DNA from: Shimia aestuarii | Lineage (GTDB): Bacteria; Pseudomonadota; Alphaproteobacteria; Rhodobacterales; Rhodobacteraceae | Direction: 5' to 3' | Length of the DNA stretch: 64,000 bases | Assembly (NCBI RefSeq): GCF_022814865.1 | Contig: NZ_JAKVRD010000015.1 | Location: 1-64,000 of the forward strand | Part shown: piece after piece, positions 1 through 64,000 of the stretch | Layout of the letters: each line of letters starts with the position of its first letter | Position numbering within the stretch: position 1 is the stretch's first letter | Position numbers and translations under genes: made by a program | The notes under the pieces: model-generated | The model's input: only the letters and a program-made list of their open reading frames with translations | The model's database searches: none | What the model was told of the DNA's origin: nothing

Positions 1-116
1 TCGTTCTGACCGCAGCTGTTGTTGGCCTCGCAGTGGCAGCCTACACCGCCATTGAGACCAACACCAAGTCGCTCGCAGCTCAGGCCGCGTCGGACATCTC
101 GGGCGAGCTCGACTAA
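1..116 (+). CDS. Flp family type IVb pilin, 3' part only (cut by window edge)
   Basis: The last 37 codons of a small Flp pilin, the structural subunit of the tad pilus fibre. The visible part is the hydrophobic helix (VLTAAVVGLAVA and onwards) and the short polar tail ending SGELD. The protein sequence is identical to the same part of the next pilin gene, and the DNA differs by one synonymous base (position 56). The start lies outside the window, so this is a partial gene and not a pseudogene as far as can be seen. A strong hairpin terminator follows. Confidence 0.9.
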   Translation, partial: VLTAAVVGLAVAAYTAIETNTKSLAAQAASDISGELD

Positions 117-148
117 GAGAACGCCGCTCGCCTTCGGGCAGAGCTTCG

Positions 149-180
149 GGGCCGCATCGTTTGATGCGGCCCTTTTCTTT
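149..180 (+). terminator. Rho-independent terminator after the first pilin gene
   Basis: A perfect 10-bp stem, GGGCCGCATC with GATGCGGCCC around a four-base loop, is followed at once by a T-rich run. It lies 33 nt past the pilin stop and should isolate that pilin transcript from the next gene. Confidence 0.85.
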
Positions 181-412
181 TGTCTCCAGGTCACAGGCGA
201 TGATCACGTCACGCGAGTACCCGCAAGACGCGAACAACTACACCGAAAGACCACTGAATTTCTACAAAATGGCACCAAACGCGCCCAAATCGCGCCCCAT
301 TCAAGGGGGATATTACCCTCATACCAAGTCGGACACGGGCATGAGAGAGACGCCCAACATTGCCCGGCCGGGTTGAGACTGAAACCTAAATGATCCTTTG
401 GAGGGACACACC

Positions 413-589
413 ATGATCAAGTTCATCAAAAACTTCCGCAAAGACGAAAACGGCGCCGTGACTGTTGACTGGGTCGTTCTGACCGCAGCTGTTGTTGGCC
501 TCGCAGTGGCAGCCTACACCGCCATTGAAACCAACACCAAGTCGCTCGCAGCTCAGGCCGCGTCGGACATCTCGGGCGAGCTCGACTAA
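413..589 (+). CDS. Flp family type IVb pilin
   Basis: A 58-residue pilin precursor. A short basic leader (MIKFIKNFRKDENG) ends in the Gly expected at the prepilin-peptidase cut, followed by AVTVDW and a hydrophobic helix. The prepilin peptidase CpaA encoded at 10642 is the likely processing enzyme. The residue at +5 of the mature chain is Asp, where most type IV pilins have Glu. The ATG at 413 is preceded by GGAGGGA at a good distance; an in-frame TTG at 398 overlaps that ribosome site and is unlikely to be used. It has its own terminator, which fits strong production of a major subunit. Confidence 0.93.
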   Translation: MIKFIKNFRKDENGAVTVDWVVLTAAVVGLAVAAYTAIETNTKSLAAQAASDISGELD

Positions 590-623
590 GAGAACGCCGC
601 GTTCCTACAGCGCACTAAGACCA

Positions 624-655
624 GGCCGCGCCTCACTTGACGGCGCGGCCTTTTC
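624..655 (+). terminator. Terminator after the second pilin gene
   Basis: The 9-bp stem GGCCGCGCC with GGCGCGGCC, around a nine-base loop, is followed by TTTTC. It differs in sequence from the terminator of the first pilin copy although the genes themselves are nearly identical. Confidence 0.85.
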
Positions 656-755
656 AGACGGACCTCCGTCTCAGATTACGAGTTCTTAACACTAGGTCGA
701 CATAGTCAGGCAGCGAATGCCATCAGGTGATCGATCTACTTTCAGGGATGATGCA

Positions 756-932
756 ATGAAGCGTTTTTTTGCAAGATTTCGCGGTAGCGAACGCGGCGCA
801 GTCACAGTTGACTGGGTTGTGATTGCGGCTGGCGTCGTATCCCTCGGTGTAGCGGTCATGACCCTGATTGAAACCGAGGCGACAAGCCTTGCGACAACCA
901 CTGGAGAGCAGATCTCCAAAGGGACTGACTGA
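756..932 (+). CDS. Flp family type IVb pilin (divergent third copy)
   Basis: A 58-residue pilin precursor with the same plan as its neighbour: basic leader MKRFFARFRGSERG, Gly at the cut, AVTVDW with Asp at +5, then a hydrophobic helix. The helix and tail differ clearly from the other two copies (VVIAAGVVSLGVAV; tail EQISKGTD), so it may be a minor subunit or an alternative pilin. The ATG at 756 has CAGGGA about eight bases upstream. An in-frame ATG at 717 would add 13 residues before the leader and destroy the pilin pattern, so it was not chosen. Confidence 0.88.
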   Translation: MKRFFARFRGSERGAVTVDWVVIAAGVVSLGVAVMTLIETEATSLATTTGEQISKGTD

Positions 933-938
933 CCCCCG

Positions 939-954
939 GGAAGGCGCGCCTTCC
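939..954 (+). terminator. Possible weak terminator after the third pilin
   Basis: A perfect 16-bp palindrome (GGAAGGCGCGCCTTCC) starts 6 nt after the stop. No T-run of real length follows, so it could be a transcript-end stabiliser or attenuator before cpaB and not a full terminator. Confidence 0.4.
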
Positions 955-1103
955 GTTTGGCAAACCGATTTGCTTTCCTTCAAAGCTTCCCGTTTTGCCC
1001 CCTATTTCGCCACATTTGAGCACCATCTTGGTTGATGGATACATGTGCCCGACCCGATCTCGGTTTGGTCCATCGCAACATGTCAGCTTCGAGAGGAAAC
1101 GTC

Positions 1104-1967
1104 ATGCGAGTGATCTTTGCATTGGTTCTTTTGGTCGGCCTCGGCCTGGCCGGGTTCGCCGTCTATATGGCACAGAACTACATCGAGGGTTATCAATCCG
1201 CCCTCGCCAAGGAGAAGGCAGCCCGCAAACCGGATATCGAAACCATCGAGGTTTATGTGATGGCACGCGCCATGGAGTATGGCGATACCCTCACGCAAGA
1301 AGACGTGAAGATGGTGAAGTATCCCAAGAAATCTCTCCCGGAAGGCATCTTCACAAGCGAAGAAGCCCTGTTTCCCGAAAATGATGATCGTAAACGCATT
1401 ATCCTGCGCAAACTGGAACCCATGGAGCCGCTCCTGGCTGCCAAGATCACAATGCCGGGCGAAGACGCAGGCATCCAATCGCGTCTTGCGAAGGGCATGC
1501 GCGCCTTTGCGATCAAAGTCGACGTGGCCAGCGGGGTTGCCGGCTTCCTGCGCCCGGGTGATCGCGTCGATGTCTATTGGACCGGTCGGGTCAAAGGCTC
1601 TGGCGGCGAGATCGGCAACGACGACATTACCAAACTCATTCAAGCGAACATCGACCTGATCGCGATTGACCAGACAGCCAACCAGGATTTCGAGGCGAGC
1701 CGCGTTGCGCGCACTGTCACGGTCGCCGTCAAGCCACACCAGGTTGCGGCGCTCGCCCAAGCGCAATCCACCGGAAGTCTGTCGCTGGCCCTTGTCGGCG
1801 CACAAGACGACACGGTTGCAGAGGCGATCGAAGTCGATCAGCGGAGCCTCCTCGGAATTGAACAAGAGGCCGAAGTCGTGGAATTCAACAAGCCGGAGCC
1901 GGAGTGTACAATACGGACGCGGAAGGGATCTGAGGTTGTCGAAATCCCGATCCCCTGCACAAACTAA
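1104..1967 (+). CDS. cpaB: Flp pilus assembly protein CpaB (RcpC family)
   Basis: A 287-residue inner-membrane-anchored periplasmic protein of the tad pilus, thought to work with the secretin channel. It has one N-terminal membrane segment (residues 4-23), an SAF-type domain (about 48-115), and an RcpC/CpaB domain from about 130 containing GMRAFAIKVD and FLRPGDRVDVYW. Two cysteines close to the C-terminus (268 and 285) could form a disulfide. The ATG at 1104 has GAGAGG upstream at a good distance. In-frame starts further upstream (1032, 1080) would put a polar stretch before the membrane segment. The next gene, the secretin, is its usual partner. Confidence 0.93.
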   Translation: MRVIFALVLLVGLGLAGFAVYMAQNYIEGYQSALAKEKAARKPDIETIEVYVMARAMEYGDTLTQEDVKMVKYPKKSLPEGIFTSEEALFPENDDRKRIILRKLEPMEPLLAAKITMPGEDAGIQSRLAKGMRAFAIKVDVASGVAGFLRPGDRVDVYWTGRVKGSGGEIGNDDITKLIQANIDLIAIDQTANQDFEASRVARTVTVAVKPHQVAALAQAQSTGSLSLALVGAQDDTVAEAIEVDQRSLLGIEQEAEVVEFNKPEPECTIRTRKGSEVVEIPIPCTN

Positions 1968-1987
1968 CGTTTTATCAGGCACTTGGT

Positions 1988-2010
1988 GGGCTTCGCACGT
2001 TGCGGAGCCC
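1988..2010 (+). terminator. Intra-operon hairpin between cpaB and cpaC
   Basis: A 10-bp stem (one G-T pair) closes a three-base loop 20 nt after the cpaB stop. It is followed by TCTTGG, not a T-run. In a 193-nt gap inside an otherwise tight cluster it may be an attenuator or an RNA-processing point separating pilin/cpaB from the rest. Confidence 0.4.
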
Positions 2011-2160
2011 TCTTGGGCTCAAAGGCAGTGTGTCTCGTCTCACACATGCAAAACGGCGGCAAAGTCATTGATTCTTGCAAATAAATGCCAAATGCCGCAC
2101 ATTGTTCGAAAGAGTGGGCAAAAGATCCACGACCGAGGCGTGATCAAAAAGGCAGGTCAC

Positions 2161-3564
2161 ATGACATATCGTAGATTGATCGGCGCCGCCCTCTTGGGGC
2201 TGGCTGTCGTCGGAGTGCCAACACTGGCCCCATTGTCGGCTCAGGCCGAAGCGCTGCGTGTTGTGCGCAACGGAACAGAATCCGTGTTGAATGTTCCTAT
2301 GAACAGGGCAGTGGTCGTCGAGAGCGACTCTCCTTTCGCAGAACTCAGCATCGCCAACCCGGCGATCGCCGATATCTCTTCTCTCTCGGATCGCTCCATC
2401 TATGTCCTCGGCAAAGCACCAGGCGCCACGACACTTACCCTTCTGGATGCCTCCGGTCGCCTCATTACGAATGTCGAAGTGCGCGTCGCGCCTGATATTT
2501 CCGAATTCAAAGAACGCCTCCGTCAGATTCTTCCCGGCGAAAAAATCGAAGTCCGCACAGCCAATGACGGCATCGTCCTTTCCGGCACTGTTTCGAGCGC
2601 GCAGCGTCTGCAACGCGCGTTGGACCTTGCCGAGCGCTATGCGCCTGAACGCGTCTCGAACCTGATGACGGTCGGCGGCGTTCAACAGGTCATGCTCAAA
2701 GTACGTTTTGCCGAGATGCAGCGCTCTGTGTCGAAATCGCTCTCATCCTCCATCGCCCTTGGTAGTACGGATGTGACCGGGGAAACGGGAACGTGGCTTT
2801 CCGGCACCAATGGCCTCGGCAACCCGATCGAAGTTCAGCCCGGCACAGCTGGCGCGCTGGCATTCCAATTCGGCGTCGGATCCTTAGAAGTTGGTCTTTT
2901 GCTTGAAGCGCTTGAGGAGAAAGGGGTTGTCCGCACTTTGGCCGAGCCCAACCTGATCTCCCTTTCCGGGCAAGAAGCAAAGTTCCTCGCGGGTGGTGAA
3001 TACCCGATTCCCGTGAGCCAGGAAGGCGGCACGGTCACGGTCGAGTTCAAACCCTTCGGCGTCGAGCTTAACTTCATCCCACGCGTGGTGGATGGGGATC
3101 TCATCAACCTCGAGCTGCAGGCTGCGGTATCATCCCTTGATGCAACGAACGCCTATAGCGACGGCACGTTCTCGATCACGGCCTTCAAACGACGCGAGAC
3201 CTCGACAACGGTTGAGCTCAGAGATGGTGAGAGCTTTGCGGTCGCTGGCCTGCTTCAAGACGATTTCCAAGACAACAATGCGCAAGTGCCCTGGCTTGGT
3301 GATATCCCGATCCTAGGGGCATTGTTCCGCAGCGCAGATTATCAGCGCTCGCAATCGGAATTGGTCATCATCGTAACCGCGCATTTGGTAACGCCGACAC
3401 GTGGCGAAGCTCTTGCGCTTCCGACGGATCGCGTCAAACCGCCGAGTGAGAAAGACCTTTTTCTCTTTGGTCGCGTGGCCAAAGAGAAAGCTCCGAAACG
3501 CGGCGCTGCCGGAGAAGTCGCCAAACAGGATTTCTCTGGATCCTACGGCTATGTGATGGACTAA
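2161..3564 (+). CDS. cpaC: Flp pilus outer-membrane secretin CpaC (RcpA family)
   Basis: A 467-residue type II/III secretion-system secretin that forms the outer-membrane channel for the Flp pilus. A Sec signal peptide is visible (residues 1-29, ending LSAQA). Then come an N-terminal pilus-secretin domain (about 30-110), a BON-like segment (about 112-165) and the secretin domain (about 240-412), with the conserved VPWLGDIPILGALF near 386-399. The ATG at 2161 has GGCAGG just upstream. The open frame extends further 5' but that part overlaps cpaB and has no signal sequence, so the later start is right. It lies 12 nt before the OmpA-type lipoprotein gene. Confidence 0.95.
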   Translation: MTYRRLIGAALLGLAVVGVPTLAPLSAQAEALRVVRNGTESVLNVPMNRAVVVESDSPFAELSIANPAIADISSLSDRSIYVLGKAPGATTLTLLDASGRLITNVEVRVAPDISEFKERLRQILPGEKIEVRTANDGIVLSGTVSSAQRLQRALDLAERYAPERVSNLMTVGGVQQVMLKVRFAEMQRSVSKSLSSSIALGSTDVTGETGTWLSGTNGLGNPIEVQPGTAGALAFQFGVGSLEVGLLLEALEEKGVVRTLAEPNLISLSGQEAKFLAGGEYPIPVSQEGGTVTVEFKPFGVELNFIPRVVDGDLINLELQAAVSSLDATNAYSDGTFSITAFKRRETSTTVELRDGESFAVAGLLQDDFQDNNAQVPWLGDIPILGALFRSADYQRSQSELVIIVTAHLVTPTRGEALALPTDRVKPPSEKDLFLFGRVAKEKAPKRGAAGEVAKQDFSGSYGYVMD

Positions 3565-3576
3565 GGAGAGACCGCC

Positions 3577-4209
3577 ATGAAACGCTACCTTGCCGTCCTC
3601 CCCATCATCGCTCTCGCTGCGTGTAGCTGGGAGAACTATCCAGAAGCTGGCCGGGACGTTGACCGGCATGGGAACTTTGGTTTCGCGACCGCGAACAACT
3701 CTGGGATCCAGACCGGAGAGAAGAGTTATACCATTGATCTCGCAAGACGATTCTCAAACGAGGTCACCTCGACGGTGAACTTCGCGTTCAACAGCGCGCA
3801 ACTCGATGGGCAAGCGCGTACCGTCCTGCGCCAACAGGCGGATTGGATTCGCCAGTTCCCAGAAGTCAGGTTCCGTGTCTATGGCCACACCGATGCTGTC
3901 GGTTCCACATCGTATAATCATGCGCTTGGCAAACGGCGCGCACGCGCGGTTGTTGCTTACCTTGCGAGCCTCGGCATTGGACGCGATCGCCTAGAGGCAC
4001 TGGTCTCGCGCGGCGAGACACAGCCATTGATCGTGACTGAAGGCCGCGAACGCAGAAATCGCCGCACTGTGACCGAAGTTTCGGGCTTTGTTGAACGCCA
4101 CCCTTCTGTTCTTGATGGAAAATACGCTGAGATCGTCTATCGCGACTATGTTGCAAGTGGTCAGGCGCAAACGCAGCTAAGCGGCACCTCGATCGAAGGC
4201 GAAGAGTAA
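3577..4209 (+). CDS. OmpA-family lipoprotein in the CpaD position of the tad locus
   Basis: A 210-residue lipoprotein. The signal peptide ends in the lipobox LAAC, putting the lipidated Cys at 16. An OmpA/MotB-type peptidoglycan-binding domain spans about 70-172, with FAFNSAQLD, YGHTDAVGS and the closing ERRNRRTV. In other tad clusters the gene between secretin and cpaE is usually cpaD, a small lipoprotein needed for secretin placement; here an OmpA-domain protein sits there. I infer that it anchors the secretin to peptidoglycan. GGAGA lies 10 nt before the start. About 35 residues follow the domain. Confidence 0.9.
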   Translation: MKRYLAVLPIIALAACSWENYPEAGRDVDRHGNFGFATANNSGIQTGEKSYTIDLARRFSNEVTSTVNFAFNSAQLDGQARTVLRQQADWIRQFPEVRFRVYGHTDAVGSTSYNHALGKRRARAVVAYLASLGIGRDRLEALVSRGETQPLIVTEGRERRNRRTVTEVSGFVERHPSVLDGKYAEIVYRDYVASGQAQTQLSGTSIEGEE

Positions 4210-4237
4210 GCTCAGCGCAAGAAGCAACGCAGTGGCT

Positions 4238-4263
4238 GCGCCCCTGAACACAAGGGGCGCTTT
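4238..4263 (+). terminator. Hairpin terminator candidate after the OmpA lipoprotein gene
   Basis: The 8-bp stem GCGCCCCT with AGGGGCGC around a seven-base loop is followed by TTTGATAT. It lies in the 287-nt gap before cpaE, the largest gap inside the tad locus, so cpaE-cpaA may have a separate promoter. I could not place that promoter. Confidence 0.55.
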
Positions 4264-4496
4264 GATATGCGCATAGTGCACGCCTCGGCATCGTCTCCGA
4301 ATAACGCACAATTTCGGTAATTCGGCCCAAATGTTGCCCAAGTTCCAAGCGAAGTTGTCTCCAAAGGGAGTAGTACGTCCGGCGTGAGTCGGACGTTGGC
4401 TTCCGGGGTGGCGGTGCGTCGTGGACGTGTTTGTGTCTTGCAGCACACCGATAGACCGCTCCGGAACCGCCAAAGCAAAAGGACTTGAGGTCAAGG

Positions 4497-5744
4497 ATGA
4501 CGAGTAGCTCGACGATACAATCTGATCCTAGCCCGGTCCTGGCATGTACTGTGTGCCGGGACGTTCAGAACTTTGAGCTTCTGATCGTCGACATGGAGGA
4601 AATCATGGGCGAACAGTGGGGTGATCTAGGGTTTGACGACGCTCTACAATTCCTCGCGCAGCCTGATGCGGAGGCGCTGGAATTCATTGCCATCGCGATC
4701 GACGACTATGATGAGGACAACCTCGATCTTCTGCTCGACGTGATCAACGCGGCAAAAACCCGGGGCATCCACTCGATCCTCATTGCTGAGGATGTCACTC
4801 CTGCTTCGCTTCATAAGCTCCTGCGCAACGGGGCGGATGACTTCATTCCCTATCCGCTTCCCGAAGGTGAACTGAAAGAAGTCATCGCGCGGATGCGGAA
4901 CGCGGAAGAGCCGGCCGAGGTCGTTCCCGCCCCCGCGGCCGTGGCACTTCAAAACAACGCGCAATCTCGGGAAGGTGTCGTTCTTGCCGTACATGGCCTT
5001 TCCGGCGGAACCGGCGCGACGACACTTGCCGTCAACCTCGCTTGGGAACTTGCCAACAACTCCAAGGACAACGCGCCGCGCGTCTGTCTGATTGACCTCG
5101 ATGTTCAGTTCGGCTCTGTATCGACCTATCTCGACCTCCCGCGCCGCGAAGCCGTCTTTGAGCTCATCACCGACACCGAAGGCATGGACAGCGAGAGCTT
5201 TGGGCAAGCGCTTCAGCAATACGAAGGCAAGATCAGCGTTCTGACCGCGCCGCCCGACATCATTCCGCTTGATCTATTGAGTTCTGAGGACATTGAGCGC
5301 GTCATCGCAATGGCGCGACAGCACTATGACTATGTCATTGTGGATATGCCCAAGACCCTGGTTGTCTGGACCGAAGCTGTCTTGAGTGCCGCACATGTCT
5401 ACCTTGCGACCATGGAGATCGACATGCGTTCGGCGCAGAACGCGATGCGGATCAAGCGCGCGCTCCAAGCCGAGGACCTGCCATTTGAAAAGCTGCGCTA
5501 TGTGCTCAACCGCGCGCCGAAGTTTACGGACCTCGCCGGGAAGAGCCGCGTCAAGCGCTTGGCCGATAGCCTCTCGATTTCAATCGACGTTCTTCTTCCG
5601 GATGGCGGCCGGCAGGTCATGAACGGGGCCGACCATGGGCAACCATTGGGCATTGCCGCGCCGAAGAACCCGCTACGCAAAGAAATCGCAAAGCTGGCTG
5701 AGAGCCTGCTCGAAGTGGATCAAAGCGATCCGAAAGCCGCGTGA
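4497..5744 (+). CDS. cpaE: Flp pilus localisation ATPase CpaE/TadZ (MinD-ParA-like)
   Basis: A 415-residue protein with an N-terminal receiver-like domain (about 15-130) and a C-terminal MinD/ParA-type nucleotide-binding domain (about 160-400). The phosphate loop reads SGGTGATT: both lysines of a classical deviant Walker A (KGGxGKT) are absent, as is common in TadZ-type proteins, so ATP hydrolysis may be weak. The family places the pilus machine in the cell. The ATG at 4497 has GAGG six bases upstream; a TTG at 4485 in the same frame is less likely. It lies 14 nt before cpaF. Confidence 0.92.
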   Translation: MTSSSTIQSDPSPVLACTVCRDVQNFELLIVDMEEIMGEQWGDLGFDDALQFLAQPDAEALEFIAIAIDDYDEDNLDLLLDVINAAKTRGIHSILIAEDVTPASLHKLLRNGADDFIPYPLPEGELKEVIARMRNAEEPAEVVPAPAAVALQNNAQSREGVVLAVHGLSGGTGATTLAVNLAWELANNSKDNAPRVCLIDLDVQFGSVSTYLDLPRREAVFELITDTEGMDSESFGQALQQYEGKISVLTAPPDIIPLDLLSSEDIERVIAMARQHYDYVIVDMPKTLVVWTEAVLSAAHVYLATMEIDMRSAQNAMRIKRALQAEDLPFEKLRYVLNRAPKFTDLAGKSRVKRLADSLSISIDVLLPDGGRQVMNGADHGQPLGIAAPKNPLRKEIAKLAESLLEVDQSDPKAA

Positions 5745-5758
5745 GGGAAAGATACTAG

Positions 5759-7231
5759 ATGTTTTCTCGATACAAGAAAGAACCTGCGAAGCCAGTCAAC
5801 CCGGCAGGTGGCGCCGCACCGAAAGCAGCCCCTGCCGCCGCTCCGACAGCAAAGCAAGCAGCGCCGGCCACCCCTGCCCCCGAACAACCCAAGCCCTCGA
5901 TGCGCAAGGCCGTGCAACGCGCGCCCGCAAAAGCGGCTCCGGTCGACAAAGAGCGCAAACGCAAAGAACGCCTCGGTGAAATCAAGGTCGAACTGCACCG
6001 GGAACTGCTGGACAACCTGAACCTCTCCGCACTCGAAAGCGCATCCGAGCAGGACCTGCGTAACGAAATCGGCGCCATCGCTTCCGAGGTTCTTCAGGAA
6101 CGCGCCATCGTGCTCAATCGCGAAGAGCGCGCGCTCATCAACCAAGAGCTCTACGACGAAGTCACAGGTCTCGGTCCGCTTGAGCCGCTGCTCAAAGACG
6201 ACACCATCAGCGATATTCTCATCAACGGGCCGCAACAGGTTTTTGTCGAGCGCGACGGTAAACTCCAGATCTCGGACACGACATTCAAAGACGAGAAGCA
6301 TCTTCTGCGGATCATCGACAAGATCGTCTCGGCTGTCGGGCGTCGCGTCGATGAGTCGAACCCCTATGTCGATGCGCGTCTACAGGATGGCTCGCGTTTC
6401 AACGCTATGGTGCCGCCAATCGCCGTCGATGGCTCGCTGGTTTCCATTCGTAAATTCAAGAAAGACAAACTCGGGATCGACGATCTTGTGAACTTCGGTG
6501 CCTTTTCCGAGGAGATGGCTGCATATCTGCAAGCGGCAGTTTCGACACGCCTCAATGTGATCGTTTCTGGCGGGACAGGCTCGGGTAAAACCACGACGCT
6601 CAATGCGCTTTCGTCGTTCATCGACAATTCCGAGCGGATTCTCACGATCGAAGACACGGCCGAACTCCAGCTGCAACAAATCCACGTCGGTCGCATGGAA
6701 AGCCGCCCGCCGAACGTCGAGGGCAAAGGCGAAGTCTCACCGCGCGATTGTCTCAAGAACGCTCTTCGTATGCGCCCGGATCGGATCATCGTTGGCGAGA
6801 CGCGTGGCGAGGAAGTGATCGACATGCTTCAGGCGATGAACACGGGCCACGACGGCTCGATGACCACGATTCACGCCAACAACCCGCGCGACGGGATCGC
6901 CCGTCTTGAAAACATGATCGCAATGGCCGGGATCGAAATGCCAATCAAGGCGCAACGCTCGCAGATTTCCTCTGCTGTGAACCTCATCGTACAGGCCTCG
7001 CGCCTGCAGGACGGCTCTCGCCGCATGACTTCGATCACCGAGATCACTGGCATGGAAGGCGACGTCATCTCGATGCAGGAGATCTTCCGCTTCCAGCGGA
7101 CGGGCCTTGGCCCTGACAACAAGATCATCGGCCATTTCACAGCAACAGGCGTCCGCAGCCACTTCTCCGAGCGATTCCGTCTCTGGGGCTTTGATCTGCC
7201 GCCAGCTATCTACGAACCAACCGCGGGATAA
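5759..7231 (+). CDS. cpaF: Flp pilus assembly ATPase CpaF (TadA, type II/IV secretion ATPase)
   Basis: A 490-residue hexameric ATPase that powers Flp pilus assembly. A Pro/Ala-rich, poorly ordered stretch (about 10-65) precedes the N-terminal domain. Walker A GGTGSGKT is at 271-278, the Walker B region DRIIVGETRGEE at 341-352, and the His box TGHDGSMTTIHANNP at about 362-376. All catalytic elements look intact. It is followed five bases later by tadB, in the usual cpaF-tadB-tadC order. Confidence 0.97.
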   Translation: MFSRYKKEPAKPVNPAGGAAPKAAPAAAPTAKQAAPATPAPEQPKPSMRKAVQRAPAKAAPVDKERKRKERLGEIKVELHRELLDNLNLSALESASEQDLRNEIGAIASEVLQERAIVLNREERALINQELYDEVTGLGPLEPLLKDDTISDILINGPQQVFVERDGKLQISDTTFKDEKHLLRIIDKIVSAVGRRVDESNPYVDARLQDGSRFNAMVPPIAVDGSLVSIRKFKKDKLGIDDLVNFGAFSEEMAAYLQAAVSTRLNVIVSGGTGSGKTTTLNALSSFIDNSERILTIEDTAELQLQQIHVGRMESRPPNVEGKGEVSPRDCLKNALRMRPDRIIVGETRGEEVIDMLQAMNTGHDGSMTTIHANNPRDGIARLENMIAMAGIEMPIKAQRSQISSAVNLIVQASRLQDGSRRMTSITEITGMEGDVISMQEIFRFQRTGLGPDNKIIGHFTATGVRSHFSERFRLWGFDLPPAIYEPTAG

Positions 7232-7236
7232 TCACG

Positions 7237-8205
7237 ATGCCTTTTAGCCCTGAACTCATTATCTACGGTGTGATCTTTATCGCGGTGCTCGCCTTGGTCG
7301 AAGGTGTCTACTTGACGGTTTTTGGACGCTCGATCAGCTTGAACAGCCGGGTCAACCGCCGTCTCGAGATGCTCGACAAAGGCACAAAGCGTGCCGAAGT
7401 TCTGGAGCAGCTGCGCAAGGAGATGCAACAGCACGGGAAAGTGCGCTCGATCCCGCTCTACTCCATGCTCGCCTCCAAGGCACAAAAAGCAGCTATTGCC
7501 TTCACGCCGAAGCAACTCATGATGATGATGGCGGGCGTCACTGTCTTTGCCTTCATCGGCCTCACAATCGGGACCAACACCGGGCTCCTGATGACCGTCA
7601 TCATTTCAATCATGATGGGCGTTGGAGGCATCTACTTCTGGGTGTCAATGAAAGCGGGCAAGCGCCTGTCGATGATCGAGGAACAGCTTCCTGACGCGAT
7701 CGAACTCATGGTGCGGTCGCTGCGTGTGGGACACCCGTTTTCATCCGCAATTCAGATCGTGTCTCGCGAGGTTGAAGATCCTTTGGCGACCGAATTCGGC
7801 GTCATCGCAGATGAAAGCGCCTATGGGCGGGATGTTGGAGAGGCTCTTAAGGATATGGCCGAACGTCTCGACATGCAGGATTTGCGCTTCCTCGCGGTCG
7901 CGGTGACGATCCAACAGCAGTCGGGCGGCAACCTTGCCGAAATCCTCGCCGGTCTTTCAAAGGTGATCCGTGCCCGCTTCCGTCTGTTCCGCCGTGTGAA
8001 AGCAATTACGGCCGAGGCGAAATGGTCCGGAAAGTTCCTGTCCGGCTTCCCCGTCGCGGCGCTTATCTTCATCAACCTGAGCGACCCGCACTATTACGAC
8101 GAGGTGCAGACCCACTCGCTCTTCATCCCGGCCTGCATCACTGTCGGCCTGTTCCTTGCCGCGAACCTTTTCGTGATGCGCATCCTGACAGACATCAAGG
8201 TTTAA
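7237..8205 (+). CDS. tadB: Flp pilus inner-membrane platform protein TadB
   Basis: A 322-residue integral membrane protein with a type II secretion system F domain in its C-terminal half (about 150-285; LPDAIELMVRSLRVGHPF is a typical stretch). Hydrophobic segments are visible near the N-terminus (about 5-28), at 95-130 and at the C-terminus. TadB and TadC form the platform that couples the CpaF motor to pilin extrusion. It lies 5 nt after cpaF and 12 nt before tadC. Confidence 0.94.
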   Translation: MPFSPELIIYGVIFIAVLALVEGVYLTVFGRSISLNSRVNRRLEMLDKGTKRAEVLEQLRKEMQQHGKVRSIPLYSMLASKAQKAAIAFTPKQLMMMMAGVTVFAFIGLTIGTNTGLLMTVIISIMMGVGGIYFWVSMKAGKRLSMIEEQLPDAIELMVRSLRVGHPFSSAIQIVSREVEDPLATEFGVIADESAYGRDVGEALKDMAERLDMQDLRFLAVAVTIQQQSGGNLAEILAGLSKVIRARFRLFRRVKAITAEAKWSGKFLSGFPVAALIFINLSDPHYYDEVQTHSLFIPACITVGLFLAANLFVMRILTDIKV

Positions 8206-8217
8206 GGAGGTCATTTC

Positions 8218-9171
8218 ATGCAGTTCCTAACCGATATGCTCGGCCCGTTTGGCCCCCTCATCATTGTTGGTGTCCTCGGTCTCTTGATGATCGCCGCGAC
8301 CATCCCAATGATGCTCAAGGCCCAAAACGATCCGATCGACAAGCTTAAGAAAAGCGAGAGCGACCGGGTCGCGGGCAAAGATGGCCGCAAGGAAAAGCTC
8401 CGCCGTGGGTCCAACAACGAGCGCCTGGCAAAATATAAGGCGTTCCTTGAGCCGAAGAACGAAGAAGAACTGTCCAGCCTGCGCCTGAAGCTGCTTCAGG
8501 CCGGATACCATTCCCGCGATGCCGTGCGCGCCTTTCACCTTGCCCAGATGGGGCTTGGCATCGGTGGGCTTGTGCTCGGCCTCGCATATTTCTTCTTTGT
8601 CAAAGGGGGTGTTTCCACTGGTACACAAGACACGCTCTTGCACATTCTCGGCCCGGCGGGAGCTGGCTATCTGCTGCCAAAATACTGGGTGACCCGTCGT
8701 GTGGAGACACGCAAAGAAGAAATCACCTCAGGCTTTCCCGATGCCTTGGACATGATGCTGGTCTGCGTCGAAGCAGGCCAGTCCCTCGACCAATCCATCA
8801 TCCGCGTCGCACGCGAACTGCGCGCCTCCTATCCCTCTCTGGCAGACGAATTCGAAATCGTCTCCTATGAGATGAAAGCTGGCAAAGACAAAGCCGCCGT
8901 CCTTGGGGACATGAGCGAACGCTGCGGCGTGCAGGATGTGTCGTCTTTTGTGACCGTTCTCATCCAGTCTGCCTCTTTCGGGACGTCCATCGCCGAAGCG
9001 TTGCGCGTCTATGCGGGCGAGATGCGTGACAAGCGGGTGATGCGCGCCGAGGAAAAGGCAAACAAGTTGCCAACCAAGATGACGCTTGCCACAATGATGC
9101 TCACGGTGCCGCCGCTCCTGATCATCCTCGTGGGGCCGTCGGTCTACAACATCACCAAACTCGGCAACTAA
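8218..9171 (+). CDS. tadC: Flp pilus inner-membrane platform protein TadC
   Basis: A 317-residue membrane protein homologous to TadB in layout: an N-terminal membrane segment, a basic cytosolic linker (about 40-100), then a type II secretion F domain (about 155-285, with FPDALDMMLVCVEAGQSLDQSI) and a last membrane segment ending VGPSVYN. A good AGGAGG ribosome site precedes the start. It is the partner of TadB in the assembly platform. Confidence 0.94.
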   Translation: MQFLTDMLGPFGPLIIVGVLGLLMIAATIPMMLKAQNDPIDKLKKSESDRVAGKDGRKEKLRRGSNNERLAKYKAFLEPKNEEELSSLRLKLLQAGYHSRDAVRAFHLAQMGLGIGGLVLGLAYFFFVKGGVSTGTQDTLLHILGPAGAGYLLPKYWVTRRVETRKEEITSGFPDALDMMLVCVEAGQSLDQSIIRVARELRASYPSLADEFEIVSYEMKAGKDKAAVLGDMSERCGVQDVSSFVTVLIQSASFGTSIAEALRVYAGEMRDKRVMRAEEKANKLPTKMTLATMMLTVPPLLIILVGPSVYNITKLGN

Positions 9172-9183
9172 AGACGAGGCCCC

Positions 9184-9747
9184 ATGCGATCCGCCCTACG
9201 ACCGGCGCTTCTGACCTCCCTTCTGGCATTGGCCGCCTGTGACACGGGCGGCCTTTCCGAGTCTCGCACTGGCCCATTTGCACCGGGTGTGGATCATAGC
9301 GAAGAAGCCGTTGATGGCCTCGTCGTCGGGGATCGGCTCATGGATGCGGGCGAGCACGAACTGGCGCTCAAGGCCTATATCCGTGCCGCTGGGGATCACG
9401 GGATGACGCCTGACGTCCTTATTTCCTTGGGTTCTGCGAACCTTGCGCTTGGCCGCCTCGGACAGGCCGAGAGCTTCCTGAAACGCGCTCTCGAGAAAGA
9501 CGAAACTCGCCCGGACGCCTGGAACAACCTCGGTGTTATTTTGCTCGAGAAAGGCGAAGTCGCCCAATCGGTTCAGGTCTTTCGCAAGGCCTACGCGCTC
9601 GACAATGGCGATAGTGACATGATTCGGGACAATCTGCGGTTAGCACTCGCAAAATTGGAAAATCCGTCTTATGATGATGAACAGGCAAACGAATATAAAA
9701 TGGTGCGCCGTGGACGGTCGAGCTACCTGATCCGGCAAACACCTTAA
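9184..9747 (+). CDS. TPR-repeat lipoprotein of the tad locus (TadD-like)
   Basis: A 187-residue lipoprotein. The signal peptide ends in a lipobox with Cys at 19 (LALAAC). Two to three tetratricopeptide repeats cover about 55-150 (for example AWNNLGVILLEKGEVAQSVQVFRKAYALD). TadD-type proteins act as pilotins or adaptors for the secretin. It starts 12 nt after tadC. A second TPR lipoprotein follows, so this locus carries two. Confidence 0.88.
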   Translation: MRSALRPALLTSLLALAACDTGGLSESRTGPFAPGVDHSEEAVDGLVVGDRLMDAGEHELALKAYIRAAGDHGMTPDVLISLGSANLALGRLGQAESFLKRALEKDETRPDAWNNLGVILLEKGEVAQSVQVFRKAYALDNGDSDMIRDNLRLALAKLENPSYDDEQANEYKMVRRGRSSYLIRQTP

Positions 9748-9778
9748 AAAGTGGCAAGAGCAGTAAGAGGTCGCAACA

Positions 9779-10627
9779 ATGCGCCAGCCATTTATCGTAT
9801 CCATAAGTCTTGTGAGCGCACTTGCGCTTGCGGGCTGTGAAGACACAGGCACTTCGTCCGTAGATCGAGCGCTTCAAGACGTGAACGCGATCGACGAAAG
9901 CAACCTGTCGGACATCATGCTGACCGTGGCAGACCCCAATGAGGCGGTCTCCTATTTTCAGCGCACGCTCAAGGACAATCCGGACCGGATCGACATCCAA
10001 CGCGGTCTCGCGGTGTCACTTGTGCGCGCACGGCGCTACTCCGAAGCCATTCCCGCTTGGCAGCGTGTCGTGAAGAATACAGAATCGACGAGCGTAGACC
10101 GCGTAGATTATGCGGATGCCCTGATCCGCGCAGGTAAATGGCAAGAGGCCGAGAAACAGCTCGACACGATTCCGCCCACACACGAGACCTTCAAGCGCTA
10201 CCGCCTTGAGGCGATGATCGCCGACTCCAACAACGAATGGAGCAAGGCCGACAGCTACTATGAGACGGCCGTTGGATTGACGACGCGCCCGGCCGGCGTG
10301 CTCAACAACTGGGGGTATTCCAAGCTCACACGGGGCGACTACGCTGACGCCGAACGGTTGTTCAGCGATGCGATCCGGCAGGACAACGCCCTGTTCACCG
10401 CCAAGAACAACATGGTTCTCGCACGCGGCGCACAGCGTAAGTACACCCTTCCCGTGATCCCCATGGACCAGACCGAGCGGGCCCAGCTTCTTCACACGAT
10501 GGCGCTTTCCGCGATCAAGCAGAACGACACACAAACCGGCAAAACGCTCCTGCGTGAAGCGATTGACACCCACCCGCAGCATTTCGAAGCCGCCGTACGC
10601 GCCCTGCGCGCGTTGGAAGAAAGCTGA
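9779..10627 (+). CDS. Second TPR-repeat lipoprotein of the tad locus
   Basis: A 282-residue lipoprotein with a lipobox ending at Cys 20 (LALAGC) and several TPR motifs across about 55-275, including GVLNNWGYSKLTRGDYADAE. It resembles the preceding gene product in plan but is longer and clearly diverged. It is likely periplasmic-face and part of the tad pilus machine by context; its exact partner cannot be told from sequence. It lies 14 nt before the prepilin peptidase. Confidence 0.86.
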   Translation: MRQPFIVSISLVSALALAGCEDTGTSSVDRALQDVNAIDESNLSDIMLTVADPNEAVSYFQRTLKDNPDRIDIQRGLAVSLVRARRYSEAIPAWQRVVKNTESTSVDRVDYADALIRAGKWQEAEKQLDTIPPTHETFKRYRLEAMIADSNNEWSKADSYYETAVGLTTRPAGVLNNWGYSKLTRGDYADAERLFSDAIRQDNALFTAKNNMVLARGAQRKYTLPVIPMDQTERAQLLHTMALSAIKQNDTQTGKTLLREAIDTHPQHFEAAVRALRALEES

Positions 10628-10641
10628 TAGGCTAGGGGCGG

Positions 10642-11142
10642 ATGTCTATGGAGATCCCCACGAGCGCCGCGCTTTGGTTCATGCCTTTCGTGCTGCCGGT
10701 CTGTTTCTACGTCGCATGGTCAGATATGCGCGCCATGCGTATCCCGAATACGAGCGTGCTTTTCTTGCTCGGTGTCTATGTTGTCGTGGGTCTGATCGCC
10801 CTCCCCTTTCCAATCTATCTTTGGCACCTGCTGCACGTGGTCATCGTGCTTCTGATCGGTATCCTGCTGAATGCAGGCGGCCTTGTGGGGGCAGGCGACG
10901 CTAAGTTCGCGACGGCCGCGGCACCTTTTGTCTTTGTCTCAGACCTGCGGTTCCTGATGGCGATCTTTACCGCGACCCTCCTTGCGGCTTGGGTCACGCA
11001 CAGGATTGCCAAGCACTCTCCGATCCGGCGCATGGTCCCTGACTGGGAAAGCTGGGAACAGGGCTGGGACTTCCCCATGGGCCTCGCCCTCGGCGGCACC
11101 TTGGCGCTCTACCTTGCGCTTGGTTTCCTCTACGGCGCCTGA
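10642..11142 (+). CDS. cpaA: Prepilin peptidase CpaA (TadV, A24 family)
   Basis: A 166-residue polytopic membrane aspartic protease that cleaves the leader from Flp pilins. The two family aspartates are visible: D28 in WSDMRAMRIPN and D86 in the GAGD motif (83-86). The N-terminal methyltransferase domain of PilD-type enzymes is absent, as is usual for Flp systems. The start has AGGGGCGG close upstream; a second ATG two codons later is possible. The three small pilins at the start of the window are its expected substrates. Confidence 0.92.
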   Translation: MSMEIPTSAALWFMPFVLPVCFYVAWSDMRAMRIPNTSVLFLLGVYVVVGLIALPFPIYLWHLLHVVIVLLIGILLNAGGLVGAGDAKFATAAAPFVFVSDLRFLMAIFTATLLAAWVTHRIAKHSPIRRMVPDWESWEQGWDFPMGLALGGTLALYLALGFLYGA

Positions 11143-11256
11143 TCCCGGCCCGAAAATTGCCTTCTTTCTAGGGTCTAGTTGCGAGGAACGCGGCAAGTGA
11201 GCTATGCCTAGGCGCACCTGCTCACAGGAAGCACCAAGGATGGCGAGGTGACACCA

Positions 11257-12564
11257 ATGAACATGCAGGTCTCCAATGTCATAGCACCGCCGGCGCCAAA
11301 GCGTCTGGCCGAAATGCAGCTCCCCATCGTGATGATGCGGGACATACTTCTGAAGACTATGTTCCGGAAGAACGTCGATATGGTCTCGGAAATCGCCAAG
11401 GCAATCTGCCTGCCTTCTGCTGTGACGCAGGAGCTTGTCGATATGGGCCGCGAACAGCGCCTGATCGAGGCGACCGGGACGCTCAATGCGAATAGCGGCA
11501 ATGAGATGGGCTACCAATTGACCGAGGCCGGCAAATCCCGCGCGCTCGATGCTTTGTCCCAGTCGGAGTACTACGGAGCGATGCCTGTACCGCTTGATGT
11601 CTATCGCGAACAAGTGGAACGCCAATCGATCAAGAACGTGCAGATTACGCGCGAACAACTCACCAAGGCGATGGGACACCTGATCCTGCCTGATAGTCTT
11701 CTCGATCATCTTGGCCCCGCAGTCGGATCCGGGCGTTCGATCCTCATGTATGGCCCGCCGGGCAACGGGAAATCTTCTATTTCCAACGGCATACGTGATG
11801 CGATGGGCGACAAGATCTATGTTCCGCGCGCGATTGAATATGCCGGACAAGTCATCACGGTCTATGACCCGATTGTGCATTCCGCCGCCGAAGCCGACGA
11901 GGATGACAAGACCTCGCTACGTCGTGTCGGTCGGTTCGACAGCCGCTATGTCAAATGCGAGCGCCCCACGGTGATCACCGGCGGGGAGCTTTCTCTCAAT
12001 ATGCTGGACCTGGTCTACAACCCAACCGCGCGCACCTATCAGGCGCCGCTACAGCTCAAATCCACGGGCGGAATCTTTATCGTCGACGACCTCGGACGTC
12101 AGGAAGAGCCGCCACAGGCGCTCGTGAACCGTTGGATCGTTCCGCTCGAAGAAGGCAAGGACATCCTCGCGCTACAATCAGGCGAAAAATTCGAAGTGCC
12201 CTTTGACACGCTTGTGATTTTCTCAACCAACTTTCACCCGAACGAGATTTTCGACCAAGCCGCGCTTCGCAGGATTTTCTTTAAGATCAAGATTGACGGA
12301 CCGAGCCAGGAGAACTTCCTCAAGATTTTTGCACTCGTCGCGAAGAAGAAGAAAGTGCCCCTCGACGAAGCCTCGCTGATCTACCTGCTCAAAGAAAAAT
12401 ACCCGGCGATCGACAATGTCTACGCCAACTACCAGCCGATTTTCCTCATCGATCAGATCATTTCGATCTGTCAGTTCGAAGGCATCCCTTATCAGATGAA
12501 CCCTGATCTGATTGATCGCGCATGGGCCAATATGTTCGTGAAAGATGAACACATCGTGAAATGA
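11257..12564 (+). CDS. AAA+ ATPase with N-terminal winged-helix-like region, beside the tad locus
   Basis: A 435-residue cytosolic protein with an AAA+ core: Walker A GPPGNGKSS (166-174), Walker B region GGIFIVDDLG (271-280), sensor-1 type FSTNFHPNE (about 322-330) and a candidate arginine finger in LRRIFFKI. Residues about 25-100 look like a small helical/winged-helix domain. No protease, helicase or DNA-binding fusion is visible. It follows cpaA by 114 nt on the same strand, so a role in pilus assembly or its control is possible but is only inferred from position. The start is uncertain between 11248 (GTG), 11257 and 11263; GAGG precedes 11257. Confidence 0.85.
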   Translation: MNMQVSNVIAPPAPKRLAEMQLPIVMMRDILLKTMFRKNVDMVSEIAKAICLPSAVTQELVDMGREQRLIEATGTLNANSGNEMGYQLTEAGKSRALDALSQSEYYGAMPVPLDVYREQVERQSIKNVQITREQLTKAMGHLILPDSLLDHLGPAVGSGRSILMYGPPGNGKSSISNGIRDAMGDKIYVPRAIEYAGQVITVYDPIVHSAAEADEDDKTSLRRVGRFDSRYVKCERPTVITGGELSLNMLDLVYNPTARTYQAPLQLKSTGGIFIVDDLGRQEEPPQALVNRWIVPLEEGKDILALQSGEKFEVPFDTLVIFSTNFHPNEIFDQAALRRIFFKIKIDGPSQENFLKIFALVAKKKKVPLDEASLIYLLKEKYPAIDNVYANYQPIFLIDQIISICQFEGIPYQMNPDLIDRAWANMFVKDEHIVK

Positions 12565-12582
12565 GGGGGCGTCCCCAGTTGG

Positions 12583-13062
12583 TCAGGGAACAAAGAGCGA
12601 CTTCATTGCTGTCATGCTTGCACCGCGATCTCCTTGAGCGACATCCGCAATCGCCTGCCCAGCCTCAATCGGATACCCGGCCTCACGAAGCCGGGTCAAA
12701 CCCTCTTGAAGATCAACCCCGGCAATGGCGATGACATGCTCCACAGGAGCGTCAGACAACGCGCGCATGACATGGGGAACGGGGCTGCCGCCCCCTGCGT
12801 CGACCGGTACAAAAGACAAGAGAAGCGCACCCGCCGCCACGACCATAATCCCCAACGCGACAGGGCGTTTGAAATAGATCTGAAACGCGCGCCAGTTCAA
12901 CAGCACATGCGCTCCGACCGCAACCAACATGGCCCACCCTGCCCATTCGTGCAGAAGCTTGTTAAGCCCTTCATCCAGATGGAAAAACATCAAAGTGCCG
13001 GTCACCCCCATGACAAGGAAACTTCCGATTGTGAGTGGTGTCGCCCATTTACGTAGATACAT
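12583..13062 (-). CDS. DUF4405 membrane protein (cytochrome b561-like fold)
   Basis: A 159-residue protein with three predicted membrane helices in the first 95 residues and conserved histidines (28, 39, 53) spaced as in small haem-b binding membrane proteins. The C-terminal part (about 100-159) is soluble and contains a helical segment (LQEGLTRLREAGYPIE). DUF4405 proteins are thought to be related to cytochrome b561 and formate dehydrogenase gamma; no function is established here. It ends 18 nt from the AAA+ gene on the other strand and is divergent from pcs. Confidence 0.78.
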   Translation of the reverse strand: MYLRKWATPLTIGSFLVMGVTGTLMFFHLDEGLNKLLHEWAGWAMLVAVGAHVLLNWRAFQIYFKRPVALGIMVVAAGALLLSFVPVDAGGGSPVPHVMRALSDAPVEHVIAIAGVDLQEGLTRLREAGYPIEAGQAIADVAQGDRGASMTAMKSLFVP

Positions 13063-13209
13063 GGTTCTTGCTCTCCGAAACCTGTTTCAATCGTATAACG
13101 TGGCAGGGGCAAATTCCGTCGCCACGAGAGCGCATTTTCCCAAGTTCTAAAGGTCGAAAAACAAATGCCCGGCGTTGCGCTATATGGAGAATTGCGTCAT
13201 GACGGATGG

Positions 13210-13899
13210 ATGACAGATCATCTACGTGCCTTGCTTGTTCATTTGTTTACTGCGACCGGTGCCGTGTTTGCCATGTTGGCGATGTTGGCGGCGGTGGACG
13301 AGAAGTGGAGCTTGATGTTCCTCTGGCTCGTTGTGGCCTTTGCGGTGGATGGGCTTGATGGGCCGATGGCGCGGAAATATGACGTCAAGACCAACGCACC
13401 AGAGTTCGATGGCGTCCTTCTTGATCTCATCATCGACTACCTGACCTATGTCTTTATCCCCGCCTTCGCGCTTTTCAAATCCGACCTGATGGGCGGCTGG
13501 ACCGGGTGGGCGTCGATCATCGTGATCACCTTTGCCTCGGCCATGTATTTTGCCGACACCCGCATGAAAACAAAGGATAATTCCTTTCACGGCTTTCCCG
13601 GCTGCTGGAACATGCTGGTGCTCGTGATCTTTGCGTTGGAGCCGAATTTCTGGGTCTCGTTCGCGCTTGTGGCTTTGCTTGCGGTGGCGATGTTCCTGCC
13701 GCTCAAGTTCATCCATCCGGTGCGCACAGAGCGGTGGCGTAACGTGTCGCTGCCGGTGGCGTTTGCCTGGACCTTCTTCGCGGGATGGGCGGCTTGGGTT
13801 GATTTTCACCCCGAGAGCTGGGCCCATTGGGGGCTTGTCGTGACCTCGATCTATCTCTTGTTCGCAGGCATCGCGCAGCAGATTTTTCCGGCAAAATAG
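13210..13899 (+). CDS. pcs: Phosphatidylcholine synthase (CDP-alcohol phosphatidyltransferase family)
   Basis: A 229-residue inner-membrane enzyme joining CDP-diacylglycerol and choline to phosphatidylcholine. The CDP-alcohol phosphotransferase motif is present: DGLDGPMARK, then FDGVLLDLIID about 10 residues on. Several membrane helices follow. The stretches ADTRMKTKDN and LPLKFIHPVR match what I recall of rhizobial Pcs. The ATG at 13210 puts MTDHLRALLVHLFTATG at the N-terminus; an ATG at 13165 would add 15 residues and is possible. Confidence 0.88.
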   Translation: MTDHLRALLVHLFTATGAVFAMLAMLAAVDEKWSLMFLWLVVAFAVDGLDGPMARKYDVKTNAPEFDGVLLDLIIDYLTYVFIPAFALFKSDLMGGWTGWASIIVITFASAMYFADTRMKTKDNSFHGFPGCWNMLVLVIFALEPNFWVSFALVALLAVAMFLPLKFIHPVRTERWRNVSLPVAFAWTFFAGWAAWVDFHPESWAHWGLVVTSIYLLFAGIAQQIFPAK

Positions 13900-13907
13900 C
13901 GCGTCTG

Positions 13908-13940
13908 TATCACGTCGGTATTACGTCGGTATTGCGTATG
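13908..13940. repeat. Three tandem 11-bp units, copy A of a dispersed repeat
   Basis: The units TATCACGTCGG, TATTACGTCGG and TATTGCGTATG lie end to end between the convergent pcs and ogt genes. A near-identical triplet lies at 54015-54047. The period is close to one helical turn. Confidence 0.75.
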
Positions 13941-13948
13941 TGCGCATT

Positions 13949-14401
13949 TCAGATGAGCAGTCCCGCCGCGCCTTCGAGGCGCAGCAGCGTCACCTTCGTC
14001 TCGACACCGCCCCCTCCGGAAAACCCTGTCAGGCCTTTCGCCCCCATGACCCTGTGACAGGGAATGAGGATCGGGATCGGGTTTGCACCGCAGGCCTGCC
14101 CCACGGCCTGCGCCGGGACGCCAAGGTCGCGGGCAATCTCGCCATAGGTCCGGGTATAGCCAAAGGGGATCGCAAGCATGGCATCGCAGACCGCGCGCTG
14201 AAATTCGCTCCTGTCGACATGGAGCGGGATATCGAACGCTTCGCGGGTGCCGGCGAAATAGGCGGCAAGCTGGGCCTCGGCCTCGAGGAGGAGCGGAGTG
14301 GAGTCCCGCGCGCCCTGCCCCCAAGCAAGCCGCGTGATCGCGCCGTCGCTCTCGACAAGGCGCAGGGCGCCGACCGGGCTGTCTATCGTGCGTTCTGTCA
14401 T
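13949..14401 (-). CDS. ogt: Methylated-DNA--protein-cysteine methyltransferase
   Basis: A 150-residue suicide repair protein that moves alkyl groups from O6-alkylguanine to its own cysteine. The active-site motif IPCHRV is at about 113-118 with acceptor Cys 115. The helix-turn-helix part (FGYTRTYGEIARDLGVPAQAV) precedes it. The ATG at 14401 gives a normal Ogt length; an upstream in-frame ATG at 14461 would run through the ileS terminator, so it was rejected. Ada-type regulatory domains are absent. Confidence 0.92.
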   Translation of the reverse strand: MTERTIDSPVGALRLVESDGAITRLAWGQGARDSTPLLLEAEAQLAAYFAGTREAFDIPLHVDRSEFQRAVCDAMLAIPFGYTRTYGEIARDLGVPAQAVGQACGANPIPILIPCHRVMGAKGLTGFSGGGGVETKVTLLRLEGAAGLLI

Positions 14402-14419
14402 GAGATGACCGTGGCCCAG

Positions 14420-14448
14420 AAAAAAACGCCCCGCAAGCGGGACGTTTT
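14420..14448 (-). terminator. Terminator of ileS
   Basis: Read on the minus strand, the stem AACGTCCCGC with GCGGGGCGTT has one mismatch and a two-base loop, followed by a T-run. It lies just after the ileS stop and just upstream of ogt. Confidence 0.8.
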
Positions 14449-14475
14449 CTGAGTGCATCAACAGGTCTGCGCGAT

Positions 14476-17391
14476 CTAGCCGAGCGCGTCGCTACAGCGG
14501 CCGCAGACGCCCGTATGTGCGTGACGGCCCACATCAGGGAGGATTTTCCAGCAACGCTGGCATTTCTCGCCCTCGGCTTTCTCGAACACCACGCCCACGC
14601 CTTCGACTTCCGGCAGGCGGAAGGCTTCGGCAGGCATCGGATCGCCGGTCAGGCGAATGTCAGACGTGATGCAGATATCAGCGAAGTTCACCGACTTCAG
14701 CGCCTCGAGCACCTCGGCCTCGCGCACATGGACGACGGGCGATGCTTCGAGCGACGCACCGATGACCTTATCCGTGCGCTGCACTTCGAGGGCGGCGGTC
14801 ACGGCACGACGCGCCTCGCGCACCTTGGCCCATTTCGCGGCAAGCGGCTCGTCGATCCAATCGGCGGGCGTCTCTGGGATATCGGTCAGGTGCACCGACG
14901 CGCCCTCACCCGGGAAGCGTTCGAGCCAGACCTCTTCCATCGTGAAGGTCAGAACCGGCGCAAGCCATGTGGTCAGACGATGGAACAGGAGATCAAGCAC
15001 GGTATGCGCGGCGCGGCGACGCGCAGTGTCGCCATCGCAATAAAGCGCGTCCTTGCGGATATCGAAGTAGAACGCCGAAAGCTCGACCGTGGCAAAGTTG
15101 AAGATCGCGCTAAAGACGCCTTGGAAGTCATAGGCGTTGTAGCCAGTGCGAACCTTGTGATCCAACTCGGCCAGGCGATGCAGAACCCAGCGTTCCAGTT
15201 CGGGCATATCGGCAGGTTCAACGCGGTCTTTCTCGTCGAAATGCGCGAGCGCGCCGAGCATGAAACGCATGGTGTTGCGCAGGCGGCGATAGCTGTCGGC
15301 GGTCCCTTTGAGGATTTCCGGGCCGATCCGCTGGTCGTTGGTATAGTCGGTCTGGGCCACCCAGAGGCGCAGGATATCGGCGCCATATTGCTTGACCACT
15401 TCCTCGGGCACGATGGTGTTGCCCAAGGATTTGGACATCTTGTTGCCCTTCTCATCGAGCGTGAACCCGTGAGTCAGCACGCCACGATAGGGCGCGCGGC
15501 CCTTGGTGCCGCAGGCCTGAAGCATAGAAGAATGGAACCAACCACGGTGTTGGTCGGTGCCTTCGAGGTAAAGATCGGCGATGCCATCCGGGACGCCATC
15601 TTCGCGGTCACGCAGCACGAAAGCGTGGGTCGAGCCAGAATCGAACCACACGTCGAGCACATCAAAGATTTGATCGTAATCGTCGGCGTTGTAGTCGTTG
15701 CCGAGGAAGCGCTCCTTGGCGCCGTCCAGATACCAAGCGTCCGCACCTTCGGCCTCGAAAGCTTCGCAGATGCGGGCGTTCACGGCATCGTCGCGCAAGA
15801 GGAAGTCCGGATCCGTCGGCAGCGCGCCTTTCTTGACAAAGCAGGTCAGCGGCACGCCCCAGGCGCGTTGACGCGACAGCACCCAGTCGGGGCGCGCTTC
15901 GATCATCGAATAGAGGCGGTTGCGGCCCGTCTTCGGCGTCCAAGTGACGAGTTCGTCGATGGATTTCAGGGCACGATCGCGGATCGTCTTGCCGTAGGTA
16001 TCCTGTCCGTCGCCGACCTCGCGGTCGATGGCGGCGAACCATTGCGGTGTGTTGCGGTAGATGACCGGGGCCTTGGAGCGCCAGCTATGGGGGTAGCTGT
16101 GCTTGATCTTGCCTCGGGCGAGAAGACCGCCCACTTCGGCCAGTTTGGACATGACAGCGCCGTTCGCGTCGCCTTCCCAATCGCCTTTCTTGGCCTTGGC
16201 ACGCAGGATGCGCTTGCCACCAAAGAACGGCAGGTCTTCGCGGAAAGAGCCATCGTCCATGACGTTATAGGTGATGACCTGTTTGAGCATCCCGAGATCG
16301 CGGTAAAGTTCGAATTCTTCCATACCGTGCGAAGGGGCGCAGTGCACAAAGCCGGTGCCTTCTTCGTCGGTGACAAAATCGGCGGCGCGGAAGTCGCGCA
16401 GGTCGTCCCATTCGCCCTTGGCCCCTTCGGCCCCGGCAAGCGGGTGGCGCAGGGTCAGGCCCGCAAGCTCCGAGGTCGGCACATCGCGCACACGGGTCCA
16501 CATGTCGTCGTCAAGACGCGCGCGGCCCATTACGTCGCCAGCAAGCTTGTCGGCGAGCAAGAAGCGCTCGCCCGGCTTGGCCCAACATTCCTCGGGCGTG
16601 GAGGTCACCTCATAGAGGCCGTAGGAATAGTCCTCGCCAAAGACCACCGCCTTGTTCGAGGGGATGGTCCAGGGGGTGGTGGTCCAGATGACCACGTTGG
16701 CGCCGCTGAGGTCACCCTCGGTCGCGACGGGGAATTTCACCCAGATGGTGAAGCTCTCCTTGTCGTGGTATTCCACCTCGGCCTCGGCCAGCGCGGTTTC
16801 CTCGACAGGCGACCACATGACCGGTTTGGAGCCTTGGTAGAGCGTGCCGTTCATGAGGAATTTCATAAACTCCTCGGCGATGACGCGCTCGGCGTGGAAA
16901 TCCATCGTCAGGTAGGGCTTTTCCCATTTGCCGGTGATGCCGAGGCGCTTGAACTCGTCGCGCTGGATATCGATCCAGCCGGCGGCGAAATCGCGGCATT
17001 CCTTGCGGAATTCGACCACGTCAACCTCGTCCTTGTCTTTGCCCTTGGCGCGGTACTGTTCCTCGATCTTCCATTCGATCGGCAACCCGTGGCAATCCCA
17101 GCCCGGCACATAGCGCGCATCGCGGCCAAGCATCTGCTGGCTACGGACGATGAAGTCCTTGAGGATCTTGTTGAGCGCGTGGCCGATATGCAGATGACCA
17201 TTGGCATAGGGGGGGCCGTCATGGAGGATAAAGGGGGCCCGCCCCTCTTTCTCGCGCAGGCGGTCATAGATACCGATTTCGGCCCAGCGGGCGAGCCATT
17301 CCGGCTCGCGCTTGGGCAGTCCCGCGCGCATGGGGAAATCGGTTTTGGGAAGGTTCAGCGTGTCTTTGTAGTCAGGCGTCTCGGCGCACAT
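14476..17391 (-). CDS. ileS: Isoleucyl-tRNA synthetase
   Basis: A 971-residue class I aminoacyl-tRNA synthetase. The HIGH signature is HLHIGH (66-71) and KMSKS lies at about residue 650. The C-terminal zinc-finger motif CQRCWKI and CGRC near the end is complete. Length is slightly above the common 930-940 residues. The start has AAGGA nine bases upstream. A GC-rich hairpin sits 72-102 nt before the start codon, but I found no T-box sequence. Confidence 0.98.
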   Translation of the reverse strand: MCAETPDYKDTLNLPKTDFPMRAGLPKREPEWLARWAEIGIYDRLREKEGRAPFILHDGPPYANGHLHIGHALNKILKDFIVRSQQMLGRDARYVPGWDCHGLPIEWKIEEQYRAKGKDKDEVDVVEFRKECRDFAAGWIDIQRDEFKRLGITGKWEKPYLTMDFHAERVIAEEFMKFLMNGTLYQGSKPVMWSPVEETALAEAEVEYHDKESFTIWVKFPVATEGDLSGANVVIWTTTPWTIPSNKAVVFGEDYSYGLYEVTSTPEECWAKPGERFLLADKLAGDVMGRARLDDDMWTRVRDVPTSELAGLTLRHPLAGAEGAKGEWDDLRDFRAADFVTDEEGTGFVHCAPSHGMEEFELYRDLGMLKQVITYNVMDDGSFREDLPFFGGKRILRAKAKKGDWEGDANGAVMSKLAEVGGLLARGKIKHSYPHSWRSKAPVIYRNTPQWFAAIDREVGDGQDTYGKTIRDRALKSIDELVTWTPKTGRNRLYSMIEARPDWVLSRQRAWGVPLTCFVKKGALPTDPDFLLRDDAVNARICEAFEAEGADAWYLDGAKERFLGNDYNADDYDQIFDVLDVWFDSGSTHAFVLRDREDGVPDGIADLYLEGTDQHRGWFHSSMLQACGTKGRAPYRGVLTHGFTLDEKGNKMSKSLGNTIVPEEVVKQYGADILRLWVAQTDYTNDQRIGPEILKGTADSYRRLRNTMRFMLGALAHFDEKDRVEPADMPELERWVLHRLAELDHKVRTGYNAYDFQGVFSAIFNFATVELSAFYFDIRKDALYCDGDTARRRAAHTVLDLLFHRLTTWLAPVLTFTMEEVWLERFPGEGASVHLTDIPETPADWIDEPLAAKWAKVREARRAVTAALEVQRTDKVIGASLEASPVVHVREAEVLEALKSVNFADICITSDIRLTGDPMPAEAFRLPEVEGVGVVFEKAEGEKCQRCWKILPDVGRHAHTGVCGRCSDALG

Positions 17392-17590
17392 CTTTCGGCG
17401 TCCTTGCGGTTCGGATCATGTTGGGAAGTGTGAAAGTCGGCGCGGTTTCCCATACGCCTTGTCCCGGCGGCTCGTTTGGTTCAGAGCGCCGGGCATGTAA
17501 TTCGAATAATGATCGCGAAATGGCGGGTCATGGGGCGCGTTATAGGCCTGTGCCGCAAGCGCGGCAAGGCGGAACTGGCGCGGCCGAGGC

Positions 17591-18301
17591 TCAGACGTTG
17601 AAGAGGCTCCCGACTCCGAAGGCGATCAGCGCGGCGACCCCACCGATGAGCAAGGTCTCGAGCCCGGAGCGCCACCACGGCACAAGCGCCCAACGGCTTT
17701 TGAGGGCGCCAATACCGAAGAAGACGAAGGCGGTCAGGATCGAGGCAAGGCGAAAGGCGTTCTCCATGCCAAAGACGAAGGGCAAGAGCGGGATCACACC
17801 AGCCACGAGGAAGGCAGCAAAGGTCGCCAAGGCTGCGTGAAATGGATGCGGGTCGACAGAGGAGATGCCGTATTCGCCCTCGAGCATGAGCTGGACCGAG
17901 GCCTCTTCGTCCTTGAAGATCGCATCGGTCGCGGCCTCGAGCACAGGCCCCTCCAGCCCCTTGAGGCGCAGGATTTCCCGAATTTCGCGGCGTTCACCTT
18001 CGGGATGGTCGCGCAAATGGCGGCGTTCGACGGCACGCAGGCGCTCGGCGTCATCGAGTTCAGCCTTAGTGCCGGAGTAATTGCCGACCGCCATGGAAAA
18101 CCCGTCCGCGAGCACGTTGGCAAAGCCGAGCGCGACGATGATAAAAGGCGAGAGCCCCGCCCCGGCGACGCCTGCGACGATGGCAAAGGTCGTCACCGAG
18201 CCGTCAATCGCACCATAGACCACATCGCGCAGGTATCCGCGCCCTTGTGGTGCGCCAATACGCTGTTCTACTTCTGCTTGGCTGTGTCCGTGCTCGGTCA
18301 T
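17591..18301 (-). CDS. VIT1/CCC1-type divalent metal transporter family protein
   Basis: A 236-residue membrane protein. GYLRDVVYGAIDGSVTTFAIVAG followed by the VLADGFSMAVGNY segment is typical of the CCC1/VIT1 family, which moves Fe(II) or Mn(II). A charged cytosolic helical stretch (about 85-150, rich in Glu and Arg) separates the first two membrane helices from the last three, as in plant VIT1, where that part binds metal. The ATG at 18301 gives a His-rich polar start (MTEHGHSQAE); the open frame is longer 5' but that part looks non-coding. Confidence 0.87.
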   Translation of the reverse strand: MTEHGHSQAEVEQRIGAPQGRGYLRDVVYGAIDGSVTTFAIVAGVAGAGLSPFIIVALGFANVLADGFSMAVGNYSGTKAELDDAERLRAVERRHLRDHPEGERREIREILRLKGLEGPVLEAATDAIFKDEEASVQLMLEGEYGISSVDPHPFHAALATFAAFLVAGVIPLLPFVFGMENAFRLASILTAFVFFGIGALKSRWALVPWWRSGLETLLIGGVAALIAFGVGSLFNV

Positions 18302-18423
18302 GTGGGCAGAGTGCCAAAGCCCGGCGTGAGGGTCTACTCCAAAGGCCACCCACGTGGCGAAATGGCCTATTTTCCCCGCAAGGCACAAGGCGCAGACTGC
18401 GCCTTCTTTCAAAGGAGCGCGAA

Positions 18424-18837
18424 ATGAACAACCCGTTGCAGCTATTTGAGATTACACCCGGACAAATCGACGACGTGATGCGCCTGTTCTATGCCCGAAT
18501 CCGCCAGCATGAAGTTCTTGGGCCGGTTTTCTCGGCGCATATCAAGGACGGGGCGTGGCCCGCACATGAGGCCAAAATCGCCGGGTTCTGGCGCAATGCG
18601 ATCCTTAAGGAACGGAGCTATTCCGGGAGCCCGATGATGGCGCATATGCAAAGCCCGCATGTGCAGCCCGAACACTTCGAACTCTGGCTCGGACTCTTCG
18701 ATGAAACCCTCGCCGAAACCCTGCCTGAGCCGACCAGAACCCAGTTTTCGGCGCTGGCCCACCGGATTGGCAAGGGACTGCGCCTCGGTCTTCAGCAGGT
18801 CCGTCAGACCAAGGCGGCGCCGCCCGTTCTGGACTAG
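18424..18837 (+). CDS. Group III truncated haemoglobin-like protein
   Basis: A 137-residue small globin. Features of the truncated (2-on-2) group III family are visible: EVLGPVFSAHI near 31-41, FWRNAILKERSYSG near 58-71 and SPHVQPEHFELWLGLFDETL near 78-97, which includes the likely haem-ligand histidine. Roles suggested for the family are oxygen or NO handling. The ATG at 18424 has AAGGAGCG at a good distance. It is divergent from the VIT1-like gene (18301), so iron-linked control of the pair is conceivable but not shown. Confidence 0.88.
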   Translation: MNNPLQLFEITPGQIDDVMRLFYARIRQHEVLGPVFSAHIKDGAWPAHEAKIAGFWRNAILKERSYSGSPMMAHMQSPHVQPEHFELWLGLFDETLAETLPEPTRTQFSALAHRIGKGLRLGLQQVRQTKAAPPVLD

Positions 18838-18839
18838 GG

Positions 18840-19832
18840 TCAGCCCCCGAAAAAGCCGGTCAGCGCGCGTTTCACGATGCCACTGACCGAGGGGCGGCGG
18901 GCGCGTGTGAAGGGCATGGGGCGGCAGACTTCCATCGCCGCAACGCCGACTCGCGCAGTCAGGGCGCCATTCACCAGGCCTTCGCCAAAGCGGCGGCTCA
19001 GTTTGGACAGCACCCCGCCCCCGGCAAGCGAGCCGAGCATGTCATCACCAATCGCCACCGCGCCTGTTGCGACAAGGTGAGTCATCACCGCGCGCAGAAG
19101 GCGCCAGCTTCCGAGGGTGCCGGCGCGTCCGCCATAGATCTCGGCAATGCGACGGATCATGCGGATGTTGGTGCCAAGCGCTGTCACCACATCGACAAGC
19201 GCCAGAGGGACAAGCGCCGTCACCGTGGCGACCTGCCGCGAGGCGGCCTCGATCTCACGCGTGGCGGCCTTGTCGAGGGGGGCGAGAAGCTCTGTCTCGG
19301 CCAATGCGAGTAGCGCATCGCCGTCCATCACCTCTCCCTTACGTTCTGCAAGGCGGGCACGGCCCCATTCTGTATCGGGACGACCGCGATAGAACCGGTC
19401 AAGCGTCTCGACCATATCCCGGGCAGCTTTGGTCTCTCCGCTGGCCAGCGCAGCCTCGGCCGCGTGGCGCAGGGAATCGACACGGCGCAGGCGCGCAAAT
19501 CCCGCGATCTCTCGTAGGGCGATCATCAAGACCACGAGGAGGAACACACAGACAAGCGCCGTCACACCCCAACCAAGGATTGGTGTGCGTTCAAGAAGCG
19601 CGGTGATGAACTCCCAAGCGGTCAGCGACACCACAGTGCCAAGCAAAAGACCGAGCAGCCCCCAGAACCAACGCGCGAGCCGGGACGGAGGGCGGGCGGC
19701 CAGGCGGCTCGCCATGACCATCGCCTGCCCTTCTGGCGTCGGGGACGCCAGGTCCGGCACTGGCGCGGCCTCTTGCACGGAAGGCGCGGCGTCCTTGTCT
19801 TCGAGGTCGATCAGAACGGGGCCATTGGTCAT
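18840..19832 (-). CDS. YcjF-type membrane protein (TIGR01620 / DUF697)
   Basis: A 330-residue protein with two membrane helices (about 58-110) and a C-terminal DUF697 region (about 195-315, with LVPLALVDVVTALGTNIRMIRRIAEIYG). It overlaps the ycjX-type gene by 4 nt and is co-transcribed with it. The pair is widely conserved in Proteobacteria; the molecular role is not settled. It ends 2 nt from the stop of the globin gene on the other strand. Confidence 0.88.
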   Translation of the reverse strand: MTNGPVLIDLEDKDAAPSVQEAAPVPDLASPTPEGQAMVMASRLAARPPSRLARWFWGLLGLLLGTVVSLTAWEFITALLERTPILGWGVTALVCVFLLVVLMIALREIAGFARLRRVDSLRHAAEAALASGETKAARDMVETLDRFYRGRPDTEWGRARLAERKGEVMDGDALLALAETELLAPLDKAATREIEAASRQVATVTALVPLALVDVVTALGTNIRMIRRIAEIYGGRAGTLGSWRLLRAVMTHLVATGAVAIGDDMLGSLAGGGVLSKLSRRFGEGLVNGALTARVGVAAMEVCRPMPFTRARRPSVSGIVKRALTGFFGG

Positions 19833-21244
19833 AGCCGGTCTCCCAAGAGGAATTCCGCCGCGCGGTCGAGGCGGATATGCGGAGGGCCTTCACCCGGTTT
19901 GAGCGTCAGGCGCGCGGGCGCGAATTGCATCGCCCGGAAATCCCCGTCGAGCCATTTCTCGGCCCCGTCGCGCGCCGGGGTCAGGAGTTGGGACGGATCA
20001 TCCGGCAAGCGACCGGGGTAGAAGGCGGCCTGTTTGCCGGTCTCGAGCAACGTACCACGCACGCAATCGAGGGTGCGGCCGTCATGGCGCAGGCTGTCTT
20101 CGGTCGTGGCCCGCACCGAGGCCAGCGCAAGCGCGTCGGTCGCGGCACCTGCAAATTCCGCGCGCGAGGCGGCGTCGCGGGTCAGGGCCTGCATGATCGC
20201 GGTGAGCTGGGGGTGTTGGGTATGGTGCAGGTGGTCGGCCTTGGTCGCGGCAAAGAGGATCTTGTCGACGCGACGCCCCCTCAGGAGGCGCGAGAGGAAA
20301 CTATTGGTACCGGGACGGAAGGCCGTCAGGATATCGGCCATCGCACCGCGCATATCTTCGACCGCGCGTGGACCGCGATGGATCGCGCCGAGCGCATCGA
20401 CGAGAACGATCTGACGGTCGATGCGGGCGAAATGATCGCGGAAGAACGGTTTGACGACACGCGCCTTGTAAGCCTCAAAGCGGCGCTCCATCTCGCGCCA
20501 GAGGCAGCGGCGGGGCGCGCCGGTCTCGGGCGGCAGGGGCGCAAAGGTGAGAACGGGCGAGCCTTCGAGATCACCGGGCAGGAGGAAACGGCCCGGTGTG
20601 CAATCATAGACCCCGGCATCGCGCGCGGCATTGAGATAGGTCGTAAAGGCCGCGGCGAGGCGTTGGGCAACGGGTTCGTCAAGCGGCGCAAGCGCATCCG
20701 TTTCGCGCAACGCGGTGCGGAAGGGTAGCGCCTCTTCGCGGGTCTCGAGCCGGGCGAGGGTCTCGGCGGACCACTCGGCATAGCTTTTGTCGAGCAGCGC
20801 AAGGTCAAGGAGCCACTCGCCGGGATAGTCCACGATGTCGATATGCACGGTACGCGGCCCCTGCACGCCGCCAAGGAGACCCGTGGGCCGAACCTTGAGC
20901 GACAGGCGTAACTCGCTCACGGCGCGGGTGCTTTCGGGCCAATGCGGATCGGGACGTGTGAGCGCGGCGAGATGGGTTTCGTAGTCGAACCGGGGAATGG
21001 TGTCGTCAGGTTGGGGTTGCAGGTGGGCAGCGGTGATACGCGCATCGGCCACGGCAGAAAGGCCGGGCATCCGCCCGCGATCTAGGAGGTTGGCGACCAG
21101 AGAGGTGATGAACACCGTCTTGCCCGACCGCGCAAGCCCCGTCACACCGAGCCGGATCACCGGCTCGAAGAAGGTCTCGGAGATGGTGTCGCCGACGGAT
21201 TCGACGCTGCGCGTCAGGCCGTCGGCAAGGGTTGAGATGACCAC
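19829..21244 (-). CDS. YcjX-type P-loop ATPase/GTPase
   Basis: A 471-residue protein with a clear phosphate loop GLARSGKT (36-43) after the N-terminal [14 protein letters not shown]. The [16 protein letters not shown] segment is typical of the YcjX family, which resembles dynamin-like or stress-linked P-loop proteins of unclear function. Its stop overlaps the start of the ycjF-type gene, so the two are translationally coupled. Confidence 0.9.
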
Positions 21245-21365
21245 GCGGCCCCCTGTGTTTGCTTCGCTCTCAAGCTATGTGTCGGCGCGTAACATTGCTA
21301 GGGGGGAGTCTGGCCCATGTCCTCCCCCTCTTTTCGCGGCGCGCAACATGGGCTATGCGCAGGCC

Positions 21366-22133
21366 ATGCCAAGATATGCCCTCAAAGTCGAATACCACGG
21401 AGCGCCCTTTGCCGGATGGCAAAGACAGGCCGATCAGCCCTCGGTTCAGGGCGCGATTGAGGCTGCGCTGGCACGGCTTGAGCCGGGGCCGCACACGATA
21501 GCGGCCGCCGGGCGCACGGATGCAGGGGTACATGGCCTGGCGCAGGTGGCGCATTGCGATATGGAAAAGGACTGGGAACCGTTCCGCCTTTCGGAAGCGC
21601 TCAACCATCATCTGAAACCGAATCCTGTGGCCATTGTTGCCGCGGCGCGGGTGGACGAGGACTGGCACGCGCGGTTCTCGGCGGCGGAGCGGCGGTATCT
21701 ATTTCGCATCCTCATGCGCCGCGCCCCTGCGACGCATCAGGCGGGACTGGTCTGGCAGATCAATCACAGCCTAGATGCTGAAGCGATGCAGGCCGGGGCG
21801 GATTTTCTCATCGGCCATCACGACTTCACCACCTTCCGCAGTTCGATCTGTCAGTCGGCCAGCCCGGTCAAAACGCTCGATGCGTTGCGGGTCGAGCGGG
21901 TTGAAACGCTTTGGGGGCCTGAGATGCATTTCCATGTGCGGGCGCGGTCGTTCCTGCACAATCAGGTACGCAGTTTCGTCGGGACTCTGGAGCGCGTTGG
22001 CGCGGGGGCATGGACACCCGATCAGGTACGCGAGGCGCTCGAGGCACGGGATCGGGCGGCCTGTGGTCCAGTTTGCCCGCCGCAGGGGCTTTACCTTGCC
22101 GGGGTCGGCTACCCGGAAGACCCGTTCGCCTAA
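21366..22133 (+). CDS. truA: tRNA pseudouridine(38-40) synthase TruA
   Basis: A 255-residue enzyme isomerising uridines 38-40 in the anticodon stem of many tRNAs. The catalytic Asp is D52 in [23 protein letters not shown] near 15-21 and [13 protein letters not shown] near 200 are conserved parts of the fold. The ATG at 21366 was chosen by homology of the N-terminus ([12 protein letters not shown]); an ATG 18 nt upstream adds six residues. It starts 121 nt from the divergent ycjX-type gene. Confidence 0.95.
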
Positions 22134-22220
22134 GGTCAGTCGAGCGTTTTTTACCGCGCGCCCCTTGACCAACTGGTCAGGGTTGGGGATTGCTAGGATA
22201 CTGCTTGCAAGAGGTCAGCC

Positions 22221-23345
22221 ATGTATCAACCCGCCATCACCGGCACCGGTGTCTTCACCCCGGAACAGGTCATCACCAACGACGAACTTGTCGTCGCGTT
22301 CAATGCCTATGCCGATCGGATGAACGCAAAGAACGCCGAGGCCATCGCGGCGGGCGAAATGGCTCCGATGGAACATTCCTCGTCGGAGTTCATCTTCAAG
22401 GCCTCGGGAATCGAACAACGCTATGTGATCGACAAGAGCGGGGTTCTTGATCCGGAGGTCATGCATCCGCATCTGCGCCAGCGCAGTGATGATGAGCTTT
22501 CGCTGATGGCAGAGATGGCGCTCGATGCCTGCCAGAAGGCGCTCGATATGGCGGGCATCGCGGCGGAAGAGATCGACCTTGTGATCTGTGCCGCCTCCAA
22601 CATGGAGCGCGCCTACCCGGCGATTGCCATCGAAATCCAGAAGGCGCTTGGCGCGGGCGGATTTGCCTTTGACATGAACGTCGCCTGTTCCTCGGCCACC
22701 TTCGGCATTCAGGCGGCGGCGGACATGGTGCGGTCCGGCTCGGCCACCAAGGCCATCGTCGTCAATCCCGAGATCTGCTCGGGGCACCTCGAGTGGCGCG
22801 ACCGGGATTGCCATTTCATCTTTGGCGACGTGGCGACGGCAACAGTCATTGAGCGCGCGGAAGATGCCAAGGGCGCGCGGTTCGATATCCTCTCGACCCG
22901 TTGCGCGACGGAATTCTCCAACAATATCCGCAACAATAACGGTTTTCTGCGCCGCTCGCGTCCGTCCGGTGTCGAGGATCGGCGCGATATGCAGTTCATG
23001 CAAAACGGCCGCAAGGTCTTTAAGGAAGTGGTGCCGATGGTGTCGGCGCATATCCTTGCCCATCTCGACGACGAGGGCTTTGGCGGCGAGAACCTGCGCC
23101 GGCTCTGGCTTCATCAGGCGAACAAATCGATGAATGATTTCATCGGCAAGAAGGTCATGGGCCGCACGCCGGAACGCGAGGAACAGCCGAACATCCTTCA
23201 GGACTATGCCAACACGTCTTCGGCCGGGTCCATTATCGCATTCGCGAAATATTCCGACGATCTCGACCCCGGCGATCTTGGGCTCGTGTGTTCTTTCGGG
23301 GCGGGCTATTCGGTCGGGTCTGTCCTGCTACGGCGCGAGGCCTGA
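22221..23345 (+). CDS. Beta-ketoacyl-ACP synthase III family protein (FabH-like, long form)
   Basis: A 374-residue thiolase-fold enzyme, longer than housekeeping FabH (about 320). The triad is present: C156 in VACSSATFG, H298 in LWLHQANKSMND, N331 in DYANTSSAGS. An insertion of about 35 residues near 30-65 accounts for the extra length. A known subgroup of such long FabH-like proteins takes acyl-CoA substrates other than acetyl-CoA, so the substrate here is uncertain. It stands alone, not in a fatty-acid gene cluster. AGAGG precedes the start. Confidence 0.88.
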   Translation: MYQPAITGTGVFTPEQVITNDELVVAFNAYADRMNAKNAEAIAAGEMAPMEHSSSEFIFKASGIEQRYVIDKSGVLDPEVMHPHLRQRSDDELSLMAEMALDACQKALDMAGIAAEEIDLVICAASNMERAYPAIAIEIQKALGAGGFAFDMNVACSSATFGIQAAADMVRSGSATKAIVVNPEICSGHLEWRDRDCHFIFGDVATATVIERAEDAKGARFDILSTRCATEFSNNIRNNNGFLRRSRPSGVEDRRDMQFMQNGRKVFKEVVPMVSAHILAHLDDEGFGGENLRRLWLHQANKSMNDFIGKKVMGRTPEREEQPNILQDYANTSSAGSIIAFAKYSDDLDPGDLGLVCSFGAGYSVGSVLLRREA

Positions 23346-23355
23346 GAGCCAAAGA

Positions 23356-23811
23356 TCAGACGGTCTCTTCTTCGAGGTGCAGTTTCATGTCGATCAGCAC
23401 CTGCTGAAGCGCGACAGTTTCCTTGAGAAGGCGCTTGGCCTCGTTCACGGTAATGATCCCGTCTTCGATCGACTGGCTATATTCGGCCATCAGCATGGCG
23501 AACCGCTGGCTCAGGGCGACCACATCGGAATTGACCCCACCTTCGCGATCGTTCTTGCGGCGGTCGTCATAGGAAAGGGTGATGCGCTTCAACTCGGCCA
23601 GAGCCGCCGTAACATGGGGGTAAGACGAGGCTTCTTCGAGGAGGGCGACCGCATCAATCGGCATGAACCGGTCTTCGTGCTCGGGATGTTGCGAGTAGTA
23701 GCGTCCGAGCGTGGCCTTGGATTTTCCCGTCAGCTCGCAAGCGGCCTCGATCCCAACATCCTTGACCAGAGCCTCGGAGTGCTTCTTCAGGTACGACCCG
23801 ATCGCGTTCAT
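23356..23811 (-). CDS. Small DNA-binding regulator resembling phage CII-type proteins
   Basis: A 151-residue, mostly helical protein. Residues about 18-38 (VGIEAACELTGKSKATLGRY) read as a helix-turn-helix, and the RFMPIDAVALLEEAS stretch resembles the phage regulatory CII (CP76-type) family. The C-terminal half (85-150) is a probable coiled coil with ITVNEAKRLLKET. GGGGG lies a few bases before the ATG. No phage genes are nearby, so it may be a domesticated regulator. A perfect inverted repeat lies in its promoter region. Confidence 0.7.
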   Translation of the reverse strand: MNAIGSYLKKHSEALVKDVGIEAACELTGKSKATLGRYYSQHPEHEDRFMPIDAVALLEEASSYPHVTAALAELKRITLSYDDRRKNDREGGVNSDVVALSQRFAMLMAEYSQSIEDGIITVNEAKRLLKETVALQQVLIDMKLHLEEETV

Positions 23812-23850
23812 GCTCTTCTACCCCCGAAACGAATAATCCCCTTAGCGCAT

Positions 23851-23875
23851 GGGGAAACCTGCAATTTGTTTCCCC
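23851..23875 (-). promoter_or_regulatory. Perfect inverted repeat, probable operator upstream of the CII-like gene
   Basis: GGGGAAAC and GTTTCCCC flank a nine-base spacer, 40-64 nt upstream of the regulator's start codon. CCCCTTA occurs both inside this element and at 23838, giving a partly repeated half-site. Autoregulation is inferred. Confidence 0.55.
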
Positions 23876-24006
23876 TTAAAGACTTACATTCATAATGTCA
23901 TTGGTAAAGTGTTCACATGCGGAAACGCGTGGACATTCGGGCACAATCCCTCGGACACGTGCTCGGAGTGTAGGGGCGTCCATATGCGAACAAGTCTCGT
24001 AGCAGG

Positions 24007-24123
24007 CGACCTGTCTACATCGTTGCGAGTGGCGCTTTCCAGCCATCCCCAGAGACCCTGTCTCCTGGAAAGCTTGAGTTAAGAGTAGACGGCAGGTTCG
24101 GGGCGATCGTGGATGCGATCGCC
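24007..24123. ncRNA. Candidate structured RNA between the CII-like gene and tdk
   Basis: Nested pairings read by eye: an outer stem ACCTGTCTAC (24009-24018) with GTAGA...CAGGT (24085-24097, three-base bulge); inside it GCTTTCCAG (24034-24042) with CTGGAAAGC (24065-24073), nine pairs, capped by GAGAC-CCT-GTCTC; then a separate perfect hairpin GGCGATCG with CGATCGCC (24102-24123). No T-run ends it and no promoter is clear, so strand and transcription are unknown. It could be the tdk leader or an independent small RNA. The rest of the 376-nt gap (23812-24187) holds only the operator described separately. Confidence 0.4.
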
Positions 24124-24187
24124 TCGGCCCCGCCTCGCCCACCAGAGCCTCTTGCATCCAAGCCCTTCGCCAGCCTATGACCGCGCC

Positions 24188-24784
24188 ATGGCCAAGCTCT
24201 ACTTTCAGTATTCGACAATGAACGCCGGCAAATCGACGGTGCTCTTGCAAGCCGCGCATAACTACCGCGAACGCGGCATGGAGACCTACCTTCTGACTGC
24301 GGCGCTAGATACGCGCGCCGGTCGCGGCAAGATCGCGTCACGGATCGGGATTGAAAGCCCGGCGGTTGGGTTTGGCCCCGAAGACGATCTATTCGCGATG
24401 ATCGAGGCCCGGCTTGACGAAGGGCCCTGCGCCTGTGTGTTCCTTGACGAGGCGCAGTTTCTCGAGGAGGCGCAAGTCTGGCAATTGGCACGGGCCGTGG
24501 ACGATCTTGGCGTGCCGGTCATGTGCTACGGGCTGCGCGTCGATTTCCGGGGCAAACTCTTTCCCGGCTCTGCCGCGTTGCTCGCCCTTGCCGACGAAAT
24601 GCGCGAAGTGCGCACGATCTGTCACTGCGGCAAGAAAGCGACGATGGTGGTGCGGCTCGATGAGGCTGGAGACGTGCTGCATGACGGTGCACAGGTGCAG
24701 ATCGGCGGCAATGAAAGCTATGTTTCCCTCTGCCGCCGTCATTGGCGTGAAGCGATGGACGACGGATCAGACGGCGTTCGGTAA
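24188..24784 (+). CDS. tdk: Thymidine kinase
   Basis: A 198-residue type II thymidine kinase phosphorylating deoxythymidine in salvage. The P-loop MNAGKST is at 11-17, the DEAQF motif near 85-89, and four zinc-site ligands are visible as CHCGKK (about 147) and a later C..RH (about 184). The ATG at 24188 matches the family N-terminus (MAKLYFQYSTMNAGK). No strong ribosome site is visible. The last 18 nt overlap the end of the convergent dehydrogenase gene. Confidence 0.95.
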   Translation: MAKLYFQYSTMNAGKSTVLLQAAHNYRERGMETYLLTAALDTRAGRGKIASRIGIESPAVGFGPEDDLFAMIEARLDEGPCACVFLDEAQFLEEAQVWQLARAVDDLGVPVMCYGLRVDFRGKLFPGSAALLALADEMREVRTICHCGKKATMVVRLDEAGDVLHDGAQVQIGGNESYVSLCRRHWREAMDDGSDGVR

Positions 24785-25720
24785 CGGCGCTCCGATGGCA
24801 AAGGCGGCAAGGTTTTCCACGGCCATCAACCCCATGCCGGTCCGCACTTCGAGCGCGGCGGTGCCAAGATGGGGTAGAAGCACCACGTCTTCCATCTGTT
24901 TCAGCGCGTCCGGAACGATGGGTTCCTGTTCATAGACATCAAGCCCCGCGCCGCCAATGGCCCCACTTTCAAGCGCGGTGATAAGGGCGGCTTCGTCGAC
25001 GACATCGCCGCGCGAGATGTTGATGAAATGCGCGTGAGGCTGCATCGCTGCAAAGATACCGGCATCCATTAGGTGCCGCGTCTCGGCCCCACCGGGCACC
25101 GCCGCCACGAGAATGTCGACCTCAGCCGCGAGTTCGTGGAGGTTGTCCACACGGGTCGCGTCAAAGGGCAAGTCCTTCGGCGAGCGATTGAAATATCGCA
25201 CTGCCATACCGAACCCGAGGTGACAGCGCTTGGCGATGGCCTGACCGATGCGCCCCATGCCGACAATGCCGACCGTCTTGCCTGAAAGGTGCAGCCCGAG
25301 CATCTGGGTCGGGTGCCAGCCACTCCAAGCCCCGGCGCGCACCAACCGTTCGCCTTCGCCCGCGCGGCGAGCACTCATCAGCATCAAGGTCAGGGCGATA
25401 TCGGCAGTGGCGTCGGTCACCGCGCCAGGCGTGTTGGTCACAGCAATCCCGGCAGCGCGGGCGGCGGTTACATCGATATGGTTATACCCGACGCCAAAGT
25501 TCGCGAGGATACGACAGCGCGGGGCGGGCACGGCGGCAAAGACCTCGGCACCGTAGAGATCTCCAAGGGTCGGCAAGACGGCATCGTAGTCCTGCAAGGA
25601 CACACGCATCTCGTCCGGGGACATCGGCGCGTTGCTCGTCCTGACGGTCACATCCCAAGCCTCGCGGGCCTTGTCGATGACGAGGTCGGGCAACGGGCGT
25701 GTCACGAACAGCCGTTTCAA
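24767..25720 (-). CDS. D-2-hydroxyacid dehydrogenase (glyoxylate/hydroxypyruvate reductase type)
   Basis: A 317-residue NAD(P)-dependent oxidoreductase. The nucleotide-binding motif is GIVGMGRIG within residues 145-165; the catalytic Arg sits in NISRGDVVDE, and the Glu/His pair follows, with the His in LLPHLGTA. The substrate cannot be fixed from sequence; glyoxylate or hydroxypyruvate is likely from the subfamily look. It overlaps csaA by 4 nt, so it is part of a proC-csaA-dehydrogenase operon. Confidence 0.9.
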   Translation of the reverse strand: MKRLFVTRPLPDLVIDKAREAWDVTVRTSNAPMSPDEMRVSLQDYDAVLPTLGDLYGAEVFAAVPAPRCRILANFGVGYNHIDVTAARAAGIAVTNTPGAVTDATADIALTLMLMSARRAGEGERLVRAGAWSGWHPTQMLGLHLSGKTVGIVGMGRIGQAIAKRCHLGFGMAVRYFNRSPKDLPFDATRVDNLHELAAEVDILVAAVPGGAETRHLMDAGIFAAMQPHAHFINISRGDVVDEAALITALESGAIGGAGLDVYEQEPIVPDALKQMEDVVLLPHLGTAALEVRTGMGLMAVENLAAFAIGAPLPNAV

Positions 25721-26055
25721 TGCATTCTCCCGCCGCTTGGCACGGGTTGATCTGGGCCGATAAGGACGATTTCGCCATCTGCATCCGGCAAACCGAGAAC
25801 AAGGATTTCCGACATGAACTTGCCGATCTGGCGAGGGGGAAAATTGACCACGGCCATGACCTGTTTACCGACAAGGGCCTCGGGATCGTAGTGCTTGGTG
25901 ATCTGGGCAGAGCTTTTGCGCTCGCCAATCTCATCGCCAAAATCGACCCAGAGCTTGATCGCGGGTTTGCGCGCCTCCGGGTAGGGCTCGGCGCGGGTCA
26001 CAGTGCCAACACGGATGTCGACTTTGAGGAAGTCGTCAAAGGAAATCTCAGCCAT
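25717..26055 (-). CDS. csaA: tRNA-binding domain protein, CsaA/Trbp111 type
   Basis: A 112-residue OB-fold protein of the same family as the tRNA-binding C-terminal domain of methionyl-tRNA synthetases. Conserved parts: VDIRVGTVTRAEPYPEARKPA near 12-32, KSSAQITKHY near 47-56 and the closing VLGLPDADGEIVLI. CsaA is also described as an export-related chaperone. It overlaps proC by 8 nt upstream and the dehydrogenase by 4 nt downstream. Confidence 0.9.
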   Translation of the reverse strand: MAEISFDDFLKVDIRVGTVTRAEPYPEARKPAIKLWVDFGDEIGERKSSAQITKHYDPEALVGKQVMAVVNFPPRQIGKFMSEILVLGLPDADGEIVLIGPDQPVPSGGRMH

Positions 26056-26863
26056 TGGCCAGCTCCCGCGAGCGATCTGCTGCTGCTGCGACGGTCTTGC
26101 GGATCAATGGCGGCAGGCCGGTTTCGGCGTTCATCAACACCTCAAGACCAGCTTGTGTCGTGCCGTTAGGGCTCGTCACGTTGACGCGCAGTTGCGCGGG
26201 CGTCTCATCCGCGGCCTCGGCCAGCGCCCCTGCCCCGGCCACGGTCGCCTTGGCGAGCGCCATGGCAAGATCGGGCGCGAGACCTTGCGCTTCGCCCGCT
26301 GCAGCCATGCATTCGATCATATGGAAAACGTAGGCAGGGCCAGAGCCGCTCACGCCGGTGACCGCATCCATTTGGTTTTCGCTCTCGAGGCGAACGACCT
26401 GTCCCACGGCCTTGAGCAAGCTTTCGGCAAGATCGAGCATATCGGCACTAGCGCGGGCGTTGCCGATGATCGCGGTGATGCCCCGCCCGACGGCTGCGGG
26501 CGTGTTCGGCATGGCGCGGATGATCGGAGTGTCGCTTCCGAGCATGTCTTCGTAGGTGGCGCAACCGATCCCAGCCGCAACCGAAATGAAGAGCGTTTCG
26601 CCATTGCCCATCGGTTCGAGCACCGGAAGCGCCTCGGCCATGACCTGCGGTTTGACCGCGACAAGGACGATGGCGGGTTTCGCGGGCAGCGTTTCATTGA
26701 CGTTCACGCCAGAACCTTTGACCCAATCGCTCGGGAACGGATCCTGCACCCAGACAGAGTTTGCAGGAAGTCCGCCCGCGAGCCAGCCCTCGAGCATGGC
26801 CGATCCCATTTTGCCACATCCGAGCAGAACCAAACCCCGCTCGGCGACATGTTTCATATCCAT
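26048..26863 (-). CDS. proC: Pyrroline-5-carboxylate reductase
   Basis: A 271-residue enzyme for the last step of proline synthesis, reducing pyrroline-5-carboxylate with NAD(P)H. The Rossmann motif is LVLLGCGKMGSAM (about 10-22), and the dimer signature VTGVSGSGPAYVFHMIE lies near 160-176. The ATG at 26863 has GGGGGA just upstream; a second ATG two codons later is possible, while the longer upstream frame has no such site. It is the first gene of the proC-csaA-dehydrogenase operon. Confidence 0.94.
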   Translation of the reverse strand: MDMKHVAERGLVLLGCGKMGSAMLEGWLAGGLPANSVWVQDPFPSDWVKGSGVNVNETLPAKPAIVLVAVKPQVMAEALPVLEPMGNGETLFISVAAGIGCATYEDMLGSDTPIIRAMPNTPAAVGRGITAIIGNARASADMLDLAESLLKAVGQVVRLESENQMDAVTGVSGSGPAYVFHMIECMAAAGEAQGLAPDLAMALAKATVAGAGALAEAADETPAQLRVNVTSPNGTTQAGLEVLMNAETGLPPLIRKTVAAAADRSRELANG

Positions 26864-26895
26864 GATGTCCCCCTGTTCGTATTTGGGGGGAAGTG

Positions 26896-27396
26896 TTACG
26901 CGCGACCGTAAGCCTCTGCAATGGCGACCTGCATCGCGTCCTCGACCTTGCGGTCGCCCCACACGACAAGCTGAAACGCGGGGTAGAAGCGTTCGGCGCT
27001 CAGGACGGCGGCACGGATCATCGTATCAACCTGATCGGGGCTCGCCATCTGGCCGCCCGCAAGGACGAGGCCGTAGCGATAGATCATCAGCTTTTGCTCG
27101 GCCCAGAAGGTAAACGCCCCGGCCCAGCATTCGTCGTTGACCGCGTTGAGCGCCGCGTGTAGTGCGCTCAGCTTCTCTTCGGGCGGCTCCATCTCAAAGG
27201 AACACACGAGGCGAAGCGTTTCATCATAGTGGGACCAGGCAAGGGTGATCGAGTAGGTGCGCCACTGTCCTTCAACAGCCATCGCGATCTGATCGTCCCC
27301 GAGTCTGTCAAAGCTCCAGTCGTGGTGCTCTGCGATATGCTCGACGATGTCGATCGGGTGAATATCTTCTTCGAAGAACTGCTCAGACAATGCCAT
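26896..27396 (-). CDS. YbjN domain protein
   Basis: A 166-residue soluble protein of the YbjN family (type III secretion chaperone-like fold). Visible family parts: the acidic N-terminus with PIDIVEHIAEHHDWSFDR, a beta-rich middle (YSITLAWSHYDETLRLVCSF) and FWAEQKLMIYRYGLVL. Members affect motility and stress traits in some bacteria but have no assigned activity. GAGG precedes the ATG. Its upstream region carries two DnaA-box-like sites. Confidence 0.85.
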   Translation of the reverse strand: MALSEQFFEEDIHPIDIVEHIAEHHDWSFDRLGDDQIAMAVEGQWRTYSITLAWSHYDETLRLVCSFEMEPPEEKLSALHAALNAVNDECWAGAFTFWAEQKLMIYRYGLVLAGGQMASPDQVDTMIRAAVLSAERFYPAFQLVVWGDRKVEDAMQVAIAEAYGRA

Positions 27397-27537
27397 GGCG
27401 CCACCTCTTTCTCTCTTGCGCCGGGGGAATGGCAGCGCCCCTAGCGCTTGGTGCCTGCTCTAGGGACAGCGGGATTTTCCGCCTCCCTTACTAGATATGG
27501 TGGCGGTAGAGAGGGTCTGCTGTAAAGCAAAATATTT

Positions 27538-27565
27538 GTGGATAACGCAATAAGTTGTGGATTAA
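27538..27565 (-). promoter_or_regulatory. Pair of DnaA-box-like sites in an AT-rich patch
   Basis: On the minus strand TTATCCACA (27538-27546) matches the classical DnaA box exactly, and TAATCCACA (27557-27565) differs in one base; their starts are 19 bp apart. The surrounding 48 nt are clearly AT-rich in a GC-rich region. They lie 142-169 nt upstream of the ybjN-type start. The rest of the 277-nt gap shows nothing else I can name. Confidence 0.5.
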
Positions 27566-27673
27566 TCGCACCGAGGCACAAGAAACTGTCACATACCACA
27601 GAGAGCGCCGGGCGCGTTTCCCTTGTTGGAAAACCCGCAGAACGCGCAACCTATGGCGCTATCGAAAGACGAT

Positions 27674-28891
27674 CTAGCCGGCGCTTCTGGCGGTAATGCG
27701 GGCCCCGTCCACGAGCGTCGCCGATGGGTAGAGAACAACCTCTGCTCCCACGTCGAGCCCGTCGAGAATCTGCGCGGAAAACCCGTTGTTGCGTCCGATT
27801 TCGATGGGTGTCAGGACCGCATGTCCCTCGCGGATGACGAAGACGGCCCAGCCGTCATCATGACGAAACAAGGCACTTGAAGGGGCGATGAGCGTGTCCT
27901 CATCCTGCCAGACGATGATGCGGGCTTCGACGCGGAACCCATGGCCTAGCCCGCCACGCTGTTCCGGTGGATCGGTGAAGCGGATCACAGAGTTGACCCG
28001 TTGTTCTTCGACGCCGAGCGCGGAGAACTTGGTAAATCCGAAGGGGTCAATCCGTTCCACCATACCATTCAACACGCCGTCGCCGCCCCAATTGTCGATC
28101 TCGACAGGATCGCCGATTGCGACACGCACGGCATCGCTGCTCAGCAACTCGACCACAACTTCGAGATCATTCGCGGTATCGCCGATCTCGAGCACCGGCG
28201 TACCGGCCGGAAGGATGGTTTCGCTTTCTTGGATCACCCGCAGCACCACACCAGTGATCGGAGATGGCAGGTCAATGGCCTCGCTGGCGCTTCTGGCTTG
28301 GCCGATATTGTCAAAGGAGATCAAATTGGCTTCGGCGTTGTTGAGGTCGGCGACCCGCATCGAGATGGCCGCGCGGGCGGTATCGACCACGGCCTGCGCC
28401 GTCCGCATCGCGCTTTCCGACCGTTCCATCGCAGCCTGTGAGATATTGCCTTGCGCAAAGAGCTTGCGGGCACGTTCAAGGGCGGTTTGGGCGAGGTCGC
28501 GATCTGAAAGGGCCTTGTTCAGGTCAGCCTCGGCAACGCGCAACGCGGCCTTGGCCGAGTCGATAGCGGCTCCGGCCTGTTCCCGCGTCCGGATATCGAG
28601 CGCGGCAGGGTTGGTGGGCAACATGCGTGCGACGATGGTTTCGCCCTGCGTCACACGATCGCCGGGCTGAAGGTCCACGCGCAAGAGATGGCCCGCGATG
28701 GGTGTCGAGACCACATAGGGGTCGCGCACCTGTGTGCGGGCCTCTTCATCCACGGTCAGCCGCATGGCACCGCGTTTGACCGTGCCGAGGTCGACCTCGG
28801 TCGGTTGTGGCCAGAAGGCTGCGGCAAGCGCCGCCGCGACCAGCCCGACAACCCCGATCATGAGCACATTTCTCGATTTCCGCGTCGCCAT
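27674..28891 (-). CDS. HlyD/MacA-type periplasmic adaptor of an ABC exporter
   Basis: A 405-residue membrane fusion protein. One N-terminal membrane anchor (about 9-27) is followed by a barrel-sandwich (lipoyl) half, a long alpha-helical hairpin (about 95-195, Ala/Glu/Arg rich), the second lipoyl half (ITGVVLRVIQ) and beta-barrel domains. Such adaptors link an inner-membrane pump to an outer-membrane TolC-type channel. It is the last gene of an ATPase-permease-adaptor operon, 7 nt after the permease. No outer-membrane component is nearby. Confidence 0.9.
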   Translation of the reverse strand: MATRKSRNVLMIGVVGLVAAALAAAFWPQPTEVDLGTVKRGAMRLTVDEEARTQVRDPYVVSTPIAGHLLRVDLQPGDRVTQGETIVARMLPTNPAALDIRTREQAGAAIDSAKAALRVAEADLNKALSDRDLAQTALERARKLFAQGNISQAAMERSESAMRTAQAVVDTARAAISMRVADLNNAEANLISFDNIGQARSASEAIDLPSPITGVVLRVIQESETILPAGTPVLEIGDTANDLEVVVELLSSDAVRVAIGDPVEIDNWGGDGVLNGMVERIDPFGFTKFSALGVEEQRVNSVIRFTDPPEQRGGLGHGFRVEARIIVWQDEDTLIAPSSALFRHDDGWAVFVIREGHAVLTPIEIGRNNGFSAQILDGLDVGAEVVLYPSATLVDGARITARSAG

Positions 28892-28898
28892 TTTCGCC

Positions 28899-31262
28899 TC
28901 ACTCTCTTGTCTTCAGGGTCTCCACGAGGTCGACCTTGTCAATATCCCGTCGCACCAAAGCCCCCGACACAACCGTCGCCAGAAGCACGGCCACCCCCGC
29001 CGCACCGAAGGCATCTGGGCGGAATCCCGTCGGGATCTGGTAGAGGTCGGTGCTAAATCCGGCAGCGATCAGGAAAGACAGGTAGTAGCCGATCCCAACA
29101 CCAAGCGGCACTGCCAATAGCACCACCACGACCAACTCACCGAGCAGCACATAAGAGGTTTCGCCGCGCGTGAACCCCATGACCCGTAAGCTCGCCAGAT
29201 CGCGGGATTGCTCGCCAAACGCGATGCGGGCGGCGTTATAGACAATGCCGAATGTGATGATCCCAGCAATCGCCGCCATCACATAGCGCATTGCGCCCGC
29301 GCCCGTATCCATGAGCTTTTGCATCGCGGCGCGGGCGTCTTCGCGCTGTGTCACGCCAGCGACTGTCGGCATATCCTTCAGCGCGGCATAGAGCGCATCC
29401 ATCTTCGACGCGTCCACCCGCAAGTAGACCGCCGAAACGCGCCCGACTTCACCAAGCGCGGCATTGAGACCTTCGAACCGCATATAGGCGGGGGCACCAA
29501 GCAGCGTCTCGGCCACCTCCGCGACCTGCACATCTATCGTCGGGCGGCGACCGTTGAGCACCTCGACACGCAACGTTTCGCCGGGTCCAATATCGAGCGT
29601 GTCGGCAAGCGCGCGAGCGAGCACGATGCCCTTGGTCGGCATGGTAATATCGCTCATGTCCTTGCGCACGGCGCGGTTCAGGCGCGCCTCTTCGACAAGC
29701 CCTGTGACCGAGCCGCGATAGCTCTGCCGTCCGTTGCGCATCACGGCAGAGACGCTGCGCACGGGCTCTACCTCGAGGACGCCAGGTAGATGCGCCATAT
29801 TGAACGCCGTCTTGGCGGGCATGGGTTCGAAAAAGGTCACGGCAACATCGGAACGGTCGATCACCCCGAAGGTCAGATCGAGCGTGTCATCAAAGCCCGA
29901 CATGAGCGACATCTGCGCCGAAGAGAGACCCATGCCGACGGCGATCCCGAGCACCGCACCGCCGATCCGCCCCGGATTGCGCAGGATGCGGCGCAGAACC
30001 ATACGGGTCGGTTGATCGAGCCAGCGGCGCAAACGGTTGTTGAGTGCGCCCGTGCGCGAAAAGTCCATTGGCGCAGGCGGGCGCATGGCGACGGCGGGCG
30101 TCAGACGGAAGACCCCGCGCAGCACAAGAATGCCCCCGGCAGAGGCGGCAAAAACCGAGGTGATGATGCCTGTGACAAAGGACGAGGGCTCGACCCGGAA
30201 CACGAGGAAGGGGAAATGATAGACCGATTGATAGACCCCCGCCATAAGTCGCCCCCCCCAAAGCCCAAGCGCGCAGCCCAGCGCCGCGCCGATCACAGCG
30301 ATGATGATCACCAGCTTGAAGTAATGCAGTGCCACTTCGAAGTCGGTGTAGCCGAACGCCTTAATAAGACCGATCTGTTCGCGCTCGGCCTGCACCAGGC
30401 GGGTGATGACGATGTAAAGAAGGAAAGCCGCCACCCCAAGGAAGATCGGCGGCACGACAACGGATGTTGCCGAGAGCCCGGCGATCTCTTCAGAGATGAA
30501 ACGGTCCGACATGCTATCCTTGCGCAGGTAGGCCCCCTGTCCGCCATAGCGATCCAGAAGCCGATCGACCTTGGCCAGAACGTCATTGGCATTCGCCTCG
30601 CGCTCAAGCGCAATCAGAACCTCATTCACCGCGCCTTGCACGTCGAAGGCAGCAGCAAGCGCCTCCTCATGCATCCAAAGTACGGCGAAGCGGGCATCGT
30701 CAGGCACGAACTCGCCCGGCGCCGTGGTAAAGAGGAACTCCGGAGAAGCGGCAAAGCCGACGATCTGAAAGTCGCGGCGGCTACCTTGCATGGTCGCGGT
30801 CAAGTGATCGCCGAGCGCGAGGTCATGCGCGGTTGCGAAACTCTCTAGGACCACCACCTCGTCCATATGGCCGGGAGCGAGGAGACGCCCATCCTTGAGG
30901 TACAGATTGTTGAGGCGCGGCACCATGGAGCGCGGCAAAGACAGAGCGGCAGCCCGCACCGGAAGCGCCTGCCCCGGCATGTCGAGAAGCGCGGCGCCCC
31001 GAATACGGCCTTCTGCGGCGGCGACTCCGGCGATATCGGCGACACGCTCGACCATCGGGGTGGGGGCGCGGGTCACTGGCGCAAAAATCTCGGCGAGGCG
31101 GTAGCTCTCGTAATACTGAATCCGTGTTTCGCGCAGCGATTGCAGCATTCCCGACATCATCACCAGAAGGCTGACCCCGACGGCGACGACGAGGGCAATG
31201 GCTCCCGCCTGCCCCCGGATCCGCCAGAGATCGCGCATCAGCTTATGATCGAGCGCCCGCAT
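28899..31262 (-). CDS. ABC exporter permease, FtsX/MacB type (double FtsX domain)
   Basis: A 787-residue membrane protein. The layout is membrane helix (about 19-40), a large periplasmic domain, a first three-helix FtsX block (about 260-390), a further helix near 430, a second periplasmic domain, and a last three-helix FtsX block (about 660-780). Such duplicated permeases belong to LolCDE/MacB-like type VII exporters. The substrate is unknown. The ATG at 31262 has TAGGA upstream and lies 4 nt after the ATPase stop. Confidence 0.9.
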   Translation of the reverse strand: MRALDHKLMRDLWRIRGQAGAIALVVAVGVSLLVMMSGMLQSLRETRIQYYESYRLAEIFAPVTRAPTPMVERVADIAGVAAAEGRIRGAALLDMPGQALPVRAAALSLPRSMVPRLNNLYLKDGRLLAPGHMDEVVVLESFATAHDLALGDHLTATMQGSRRDFQIVGFAASPEFLFTTAPGEFVPDDARFAVLWMHEEALAAAFDVQGAVNEVLIALEREANANDVLAKVDRLLDRYGGQGAYLRKDSMSDRFISEEIAGLSATSVVVPPIFLGVAAFLLYIVITRLVQAEREQIGLIKAFGYTDFEVALHYFKLVIIIAVIGAALGCALGLWGGRLMAGVYQSVYHFPFLVFRVEPSSFVTGIITSVFAASAGGILVLRGVFRLTPAVAMRPPAPMDFSRTGALNNRLRRWLDQPTRMVLRRILRNPGRIGGAVLGIAVGMGLSSAQMSLMSGFDDTLDLTFGVIDRSDVAVTFFEPMPAKTAFNMAHLPGVLEVEPVRSVSAVMRNGRQSYRGSVTGLVEEARLNRAVRKDMSDITMPTKGIVLARALADTLDIGPGETLRVEVLNGRRPTIDVQVAEVAETLLGAPAYMRFEGLNAALGEVGRVSAVYLRVDASKMDALYAALKDMPTVAGVTQREDARAAMQKLMDTGAGAMRYVMAAIAGIITFGIVYNAARIAFGEQSRDLASLRVMGFTRGETSYVLLGELVVVVLLAVPLGVGIGYYLSFLIAAGFSTDLYQIPTGFRPDAFGAAGVAVLLATVVSGALVRRDIDKVDLVETLKTRE

Positions 31263-31266
31263 TGTC

Positions 31267-31977
31267 CTACCATTCGATCTCGTCAGGGCTGAGGCGGGTT
31301 TCGTTCTGCACCACGTCGCGAATAGCACCATCCGCGAAATGGATGACGCGATGCGCCATGCGGGCGGTCTCGGCAGCGTGGGTCACGATCAGGACGGTCG
31401 CGCCAAGACGTGCATTCACATCGTTCAGCACATGCAGCACCGCACGCCCGGTGGTCGAATCGAGCGCCCCCGTGGGCTCGTCACAGAAAAGCACGGTCGG
31501 GTTCTTGGCCACGGCACGGGCTATGGCGACACGCTGTTGTTCGCCGCCTGACATCTGGGCCGGGAAATGATCCATGCGATCGCCGAGGCCGACGAGCGTC
31601 AGCGCCTCTTCGACGCCGAGCGGATCCTTGGCGATTTCCGTCACAAGCTCGACGTTCTCTCGCGCCGTTAGCGACGGCATGAGGTTATAGAATTGAAACA
31701 CGAACCCGACGTGATCGCGCCGATAGCGCGTCAGCGCGCGGTCGTTCATATCGCTTAGGTTTTCTGTCTCGAAATAGGCGTCACCGCTTGTCGCACGATC
31801 AAGCCCACCGAGAATATTGAGAAGCGTGGATTTGCCAGAGCCGGACGGCCCGAGGAGCACGACAATCTCGCCGCGCGGAATCTCAAGATCGACACCGCGC
31901 AGGGCATGCACGGCGGCCGCGCCCTCACCATAGGTCTTGGTGAGGTCTTCCGTCCTGAATGTAATGTCCCGACTCAT
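31267..31977 (-). CDS. ABC exporter ATP-binding protein (LolD/MacB type)
   Basis: A 236-residue ATPase. Walker [10 protein letters not shown] is at 43-51, the signature [14 protein letters not shown] near 145, Walker [12 protein letters not shown] near 168, and the switch His in VTHAAETA near 203. It is the first gene of the three-gene exporter operon. The ATG at 31977 begins [17 protein letters not shown], as expected for the family; the longer upstream frame has no domain. Confidence 0.92.
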
Positions 31978-32056
31978 ATCAGGTCCAAGGCTACCCGGCC
32001 CAGCGTGCCCGGCAAGAACAATCGATGCCCGCGGCGTCATGACAGGCATACCGTAA

Positions 32057-32082
32057 AGAAAAAGGGCGCTCGCGGCGCCCTT
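32057..32082 (-). terminator. Terminator of the ubiK-type gene
   Basis: Read on the minus strand, GGGCGCC and a matching GGCGCCC-like arm (stem 32064-32080) are followed by TTTTTCTTT. It separates this gene from the exporter operon downstream. Confidence 0.8.
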
Positions 32083-32088
32083 CAAATC

Positions 32089-32328
32089 TTACTTCTTTTC
32101 CAGCGCATCGAGGCGTGCCTTCAGGGCCTCGTTTTCCTCTCGGGCCTTCTGGGCCATGGCGCGCACGGCATCGAATTCCTCGCGGGTGACGAAATCGCGG
32201 TCCGCGAGCCAACGATCCATCATCGACTTCATCGCGGTTTCGGCTTCGTCCTTGGCCCCTTGCGCCACGCCCATGGCGTTGGTCATCAATTGGGAAATAT
32301 CGTCCATGATCTTGTTGCGGGTCTGCAT
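32089..32328 (-). CDS. UbiK-type accessory factor (BMFP domain)
   Basis: A 79-residue helical protein of the BMFP/UbiK family. The N-terminal part (QTRNKIMDDISQLMTNAMG) is amphipathic; the C-terminal half is a trimeric coiled coil with the typical FVTREEFDAVRAMAQKAREEN stretch. UbiK assists ubiquinone synthesis under oxygen and can bind lipids. The ATG at 32328 has GGAGA just upstream; a TTG at 32343 adds five residues. It stands alone, divergent from lgt. Confidence 0.85.
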   Translation of the reverse strand: MQTRNKIMDDISQLMTNAMGVAQGAKDEAETAMKSMMDRWLADRDFVTREEFDAVRAMAQKAREENEALKARLDALEKK

Positions 32329-32406
32329 GATCGTCTCCGGCAATTGCGTTGGCCCCTATATGGGGGCAGATGCGGCGCGGCACAAGGTTGACTTCCTCTG
32401 CGAGCC

Positions 32407-33318
32407 ATGGACAAAACTTCGCCTATGCGCGCCATGATCCCCTTTCCCGATATCTCCTCCGAAATTTTCGCGTTCAGCCTGTTTGGCGTTGAGATCGCGC
32501 TCCGCTGGTATGCGATGGCTTATATCGTCGGCATCCTGCTTGGCTGGCGGCTTGTCGTTGCTGCCTTGAAGCGCCCGGCCCTTTGGGGGGACAAGGGTGC
32601 GCCGATGGATGCACGGCAATGCGAAGACCTGCTAACATGGGTCATCCTTGGCGTGATCCTAGGTGGGCGGCTTGGCTATGTCCTATTCTACAAGCCTGCC
32701 TATTACCTCGTGAACCCCGCGGAAATCCTTGTCATTTGGCAAGGGGGCATGTCGTTCCATGGCGGATTCCTTGGTGTCGTGATCGCGGCCTGGGCCTGGT
32801 CGGCGCGCCATAAGGTATCACGCCTGTCGCTGGCCGACGCGATGTCTCTCGGGGTCGCGCCGGGGCTTCTCCTCGGCCGGATTGCCAATTTCATCAATGC
32901 CGAGCTTTGGGGGCGACCAACCGACCTGCCTTGGGGCGTCGCCTTTCCCGGCTATTACGCCCAGGAATGCGGCCAAGCCGTGGGCGAGATCTGCGCGCGC
33001 CATCCATCGCAGCTCTACGAGGCGCTGCTTGAAGGGCTAATCCTCGGAGCGCTGCTCATCACCCTCGCCTTCCGGCGCGGGGCGCTCAAGACGCCGGGCC
33101 TCATCGCGGGGGTGTTCTTTGCGGGCTATGGCCTTGCGCGGTTCCTTGTCGAGTTCGTGCGCCAGCCCGATCCGCAGTTCATTTCCGAAGGCAACCCGCT
33201 TGGCCTCGCGCTCGAAATGGGAGGCTACGGGCTGACGATGGGGCAAATTCTGTCGCTGCCGATGATCCTTTTTGGGCTCTGGCTCATTCAACGCGCGCGC
33301 CGTGTCCGCCATGTCTGA
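32407..33318 (+). CDS. lgt: Prolipoprotein diacylglyceryl transferase
   Basis: A 303-residue seven-helix membrane enzyme that attaches diacylglycerol to the lipobox cysteine of preprolipoproteins. The Lgt signature [17 protein letters not shown] lies near 158-174, and [10 protein letters not shown] near 115. The tad-locus lipoproteins in this window are among its expected substrates. The start is uncertain: ATG 32407 is used, but 32425 is possible, and neither has a clear ribosome site. It overlaps the midA-type gene by 8 nt. Confidence 0.95.
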
Positions 33319-34372
33319 TCTCGAAGCCCATCTCGCGGCGCGGATTCGGGCGGGCGGGCCGCTGCGCGTCTCGGAATTCATGGCCGAGGCGCTATTAAAT
33401 CCGACGCATGGCTATTACACGACGCGCGATCCCCTTGGCGCCGCTGGCGACTTCACCACTGCGCCGGAAATCTCGCAGATGTTCGGCGAGATGATCGGCC
33501 TCTGCCTCGCGCAAAGCTGGCTCGACCAAGGACGTCCGGAGCGGTTTGCTCTGGCCGAGCTTGGACCCGGTCGCGGTACACTCATGGCCGATATCCTACG
33601 CGCGACCCGCGCTGCGCCGGGATTCACGGAAGCGGCCACGCTCCACCTTGTCGAGGCCTCTCCGCCCCTGCGCGCGGCACAACGCGCCACGCTCGGGGAG
33701 GAGGTCACATGGCATGACAGCATCGACACCCTTCCCGAGGACAGAGCGCTTTTCCTCGTTGCGAACGAGTTTTTTGATGCGCTACCGATCCGGCAATTCC
33801 TGCGCAGTGGACCGGGGTGGCGTGAGCGTCTGGTCGGCCTGGAGGATGAAAGCCTGCGGTTCGGTCTTGGCGATCTTCTGGCGCAGCCCGCGCTGCACCA
33901 CCGTCTCGCGGATACGCAAGAGGGCGATCTTGTGGAAATCTGCCCGCAAGCAGCGCCGATCATGGCCGCCATAGGGACACGAATCGAAGCACATGGCGGC
34001 GTGGGGATCGTAATCGACTATGGCGACTGGCGCTCTCTCGGCGACACGCTACAGGCGATGCGCGCGCATGAAAAAGTCGCTCCACTTGAGGCGCCCGGTA
34101 CGGCGGACCTTACGGCGCATGTGGATTTCGAGGCGCTCGCCAACGCCACGCCCTCGGCCCATAGCCGACTGACGCCGCAGGGCGTTTTCCTTGAACGGCT
34201 CGGGATCACGGCCCGCGCCCAAGCGCTCGCCAAGGGACTCAGCGGGGCGGCGCTTGAAAGCCATATCGCCGCACATCGCCGCTTGACGCACCCGGAGGAA
34301 ATGGGAAACCTGTTCAAAACGCTGGCGGTCTATCCGACAGACGCAACCCCGCCCCCCGGATTCGAGGCCTGA
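33311..34372 (+). CDS. MidA-family class I SAM-dependent methyltransferase
   Basis: A 353-residue protein of the NDUFAF7/MidA family, which in mitochondria methylates an arginine of respiratory complex I. Typical parts: [40 protein letters not shown] (about 22-60), the SAM-binding [14 protein letters not shown] (about 80-93) and [15 protein letters not shown] near 150. The bacterial target is not established. It overlaps lgt by 8 nt and pgeF by one base, so the three are one operon. Confidence 0.9.
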
Positions 34373-35127
34373 TGCTTGAAATCGTGACATCCGATCGCCT
34401 GACGCCTTTGCGGCATGGCTTTTTTACCCGCAAGGGCGGAGCCTCTTCGGGTGTGTTCTCGGGATTGAACTGTGGTGCCGGGTCGTCGGATCAATCTGAG
34501 ATCGTGCGTATCAATCGGGGCCGGGTTGCGGGCGCAATGGACGTCGCACCGGAGCACCTTGTTTCTGTGCACCAGACCCATTCCAGCGATGTCGTCACGG
34601 TTGACGGCCCGCTTCAAGATCCACGCCCAGAAGCAGACGCAATGGTCACCAAGACACCGGGTGTCGTTCTGGCCGTGTTGACCGCCGATTGTCAGCCAGT
34701 GCTTTTCGCAGACCACGAGGCGGGCGTTATCGGGGCCGCACATGCCGGATGGCGCGGCGCGCTTGGTGGCATCCTCGAGGCGACGCTTGATGCGATGGAG
34801 GCCCTTGGCGCCAAGCGGGACCAGACCGCCGCCGTGATCGGTCCGTCGATCAGCCAGCGCGCCTATCAGGTTGGTCCGGAGTTCATGGATGACTTCCTCC
34901 TAGAAGACGTTGAGAACAGCCGCTTCTTCGCAGGCGATGGCGGCGAGAAGATGCTCTTCGATCTTCAGGGCTATGGTCTACACCGGCTGCGGAAGGCAGG
35001 GGTCGGGACGGCGGAATGGACCCGCCACTGTACCTATTCGGATCCAGCGCGGTTCTTCTCTTATCGCCGCGCGACCCATGCCGGCGAGGCGGATTACGGG
35101 CGTCTCATCTCGACCATCCGTCTCTGA
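34372..35127 (+). CDS. pgeF: Peptidoglycan editing factor PgeF (laccase-domain protein, YfiH)
   Basis: A 251-residue member of the polyphenol-oxidase/laccase-domain family, now linked to removal of wrong residues from peptidoglycan precursors. Metal-site parts are visible: VHQTHSSDV near 62-70, VLTADCQPVLFAD near 100-112 and AAHAGWRGALGG near 122-133. Its ATG overlaps the preceding stop (TGATG), so translation is coupled. Confidence 0.9.
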   Translation: MLEIVTSDRLTPLRHGFFTRKGGASSGVFSGLNCGAGSSDQSEIVRINRGRVAGAMDVAPEHLVSVHQTHSSDVVTVDGPLQDPRPEADAMVTKTPGVVLAVLTADCQPVLFADHEAGVIGAAHAGWRGALGGILEATLDAMEALGAKRDQTAAVIGPSISQRAYQVGPEFMDDFLLEDVENSRFFAGDGGEKMLFDLQGYGLHRLRKAGVGTAEWTRHCTYSDPARFFSYRRATHAGEADYGRLISTIRL

Positions 35128-35221
35128 GCGCGGGACGACCCACCTGCCCCGAAAAGAACCGGGCATTTTCCTAAAATCAGACCGGTTCCGCCCCATCCCT
35201 GCCCCATTTCGGGACGACATT

Positions 35222-35266
35222 GGTTTCAATCAAGAAACCAAGAAACAATGCGGGCGAGACAGCCCG
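35222..35266 (+). promoter_or_regulatory. Two hairpins in the leader of the 47-residue gene
   Basis: GGTTTC-AATCAA-GAAACC (35222-35239) and CGGGC-GAGACA-GCCCG (35251-35266) lie just before the AAGGAG ribosome site. They may stabilise or control the small-protein transcript; no known riboswitch pattern was recognised. Confidence 0.4.
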
Positions 35267-35290
35267 GGTTCGGAACGAAGGAGAAAACAA

Positions 35291-35434
35291 ATGGCAGGCA
35301 AAACACGCTTTATCAAATCCATCACGGCAAGCGCGAAAACCGACGTTCCGGCCATGCCGTGGGCACGTGGCGCGCGCCGAGCGGCTTTCATTGCCAAGCG
35401 CACCGCAGGCGAGCTCGAAGTCAAAGCGGCTTAA
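35291..35434 (+). CDS. 47-residue basic small protein, function unknown
   Basis: A short, strongly basic protein (MAGKTRFIKS..., with WARGARRAAFIAKR near the middle) with no membrane helix and no cysteine. A strong AAGGAG site lies at a good distance from the ATG, the gene has its own leader and a strong terminator, and its composition is unlike a random frame, so I regard it as real. The basic nature suggests nucleic acid or ribosome binding, but nothing more can be said. I did not recognise a named family. Confidence 0.75.
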   Translation: MAGKTRFIKSITASAKTDVPAMPWARGARRAAFIAKRTAGELEVKAA

Positions 35435-35455
35435 GTCATACAGGCAGCACAACGA

Positions 35456-35491
35456 AAAAGGCCGCGTCCGGACGATCCGGGCGCGGCCTTT
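35456..35491 (+). terminator. Terminator after the 47-residue gene
   Basis: An imperfect stem built on GGCCGCG / CGCGGCC with an inner TCCGGA-type pairing is followed by TTTG. It begins about 22 nt after the stop and may also serve the convergent Lrp-type gene. Confidence 0.75.
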
Positions 35492-35511
35492 GCAATTCAG
35501 GGATCAGAAGA

Positions 35512-36012
35512 TCAGGCGTCGCGACTCAGGCGGTCTTCGAGCACATCGAACGGTACGCCCGGTTCATCCTTGGCACCACGGATCACCAACGAGGTTTTCA
35601 CACTCGCCACATTGTCCGCCTTGAGCAGGTCTTCGGTGAGAAAGCTCTGGAAGGTCGATAGGTCCGGGGCGACGCATTTGAGGATGAAATCCACTTCGCC
35701 ATTCAACATGTGACACTCGCGCACGAGCGACCAGTTGCGGCAGCGCTCTTCAAAGGTGGCGAGGTCCGCCTCGGCCTGGCTTACGAGGCCAACCATGGCA
35801 AAGACCTGCACTTCGAAACCGAGTTCACGTGCGTCTACGTCGGCGTGATAGCCGCGGATGAACCCCGCCTCTTCAAGCGTGCGCACGCGGCGCAGACAGG
35901 GCGGAGCCGAGATTCCGACGCGCTTGGCCAGTTCGACATTTGTCATGCGGCCATCGGCCTGCAGTTCGGCCAGGATTTTACGATCTATCGGATCGAGCCG
36001 TGTTCCGGGCAT
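35512..36012 (-). CDS. Lrp/AsnC family transcriptional regulator
   Basis: A 166-residue regulator. The winged helix is at about 4-62 (DPIDRKILAELQADGRMTNVELAKRVGISAPPCLRRVRTLEEAGFI) and the ligand-sensing RAM domain at about 70-145. It is divergent from trxB, with a 214-nt AT-rich gap between them where it probably binds. The effector amino acid is unknown. Confidence 0.92.
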   Translation of the reverse strand: MPGTRLDPIDRKILAELQADGRMTNVELAKRVGISAPPCLRRVRTLEEAGFIRGYHADVDARELGFEVQVFAMVGLVSQAEADLATFEERCRNWSLVRECHMLNGEVDFILKCVAPDLSTFQSFLTEDLLKADNVASVKTSLVIRGAKDEPGVPFDVLEDRLSRDA

Positions 36013-36208
36013 GAAGTTTCTCTCGCTGTCAGATTTTCGGTTCTTATACCACCGCCCGGCGCACGCGCAATATTATTTCACGCAGGCGCAAGATCATTTT
36101 ATTGTGCTTCGCCTGACCGCCCAACATTTGACCGGCGCGAATTTGCGACGCCATCGGGGTTTTCGCCGGTGGTTCGGATCGCTATATCCTTTCGGCAACC
36201 CAGTTTGA

Positions 36209-37171
<963 letters not shown>

Positions 37172-37178
37172 ACCAACA

Positions 37179-37232
37179 GGGGCCGCGCAACGGCCGCGCG
37201 GCCCCGGCCTCTGGTCAGAAAAGACCGATTTT
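37179..37232 (+). terminator. Probable trxB terminator (two hairpins)
   Basis: A perfect 10-bp stem GGGGCCGCGC with GCGCGGCCCC (37179-37205) is followed by a small GGTC/GACC hairpin and GATTTT. The T-run is short. The rest of the 291-nt gap before the fusion gene shows no further feature I can name. Confidence 0.5.
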
Positions 37233-37462
37233 CCCCTGCGCCGGGCGCACATGGGCGCATCTCCCAGCCCTCTTCCCTCCGTTAGAGACAACATTCCGAT
37301 CCCGCCCACGGCCCGAGACATGCGTGTCTCTTGAGGGCTCGCAAACGGCTGTGATAATCATGCCACGTTGGTGGATTCCCTAAAAATGCCGTGATTTCTT
37401 CTTTTCTGCGCCTGCGAGATATGCAATGCGTTCATCCGTGAACACATCTCGAGTCCCAGACC

Positions 37463-39541
37463 ATGGCCTTGACCACCGCGACATCCAAACCGGAAGAGCA
37501 AGATCAGCTCTTTCGCCTCCTGCGCCAGCTTGACCTTGCGCCGGAAGCCTCGCAGCGAGTCACGGCAGCGGCGCTTGGCATATCGCTTGGCCGCCTCAAC
37601 GCTCAGCTTCGCACAGCTGCCGAGACTGGTTTGATCAGGATTTCCGAACGTTCCGGGCCGGACAAGCGACAACGCTTTGCCTATGCGCTCACCGCGCGTG
37701 GCGCTGCGGAGAAACTCCGCCTGACCGACCAGTTCCTCGCCCGCAAATTCGACGAATACGACGCACTCCACGCCGAATTGACCGGCACGACCAGTGGCCC
37801 TTCCCCGTTCAAGTACAGGACAAAACTCATGCAGAACAATCTCGCGCCCATCCCCGAACTCTACGTGTCCTACGAGAGCTCGCAGAAACTCAAAGTCGAA
37901 GCCGCCGATCTCGTCAGCCATGACCTGACGCCGCGCCAGATCTGTGATCTGGAGCTTCTGATGAATGGCGGGTTCAACCCGCTGAAAGGCTTCCTGTCAG
38001 AAGAAGACTACGACAGCGTCGTCGAAAATATGCGCCTCGCGGATGGCTCGCTCTGGCCCATGCCGATCACGCTCGACGTGTCCGAAGACTTTGCCGAGTC
38101 GCTCGAGCTTGGTCAGGATATCGCATTGCGCGATCAAGAAGGCGTCATCCTCGGCACCATGACCGTGACCGACCGTTGGACCCCGAACAAATCGCGCGAA
38201 GCCGAGAAGGTCTTTGGCGCCGACGACGAAGCGCACCCTGCCGTCAACTACCTGCTCAATCAGGCTGGCAAGGTCTATCTCGGCGGCCCGGTCACCGGCA
38301 TCCAGCAGCCCGTCCACTATGACTTCCGCGCCCGTCGCGACACGCCGAACGAACTGCGCGCCTATTTCCGCAAACTCGGCTGGCGCAAGGTCGTGGCCTT
38401 CCAGACCCGCAACCCGCTGCACCGTGCGCACCAGGAACTCACCTTCCGCGCCGCGAAAGAAGCGCAAGCCAACCTTCTCATCCATCCGGTTGTCGGCATG
38501 ACCAAACCGGGCGACGTGGATCACTTCACCCGCGTGCGCTGCTACGAGGCGGTACTCGACAAGTATCCGGGTTCGACCACGACCATGTCGCTCCTCAACC
38601 TCGCCATGCGCATGGCAGGCCCGCGCGAGGCGGTCTGGCACGGCCTGATCCGCAAGAACCACGGCTGCACCCACTTTATCGTTGGCCGCGACCACGCAGG
38701 CCCCGGCAAGAACTCGGCAGGCGAAGATTTCTACGGCCCCTATGACGCGCAAGACCTGTTCCGCCAGCATCAGGAAGAGATCGGCATCGAAATGGTCGAT
38801 TTCAAACACATGGTCTATGTGCAGGAACGCGCCCAGTACGAAGCCATCGACGAGATCGCGGACAAGGATGACGTGACCATCCTCAACATCTCGGGCACCG
38901 AACTGCGTCGCCGCCTGTCGGAAGGCCTCGAAATCCCCGATTGGTTCTCTTTCCCCGAGGTGGTCGAAGAGCTTCGTAAGACCAAGCCGCCGCGTTCGCA
39001 GCAGGGCTTTACCGTGTTCTTCACCGGCTTCTCCGGGTCCGGCAAGTCGACCATCGCCAACGCGCTCATGGTCAAGCTGATGGAGATGGGGGGCCGTCCG
39101 GTGACGCTTCTCGATGGGGATATCGTGCGCAAGAACCTCTCGAGCGAGCTTGGCTTCTCGAAGGAACACCGCGATCTCAACATCCGCCGCATCGGCTATG
39201 TCGCTTCGGAGATCACGAAGAATGGCGGCATCGCCATCTGTGCCCCGATCGCGCCCTACGCCACCACGCGTCGCGCGGTGCGCGAAGATGTCGAACAGTT
39301 CGGTGCCTTCATCGAGGTCCATGTCGCGACCTCCATCGAAGAATGCGAACGCCGCGACCGCAAGGGCCTCTACAAGCTCGCCCGCGAAGGCAAGATCAAG
39401 GAATTCACCGGGATTTCCGATCCCTATGACGTTCCCGCCAACCCCGAGCTGAGCGTCGAAACCGAAAATGTCGACGTCGACAACTGCGCGCATCAGGTGA
39501 TCCTCAAGCTCGAAAGCATGGGCCTCATCGCGGCGCAGTGA
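37463..39541 (+). CDS. EPS-associated MarR-like domain fused to sulfate adenylyltransferase / APS kinase
   Basis: A 692-residue open frame. Residues about 10-105 match MarR-type EPS-associated regulators (ALGISLGRLNAQLRTAAETGLI; AEKLRLTDQFLARKFDEY). From Met 123 on it is a full bifunctional Sat-CysC: ATP sulfurylase motifs QTRNPLHRAHQEL (about 313-325) and GRDHAGPG (about 408), then APS kinase with P-loop GFSGSGKST (about 521-529). It makes APS and PAPS from sulfate. No stop separates the parts. An internal ATG at 37829 has AGGA eight bases upstream, so a stand-alone 570-residue enzyme may also be made. Domain calls are firm; the fusion needs protein evidence. Confidence 0.9.
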   Translation: MALTTATSKPEEQDQLFRLLRQLDLAPEASQRVTAAALGISLGRLNAQLRTAAETGLIRISERSGPDKRQRFAYALTARGAAEKLRLTDQFLARKFDEYDALHAELTGTTSGPSPFKYRTKLMQNNLAPIPELYVSYESSQKLKVEAADLVSHDLTPRQICDLELLMNGGFNPLKGFLSEEDYDSVVENMRLADGSLWPMPITLDVSEDFAESLELGQDIALRDQEGVILGTMTVTDRWTPNKSREAEKVFGADDEAHPAVNYLLNQAGKVYLGGPVTGIQQPVHYDFRARRDTPNELRAYFRKLGWRKVVAFQTRNPLHRAHQELTFRAAKEAQANLLIHPVVGMTKPGDVDHFTRVRCYEAVLDKYPGSTTTMSLLNLAMRMAGPREAVWHGLIRKNHGCTHFIVGRDHAGPGKNSAGEDFYGPYDAQDLFRQHQEEIGIEMVDFKHMVYVQERAQYEAIDEIADKDDVTILNISGTELRRRLSEGLEIPDWFSFPEVVEELRKTKPPRSQQGFTVFFTGFSGSGKSTIANALMVKLMEMGGRPVTLLDGDIVRKNLSSELGFSKEHRDLNIRRIGYVASEITKNGGIAICAPIAPYATTRRAVREDVEQFGAFIEVHVATSIEECERRDRKGLYKLAREGKIKEFTGISDPYDVPANPELSVETENVDVDNCAHQVILKLESMGLIAAQ

Positions 39542-39561
39542 TCCCTGCGACTTCACGAATC

Positions 39562-39595
39562 AAAAGGGCCGTCCTTCGGGGCGGCCCTTTTCTTT
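39562..39595. terminator. Bidirectional terminator after sat-cysC and the GT10 gene
   Basis: AAAAGGGCCGTCC and a matching GGGCGGCCCTTTT arm around a short TTCG loop are flanked by A- and T-runs, so it can end both convergent transcripts. Confidence 0.8.
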
Positions 39596-39604
39596 TGGGG
39601 AGGG

Positions 39605-40471
39605 TCAACTTGACGCGAGAACGGCCTCGGCAGCGCGGGTTTCGAGATCGCCCCAGTGGGCCGCCTTTTCCTTGATCGCACGCAACGCCGGCAGCTTCTT
39701 GGCAAAGAGGGTCTCATCCGCCGAGCGGATCGCCTCGTGCAGCTCGGCCGCACTCTTGCAGAGGATCATCCCCTCTGCATCCATGAAGCGTCCGATATTG
39801 GGACAGCCCCAGTAAATCGGCACGCATTCGCAGAGGATCGCATCGACAAGTTTCTCGGTAAAGTAGTTGGGCTCGCGCACGTTCTCGATGATGACCGAAA
39901 AGCGATAGGGGGCAAGGCCATCAGATTTGCGATCAAAGGGCTTATAACCGCGCCCCATGACATCCAGCGCGATATCTGCCTGCGCGGCCCATTCCACGAT
40001 GTCGTGGCGCAACACATGCCCTTCGAGATCACGCTTGGACGAGGCAATCAGCGAGATGTTGGCACGTTTGGTCGTGTCGAGGTCGCGCCATTCGGGCACC
40101 CAAGTGCTCCCGAATGGAAAGAAAAGCCCGTTTGGGATCGTGGCAAGGAAATCCTCCTGTGCCGAGAGCACCCGGAAGAACCGGCGATGCGACCAGCGCA
40201 GGTGGCGGAAGTGGCGCGCTTGAACGGCTTGCGGCTCGACCACCATCATGGAAACCTTCGCGGGCGTTCCAAAAGAGGGGCGGAAATGCACGCTCCCCTT
40301 GGGATAGATGACAAGGTGATCGTCCTGCCCCATATCGCGGAGCGTCTTGCCACGCAAACGGTCAGGTTGCCCCAGCGGCCAGTTCAGCGCATCGAGCGAA
40401 AAGCGCCCCGGACGCGCGCCGAGTTTGGTCCCATAGGGTAAAACCGCGACTGCGGGGGCGTGCTTGGTCAT
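39605..40471 (-). CDS. Glycosyltransferase family 10 (fucosyltransferase-like) protein
   Basis: A 288-residue protein whose C-terminal half matches the GT10 (alpha-1,3-fucosyltransferase-type) fold: YRFSVIIENVREPNYFTEKLVDAI and the following CVPIYWGCPNIGRF are typical donor-binding stretches. The N-terminal half is variable acceptor-side sequence. The sugar and acceptor are not known. It stands alone, convergent with the sat-cysC fusion; no polysaccharide cluster is visible around it. Confidence 0.85.
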   Translation of the reverse strand: MTKHAPAVAVLPYGTKLGARPGRFSLDALNWPLGQPDRLRGKTLRDMGQDDHLVIYPKGSVHFRPSFGTPAKVSMMVVEPQAVQARHFRHLRWSHRRFFRVLSAQEDFLATIPNGLFFPFGSTWVPEWRDLDTTKRANISLIASSKRDLEGHVLRHDIVEWAAQADIALDVMGRGYKPFDRKSDGLAPYRFSVIIENVREPNYFTEKLVDAILCECVPIYWGCPNIGRFMDAEGMILCKSAAELHEAIRSADETLFAKKLPALRAIKEKAAHWGDLETRAAEAVLASS

Positions 40472-40567
40472 CCTGGTCTTCCTTGGGCCTCATCCGGGCG
40501 ATCGGAAAACAGCAGTGACCTCTCTGCGCGCAGAGTGCAAGCCCCGAGGCCTGCACCCACGCAAGGC

Positions 40568-40795
40568 TTAGTGCACCGCCACGGGTGCGAAATCGTTTTG
40601 ACGCGCGAGAACAAAGGCAAGGTTGCGCTCTTTCACAAGCGCGAGGCGTTCGCCATCGGCGGAATGCACGGCATAGAGCACCTCTGCGCCTTCGGCTTGA
40701 TCGCGGACTTCTTCGGGAAGATCGTCCACCGCGACTTCGCGGACATAGACAATCCGGTTCTGATCTTCTTGGCCAAAATCGTATTCGGTATACAT
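40568..40795 (-). CDS. DUF1150 family protein
   Basis: A 75-residue protein of a small family often found beside Hsp20 genes in Alphaproteobacteria. Typical parts are RIVYVREVAVDDLP and the C-terminal ERLALVKERNLAFVLARQNDFAPVAVH. It is two bases after the Hsp20 gene on the same strand, so the two are co-transcribed and probably heat-induced together. No activity is known. Confidence 0.85.
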   Translation of the reverse strand: MYTEYDFGQEDQNRIVYVREVAVDDLPEEVRDQAEGAEVLYAVHSADGERLALVKERNLAFVLARQNDFAPVAVH

Positions 40796-40797
40796 GG

Positions 40798-41211
40798 TTA
40801 CTTCGTCCTGATCTCTATGGTTTGTACAACGGTTTCCGGCCGGGTGCGGCTCAGGTCTACGTGTAGCAATCCGTTTTCCATGATGGCGTCGCCCACCTCC
40901 ACGCCATCGGCGAGCACGAAGCTGCGCTGAAACTGGCGGGCGGCGATTCCGCGATGCAGGAAGATGCGGCCATCGTCGTCATCCTGTTGGCGGCCCCGGA
41001 TCACGAGTTGGCGGTCTTCCACGGTGATCGACAGGTCTGCTTCGCTAAAGCCGGCCACTGCCAGCGTGATGCGATAGGAGAAATCCGAAGTTTGTTCGAT
41101 ATTGTAGGGCGGATAGCCTTCGTTGCCCGATTTTGCGGTGCGTTCCAAGAGGCGTTCCAGTTGCTCGAACCCGAGCATGTTCGGGTAGGCATTGAGAGTC
41201 AGTTTGCTCAT
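40798..41211 (-). CDS. Small heat-shock protein, Hsp20/alpha-crystallin family
   Basis: A 137-residue holdase chaperone. The alpha-crystallin domain spans about 35-125, with PPYNIEQTSDFSYRITLAVAG and DGRIFLHRGIAARQFQRSFVL. The ATG at 41211 has AAGGACG upstream; the longer upstream frame crosses the promoter. It is the first gene of an Hsp20-DUF1150 pair behind a probable RpoH promoter. Confidence 0.92.
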   Translation of the reverse strand: MSKLTLNAYPNMLGFEQLERLLERTAKSGNEGYPPYNIEQTSDFSYRITLAVAGFSEADLSITVEDRQLVIRGRQQDDDDGRIFLHRGIAARQFQRSFVLADGVEVGDAIMENGLLHVDLSRTRPETVVQTIEIRTK

Positions 41212-41274
41212 CGACACGTCCTTGCGTAAGCGACAGTCCAGAACAGGCCCCGTTATGGCGACCCGTTCAGGTAA

Positions 41275-41303
41275 ATATGGGAAAGCCGCGCGAGGACTGC
41301 AAG
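41275..41303 (-). promoter_or_regulatory. Probable RpoH (sigma-32) heat-shock promoter of the Hsp20 gene
   Basis: On the minus strand CTTGCAG, a 14-base spacer and TCCCATAT match the E. coli heat-shock consensus (CTTGAAA, 13-15 bases, CCCCATnT) with three mismatches in all. It lies 64-92 nt before the start codon. Confidence 0.6.
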
Positions 41304-41366
41304 GGCTTTGCAGCAAGGATGCTATTCGCTATGTTAGAGGCCTGACGAGTCTCAGGAAATCCGAAG

Positions 41367-41591
41367 ATGAACGCCCCCCGTGATCTGTCCATGAAAACCG
41401 ATGACGTGTTGCGTGTGGAGCTGGAAGTCTTCCGGCAGGAACACCGCGACCTCGACGAGGCGATTCATGCCCTGAGTGAACGCGGCACGGGCGATCAGTT
41501 GACGATCCAGCGGCTGAAGAAACAGAAACTTCGCCTCAAGGATATCATCTCGCAGATCGAGGACCGCCTGACCCCCGATATCATCGCCTGA
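41367..41591 (+). CDS. YdcH family protein (DUF465)
   Basis: A 74-residue, highly charged helical protein. The C-terminal core FRQEHRDLDEAIHAL...QLTIQRLKKQKLRLKDIISQIED is the DUF465 two-helix hairpin. The N-terminal start is uncertain, as an ATG at 41391 (MKTDDVLRVE) is also plausible. Function unknown; it may share a bidirectional regulatory region with the divergent Hsp20 gene. Confidence 0.85.
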   Translation: MNAPRDLSMKTDDVLRVELEVFRQEHRDLDEAIHALSERGTGDQLTIQRLKKQKLRLKDIISQIEDRLTPDIIA

Positions 41592-41690
41592 TCCCGGACC
41601 GGAGCGCGCCATGACGGTTTCTTGCCCTGTTGCATTGCGCCGCGCGCCGCATCGTCTATAAACCCTGTTTTCAAGGCGTCAGAGGCAGAA

Positions 41691-42179
41691 ATGAGCGACA
41701 TAGAAGTTGGAATCATCATGGGGAGCCAATCGGACTGGCCGACCATGAAACTCGCAGCCGATATTCTCGATGAACTTGGCATCGCTTACGAGGCCAAGAT
41801 CGTCTCGGCGCACCGCACGCCGGACCGGCTTTGGTCCTATGGCAAGGAGGCCGCGGGCCGCGGTCTCAAGGTCATCATCGCCGGTGCGGGCGGCGCGGCG
41901 CACCTTCCGGGCATGATGGCCTCCAAGACCCGTGTGCCGGTCGTCGGCGTGCCGGTCCAGACCAAGGCGCTTTCCGGTGTCGACAGCCTTTATTCCATCG
42001 TCCAGATGCCCAAGGGCTTTCCGGTCGCGACCATGGCAATCGGTGCGGCGGGCGCGGCCAATGCCGGGTTGATGGCCGCGGGTATTCTCGCCACCTCCGA
42101 TCCCGCCCTCGCAGAGCGCCTTGATGCGTGGCGCGAGGCCCTTTCCGCTTCTATTCCCGACGAGCCGCAAGATGACTGA
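41691..42179 (+). CDS. purE: N5-carboxyaminoimidazole ribonucleotide mutase
   Basis: A 162-residue class I PurE, acting in purine synthesis after PurK. The conserved [13 protein letters not shown] lies near 7-19, SAHRTPDR near 43-50 and [11 protein letters not shown] near 69-79. The ATG at 41691 has AGAGGCAG upstream; the longer frame upstream lacks it. The end overlaps purK by 8 nt. Confidence 0.96.
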
Positions 42180-43248
42180 CACCCTCCCCCTCGGCAGCAC
42201 CATTGGTATTCTTGGCGGAGGCCAACTTGGCCGGATGCTTTCGGTCGCGGCGTCGCGCCTTGGCTATATCACGCATATCTTCGAGCCGGGCGCCAACCCG
42301 CCCGCCGGGCAGGTCGCCGATACGGTGACCACTGCCTCCTACGAGGACGCCGAGGCGCTCAAGCGTTTCGCCGACTCGGTCGACGTCATCACCTATGAGT
42401 TCGAGAACATCCCGACCTCGGCGCTCGACATTCTTGAGGCGCATCGCCCGATCCGTCCGGGCCGCGAGGCGCTCCGCGTGAGCCAAGACCGCCTGACCGA
42501 AAAAGACTTTCTGCAAGGGCTTGGCCTCAGAACCGCACCTTATGCCGCCGTCGAGACCCTTGAAGAGCTCGAGGCGGCCGTCGCGCAGATCGGCGCGCCC
42601 GCGATCCTCAAGACTCGTCGCTTTGGCTATGACGGCAAGGGGCAGGCGCGCATCAAGAATACCGACGACCTTGCCAGCGCCATCAAGGACATGGCAGGCG
42701 CTCCGGCCCTTCTTGAGGGGTTTGTCGATTTCAGCCACGAAGTGTCTGTCATCGCGGCGCGCGGCCTTTCCGGCGACGTCGCCTGTTTTGATCCCGGCGA
42801 GAACGTGCATCGCGACGGCATCCTGCGCACCACGACCGTGCCTGCGACCCTCACCGCCTCACAGCGGATGGACGCGGTGCTTCTGGCCGCCAACATCCTC
42901 AACGCGCTCGATTATGTCGGCGTCATGGGGGTCGAGCTTTTCGTGACGGGCCAAGGGCTTGTCGTGAACGAGATCGCGCCGCGTGTGCACAATTCGGGGC
43001 ACTGGACGCAAAACGGCTGTGCCGTCGATCAGTTTGAACAGCATATCCGCGCCGTGACCGGCCTGCCGCTCGGTGATGGTCAGCGCCATGCCAATGTCGT
43101 GATGGAAAACCTGATTGGCGACGACCTTGCGCAAATTCCACAGATCCTGCGCAGTGGCGATACCGCGCTGCACCTCTACGGCAAGGCCGAAGCCAAACCG
43201 GGCCGAAAGATGGGCCATGTGAATCGCATTCGCCCGAAAGCGGATTAA
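42172..43248 (+). CDS. purK: N5-carboxyaminoimidazole ribonucleotide synthase
   Basis: A 358-residue ATP-grasp enzyme making N5-CAIR from AIR and bicarbonate. The N-terminal [16 protein letters not shown] is typical, as are the ATP-grasp segments ([12 protein letters not shown] near 145-156) and [14 protein letters not shown] near 265-278. It is coupled to purE by overlap. Its last 4 nt overlap the convergent phnM gene. Confidence 0.96.
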
Positions 43249-44375
43249 CTCAGGAACCGGGCCGCGATTGGCCCGGCCATAAAGGCGATCTTGCCCGCAA
43301 CGAAGGTCGCGCCGATGCGCCCCGTCTCCGGGTCCATCACCACGAGGTCGGCACGTTTGCCGATCTCGATGCGCCCTCGGTCCGCAAACCCCAGAACATC
43401 GGCTGGCCCCTCGGAGACGAGCTTCCAAGCGGCCTCAAACGGCAGGATATCTTGCGCCACGAGCCGGGACACGGCTTGGCGCATCGCCGGGTAATGATAG
43501 TCCGAGGCAATCGCATCTCCGAGCCCCTCACGCAGGAGATCGGTCGCCGAGACGTTGCCCTTGTGAGAATTGCCCCGCACTACATTCGGCGCCCCAAGCA
43601 CCACGGCATCCCCCGCCGCCTTCGCCGCCGCAGCGGCCTCTCGCGTTTCCGGAAACTCGGAGAGCCGTGCGCCTCGCACGCGCCACTCGGCGCGCTGCTC
43701 GGCTGAGTTGTCATCGTGGCTCCCGAGAAAGATGCCCTTCGCGGCAAGCCGCGATGCAAGCGCGCTCACGGCCTCGGGCACCGCGTCGCGATTGTCGTGC
43801 AGAGATTGCAGGAGCGCATGGTGCGTTTCTGGGTTGCGGCCGGCCTTAAGCGCCTGCCCAGTAAGGCGCGGCGGGCGTTTGCCCTTGGCCAGCGCATCAT
43901 GTGGAACGTGATCATTGAAAACGACGTAGGGCGCGCCGCTGCTCTCCGCCAGCGCCTCGAAGCGCGCATAGTCCTCGAGGAGATGGGTCTCGAGACGTAA
44001 TTGCAGCTTCATATCGGTGAGAAGCCCCGGCTCTTCCCGCAGGGCCGTGGCGAACCGCTCGGCAAAATCGGGGCCGCGCATACCACCTTCCCACGAGAAG
44101 AACTGCGCCAACATAGCTGTTGTAATGCCGCTTGATGCAAGCTCTGCATCGGCGGCATGAAGCCCCGGCGAGAGATCCTTGAGCGCCCCGCGTCGCGGTG
44201 CGATATGGCGCTCGAACCCATCGCCATGCAGATCGATCATCCCCGGCAAGACCCACAGCCCCGCGAGGTCGATCTCACGTCCATCGCCATCCTCGGCGAT
44301 CTTGCCTTCAACAAGCGCGATATCGCCCGAAACAAAGCCATCGGGCGCAAGAAGTGTCGCGTTACAGAATTTCAT
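43245..44375 (-). CDS. phnM: PhnM-type amidohydrolase (ribose 1-methylphosphonate 5-triphosphate diphosphatase)
   Basis: A 376-residue metal-dependent hydrolase. The PhnM motif [16 protein letters not shown] is at about 48-63 and further metal ligands sit in [15 protein letters not shown] and ASDYHYPAM. In the C-P lyase pathway PhnM releases pyrophosphate from a phosphonate-ribose intermediate. No other phn gene is in the window, so it may be an orphan copy or have another role. It overlaps the upstream lipase gene by 4 nt. Confidence 0.88.
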
Positions 44376-45115
44376 CGTCCGCCTCGTCCCCCGGAAAGCA
44401 CATCCCCGAAGGACATATCGTGATGAAACCGGCCATGGGCAAGGAAATACATGGTCTCGGCGATCACATGCGGATTGTTCATCATGAAGGTATGGGTCAC
44501 CGGCAACACGATATGATCCGCCATCCCCGCGACACGTGTAGACGCGACCGAGACCTTGCCATCATCGGCGCCGGGCACAATCATCGAAGTGATGGGGTTG
44601 AGTGAGCGGTTCCCGGCGATGATGCCAAGCTCAAAATCAACCGGCGGCAGATGAGACGGGAGACCGTCCGTGCCCAACTGAGCCCCAGCCGGACCGTTGA
44701 ACCATTCGAACGCCTCGCCCCAGATCGCGACCTCTTTGCCCCAGGCGGTCATCTCGTCGACCAGTTTCGTGCCCTTGTTGGGCGGGCCGAGCATGACCAC
44801 GCGCCCAAGGGTTTCAGGCTTGTTCTGCGAGAGCCAGAGCCGGGTCAGGATGCCGCCCATGGAATGGGTGACGAAATGCACCTTGCCCTCTCCGCATTGC
44901 GCCACGGCCTTGGGCAAGAGCGGGTCGATCAGCGCCTGCACCTCGGCCTTGGTCGAGGGATAGCCCGGACGCACCACATCATACCCTTCGCGGCGCAGCG
45001 CGGCCTCCATCACGACAAAGCTCGCCTCGGTACGCGCCAATCCGTGTAGCAGGATCACGCAATCGGCCAGTGCCGGACCCGGAATCAGGGCCAATATGAA
45101 GACGAAGAGACGCAT
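44372..45115 (-). CDS. Secreted lipase/esterase-like alpha/beta hydrolase
   Basis: A 247-residue protein with a Sec signal peptide (residues 1-17, ending ALA). The oxyanion HG motif is LLHGLARTE (about 22-30), the nucleophile is S85 in THSMGG, and LPVTHTFMM near the C-terminus offers the catalytic His. It resembles small triacylglycerol-lipase-like PGAP1-type proteins. Translation of phnM is coupled to it by a 4-nt overlap, an unusual pairing. Confidence 0.85.
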
Positions 45116-45174
45116 CCTATTGAGATAGGCCCTGTTGGGCGTCTACAAAAGCCCTGTCCAAGAGGAAACCGCCC

Positions 45175-45645
45175 ATGCTCTCCCCTCGCCTCGCCGTGCG
45201 CGCGCTTATCATGCAGGAGGATCGCCTTTTGCTCGTGAATGCGTTTCCCGGCGAGGTTGATGATCTTTGGTGCGCGCCCGGCGGAGGGGTTGAGAAGAAC
45301 GCCTCCCTGCCCGAGAACCTCGCGCGGGAGGTGTGGGAGGAAACCGGGCTTCGGATCGCGGTGGGTGCGCCGTGCCTCGTGAATGAGTTTCACAACCCCG
45401 AGGATCGCTTCCATCAGGTCGATCTCTATTTCCGGTGCACGATCACAGAAGGTGCGCTCGACGACAGTTGGCAAGACCCTGAGGCAATCGTCACGCGGCG
45501 ACGGTTCTTTGCGCGCAATGAGATGGCCGGGATTCGTTTCAAACCCGACAGCTTGCCAGAGGTCGCATGGAGTGCGGCTGGGATCAGCTATGATCCGCTG
45601 GAGCTCTTGGTGAAGCCGCGTCAGGCCCGGAAAGGCGGCGCATAG
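45175..45645 (+). CDS. NUDIX hydrolase
   Basis: A 156-residue NUDIX protein with the box starting GGGVEKNASLPENLA and ending REVWEETGL near residues 39-62. The catalytic REVWEE is intact, but the conserved Glu eight residues before that Arg is Ala. The N-terminus (MLSPRLAVRALIMQEDRLLL) is typical. Substrate unknown. Its 3' end overlaps the convergent GNAT gene by 25 nt. Confidence 0.9.
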   Translation: MLSPRLAVRALIMQEDRLLLVNAFPGEVDDLWCAPGGGVEKNASLPENLAREVWEETGLRIAVGAPCLVNEFHNPEDRFHQVDLYFRCTITEGALDDSWQDPEAIVTRRRFFARNEMAGIRFKPDSLPEVAWSAAGISYDPLELLVKPRQARKGGA

Positions 45646-46088
45646 CGCAAGGTCTCTTCGGGCTGCGCCATGTCGAGCTTGGGCGCGTAGAGACCCGTAT
45701 AGGCAACGGGAAACGGCGTCTGGAGCTTCGCCGCACGCTCATAGTCGAACCCGAACCGCGCATAGTAAGTCGGATCGCCAAGTACCACGACCGGCGCATT
45801 GGCATAGCTCACGGCCATCTGGCAGAGCGCCGACCCTATGCCTTTCTTCTGGCGTTTCGTATCGACAGAAACCGGCGCGAGGGCAAGCCACCCGTCAGGC
45901 GCCTCCATCCTTGAAAGTGCCACATACCCGACGATCCGCCCGCGATCCTCGGCCACAAGCTCGAGCGCCATATGCCCGCCGTGGCGCAGCGCCGAGACAA
46001 GCACCGCCTCATCATCCTGTCCAAAAGCGCGTTTCACGACGTCTCGCACCTTGGGCTCGTCCTTGGGACCATATCCACGAATAATCAT
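45621..46088 (-). CDS. GNAT family N-acetyltransferase
   Basis: A 155-residue acetyltransferase of the COG3153 type. The acetyl-CoA motif is VDTKRQKKGIGSALCQMA (about 75-92). The stretch VVLGDPTYYARFGFDYERAA is typical of that group, whose substrates are unknown. It is convergent with the NUDIX gene. Confidence 0.9.
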   Translation of the reverse strand: MIIRGYGPKDEPKVRDVVKRAFGQDDEAVLVSALRHGGHMALELVAEDRGRIVGYVALSRMEAPDGWLALAPVSVDTKRQKKGIGSALCQMAVSYANAPVVVLGDPTYYARFGFDYERAAKLQTPFPVAYTGLYAPKLDMAQPEETLRYAPPFRA

Positions 46089-46124
46089 GGCGCGACACTA
46101 GGGCCATCCGCCCGGCGCAACAAG

Positions 46125-46958
46125 TCAGCCCCGCCGCAAGGAAAGGAGCACGCCCCCCATGACGAGCACCGAGGCGAGCGCGAAACGCAGTGTCAGAGGT
46201 TCATCGACGAGAAGCGCCCCACCCGCCAATGCAATCACCGGAACGCTCAACTGCGCCACGGCGGCGCGCGTAGCGCCGAGTGCAGGCAAGATATGATACC
46301 AAAGCGCGTATCCGAGGCCGGAGGTGATCGCGCCGGACACTGCGGCAAGGATCACCCCCTTGAGCGGCCAGGTCTCAAGACCACCACTCATCAGCAACCA
46401 GATCACAGCGACAATTGCCGCGAAGGCGAAGTTGAGCGCCGTGGCCTGAAGCGGATCGCCCGCGCGACGTCCGAAAAGCGAATAGAGGCCCCAGCCGATC
46501 CCCGCCACTGCCATCGCAAAGATGTGGGGCCAAGACAGGACCACGCCTCCCACCGGCCACAAGAGCCACGCAAGACCGATTAGGCCAAGCCCCGCCCCGG
46601 CCCAGCGCGCCGGGGGAACGTCTTCGCGCGCAACGAGCGCCCCAAGGAACATTGTGGCCTGCACGACCGAGAACAGGATGAGCGCGCCAAAGCCCGGCGC
46701 GAGGGCGGCATAGGCGGTAGAAAAACCAAAGATATAGGCAAGAAGCGCCGCAACGGGCCAAACCCTGCGCCACCCGCCGAGCGAGACCTCTTGCCGCCGC
46801 AATGCCAGCAGCACGAGGAGCATCACCGCGCCGGACACAAGGCGCAGGACACCGAACGCCTCTGCGCTCATTGCGCCATCAGCGAGCGCAAGGCGATTGA
46901 GAACCGAGTTGGCCGCAAAGGCGACCATGGTCAGGGCGGTCAGGAGAAGCAACTTCAT
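46125..46958 (-). CDS. DMT superfamily transporter (EamA domains)
   Basis: A 277-residue membrane protein with about ten hydrophobic helices in two EamA repeats (about 1-135 and 145-275). Substrate unknown; family members export amino acids or other small metabolites. The ATG at 46958 starts directly with the first helix (MKLLLLTALTMVAFAAN); the longer frame upstream is less likely. Confidence 0.88.
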   Translation of the reverse strand: MKLLLLTALTMVAFAANSVLNRLALADGAMSAEAFGVLRLVSGAVMLLVLLALRRQEVSLGGWRRVWPVAALLAYIFGFSTAYAALAPGFGALILFSVVQATMFLGALVAREDVPPARWAGAGLGLIGLAWLLWPVGGVVLSWPHIFAMAVAGIGWGLYSLFGRRAGDPLQATALNFAFAAIVAVIWLLMSGGLETWPLKGVILAAVSGAITSGLGYALWYHILPALGATRAAVAQLSVPVIALAGGALLVDEPLTLRFALASVLVMGGVLLSLRRG

Positions 46959-47050
46959 GGGGGGTCCGGGTGAAAATGTCCAAGGCAGACAACCTGCGCG
47001 AGGCTGCGGCGCCATGCAACCCGCACAAGCGCCCGACGTGACGCCACCGC

Positions 47051-47082
47051 AAAGAAAAAGGGCCGCCCGGAGGCGACCCTTT
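47051..47082 (-). terminator. Terminator of the groESL operon
   Basis: Read on the minus strand, AGGG-CGCC / GGCG-CCCT stems (one internal mismatch) are followed by TTTTTCTTT. It begins about 27 nt after the groEL stop. Confidence 0.8.
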
Positions 47083-47108
47083 GAAGTGTTCCGGATGGAA
47101 CGGCGGGA

Positions 47109-48755
<1,647 letters not shown>

Positions 48756-48789
48756 TTACCTCTTTGAATTCTTGGATGGGGTCAGACGA

Positions 48790-49077
48790 TCAGGACAGGA
48801 TGCCCATGATGTCGGATTCTTTCATCATCAGCAGCTCTTCGCCGTCGACGGAAACTTCGGTGCCCGACCATTTGCCGAACAGAACGCGGTCACCCGCTTT
48901 CACGTCGAGCGCGATGCGGTCGCCGTCGTCGTCACGCAGGCCAGCGCCCACAGCAACGATTTCGCCCTCGGCGGGCTTTTCTTTTGCGCTATCGGGGATG
49001 ATGAGGCCGCCTGCGGTCTTCTCTTCGCCTTCAACGCGACGAACCAGCACGCGGTCATGCAGAGGTGTAAGTGCCAT
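48790..49077 (-). CDS. groES: Co-chaperonin GroES (Hsp10)
   Basis: A 95-residue GroEL lid subunit: [25 protein letters not shown] at the N-terminus and [30 protein letters not shown] at the end are typical. It is the first gene of the groESL operon, with a 5' leader of about 80 nt that contains the CIRCE element and a further GACTCC/GGAGTC hairpin (49111-49127). Confidence 0.98.
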
Positions 49078-49128
49078 TGTCTAGGTTTCCCTAACTAAAT
49101 TTGTCTCCCTGACTCCTCAGCGGAGTCG

Positions 49129-49155
49129 TTAGCACTCCCTGTCGGCGAGTGCTAA
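49129..49155 (-). promoter_or_regulatory. CIRCE element (HrcA operator)
   Basis: TTAGCACTC, nine bases, GAGTGCTAA: an exact match to the consensus. It starts about seven bases after the -10 box, so HrcA bound here would block transcription at its start. Confidence 0.97.
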
Positions 49156-49162
49156 CAGCGCA

Positions 49163-49191
49163 TAGTTAGGAGGGCCACAAACCCGAGTCAA
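49163..49191 (-). promoter_or_regulatory. groESL promoter, vegetative sigma type
   Basis: On the minus strand TTGACT (49186-49191), a 17-base spacer and TAACTA (49163-49168) form a near-consensus sigma-70 promoter directly upstream of CIRCE. I saw no heat-shock sigma box here. Confidence 0.8.
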
Positions 49192-49278
49192 CCAGATCGC
49201 GCGACTTTTTTGAGCGGAATTTGAGGGGCCTTTGGCGGGTAGCGAAAAACCTTGGTTCTCAACAGCTTGCCCTTGGCC

Positions 49279-49941
49279 TCATTGCTGCGATGCAGCAAGG
49301 GCCGCCTGCCCTTCTGGGCCAAGGTCATAGACCCCAGTCGCCACTTTCACGAACCAACCCAAATGGTTGTCCCGCATCATGCGCGTTGCCGCCGCAACCT
49401 CGGCGCCTTTGGCCACATCCGCGCCCTTGCTCGCCCCGTGTTCGGCCAGATAGGCAGCACAGCGCAGGCTTTCCTGCTTGTAGGCCGTTGTAATCGCGCC
49501 TCGCGTTCCGCCCGCGTTGGGATCGCCCCTGCGGCGATCGAACTCTTTCAGGAGCGCACCTTTGCGGGGCTTGGATTTGCGCGGCCGAAACTCAACCGGA
49601 TCGCAATGCGCCTGCACATGCCCATCCTCGAGCCGCACCGACAGAACCCCGATGCCAAGCCGCTTACACAGCCCCACATTGCCCTTAAACATGCGCCACG
49701 CCGCCTTACCCGACCAGCGCGGCACCGCGACATAGACCCAATCGCTGACACTCTGGCGCGCGACGGCCTGCTGCAGAAGCTTGAGCGTGAACCCGGTTTT
49801 CAACTCCACGATAACCGGATCGTCGTCCCCCCGGCGCGCCATGACATCGACCGCGCCCACCTCGGACTTGACCTCGAACCCCTGCGCCTCGAGCCACGCC
49901 TTGATCGGCGCATAGAGGTCGGTTTCGCGCAAGGGGGCCAC
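49279..49941 (-). CDS. DUF2161 family PD-(D/E)XK nuclease-like protein
   Basis: A 220-residue protein with a restriction-endonuclease-like core: EVKSEVGAVDVMARRG and then VIVELKTGF (about 24-52) give the D..ELK arrangement of PD-(D/E)XK proteins. A Lys/Arg-rich middle (RPRKSKPRKGALLKEFDRRRGD) and a helical C-terminus follow. The biological role is unknown. It starts 3 nt after the aldolase stop on the same strand. Confidence 0.82.
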   Translation of the reverse strand: MAPLRETDLYAPIKAWLEAQGFEVKSEVGAVDVMARRGDDDPVIVELKTGFTLKLLQQAVARQSVSDWVYVAVPRWSGKAAWRMFKGNVGLCKRLGIGVLSVRLEDGHVQAHCDPVEFRPRKSKPRKGALLKEFDRRRGDPNAGGTRGAITTAYKQESLRCAAYLAEHGASKGADVAKGAEVAAATRMMRDNHLGWFVKVATGVYDLGPEGQAALAASQQ

Positions 49942-49944
49942 CGC

Positions 49945-50988
49945 TTACTCCCGGAAGAATCCGACGAAGCGGTCAATCTCAGCCGCCTCTATCGACCATT
50001 CACAGACGAACCGCGCCTCGAGCAACTCGTCAGGGTCTGTGCCTTCAAGAGATCCGGACCAAACATTATAGGCCGCACCTGCATCAAACAGGCGCTGATG
50101 AATGGCCCGCGGGAAGGTGCAGAATACGGTGTTCGCCTCGGGCGGATAGGTGAACGTGACACCCGCGTCGCGCAGGCCCTCGGCGAGACGCGCGCAGTTC
50201 GCATTCGCCCGACGCGCGCTTTCGAGCCAGAGATCGTCCTTCAGATAGGCGTTCATCTGGGCCGAGAGATAACGATGCTTGGAAAAGAGATGCGCCCCAC
50301 GCTTGCGGCGCAGTTCGAATTCCCAGGCCTTCGCCGGATCAAAGAAGATCACCGCCTCGACCCCGACACAGCCATTCTTGGTGCCGCCGAAGCTCACCGC
50401 GTCAACACCCGCTTTCCATGTCATCTCGGCAGGGGTGCAGCCAAGCGCCACAAGCGCATTGGCAAAACGCGCGCCGTCAAGATGCACCGGCAGGCCGAAC
50501 TCCTTGGCCACACCACACAGCGCGGTCAACTCTTCGACGCTATAGACCGTGCCACGCTCGGTCACCTGCGTGATCGACACCGGGCCGCGTTGGGGGCCAT
50601 GCACGCCGCGACTTTCCTCTGTCTCGATCGACGCGCGCAAGCTTTGGGGCGTCATCTTGTCGGCATCCCCCACCAGCGTCAACTTGGCCCCGCCGGTATA
50701 GAATTCCGGCGCGTTGCATTCGTCCTCATGGATATGCGCCACGGGCGCGCAGAACACCGTCTCGAACGGCTGGCACAGCGTCGCCAATGCAAGCGAGTTC
50801 GCCGCGGTGCCCGTTGCAACAAGATAGACCGCCGCCTCCGGCGCCTCAAAAATCTCACGGATCTGTTGGCGCACCTCATCCATGATCGGATCGGCACCAT
50901 AAGGAGGCGCATAGCCTTCGTTCGACTTTGCCAGCGCGTCCATGATCGCCGGATGCGCCGGACCCGCATTGTCAGAGGCAAAAAACAT
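49945..50988 (-). CDS. Low-specificity L-threonine aldolase
   Basis: A 347-residue PLP-dependent enzyme (fold type I) that cleaves threonine to glycine and acetaldehyde. The PLP lysine is in VSFGGTKNGCVGVEAV near residue 200, and MFFASDNAGPAHPAIMDAL at the start is typical. The ATG at 50988 overlaps the stop of the YcgN-like gene by one base (TGATG), showing coupling. Confidence 0.9.
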   Translation of the reverse strand: MFFASDNAGPAHPAIMDALAKSNEGYAPPYGADPIMDEVRQQIREIFEAPEAAVYLVATGTAANSLALATLCQPFETVFCAPVAHIHEDECNAPEFYTGGAKLTLVGDADKMTPQSLRASIETEESRGVHGPQRGPVSITQVTERGTVYSVEELTALCGVAKEFGLPVHLDGARFANALVALGCTPAEMTWKAGVDAVSFGGTKNGCVGVEAVIFFDPAKAWEFELRRKRGAHLFSKHRYLSAQMNAYLKDDLWLESARRANANCARLAEGLRDAGVTFTYPPEANTVFCTFPRAIHQRLFDAGAAYNVWSGSLEGTDPDELLEARFVCEWSIEAAEIDRFVGFFRE

Positions 50989-51464
50989 CAGGTGATCTCC
51001 TCGATAATATGGTCTTCCCACTCGTCTTCGTGCACTTCAAATTCGGACACCGTCCAGCCCTGCACCGAGATCCCCGCGTCATGCACGGATTGCGGCGTGC
51101 CGGAGATCAGCGGGTGCCAATCATAAAGCGGCTTGCCCTCCCAGAGCAGCCGATAAGCGCAGGTGCGTGGCATCCAGTAAGCATGGCTTTCGATATTCTT
51201 CGGCGACAGGACAATGCATTCCGGCACGAACTGATGGCGGATATCATACTGCGCACAGCGACAGCTCTCGTCATCAAGCAAACGACACGCCACACGGGTC
51301 AGAGCAACCTCGCCCGTATCGCCATCTTCAAGCTTGTTTAGGCAACAGCGCCCGCACCCATCGCAAAGCGCCTCCCATTCCGCACGGGACATCTTGGAAA
51401 GCGGTTTGCGCTCCCAGAAGCGGGACTTAAATCCGCCGCGTTCGATCGGATCGGGATCACTCAT
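50988..51464 (-). CDS. YcgN family cysteine-cluster protein
   Basis: A 158-residue protein of the UPF0260/YcgN family. The Cys cluster CDGCGRCCLNKL is near 34-45, and further cysteines in ACRLLDDESCRCAQY and PRTCAYRLL may complete a metal site. Function unknown. The start at 51464 overlaps ribF by 4 nt and begins MSDPDPIERGGFKSRFWERKPL. Confidence 0.88.
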   Translation of the reverse strand: MSDPDPIERGGFKSRFWERKPLSKMSRAEWEALCDGCGRCCLNKLEDGDTGEVALTRVACRLLDDESCRCAQYDIRHQFVPECIVLSPKNIESHAYWMPRTCAYRLLWEGKPLYDWHPLISGTPQSVHDAGISVQGWTVSEFEVHEDEWEDHIIEEIT

Positions 51465-52393
51465 AGCTTGGCCAAGATCTCGCGGCATTGCTGGCAATCC
51501 GCATCAATCTGCGCAACCAGTGCCTCGAGGCTCTCGAATTTCCATTCCGGGCGCAGGAAGTCGATCAGCCCGACAGAAAGCGGCGTGCCGTAGAGATCGC
51601 CGGAGAAATCGAAAAGGTGGGTTTCGATATTGGCCCGGTTCTTGCCGAACATCGGCCGCACCCCGATGGAGGCCGCCCCCATGTAATTGCCCTTATGCGG
51701 CCCGTCGAGCACATCAACGAGCACCGCATAGACGCCGAACTTCGGCGGATGCAGCCCGTCGATGGACATGTTCGCGGTCGGAAAGCCGAGGTCTCGGCCC
51801 CGCTGCGCGCCGCCGATCACCGGCCCGTCGATCCGGTGCCAATGACCCAGCATCGCCGCCGCATCGCGCGGTCGCCCGTCGCTCAGCGCCTGGCGGATCG
51901 CGGTCGAGGACACCTGCCCCCCTTCCCCCTTGAGGAGCGGCGCGATACTGACCCCAAAACCAAGGCGCTTGCCCAAGGTCACGAGATCCTCCGCCGATCC
52001 CGCCCGGCCCTTGCCGAAACAGAAATCCGCACCGACGACGACATGTTTCAGGCCAAGCCCTTCATGGATCACATCGCGGGCGAATTCCTCGGGTGTGAGC
52101 GACGAGAGCGTCGCGTTGAACGGCAGCTCATAGAGGCGCTCAACACCGATCTTCTCAAGGCGGTGGGCGCGCGTCTCGGCGCTGGTCAGACGAAACGGCG
52201 GGGCGTCGGGCGCAAAAAACTCGCGCGGATGCGGCTCGAAGGTCATGACACCAAGAGGTGCCCCCTGTCCGGCGTCGCGCGCCAGATCGATCACCGAGCG
52301 ATGCCCGAGATGCACACCGTCGAAATTCCCGATCGCCGCACTGGCGCCCCGGTCTTCCTCGGCTACGAACTGATAATCCCGAATGATCCGCAT
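51461..52393 (-). CDS. ribF: Bifunctional riboflavin kinase / FAD synthetase
   Basis: A 310-residue enzyme making FMN and FAD. The N-terminal adenylyltransferase has IGNFDGVHLGHRSVI (about 21-35); the C-terminal kinase has GRDLGFPTANMSIDG and KGNYMGAASIGVRPMFG. The ATG at 52393 (MRIIRDYQFV) was chosen, as the upstream frame runs across the maoC terminator. It is first of the ribF-ycgN-aldolase-DUF2161 chain. Confidence 0.95.
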   Translation of the reverse strand: MRIIRDYQFVAEEDRGASAAIGNFDGVHLGHRSVIDLARDAGQGAPLGVMTFEPHPREFFAPDAPPFRLTSAETRAHRLEKIGVERLYELPFNATLSSLTPEEFARDVIHEGLGLKHVVVGADFCFGKGRAGSAEDLVTLGKRLGFGVSIAPLLKGEGGQVSSTAIRQALSDGRPRDAAAMLGHWHRIDGPVIGGAQRGRDLGFPTANMSIDGLHPPKFGVYAVLVDVLDGPHKGNYMGAASIGVRPMFGKNRANIETHLFDFSGDLYGTPLSVGLIDFLRPEWKFESLEALVAQIDADCQQCREILAKL

Positions 52394-52462
52394 GCAGCGG
52401 AGGTAGCCCGTTGCTTCGGACTGTGCAAGAGGGGCGCGACGGCAGTGCGGCGACCAGCCCAC

Positions 52463-52491
52463 AAAAAAGGCCGCCCCTTGGGACGGCCCTT
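52463..52491 (-). terminator. Terminator of the MaoC-type gene
   Basis: Read on the minus strand, AGGGCCGTCC pairs with GGGCGGCCT around a short loop (one mismatch) and runs into TTTTTT. Confidence 0.85.
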
Positions 52492-52511
52492 TGCATGACT
52501 GCGGCGCTGGA

Positions 52512-52955
52512 TCAGTCGAACTTGCGCGACGGCGCCAGCACGGTGGCCTCGCCAATAAGAACCTTCTTGCCATCAACCGAGCAGTGGCAATCAAGCTTTA
52601 CGCGGCGCTTGGCGTGTTCGATGTCGATCACCTTGACCTCGGCATAGACCGTGTCACCGGGGCGCACAGGCGCGAGGAATTTGAGCGTCTGCCCCATATA
52701 GACCGTACCATGGCCTGGAAGCTGTTCGCCGATCACCGCAGAGATGAGACCCGCCGTCAGCATCCCATGCGCAATGCGGCCCTCAAAGATCGTGTCGTTG
52801 GCATAGTCATCGTCAAGGTGCACGGGGTTCCTGTCGGTCGAGACCTGCGCGAACATCTCGATATCTTCGTCGGTCACGACCTTCTGAAGGTAACGGGACA
52901 TGCCCATCTCGATGTCTTCGATGCAGATCGTTCCGCGTGGCAGGTTATCCAACAT
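52512..52955 (-). CDS. MaoC-like enoyl-CoA hydratase (R-specific type)
   Basis: A 147-residue hot-dog fold hydratase. The hydratase-2 motif is STDRNPVHLDDDYA (about 39-52), carrying the catalytic Asp and His, followed by GRIAHGMLTAGLISAVIG. Family members supply (R)-3-hydroxyacyl-CoA or act in beta-oxidation side routes. It is a single gene with its own terminator. Confidence 0.9.
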   Translation of the reverse strand: MLDNLPRGTICIEDIEMGMSRYLQKVVTDEDIEMFAQVSTDRNPVHLDDDYANDTIFEGRIAHGMLTAGLISAVIGEQLPGHGTVYMGQTLKFLAPVRPGDTVYAEVKVIDIEHAKRRVKLDCHCSVDGKKVLIGEATVLAPSRKFD

Positions 52956-53057
52956 TCCGCCCTCCGGCTTTGGTTGTTCGTGTAATTTTCAAGCAGCCGC
53001 AGGCCGCGTTTCGCAACTTTATTACTTTGCAAACGCAGAAAATCAACCCCCAATCGT

Positions 53058-53933
53058 CTAGCGGAGCTGTCCGATACTAAAGTTCGGAGCGACTTTTTCC
53101 TTTTCAAGATAAGCCTCTAGCGCGTCTTTGTTGGGTTGGTGGGTGGTTTGGGTGTCTTCGGCGGCGAGGCCGCCGGTGATGAAAAGCGAATCGATATCTT
53201 CGCCCATGGCGCCGCGGATGTCGGTTTGGGCGCCGTCGCCGATGGCGAGGATCGAGGCCGCGGGAATGTCCTTGCCGAGCGCGGCCAACCGGCGGCGGGC
53301 GAGGTCATAGATCGGCGGGTGCGGCTTGCCGAAATAGAGGCTTTCGCCGCCCATCTCGGTATAAAGACGCGCCAGCGCCCCGGCGCACCACTCGCGCACC
53401 TCTCCTCGATCCACGACAATATCGGGATTGGCACAAAGGAGCTTCAGCCCCTTGGTCTTGGCATAAAGGAAATCGGGCCGGTTCACCGCCGGATCGGCCA
53501 TCGGATCGAACGGACCACAACAGACGATCCCCTCTGCCTCGGCCAGCGGAACGCGGGTTATCTCGACGGGGTTGTCAATGACTTCAAGGGGTTGGAAGAA
53601 TTCCTCATCCCGCTCCCATTCACCCATGAAATAGACTTTCTCGCCCACGGCGCCGGTAAACATCGCGGCGCGGGCCGAGTCCCCAGAGGTCGCGATCGTA
53701 TCATAGGCATCATCGGGCACGCCGAATTTGGCCATCTGCACCGCCACCCCAGCGCGGGGTTTGGGCGAGTTGGTCACAAGCACCACGATGCCACCCTTGC
53801 GGCGATAGGCCTGCAACGCGGCCACCGCCTCGGGATAGGCCGTGACCCCATTGTGCACACAGCCCCAGAGGTCCACGAAAAGCGCCTCGTAGCGGTCGGA
53901 AACGTCGGAAAGGGCAGAGATGATCTCGGTCAT
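53058..53933 (-). CDS. TIGR01459-type HAD hydrolase (class IIA)
   Basis: A 291-residue HAD-superfamily protein related to NagD. Motif I reads FVDLWGCVHNG (about 20-30): the first Asp is present, but the usual second Asp (general acid) is Trp, a known trait of this subgroup. VLVTNSPKPR carries motif II and LAIGDGAQTDIRGA motif IV. Substrate unknown. The ATG at 53933 was chosen because the longer upstream frame would run through the repeat array at 54015. Confidence 0.88.
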   Translation of the reverse strand: MTEIISALSDVSDRYEALFVDLWGCVHNGVTAYPEAVAALQAYRRKGGIVVLVTNSPKPRAGVAVQMAKFGVPDDAYDTIATSGDSARAAMFTGAVGEKVYFMGEWERDEEFFQPLEVIDNPVEITRVPLAEAEGIVCCGPFDPMADPAVNRPDFLYAKTKGLKLLCANPDIVVDRGEVREWCAGALARLYTEMGGESLYFGKPHPPIYDLARRRLAALGKDIPAASILAIGDGAQTDIRGAMGEDIDSLFITGGLAAEDTQTTHQPNKDALEAYLEKEKVAPNFSIGQLR

Positions 53934-54014
53934 GGGAGGGTCCTGTTGGCCTGTCGCTGGTGGCGCAAGGTATGACAAAGCGGGCGCAGCGATACCAGTG
54001 AAAACCGGGGTCTG

Positions 54015-54047
54015 TATCGCGTCGGTATCACGTCGGTATTGCGTCAG
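54015..54047. repeat. Three tandem 11-bp units, copy B of a dispersed repeat
   Basis: The units TATCGCGTCGG, TATCACGTCGG and TATTGCGTCAG lie in the divergent region between the HAD gene and the acyl-CoA dehydrogenase gene. The array at 13908-13940 shares the same plan, including the CTG just before it. Confidence 0.75.
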
Positions 54048-54127
54048 TGCTGCACTGCGGCGGCGCAACGTCGCGCTGGACAGGGGCGCGGCGACCATGA
54101 AACCGTGCCGAAGGGGAGGACAAGACC

Positions 54128-55273
54128 ATGGAACAGCACCTATTTCTTGGCGAGGAACACAGCCTTCTGCGCGACCAGATCCGCCGCTTTGTGACCGAGC
54201 GGGTCAAACCCGTGGCAGACGCCTGGGAAGAAGACGGCATGGTCCCGCGCGCCATCCTGCGCGAGATGGGCGACCTCGGCTTTTTCGGGATCCGCTATCC
54301 GGCCGACTATGGCGGCAGTGAGATGGATACCCGCGCCACCGCCGTGCTTGCCGAAGAACTTGGCCGCTCGACCTATTCCGGCTTTGCGATCACGGCGCTG
54401 GTGCACACGGATATGGCCTCGGTCCATCTCTACAATGCGGGCAGCGAGGCACAGCGCGCCGCCCATATGCCGGACGTGATCGCTGGCAAGAAGATCGTCG
54501 CTGTCGGAGTCACTGAGCCCGGCGCAGGATCTGACGTCAAAGGCATCCGTAGCTTTGCCCGCCGCGAAGGGGATCACTACGTCCTCAACGGCTCCAAGAT
54601 GTTTATCACGAACGGGGTGCATGCCGATCTCTACTGTGTCGCCGCCAAGACCGACCGCGACGGCCCGGCGAGCCAGTCAGTGACCATGTTTCTGCTTGAG
54701 AAGGGCATGGACGGCTTCACCGTGAGCCGTGCGCTCGACAAACATGGTTGGCGTTCGTCTGATACGGCAGAACTCAGCTTTCAAGACGTGCGCGTTCCGG
54801 TCGAAAACGTCCTCGGTGAGGAAGGGCGCGGCTTCTACGCCATCATGCAGAACTTTCAGAACGAACGCATCGTCATCGCCGCCATGGCCGTGGGCGAGGC
54901 GCAGGCGGCCATCGACCTGACGCTCGACTACGTGAAAGAGCGCAAAGCCTTCGGCGCACCGCTGTGGGAGAAACAGGCGATCCGGCAGCGCATGGCGATG
55001 CTCGCCGCACGGGTCTCGGCGGCGCGGGCCTTCGTCTACCAAGTCGCGGCGCGCGATGCCAATGGCGAGGACGTGGTGCGCGAGGTCTCGATGCTGAAGG
55101 CGCTCTGCGGTGAGTTGGTCAATGACGTGATGTATGACTGCCTGCAATTCCACGGCGGCGCGGGCTACCTGCGCGGCATGGCCATCGAACGCATGGCCCG
55201 CGATGCGCGCGTGCAGGCCATTGGCGGCGGCGCGACCGAGGTCATGCTCGAGGAAGTGGCGAAACGGATCTAG
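54128..55273 (+). CDS. Acyl-CoA dehydrogenase
   Basis: A 381-residue flavoprotein oxidising acyl-CoA to enoyl-CoA. FAD and substrate regions are visible (VGVTEPGAGSDVKGI near 123-137; FITNGVHAD near 160). At the site where MCAD-type enzymes have the catalytic Glu (YEGT), this one has GGGAT, as in long-chain and isovaleryl subtypes whose Glu lies on another helix. The substrate is unknown. AGGGGAGGA precedes the ATG. Confidence 0.93.
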   Translation: MEQHLFLGEEHSLLRDQIRRFVTERVKPVADAWEEDGMVPRAILREMGDLGFFGIRYPADYGGSEMDTRATAVLAEELGRSTYSGFAITALVHTDMASVHLYNAGSEAQRAAHMPDVIAGKKIVAVGVTEPGAGSDVKGIRSFARREGDHYVLNGSKMFITNGVHADLYCVAAKTDRDGPASQSVTMFLLEKGMDGFTVSRALDKHGWRSSDTAELSFQDVRVPVENVLGEEGRGFYAIMQNFQNERIVIAAMAVGEAQAAIDLTLDYVKERKAFGAPLWEKQAIRQRMAMLAARVSAARAFVYQVAARDANGEDVVREVSMLKALCGELVNDVMYDCLQFHGGAGYLRGMAIERMARDARVQAIGGGATEVMLEEVAKRI

Positions 55274-55357
55274 GGCAATGGCTAGCCTCTTTGCCTATTG
55301 AAGAATGTCAGGATATGAAGGTTTGCCCACACATCTGTTTTCTCGCGTTCCCTTTGC

Positions 55358-56056
55358 ATGCAATTGATTGAAAGTTCGATTATCGGCCTGCGATCTGCCC
55401 GGCATCGTATGGCCAGCGGCTCAAAACGCCCTGTCGTGACCCTATTTCCGATGGTTCATATCGGCGAACCTGACTTCTATGAAACGGTTTACGCGCAGGC
55501 CTGCAAAGCAGATGTGGTTTTGACAGAAGGCATTCAGTCTCCGATGGTTCGACGTTTGACGCGTTCTTATCGATGGATCGATCTGGAAAATCTGGGACTC
55601 GTCCTGCAGCCAAGGTTTCCCACTCCCCCGCCAGGATGTCGGGTGTTGAATGCAGATTTAAGCGGGGATGAGTTTGAGGCCGCTTGGAGAGACTTGCCCC
55701 TCTGGCTTCGGTTTGCGGCGCCTCAGAGGTCAGCATTTGTGGGACTGAGGCACCGTCTAAGGCTTAGTCGACAGTCGTTGGTGAGCGGGGTCTCATCTTT
55801 GAACGACAAGGCAAGCCGGGCCAGCGCCTTCGAATGGGACACGCCCGGCTATGATCTGGCCGGACCTATTCGACGGCTACGCGATGACCGGCTTTGCAGT
55901 ATTCTGCTTGGATTGCTTGAAGAAAATCACGACCGGGAAATGTCGATCTCGGTGGTTTATGGCGCGTCCCATATGCCCGCCGTTTTGCGCCTATTGCGCA
56001 CCTATGGTGAATACCGCCCTGCCGGGAGTGAATGGCTCACGGCGATTTCTCTCTGA
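55358..56056 (+). CDS. TraB/GumN-like protein of atypical composition
   Basis: A 232-residue protein. VVTLFPMVHIGEPDFYETVY (about 26-45) with His 34, ADVVLTEG with Glu 57, and VVYGASHMPAVL near 203-214 resemble the metal-site motifs of the TraB/GumN (TIKI-like) superfamily. Base and codon use are less GC-rich than in neighbouring genes and no ribosome site is clear, which suggests later acquisition. The start is uncertain; ATG 55409 is an option. It ends at a bidirectional terminator. Confidence 0.7.
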   Translation: MQLIESSIIGLRSARHRMASGSKRPVVTLFPMVHIGEPDFYETVYAQACKADVVLTEGIQSPMVRRLTRSYRWIDLENLGLVLQPRFPTPPPGCRVLNADLSGDEFEAAWRDLPLWLRFAAPQRSAFVGLRHRLRLSRQSLVSGVSSLNDKASRASAFEWDTPGYDLAGPIRRLRDDRLCSILLGLLEENHDREMSISVVYGASHMPAVLRLLRTYGEYRPAGSEWLTAISL

Positions 56057-56060
56057 AAGA

Positions 56061-56088
56061 AAAAGGGCGCCATGAGGGGCGCCCTTTT
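56061..56088. terminator. Bidirectional terminator between the TraB-like and pyrophosphatase genes
   Basis: A perfect 10-bp stem AAAAGGGCGC with GCGCCCTTTT lies five bases after one stop and 22 before the other convergent stop. Confidence 0.85.
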
Positions 56089-56109
56089 GATTACCTATCT
56101 CAGAAGCGA

Positions 56110-57030
56110 TCAGACCTTGAGGTTCGGGATGATCTGTTTCTTGCGCGACATGATGCCGGGGAGGACGACGCTGTCGCCGTCGACAGTGGCACCAAAGCTC
56201 TTTTCGGCGACGCCTTTGACGAGGTCGTTCGGCACGAAGAGGGTCGCTTCTTCGTTGAGAATGTCGACGACGAAAAGCAGGACTTCATCCACTCCGTCTT
56301 CTTTCGCGACATCGGCAAAGGAAGTCATCAGGCTCGCTTTGCGGTCAAGGACGAGTTTCGGCGCGGTGGTCTCAAGCACGGAGACGCGGAACTTGGTGCC
56401 GTCGACTTCGTATTCTTTCGAGTCCATGCGGATCAGTTCGGCATCCGAGAAGGCCGAGATGTCGGATTTGGCTTCGAAAAGCTCGGAGGCATATTGGCCA
56501 AGGTCGATGTTCAGTTCCGAGGCGAGCTTTTCGGCCAGCGCCTTGTCCACGTCGGTCGTGGTCGGCGAACGGAACTCAAGCGTGTCGGAGAGGATGCAAG
56601 AGAGCATCGCGCCCTTGATATTGTCGGGCATCTTGTCGGCATCGTCGCCCATCAGATCATACATGATGGTTGCGGTGCAGGCGAGCGGGCGGATGGTGAT
56701 GTCGATCGGGCCCTTGGTTTCAAGGCCACCGACGAGCTTGTGGTGGTCGATGATGGCGGTGATATCGGCGTCGTTGATCGCCTCGGGAAGCTCGGCGGGG
56801 TTGTTGGTGTCGACGATGACGACCGGGGTATCGGCGGCGACGTCGCTGATGATCTCGGGCTTTTCAAAGCCCCATTTCTCGATCACGAAGGCGGCTTCGG
56901 TGTTCGGCTCGCCAAGCAGGACGGGCTTGGCAGCGACGCCTTTGATTTCGTTCAGATACCACGCCCAGATGATGGGCGAGCCGGTGGAATCGGTATCGGG
57001 CGACTTGTGGCCGAAAACGAGGGTGGTCAT
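56110..57030 (-). CDS. ppaC: Manganese-dependent inorganic pyrophosphatase (family II)
   Basis: A 306-residue DHH-family phosphoesterase. Metal ligands: FGHKSPDTDS at 6-15, VIVDTNNPAEL near 71-81 and IIDHHK near 91-96. The C-terminal DHHA2 domain has the substrate-binding region. It hydrolyses pyrophosphate from biosynthetic reactions such as Sat. AAGGA lies before the ATG at 57030; an ATG two codons earlier is possible. Confidence 0.95.
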   Translation of the reverse strand: MTTLVFGHKSPDTDSTGSPIIWAWYLNEIKGVAAKPVLLGEPNTEAAFVIEKWGFEKPEIISDVAADTPVVIVDTNNPAELPEAINDADITAIIDHHKLVGGLETKGPIDITIRPLACTATIMYDLMGDDADKMPDNIKGAMLSCILSDTLEFRSPTTTDVDKALAEKLASELNIDLGQYASELFEAKSDISAFSDAELIRMDSKEYEVDGTKFRVSVLETTAPKLVLDRKASLMTSFADVAKEDGVDEVLLFVVDILNEEATLFVPNDLVKGVAEKSFGATVDGDSVVLPGIMSRKKQIIPNLKV

Positions 57031-57183
57031 GAGCAATAGTCCTTCATCGAACGGGGAGAATTTGCGCGCGTTATAGGGGCGACGGGGCGCCTTGTCACGC
57101 CCCGCTTGGCTGGATCAGGAGGGAAGGACAAAAAGCCCCGCCCCTGATGCCGCATTGCAGCAATGATGGCGATCAGGTGACGC

Positions 57184-57993
57184 TCAGGCGGGGACTTTGG
57201 CCATCGTCTTGCGGATTTCGGCGGCGACCTCTGCTGCATGGGTGATCGGCCCCATATGCCCCGCGGTGGCAAGTGTCGCGCGCCGCGCATTGGGAATACG
57301 GGCGGCAAGACCGTCCTGCACCGTTTTCATCAGGGCCGGCGATTGTCCTCCGTCCATCAACACGCAGGGCGCGGTGATCTGGCCAAGACGCGGGATCAGG
57401 TTGGTGTTGTCATCGGCCAAAGCAGGCTGGCTCGCCCCGATAAAGGGAATGAGCCGCGTCGCGGTTTTCTGAAGCTCCTCGGGCAAAGCGTCCCAAGGCC
57501 GCCCATCGCCCCAGACCCGCAGGAAGATCCGCGCGCCCATTGCCGGATCGCCCGCCTCGATATGGGCGTTGATCTCGTCCATGTGAGCACAGTTCCATTG
57601 ATGAAGCTCTGGCGCATCCTCCCGCGCCACGGCCATCAAGACCGGCTCGAAGAGCGACAAGCTGCGCACCATTTCAGGTTTCTCGAGCGCGATCAGCAGC
57701 GACAGCACGCCGCCAAAGCTATGCCCGATCAGGTCAACCGGCTCGGTGATGAGCGGCAAGAGCGCCTTCAGCGTTTCTTCGGTGAGATCGCCATGCCCGC
57801 CCCAAACCGGGCTTTTGCCATGGCCCGGCAGATCAAGCGCGGTGATGGTCAGGTCGTCCTCAAGCTGTTGAGCGACGCCGCGCCACGCCCCGGAATGGGC
57901 CAGCGAGCAATGCAGGGCGATCGCCTTGCGCGAGCCAGTTCCGTAGGTCCGCGCATGAAGCGCAAGCGGCGCTTCCATCGTGCTGGCCGTCAT
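57184..57993 (-). CDS. Alpha/beta hydrolase
   Basis: A 269-residue cytosolic hydrolase. The nucleophile elbow is GHSFGG (90-95, S92); LDLPGHGKSP near 53-62 and the C-terminal TAGHMGPITHA give the typical layout with its His. The substrate is unknown. It lies 3 nt after the isomerase gene on the same strand, so the two form an operon. Confidence 0.88.
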   Translation of the reverse strand: MTASTMEAPLALHARTYGTGSRKAIALHCSLAHSGAWRGVAQQLEDDLTITALDLPGHGKSPVWGGHGDLTEETLKALLPLITEPVDLIGHSFGGVLSLLIALEKPEMVRSLSLFEPVLMAVAREDAPELHQWNCAHMDEINAHIEAGDPAMGARIFLRVWGDGRPWDALPEELQKTATRLIPFIGASQPALADDNTNLIPRLGQITAPCVLMDGGQSPALMKTVQDGLAARIPNARRATLATAGHMGPITHAAEVAAEIRKTMAKVPA

Positions 57994-57996
57994 GTC

Positions 57997-58593
57997 TCAG
58001 AGCTCCCCGGCGAGATGCAGGTCGAGATGGGCAAGGCGATCCTGCCCGAAGAAGCGCGCGCCATCGTCCGTGATATAGAAAGGCGAGCCAAACGCACCGG
58101 CCTCGACCGCCTCCTCAAGATTGCGGGGGTAGGTTTCCGCGCCAAGCAGCAAGCCACTGTCAGCGAGGCTCGGGTCGAACCCTGTCTCCTCGAGACAGGC
58201 CCGGATCACACTGTCTTCGGCAATGTCCTTCTCATCGGCCCAGCAGGCCCGCAAGAGCGCCTGCACAAGCGCGCCGGTATCGCCGCCTGCCTTCTGCGCC
58301 GCGATGATCGCGTAGGACGAGGGCGCGGCATTGGTCGGCCAATGCGCGGGTTTGAGGTTGAACGGCAGGTCGGCCACCTTGGCCTGACGCAGGAGATCCT
58401 GCGCGCGATAGTCCATGCGCGCGGGATGTCTATCGGCCGGGGCGGTGCCGCCGGTCCGCGCAAAAAGCGCGATCACATCCAGAGGCTTGTAGGTGATCTC
58501 GGCGCCGTGACGTGCGGCGATCGCCTCGAGACGGTCGCCCGCAAGGTAGGCATAGGGCGAAATCGTCGAAAAATAGTAGTCTATATGTGTCAT
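57997..58593 (-). CDS. 2-hydroxychromene-2-carboxylate isomerase family protein (DsbA fold)
   Basis: A 198-residue thioredoxin-fold protein of the HCCA isomerase/GST kappa type. The N-terminal [20 protein letters not shown] carries the Ser-Pro site for glutathione; [22 protein letters not shown] is the typical C-terminal part. The native substrate need not be a naphthalene intermediate. It is first in an operon with the alpha/beta hydrolase and divergent from prs. Confidence 0.88.
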
Positions 58594-58720
58594 TTGTTCC
58601 CTTCGCGCGCGCGGCATGTCTTTGCCAGAGGGTATGCCCATGTTAAGCGGTGTGCAATGTCACGAATCTGTCACCGCAGGGAATGCGACGCGGCGACAAT
58701 ACGCCCTGGGGACCACATAT

Positions 58721-59743
58721 ATGGCACACATTCTCGAACCCAAACTCATCACAGGCACGTCGAATAAGCCGCTCGCCAACGCGATCTGCCGCCGCATGTC
58801 CATGCATCGCGGCAAGACCCTCGGCCTTGTCGATGCCCGTGTCGAACGGTTCAACGATCAGGAAATCTTTGTCGAAGTGTTCGAGAACGTGCGCGGCGAG
58901 GACATGTTCATCGTCCAATCGACATCGCGCCCGGCCAATGACAACCTGATGGAGCTTCTGATCATGGCCGACGCGCTGCGCCGGTCCTCGGCCAAGCGCA
59001 TCACCGCCGTGATCCCCTATTTCGGCTATGCCCGCCAAGATCGCCGCGCCAAGGCCCGGACACCGATTTCGGCCAAGCTCGTCGCCAACATGCTCGTCGA
59101 GGCAGGCATCGAACGGGTTCTGACGATGGACCTGCACGCGGCCCAGATTCAGGGCTTCTTTGATATTCCCGTGGACAACCTCTATGCCTCGCCGATCTTC
59201 GCGCTCGACATCATGGCACAGTTCCCCGGCGATGCGCTCAACGATGTGATGGTGGTGTCGCCCGATGTCGGCGGCGTGGCCCGTGCCCGCGAGCTTGCCA
59301 AGCGGATCAACGCCCCGCTCTCGATCGTGGACAAGCGCCGCGAAAAGCCCGGCGAAGTCGCCGAGATGACGGTGATCGGCAACGTCGAAGGCAAGAAATG
59401 CCTGATTGTGGACGACATGTGCGACACGGCGGGCACCCTCTGCAAGGCAGCAGAAGTGCTGCTCGAGCACGGCGCGACCGAGGTCCATTCCTACATCACC
59501 CATGGCGTCATGTCCGGCCCGGCGGTTGAGCGGATCACCAATTCGGTGATGAAATCGCTGGTTATCACGGATTCGATCGAACCCACCGAGGCCGTGAAAT
59601 CCGCCGAGAATATCCGCATCCTGCCGACCGCGCCGCTTTTTGCGCAAGCGATCCTCAACATCTGGAACGGCACCAGTGTCTCGTCGCTGTTTGAGACCGA
59701 GACGCTTGAACCCGCCTACGAAGGCCTGTTCAAGACGCGCTAA
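58721..59743 (+). CDS. prs: Ribose-phosphate pyrophosphokinase
   Basis: A 340-residue enzyme making PRPP from ribose 5-phosphate and ATP. Conserved parts: [21 protein letters not shown] flag region ([14 protein letters not shown] near 63-76), [18 protein letters not shown] near 103-120 and the PRPP loop [12 protein letters not shown] near 228-239. The ATG at 58721 gives the usual N-terminus; an upstream frame exists but is not supported. Confidence 0.96.
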
Positions 59744-59768
59744 GCGTGGCCAGAGCCAAGAATGACAA

Positions 59769-59794
59769 GGGCGCCCATTGTGGCGCCCTTTTTT
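59769..59794 (+). terminator. Terminator of prs
   Basis: The perfect 7-bp stem GGGCGCC with GGCGCCC around a six-base loop is followed by six T residues. Confidence 0.92.
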
Positions 59795-59797
59795 GTC

Positions 59798-60169
59798 CTA
59801 TTCGATCTGCCAATCATCGGCGTGGTGCAATTCACCAATCGCGAACCAACTCATCCGAACCCGCGCGATCCGCGTGTCGCCCCATGTGCGAAACACAAGG
59901 TCAAATCCGGTTGCGCTGATATGCTCTGCCTTGACCTCCGCGCGGGTGTTATGCGCGCTATCCATGTCCGAAAGCGAAAGACCGACCTGTACGGAGGGCG
60001 GTTGGCGGAACGGTTCAGAGAAAGTGACGGTCTTGCGGCGCTCGCGGGGGCCGGTGCCAGTCCACATGTCACCGCCGTCTTCAAAATCCGAAAAGAGGGG
60101 CACGTCACCTTGCGCCACCCCGATAAGATGATTTCTTAGTCGCTTCATTTCATCTTCCAGTAGTCGCAT
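59798..60169 (-). CDS. H-type lectin domain protein
   Basis: A 123-residue protein. From about residue 40 on, RKTVTFSEPFRQPPSVQVGLS and the later ATGFDLVFRTWGDTRIARVRMSWFAIGE match the beta-sandwich of the H-type lectin domain (Helix pomatia agglutinin type). No signal peptide or membrane helix is visible. The start may be 60169, a GTG at 60187, or the ATG at 60148. It lies after the atp operon terminator and is probably expressed separately. Confidence 0.78.
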   Translation of the reverse strand: MRLLEDEMKRLRNHLIGVAQGDVPLFSDFEDGGDMWTGTGPRERRKTVTFSEPFRQPPSVQVGLSLSDMDSAHNTRAEVKAEHISATGFDLVFRTWGDTRIARVRMSWFAIGELHHADDWQIE

Positions 60170-60253
60170 TGACCTAACGGAATTCACAGGGCCTTGGCAA
60201 TTGGAAATAGACCGAATGACGTCAGATCAGGGCGCCAACACCGTCGTTGAATA

Positions 60254-60287
60254 AGAAAAGGCCCCTTCCGCGCGGGAAGGGGCCTTG
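60254..60287 (-). terminator. Terminator of the ATP synthase operon
   Basis: Read on the minus strand, the 12-bp stem AAGGCCCCTTCC with GGAAGGGGCCTT around a five-base loop runs into TTTTCTTA. It separates atpC from the lectin gene. Confidence 0.88.
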
Positions 60288-60311
60288 TTCCGGTCCTGTC
60301 GGTCCGTTGGA

Positions 60312-60707
60312 TCAATCCATGGAGTCGAGCAGGTGAACCATGTCGGCGACGAATTTCTCCGCCGCGTCCTTGTCTTCCGCATCGGCGTTCTCGGCTGCGG
60401 CGCGGGCTGCAGAGAGAACATCCTCAAGATCGGCCTTGGTCACGTCGACACCCACATGGGCGTGCTCGGCGATCACCGAAATCGAATCCGCCGAAATCTC
60501 GGCGAAACCGCGGGTGACGACAAAGTCTTTTTCGCCGTCAGACGATTGAACCTTCACCACGCCGGGGCGCAGCGAGGTCAGCGTCGCCGCATGCCCCGGC
60601 ATGGCGGTCATGTCGCCATCTGCGCCGGGGATTTGCACGGCGGTCACCTGAAGCGAAGCGAGGCTCCGCTCAGGGCTGACCAGGTCAAATTGCATCGTGT
60701 TTGCCAT
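60312..60707 (-). CDS. atpC: F0F1 ATP synthase subunit epsilon
   Basis: A 131-residue central-stalk subunit. The N-terminal beta-sandwich ([39 protein letters not shown]) is typical; the C-terminal helical part is short and acidic. It follows atpD by 11 nt and ends the operon. Confidence 0.96.
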
Positions 60708-60718
60708 TTCGGGCCTCC

Positions 60719-62158
<1,440 letters not shown>

Positions 62159-63034
62159 TTAGAGCGCTTCAGCGCCCGAGATGATTTCAATAAGCTCGTT
62201 GGTAATCACAGCCTGACGCGAGCGGTTATACTCGATGGTCAGCTTGTCGATCATATCGCCTGCGTTGCGGGTCGCGTTGTCCATTGCGGACATCCGCGCG
62301 CCCTGCTCCGAAGCGCCGTTTTCCAGCAGTGCTGCGAAGATCTGTGTCGCGACGCCGCGCGGCAGCAGGTCGGCAAGGATTGCCTCTTCGCTGGGCTCGT
62401 AGTCGTACAGGGTCGACGCACCATCGGCCTCGGCACCCTCAAAGGAGGCCGGGATGATCTGCTGTGCGGTTGGAACCTGGGTCACGACGTTGACGAACTG
62501 CGCATAGAAGATCGTCGCAACGTCGAACTCACCGTTGTCGAACCGGCCGAGGATGTCGCGCGCAATACCTTGCGCGTCGTCATAGCCGACACGTTTCACT
62601 TCGGTCAGGTCCACATGGCCAACGAACTGGTCACCCAGCTCACGCTTGAGCGCGTCGCGGCCTTTCTTGCCGACGGTCAGGACCTTGACGGTCTTGCCCT
62701 CAGCGGAAAGTTCCGCAGCTTTCGCGCGCGCCAGCTTTGCGATGTTCGCGTTAAAGCCACCGCAGAGGCCGCGTTCAGCGGTCATCACCACGAGAAGGTG
62801 GGTCTGATCGCTGCCGGTCCCCGACAGAAGCTTGGGCGCAGAGTCGGAGCCGCCGACCGATGCCGCGAGCCCACCGAGAACGGCATTGAACCGCTCGGTA
62901 TAGGGGCGCGACGCCTCGGCAGCATCCTGCGCGCGGCGAAGTTTCGCCGCGGCAACCATCTGCATGGCTTTGGTGATCTTCCGAGTGTTTTTCACACTCT
63001 CGATCCGGTTTTTTAGGTCCTTCAGACTAGGCAT
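62159..63034 (-). CDS. atpG: F0F1 ATP synthase subunit gamma
   Basis: A 291-residue rotor shaft subunit. [36 protein letters not shown] at the start is the N-terminal helix of the coiled coil (quoted in part: [17 protein letters not shown]), and [17 protein letters not shown] near 240-256 is the conserved C-terminal part. It lies 12 nt after atpA. Confidence 0.97.
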
Positions 63035-63046
63035 TGTCCGAACCCC

Positions 63047-64000
<954 letters not shown>

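Follow-up and report, generated by a model that had tools for sequence, protein, structure and literature searches.

Trigger enzymes, that is, enzymes with DNA-binding activity that control genes of their own pathway, are an established class. For E. coli, BirA, NadR, PepA, PutA and PyrH are named in the sections of PMC8249747 used here, in which PutA is described as binding the putA-putP spacer only and no Sat or CysC example is named. Two further described systems are close to the present locus. Bifunctional enzymes of ATP sulfurylase (Sat) and APS kinase (CysC) form the family NF004040, with PDB 2gks and 3cr8 and the fungal ATP sulfurylases 1i2d and 1m8p among the known structures, and the free-standing MarR_EPS regulators (TIGR04176), named for EPS loci, are encoded by separate genes. 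In the window, as we call the whole stretch of 64,000 nucleotides of Shimia aestuarii DNA that was analysed, one gene encodes a MarR_EPS-type winged helix fused in frame to Sat-CysC (Table 1). A description of a MarR-Sat-CysC fusion was not found in the literature searched, and the comparison suggests an apparently undescribed example of a trigger enzyme. It would resemble the E. coli enzymes in the predicted control of its own pathway by an enzyme with DNA-binding activity, and it differs from them by a conserved in-frame internal start for the headless enzyme.

The frame of 692 codons is open throughout, without a stop, and places the catalytic domains and a DNA-binding-type domain of their own in one chain. 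The N-terminal part matched TIGR04176 with 80.8 bits at residues 12-107, below the curated cut-off of 88, and two other fused family members scored 92.9 and 90.5 bits. An earlier note on this DNA had described the domain as typical of EPS loci; the profile match agrees with the domain type, at a score below the cut-off, but the setting does not, as Pfam analysis of the window identified trxB and an Lrp/AsnC-type gene upstream. On the 692-residue protein, Pfam gave a marginal HTH_24 (22.3 vs 21.9 bits) followed by PUA_2, ATP-sulfurylase and APS_kinase. Residues 121-690 represent a full member of the bifunctional family (1045.9 bits against a cut-off of 669; profile positions 4-571 of 572), with both the Sat and the CysC domain complete. 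The catalytic motifs are intact, Q314-H323 as well as G522 and S524-T530 being invariant in 44 aligned sequences; we take the former to be the Sat motif QTRNPLHRAH and the latter region to be the CysC P-loop GFSGSGKST. The best PDB relatives span residues 142-690, and in none of the 36 matched PDB sequences does the best stretch (of more than one in three entries) start before residue 130, so that none of these shows a winged helix there. NadR is composed of an HTH, a nucleotidylyltransferase and a P-loop kinase, and the fusion appears to follow the same order in outline, from DNA-binding head through nucleotidylyltransferase to P-loop kinase. As it uses a winged helix, ATP sulfurylase and APS kinase in another pathway, this likeness would be an analogy and not homology. 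A second Sat or CysC match was not found in the own genome, in which the sole other match was a free-standing winged-helix paralog on contig 21.

Table 1. Positions of the fusion gene, its parts and its flanking elements in the window.
Feature	Position	Strand	Remarks
Promoter-like block (CTTTTC 37401-37406; TGCAATGC 37422-37429)	37401..37429	+	conserved upstream columns
Candidate operator TGCGTTCATCCGTGAACACA	37427..37446	.	core GTTCATCCGTGAAC at 37430-37443
Long ORF, winged helix-Sat-CysC fusion	37463..39541	+	692 aa, 77.5 kDa computed
Winged-helix domain, TIGR04176-type, residues 12-107	37496..37783	+	profile match; median dN/dS about 0.07
Linker, residues 108-122, constant length	37784..37828	+	residue 107 to 123 = 16 in 101/101
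Predicted internal ribosome-binding site AGGA (codon 119 plus base 1 of codon 120)	37817..37820	+	invariant 101/101
Short ORF, 570 aa, Sat-CysC alone	37829..39541	+	64.0 kDa; ATG 95 / GTG 6, n = 101
ATP sulfurylase (Sat) and PUA-like N part, residues 130-506	37850..38980	+	PF14306 130-281, PF01747 292-506
APS kinase (CysC), residues 512-689	38996..39529	+	PF01583 514-665; NF002059 512-689
Intrinsic-terminator-like hairpin, U-rich 3' side	39562..39591	+	-24.2 kcal/mol, z -4.45

Similarity searches with the fused query collected the loci L001-L111, of which 108 of 111 were fused; owing to this way of collection, the count is evidence for conservation of the frame and not for the frequency of the fusion. 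From the 108 loci 101 distinct proteins were obtained, all of them free of in-frame stops and with a distance of 16 residues from residue 107 to residue 123. It had been suggested that a frameshift error might lie at 37780-37840, and a sequencing or assembly artefact, or two genes that lack a stop by chance, would account for an apparent fusion, as such errors do occur in single genomes. All 101 distinct sequences, which come from many genera, share the stop-free frame and the constant spacing; this removes both readings, to which we assign next to no probability, and the fusion is genuine. Relatives with a stop between two intact parts were likewise not seen: apart from one decayed locus (L116), the relatives examined had the same fusion or no detectable upstream winged helix. 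The winged helix is under purifying selection, as indicated by its median dN/dS of 0.073 (127 usable pairs); the medians of Sat and CysC were 0.051 and 0.033, and dS is close to saturation.

All 24 congeners searched contained the fusion, and among 11 other family members 3 were fused, 7 had Sat-CysC only and 1 was without a match. When 248 family genomes were sampled, 232 had a match and 16 had none; among the 150 matching genomes listed (of 232), 51 were fused, as defined by a match beginning at residue 12 or earlier, and 99 were unfused, so the winged helix is dispensable within the family. Some of the unfused family genomes had internal stops or long open frames at this place (G268, G196, G092, G237, G113 and others). 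A check for hidden fusions by tblastn and by an unfiltered winged-helix profile run on 1.3 kb of upstream DNA detected the domain, among 42 loci, only in L118 and L153 (intact) and in L116 (in pieces); the profile search found no winged-helix remnant upstream of the 39 unfused loci, and further hidden fusions among them were dismissed. A TIGR04176 search of 299 genomes of the phylum and 385 of the class returned long fused frames (690-705 aa) only from the window's own family and no fusion outside it, the longest open frame there being 343 aa. The 80 fused loci from the contig search are a selected set, the best 80 of 585 relatives, and their record titles name Rhodobacterales organisms with one exception. 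This record (L074), titled Nocardioides marinus, bears a typical roseobacter fusion locus and is probably a mislabelled or contaminated assembly.

An internal ATG with an AGGA site had also been pointed out before, together with the idea that one gene may give two products, and both have gained from the comparison. The ATG lies at 37829-37831, about where unfused relatives begin. Among the 101 distinct fused proteins the codon at this position was ATG in 95 and GTG in 6, all 6 Val variants being GTG, and AGGA was found at bases -12 to -9 in 101 of 101, though the residue whose codon starts at -9 varies; start codon and site are thus conserved together throughout. Codon 119 was AGG in 101/101, compared to 0 to 10 AGG in other columns with Arg in at least 80 sequences, and its deviation from pooled codon usage (5.32 bits; 605 columns) exceeded the next value of 1.64 and the median of 0.14. 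As selection at the protein level cannot pick a codon, conserved codon 119 is most simply explained as part of a ribosome-binding site. Predicted Shine-Dalgarno pairing was stronger for the internal than for the long start in 99 of 101 sequences. From this pattern of conservation, the gene very probably gives two products of 77 and 64 kDa; the masses proposed before (75 and 62 kDa) are to be replaced by computed values of 77.5 kDa for the long and 64.0 kDa for the 570-residue short form. The internal start might be seen as a vestige of the unfused gene from which hardly any protein, if any, is made, the long form alone being of importance, and a start at about the same place in unfused relatives means that the site could have been inherited. 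However, inheritance alone would not hold AGGA and the rare AGG in 101 sequences whose other codons vary widely, all Val variants kept GTG, and AGGA occurred at exactly the internal position in none of 37 unfused loci. In L116 (genome G205) the winged helix is in pieces and an exact operator is absent, while the internal AGGA-ATG is kept, the Sat-CysC frame is open to its end and no other start is evident. The G205 assembly is a draft, about 80% complete, in which the decay could partly be an assembly error, and we therefore give this natural experiment moderate weight. Taken together, a vestigial start appears distinctly improbable, and we prefer two products from one message. A value of 64.39 stands in the apparent mass column for a Sat/CysC entry of R. 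litoralis, which may come from a fused or an unfused gene, in the part of a proteomic study used here (PMC4103551).

The upstream regions of fused genes share a palindrome with the core GTTCA-N4-TGAAC, extended to TGYGTTCA-N4-TGAACRCA, which is located about 33 bp before the long start (30-40 bp before it in 88/99). With the same rule for all loci, an exact core not more than 520 bp upstream of the Sat-type start, the palindrome was present at 101 of 103 fused, 0 of 39 unfused and 0 of 1 decayed loci. Of the two fused exceptions, L050 is on a contig that ends within the site and L104 has one mismatch. Fisher's test for fused against unfused loci gave 6e-33 with relatedness ignored. Each of the 25 genomes of the genus, the own one included, had GTTCANNNNTGAACRCA at the fused gene, and 7 occurrences elsewhere were counted in the whole set, with 2 matches of the reversed control; symmetric TGTTCAYNNRTGAACA matches were obtained in 14 of the 25, 13 of them at the fused gene and 1 elsewhere (G005). 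In a set of 38 genomes that lack an intact domain, the decayed G205 among them, GTTCANNNNTGAACRCA occurred at 7 places, never at the sat gene, with 2 control matches. The own genome has one further exact site inside a dksA-like ORF, which we regard as background since the 10-base pattern occurs twice there and the reversed pattern equally often (2 matches). The 7 other sites of the genus are scattered, and of three inspected one is inside an ORF and two (L168 and L176; G017:C29:165138 and G011:C1:888372) are a second GTTCA-N4-TGAAC that two congeners have in the same stretch near a purC-like gene, named by eye; this region is possibly a small, lineage-specific second target. At several fused loci (L045, L070, L073, L077, L080, L084, L086-L089, L093, L095, L096 and L098) a weaker copy of the palindrome with 2-4 mismatches of 14 was observed about 29-34 bp upstream of the main copy, or about three helical turns, a spacing at which binding may be cooperative in some species.

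In 99 aligned upstream regions the columns -29 to -26, -8, -7 and -4 to -1 relative to the palindrome are conserved. This block directly before the palindrome could be the promoter, and it was not picked by a simple sigma-70 consensus scan. As the promoter-like block directly precedes the palindrome, repression is favoured. Activation of the gene by its own long form, or reading of the palindrome by a different protein, for instance a free-standing MarR_EPS paralog, would also be conceivable, and we judge either to be unlikely. Free-standing winged-helix paralogs do exist in the own genome and in G006, G015 and G023, and the paralog gene of G023 (L203) itself bears the exact N4 site, but 21 of 25 genus genomes have no paralog match and still possess the site at the fused gene. 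Moreover, loci that lack the fused domain also lack the site (0/39), the decayed L116 has no exact copy, and the location of the site after the promoter-like block suits a repressor. The palindrome also coincides with the expected beginning of the leader of the long mRNA and might act there as an RNA hairpin rather than as a DNA site; with a stem of 5 pairs that should be weak, a loop that differs in length between fused (N4) and free-standing genes (N5), and a distribution that tracks a DNA-binding domain, this is very improbable. A DNA site read by the long form for repression is hence the reading that we follow below.

Similar sites were found at free-standing MarR_EPS genes, which share a homologous winged helix with the fusion. 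The sample consisted of 17 places plus the own-genome paralog (L002), giving 18 genes. All 11 genes from other classes (L188-L192, L194-L198 and L200) had GTTCA-N5-TGAAC at the estimated start or ahead of it, the effective number being smaller than 11 as several are close relatives, while it was seen at 0 of 2 genes from the own class that belong to other families. Of the five paralogs within the family, only that of G023 is preceded by an exact GTTCA-N4-TGAAC. GTTCA ranked first of 1024 five-base half-sites (12 of 18 genes, next best 3), and a similar GTTCA-N-TGAAC site thus precedes 12/18. Due to the different spacer, N4 compared to N5, the fused and free-standing sites are alike but not identical. 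The palindrome probably belongs to the MarR_EPS family of DNA-binding proteins, and GTTCA-N5-TGAAC can be proposed as the predicted binding site of TIGR04176 regulators. A role in gene control for the winged helix, suggested earlier as part of one chain with sulfate activation, is supported by a palindrome that tracks both the fused domain and its free-standing relatives of other classes. The own-genome paralog (G000:C21) adjoins a glycosyltransferase-like and an integrase/transposase-like ORF, both named by eye.

In a tree of the enzyme part (230 columns; 47 of 84 inner forks open, bootstrap unsettled) fused and unfused proteins interleave; well-supported branches require no fewer than 7 changes and parsimony requires 17, and the association of operator and domain has therefore several tests. 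A branch with 100/100 support sets the fused winged helices apart from the free-standing ones, in agreement with a single origin of the fused domain, though it is no proof. In the simplest history, a MarR_EPS-type gene under its own control would have inserted between trxB and sat-cysC and then lost its stop, while its operator was retained and the enzyme start stayed functional inside; head and operator seem to have been jointly lost several times since. trxB was near 77 and lrp near 69 of the 80 fused loci, and trxB was visible at 22 of 37 unfused loci in the short flank fetched.

We consider it probable that the gene encodes a self-regulating (trigger) enzyme for sulfate activation that is made in two lengths, an explanation with five steps. 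The first, which is well supported, is the in-frame fusion of a MarR_EPS-type winged helix to Sat-CysC, probably once, in the window's family. The second, for which the conserved internal start argues strongly, is that the enzyme start was retained inside and that the mRNA would give an enzyme of 77 kDa that binds DNA and one of 64 kDa without the head. Third, as the comparison of loci suggests, the winged helix, presumably as a dimer, is predicted to bind a single operator, TGYGTTCA-N4-TGAACRCA after the promoter-like block of the gene that encodes it, and hardly any other place in the genome. Fourth, judged from the operator position, binding would block transcription, the 77-kDa dimer sitting over the transcription start and the 64-kDa form supplying enzyme, so that the entry enzyme would limit its own level. 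The fifth step is speculative: ligands (ATP/sulfate, APS or PAPS) might change the state of Sat/CysC and thereby loosen or tighten DNA binding, and short subunits in mixed oligomers might set the number of DNA-binding heads per complex. Repression by the long form and sensing of APS/PAPS by the Sat-CysC core are predictions of this scheme.

The last step has a credible competitor, towards which we lean somewhat less than half-way, namely that the long form, as an autorepressor, signals no more than the amount of enzyme and that its Sat/CysC part senses no ligand. An operator at the own gene and at little else agrees with this, and an ordinary autorepressor would fit the same anatomy; against it, the constant spacing of 16 residues hints at a mechanical coupling of head and enzyme, and the comparable PutA responds to its substrate according to the sections of PMC8249747 used here. 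Returning to the sensing enzyme, its fullest version can be offered only tentatively: a captured EPS-type head may have made the genome's only found Sat-CysC a sensor-repressor, with a long chain that reads APS/PAPS through the Sat-CysC core and acts as repressor at one operator, and a short chain that dilutes the DNA-binding heads in mixed oligomers and in this way sets the gain of the loop, and domain and operator may be one module that was gained together and repeatedly lost together.

In a large, mostly marine group of bacteria, the sulfate-activating enzyme thus often has a DNA-binding head, a matching site at its own gene and apparently two lengths, and on these grounds it is probable that the enzyme regulates how much of it is made. 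For the entry reaction of sulfate assimilation in this major marine group, a candidate regulator can thereby be named together with its target site and two forms of the protein. If true, sulfur metabolism would have a trigger enzyme, and the gene would be a clean example of two starts that separate 'enzyme' from 'enzyme plus regulator'. Regulators of sulfate use in Rhodobacterales did not come up in the part of PMC5343134 used here. In Ruegeria pomeroyi, genes of sulfate assimilation are stated to be greatly lowered by DMSP, and in what appear to be the lowered columns of the table the values are 0.03-0.09 for cysJI and cysH and 0.44-0.60 for Sat (PMC9769926). The difference would fit separate control of cysH/cysJI and Sat in this strain, which may or may not carry the fusion.

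The own genome has one PF01507/PAPS_reduct gene (CysH), beside sulfite reductase on a different contig. An exact operator copy was not found at the CysH and sulfite reductase genes of this genome, and a wider sulfur regulon was rejected. CC and CxxC motifs were recognized by eye in this CysH, which we take to be typical of APS reductases; if it is an APS reductase, PAPS would not be required for cysteine and would be free as a signal or for sulfation. With trxB upstream, a strong hairpin after the stop, which is absent from the output of a simple terminator scan, and a convergent gene beyond it, the fusion gene seems to be a single-gene unit. The convergent gene (39605-40471, minus strand) is glycosyltransferase family 10-like and is probably unrelated, as it is found near only 8 of the 80 fused loci.
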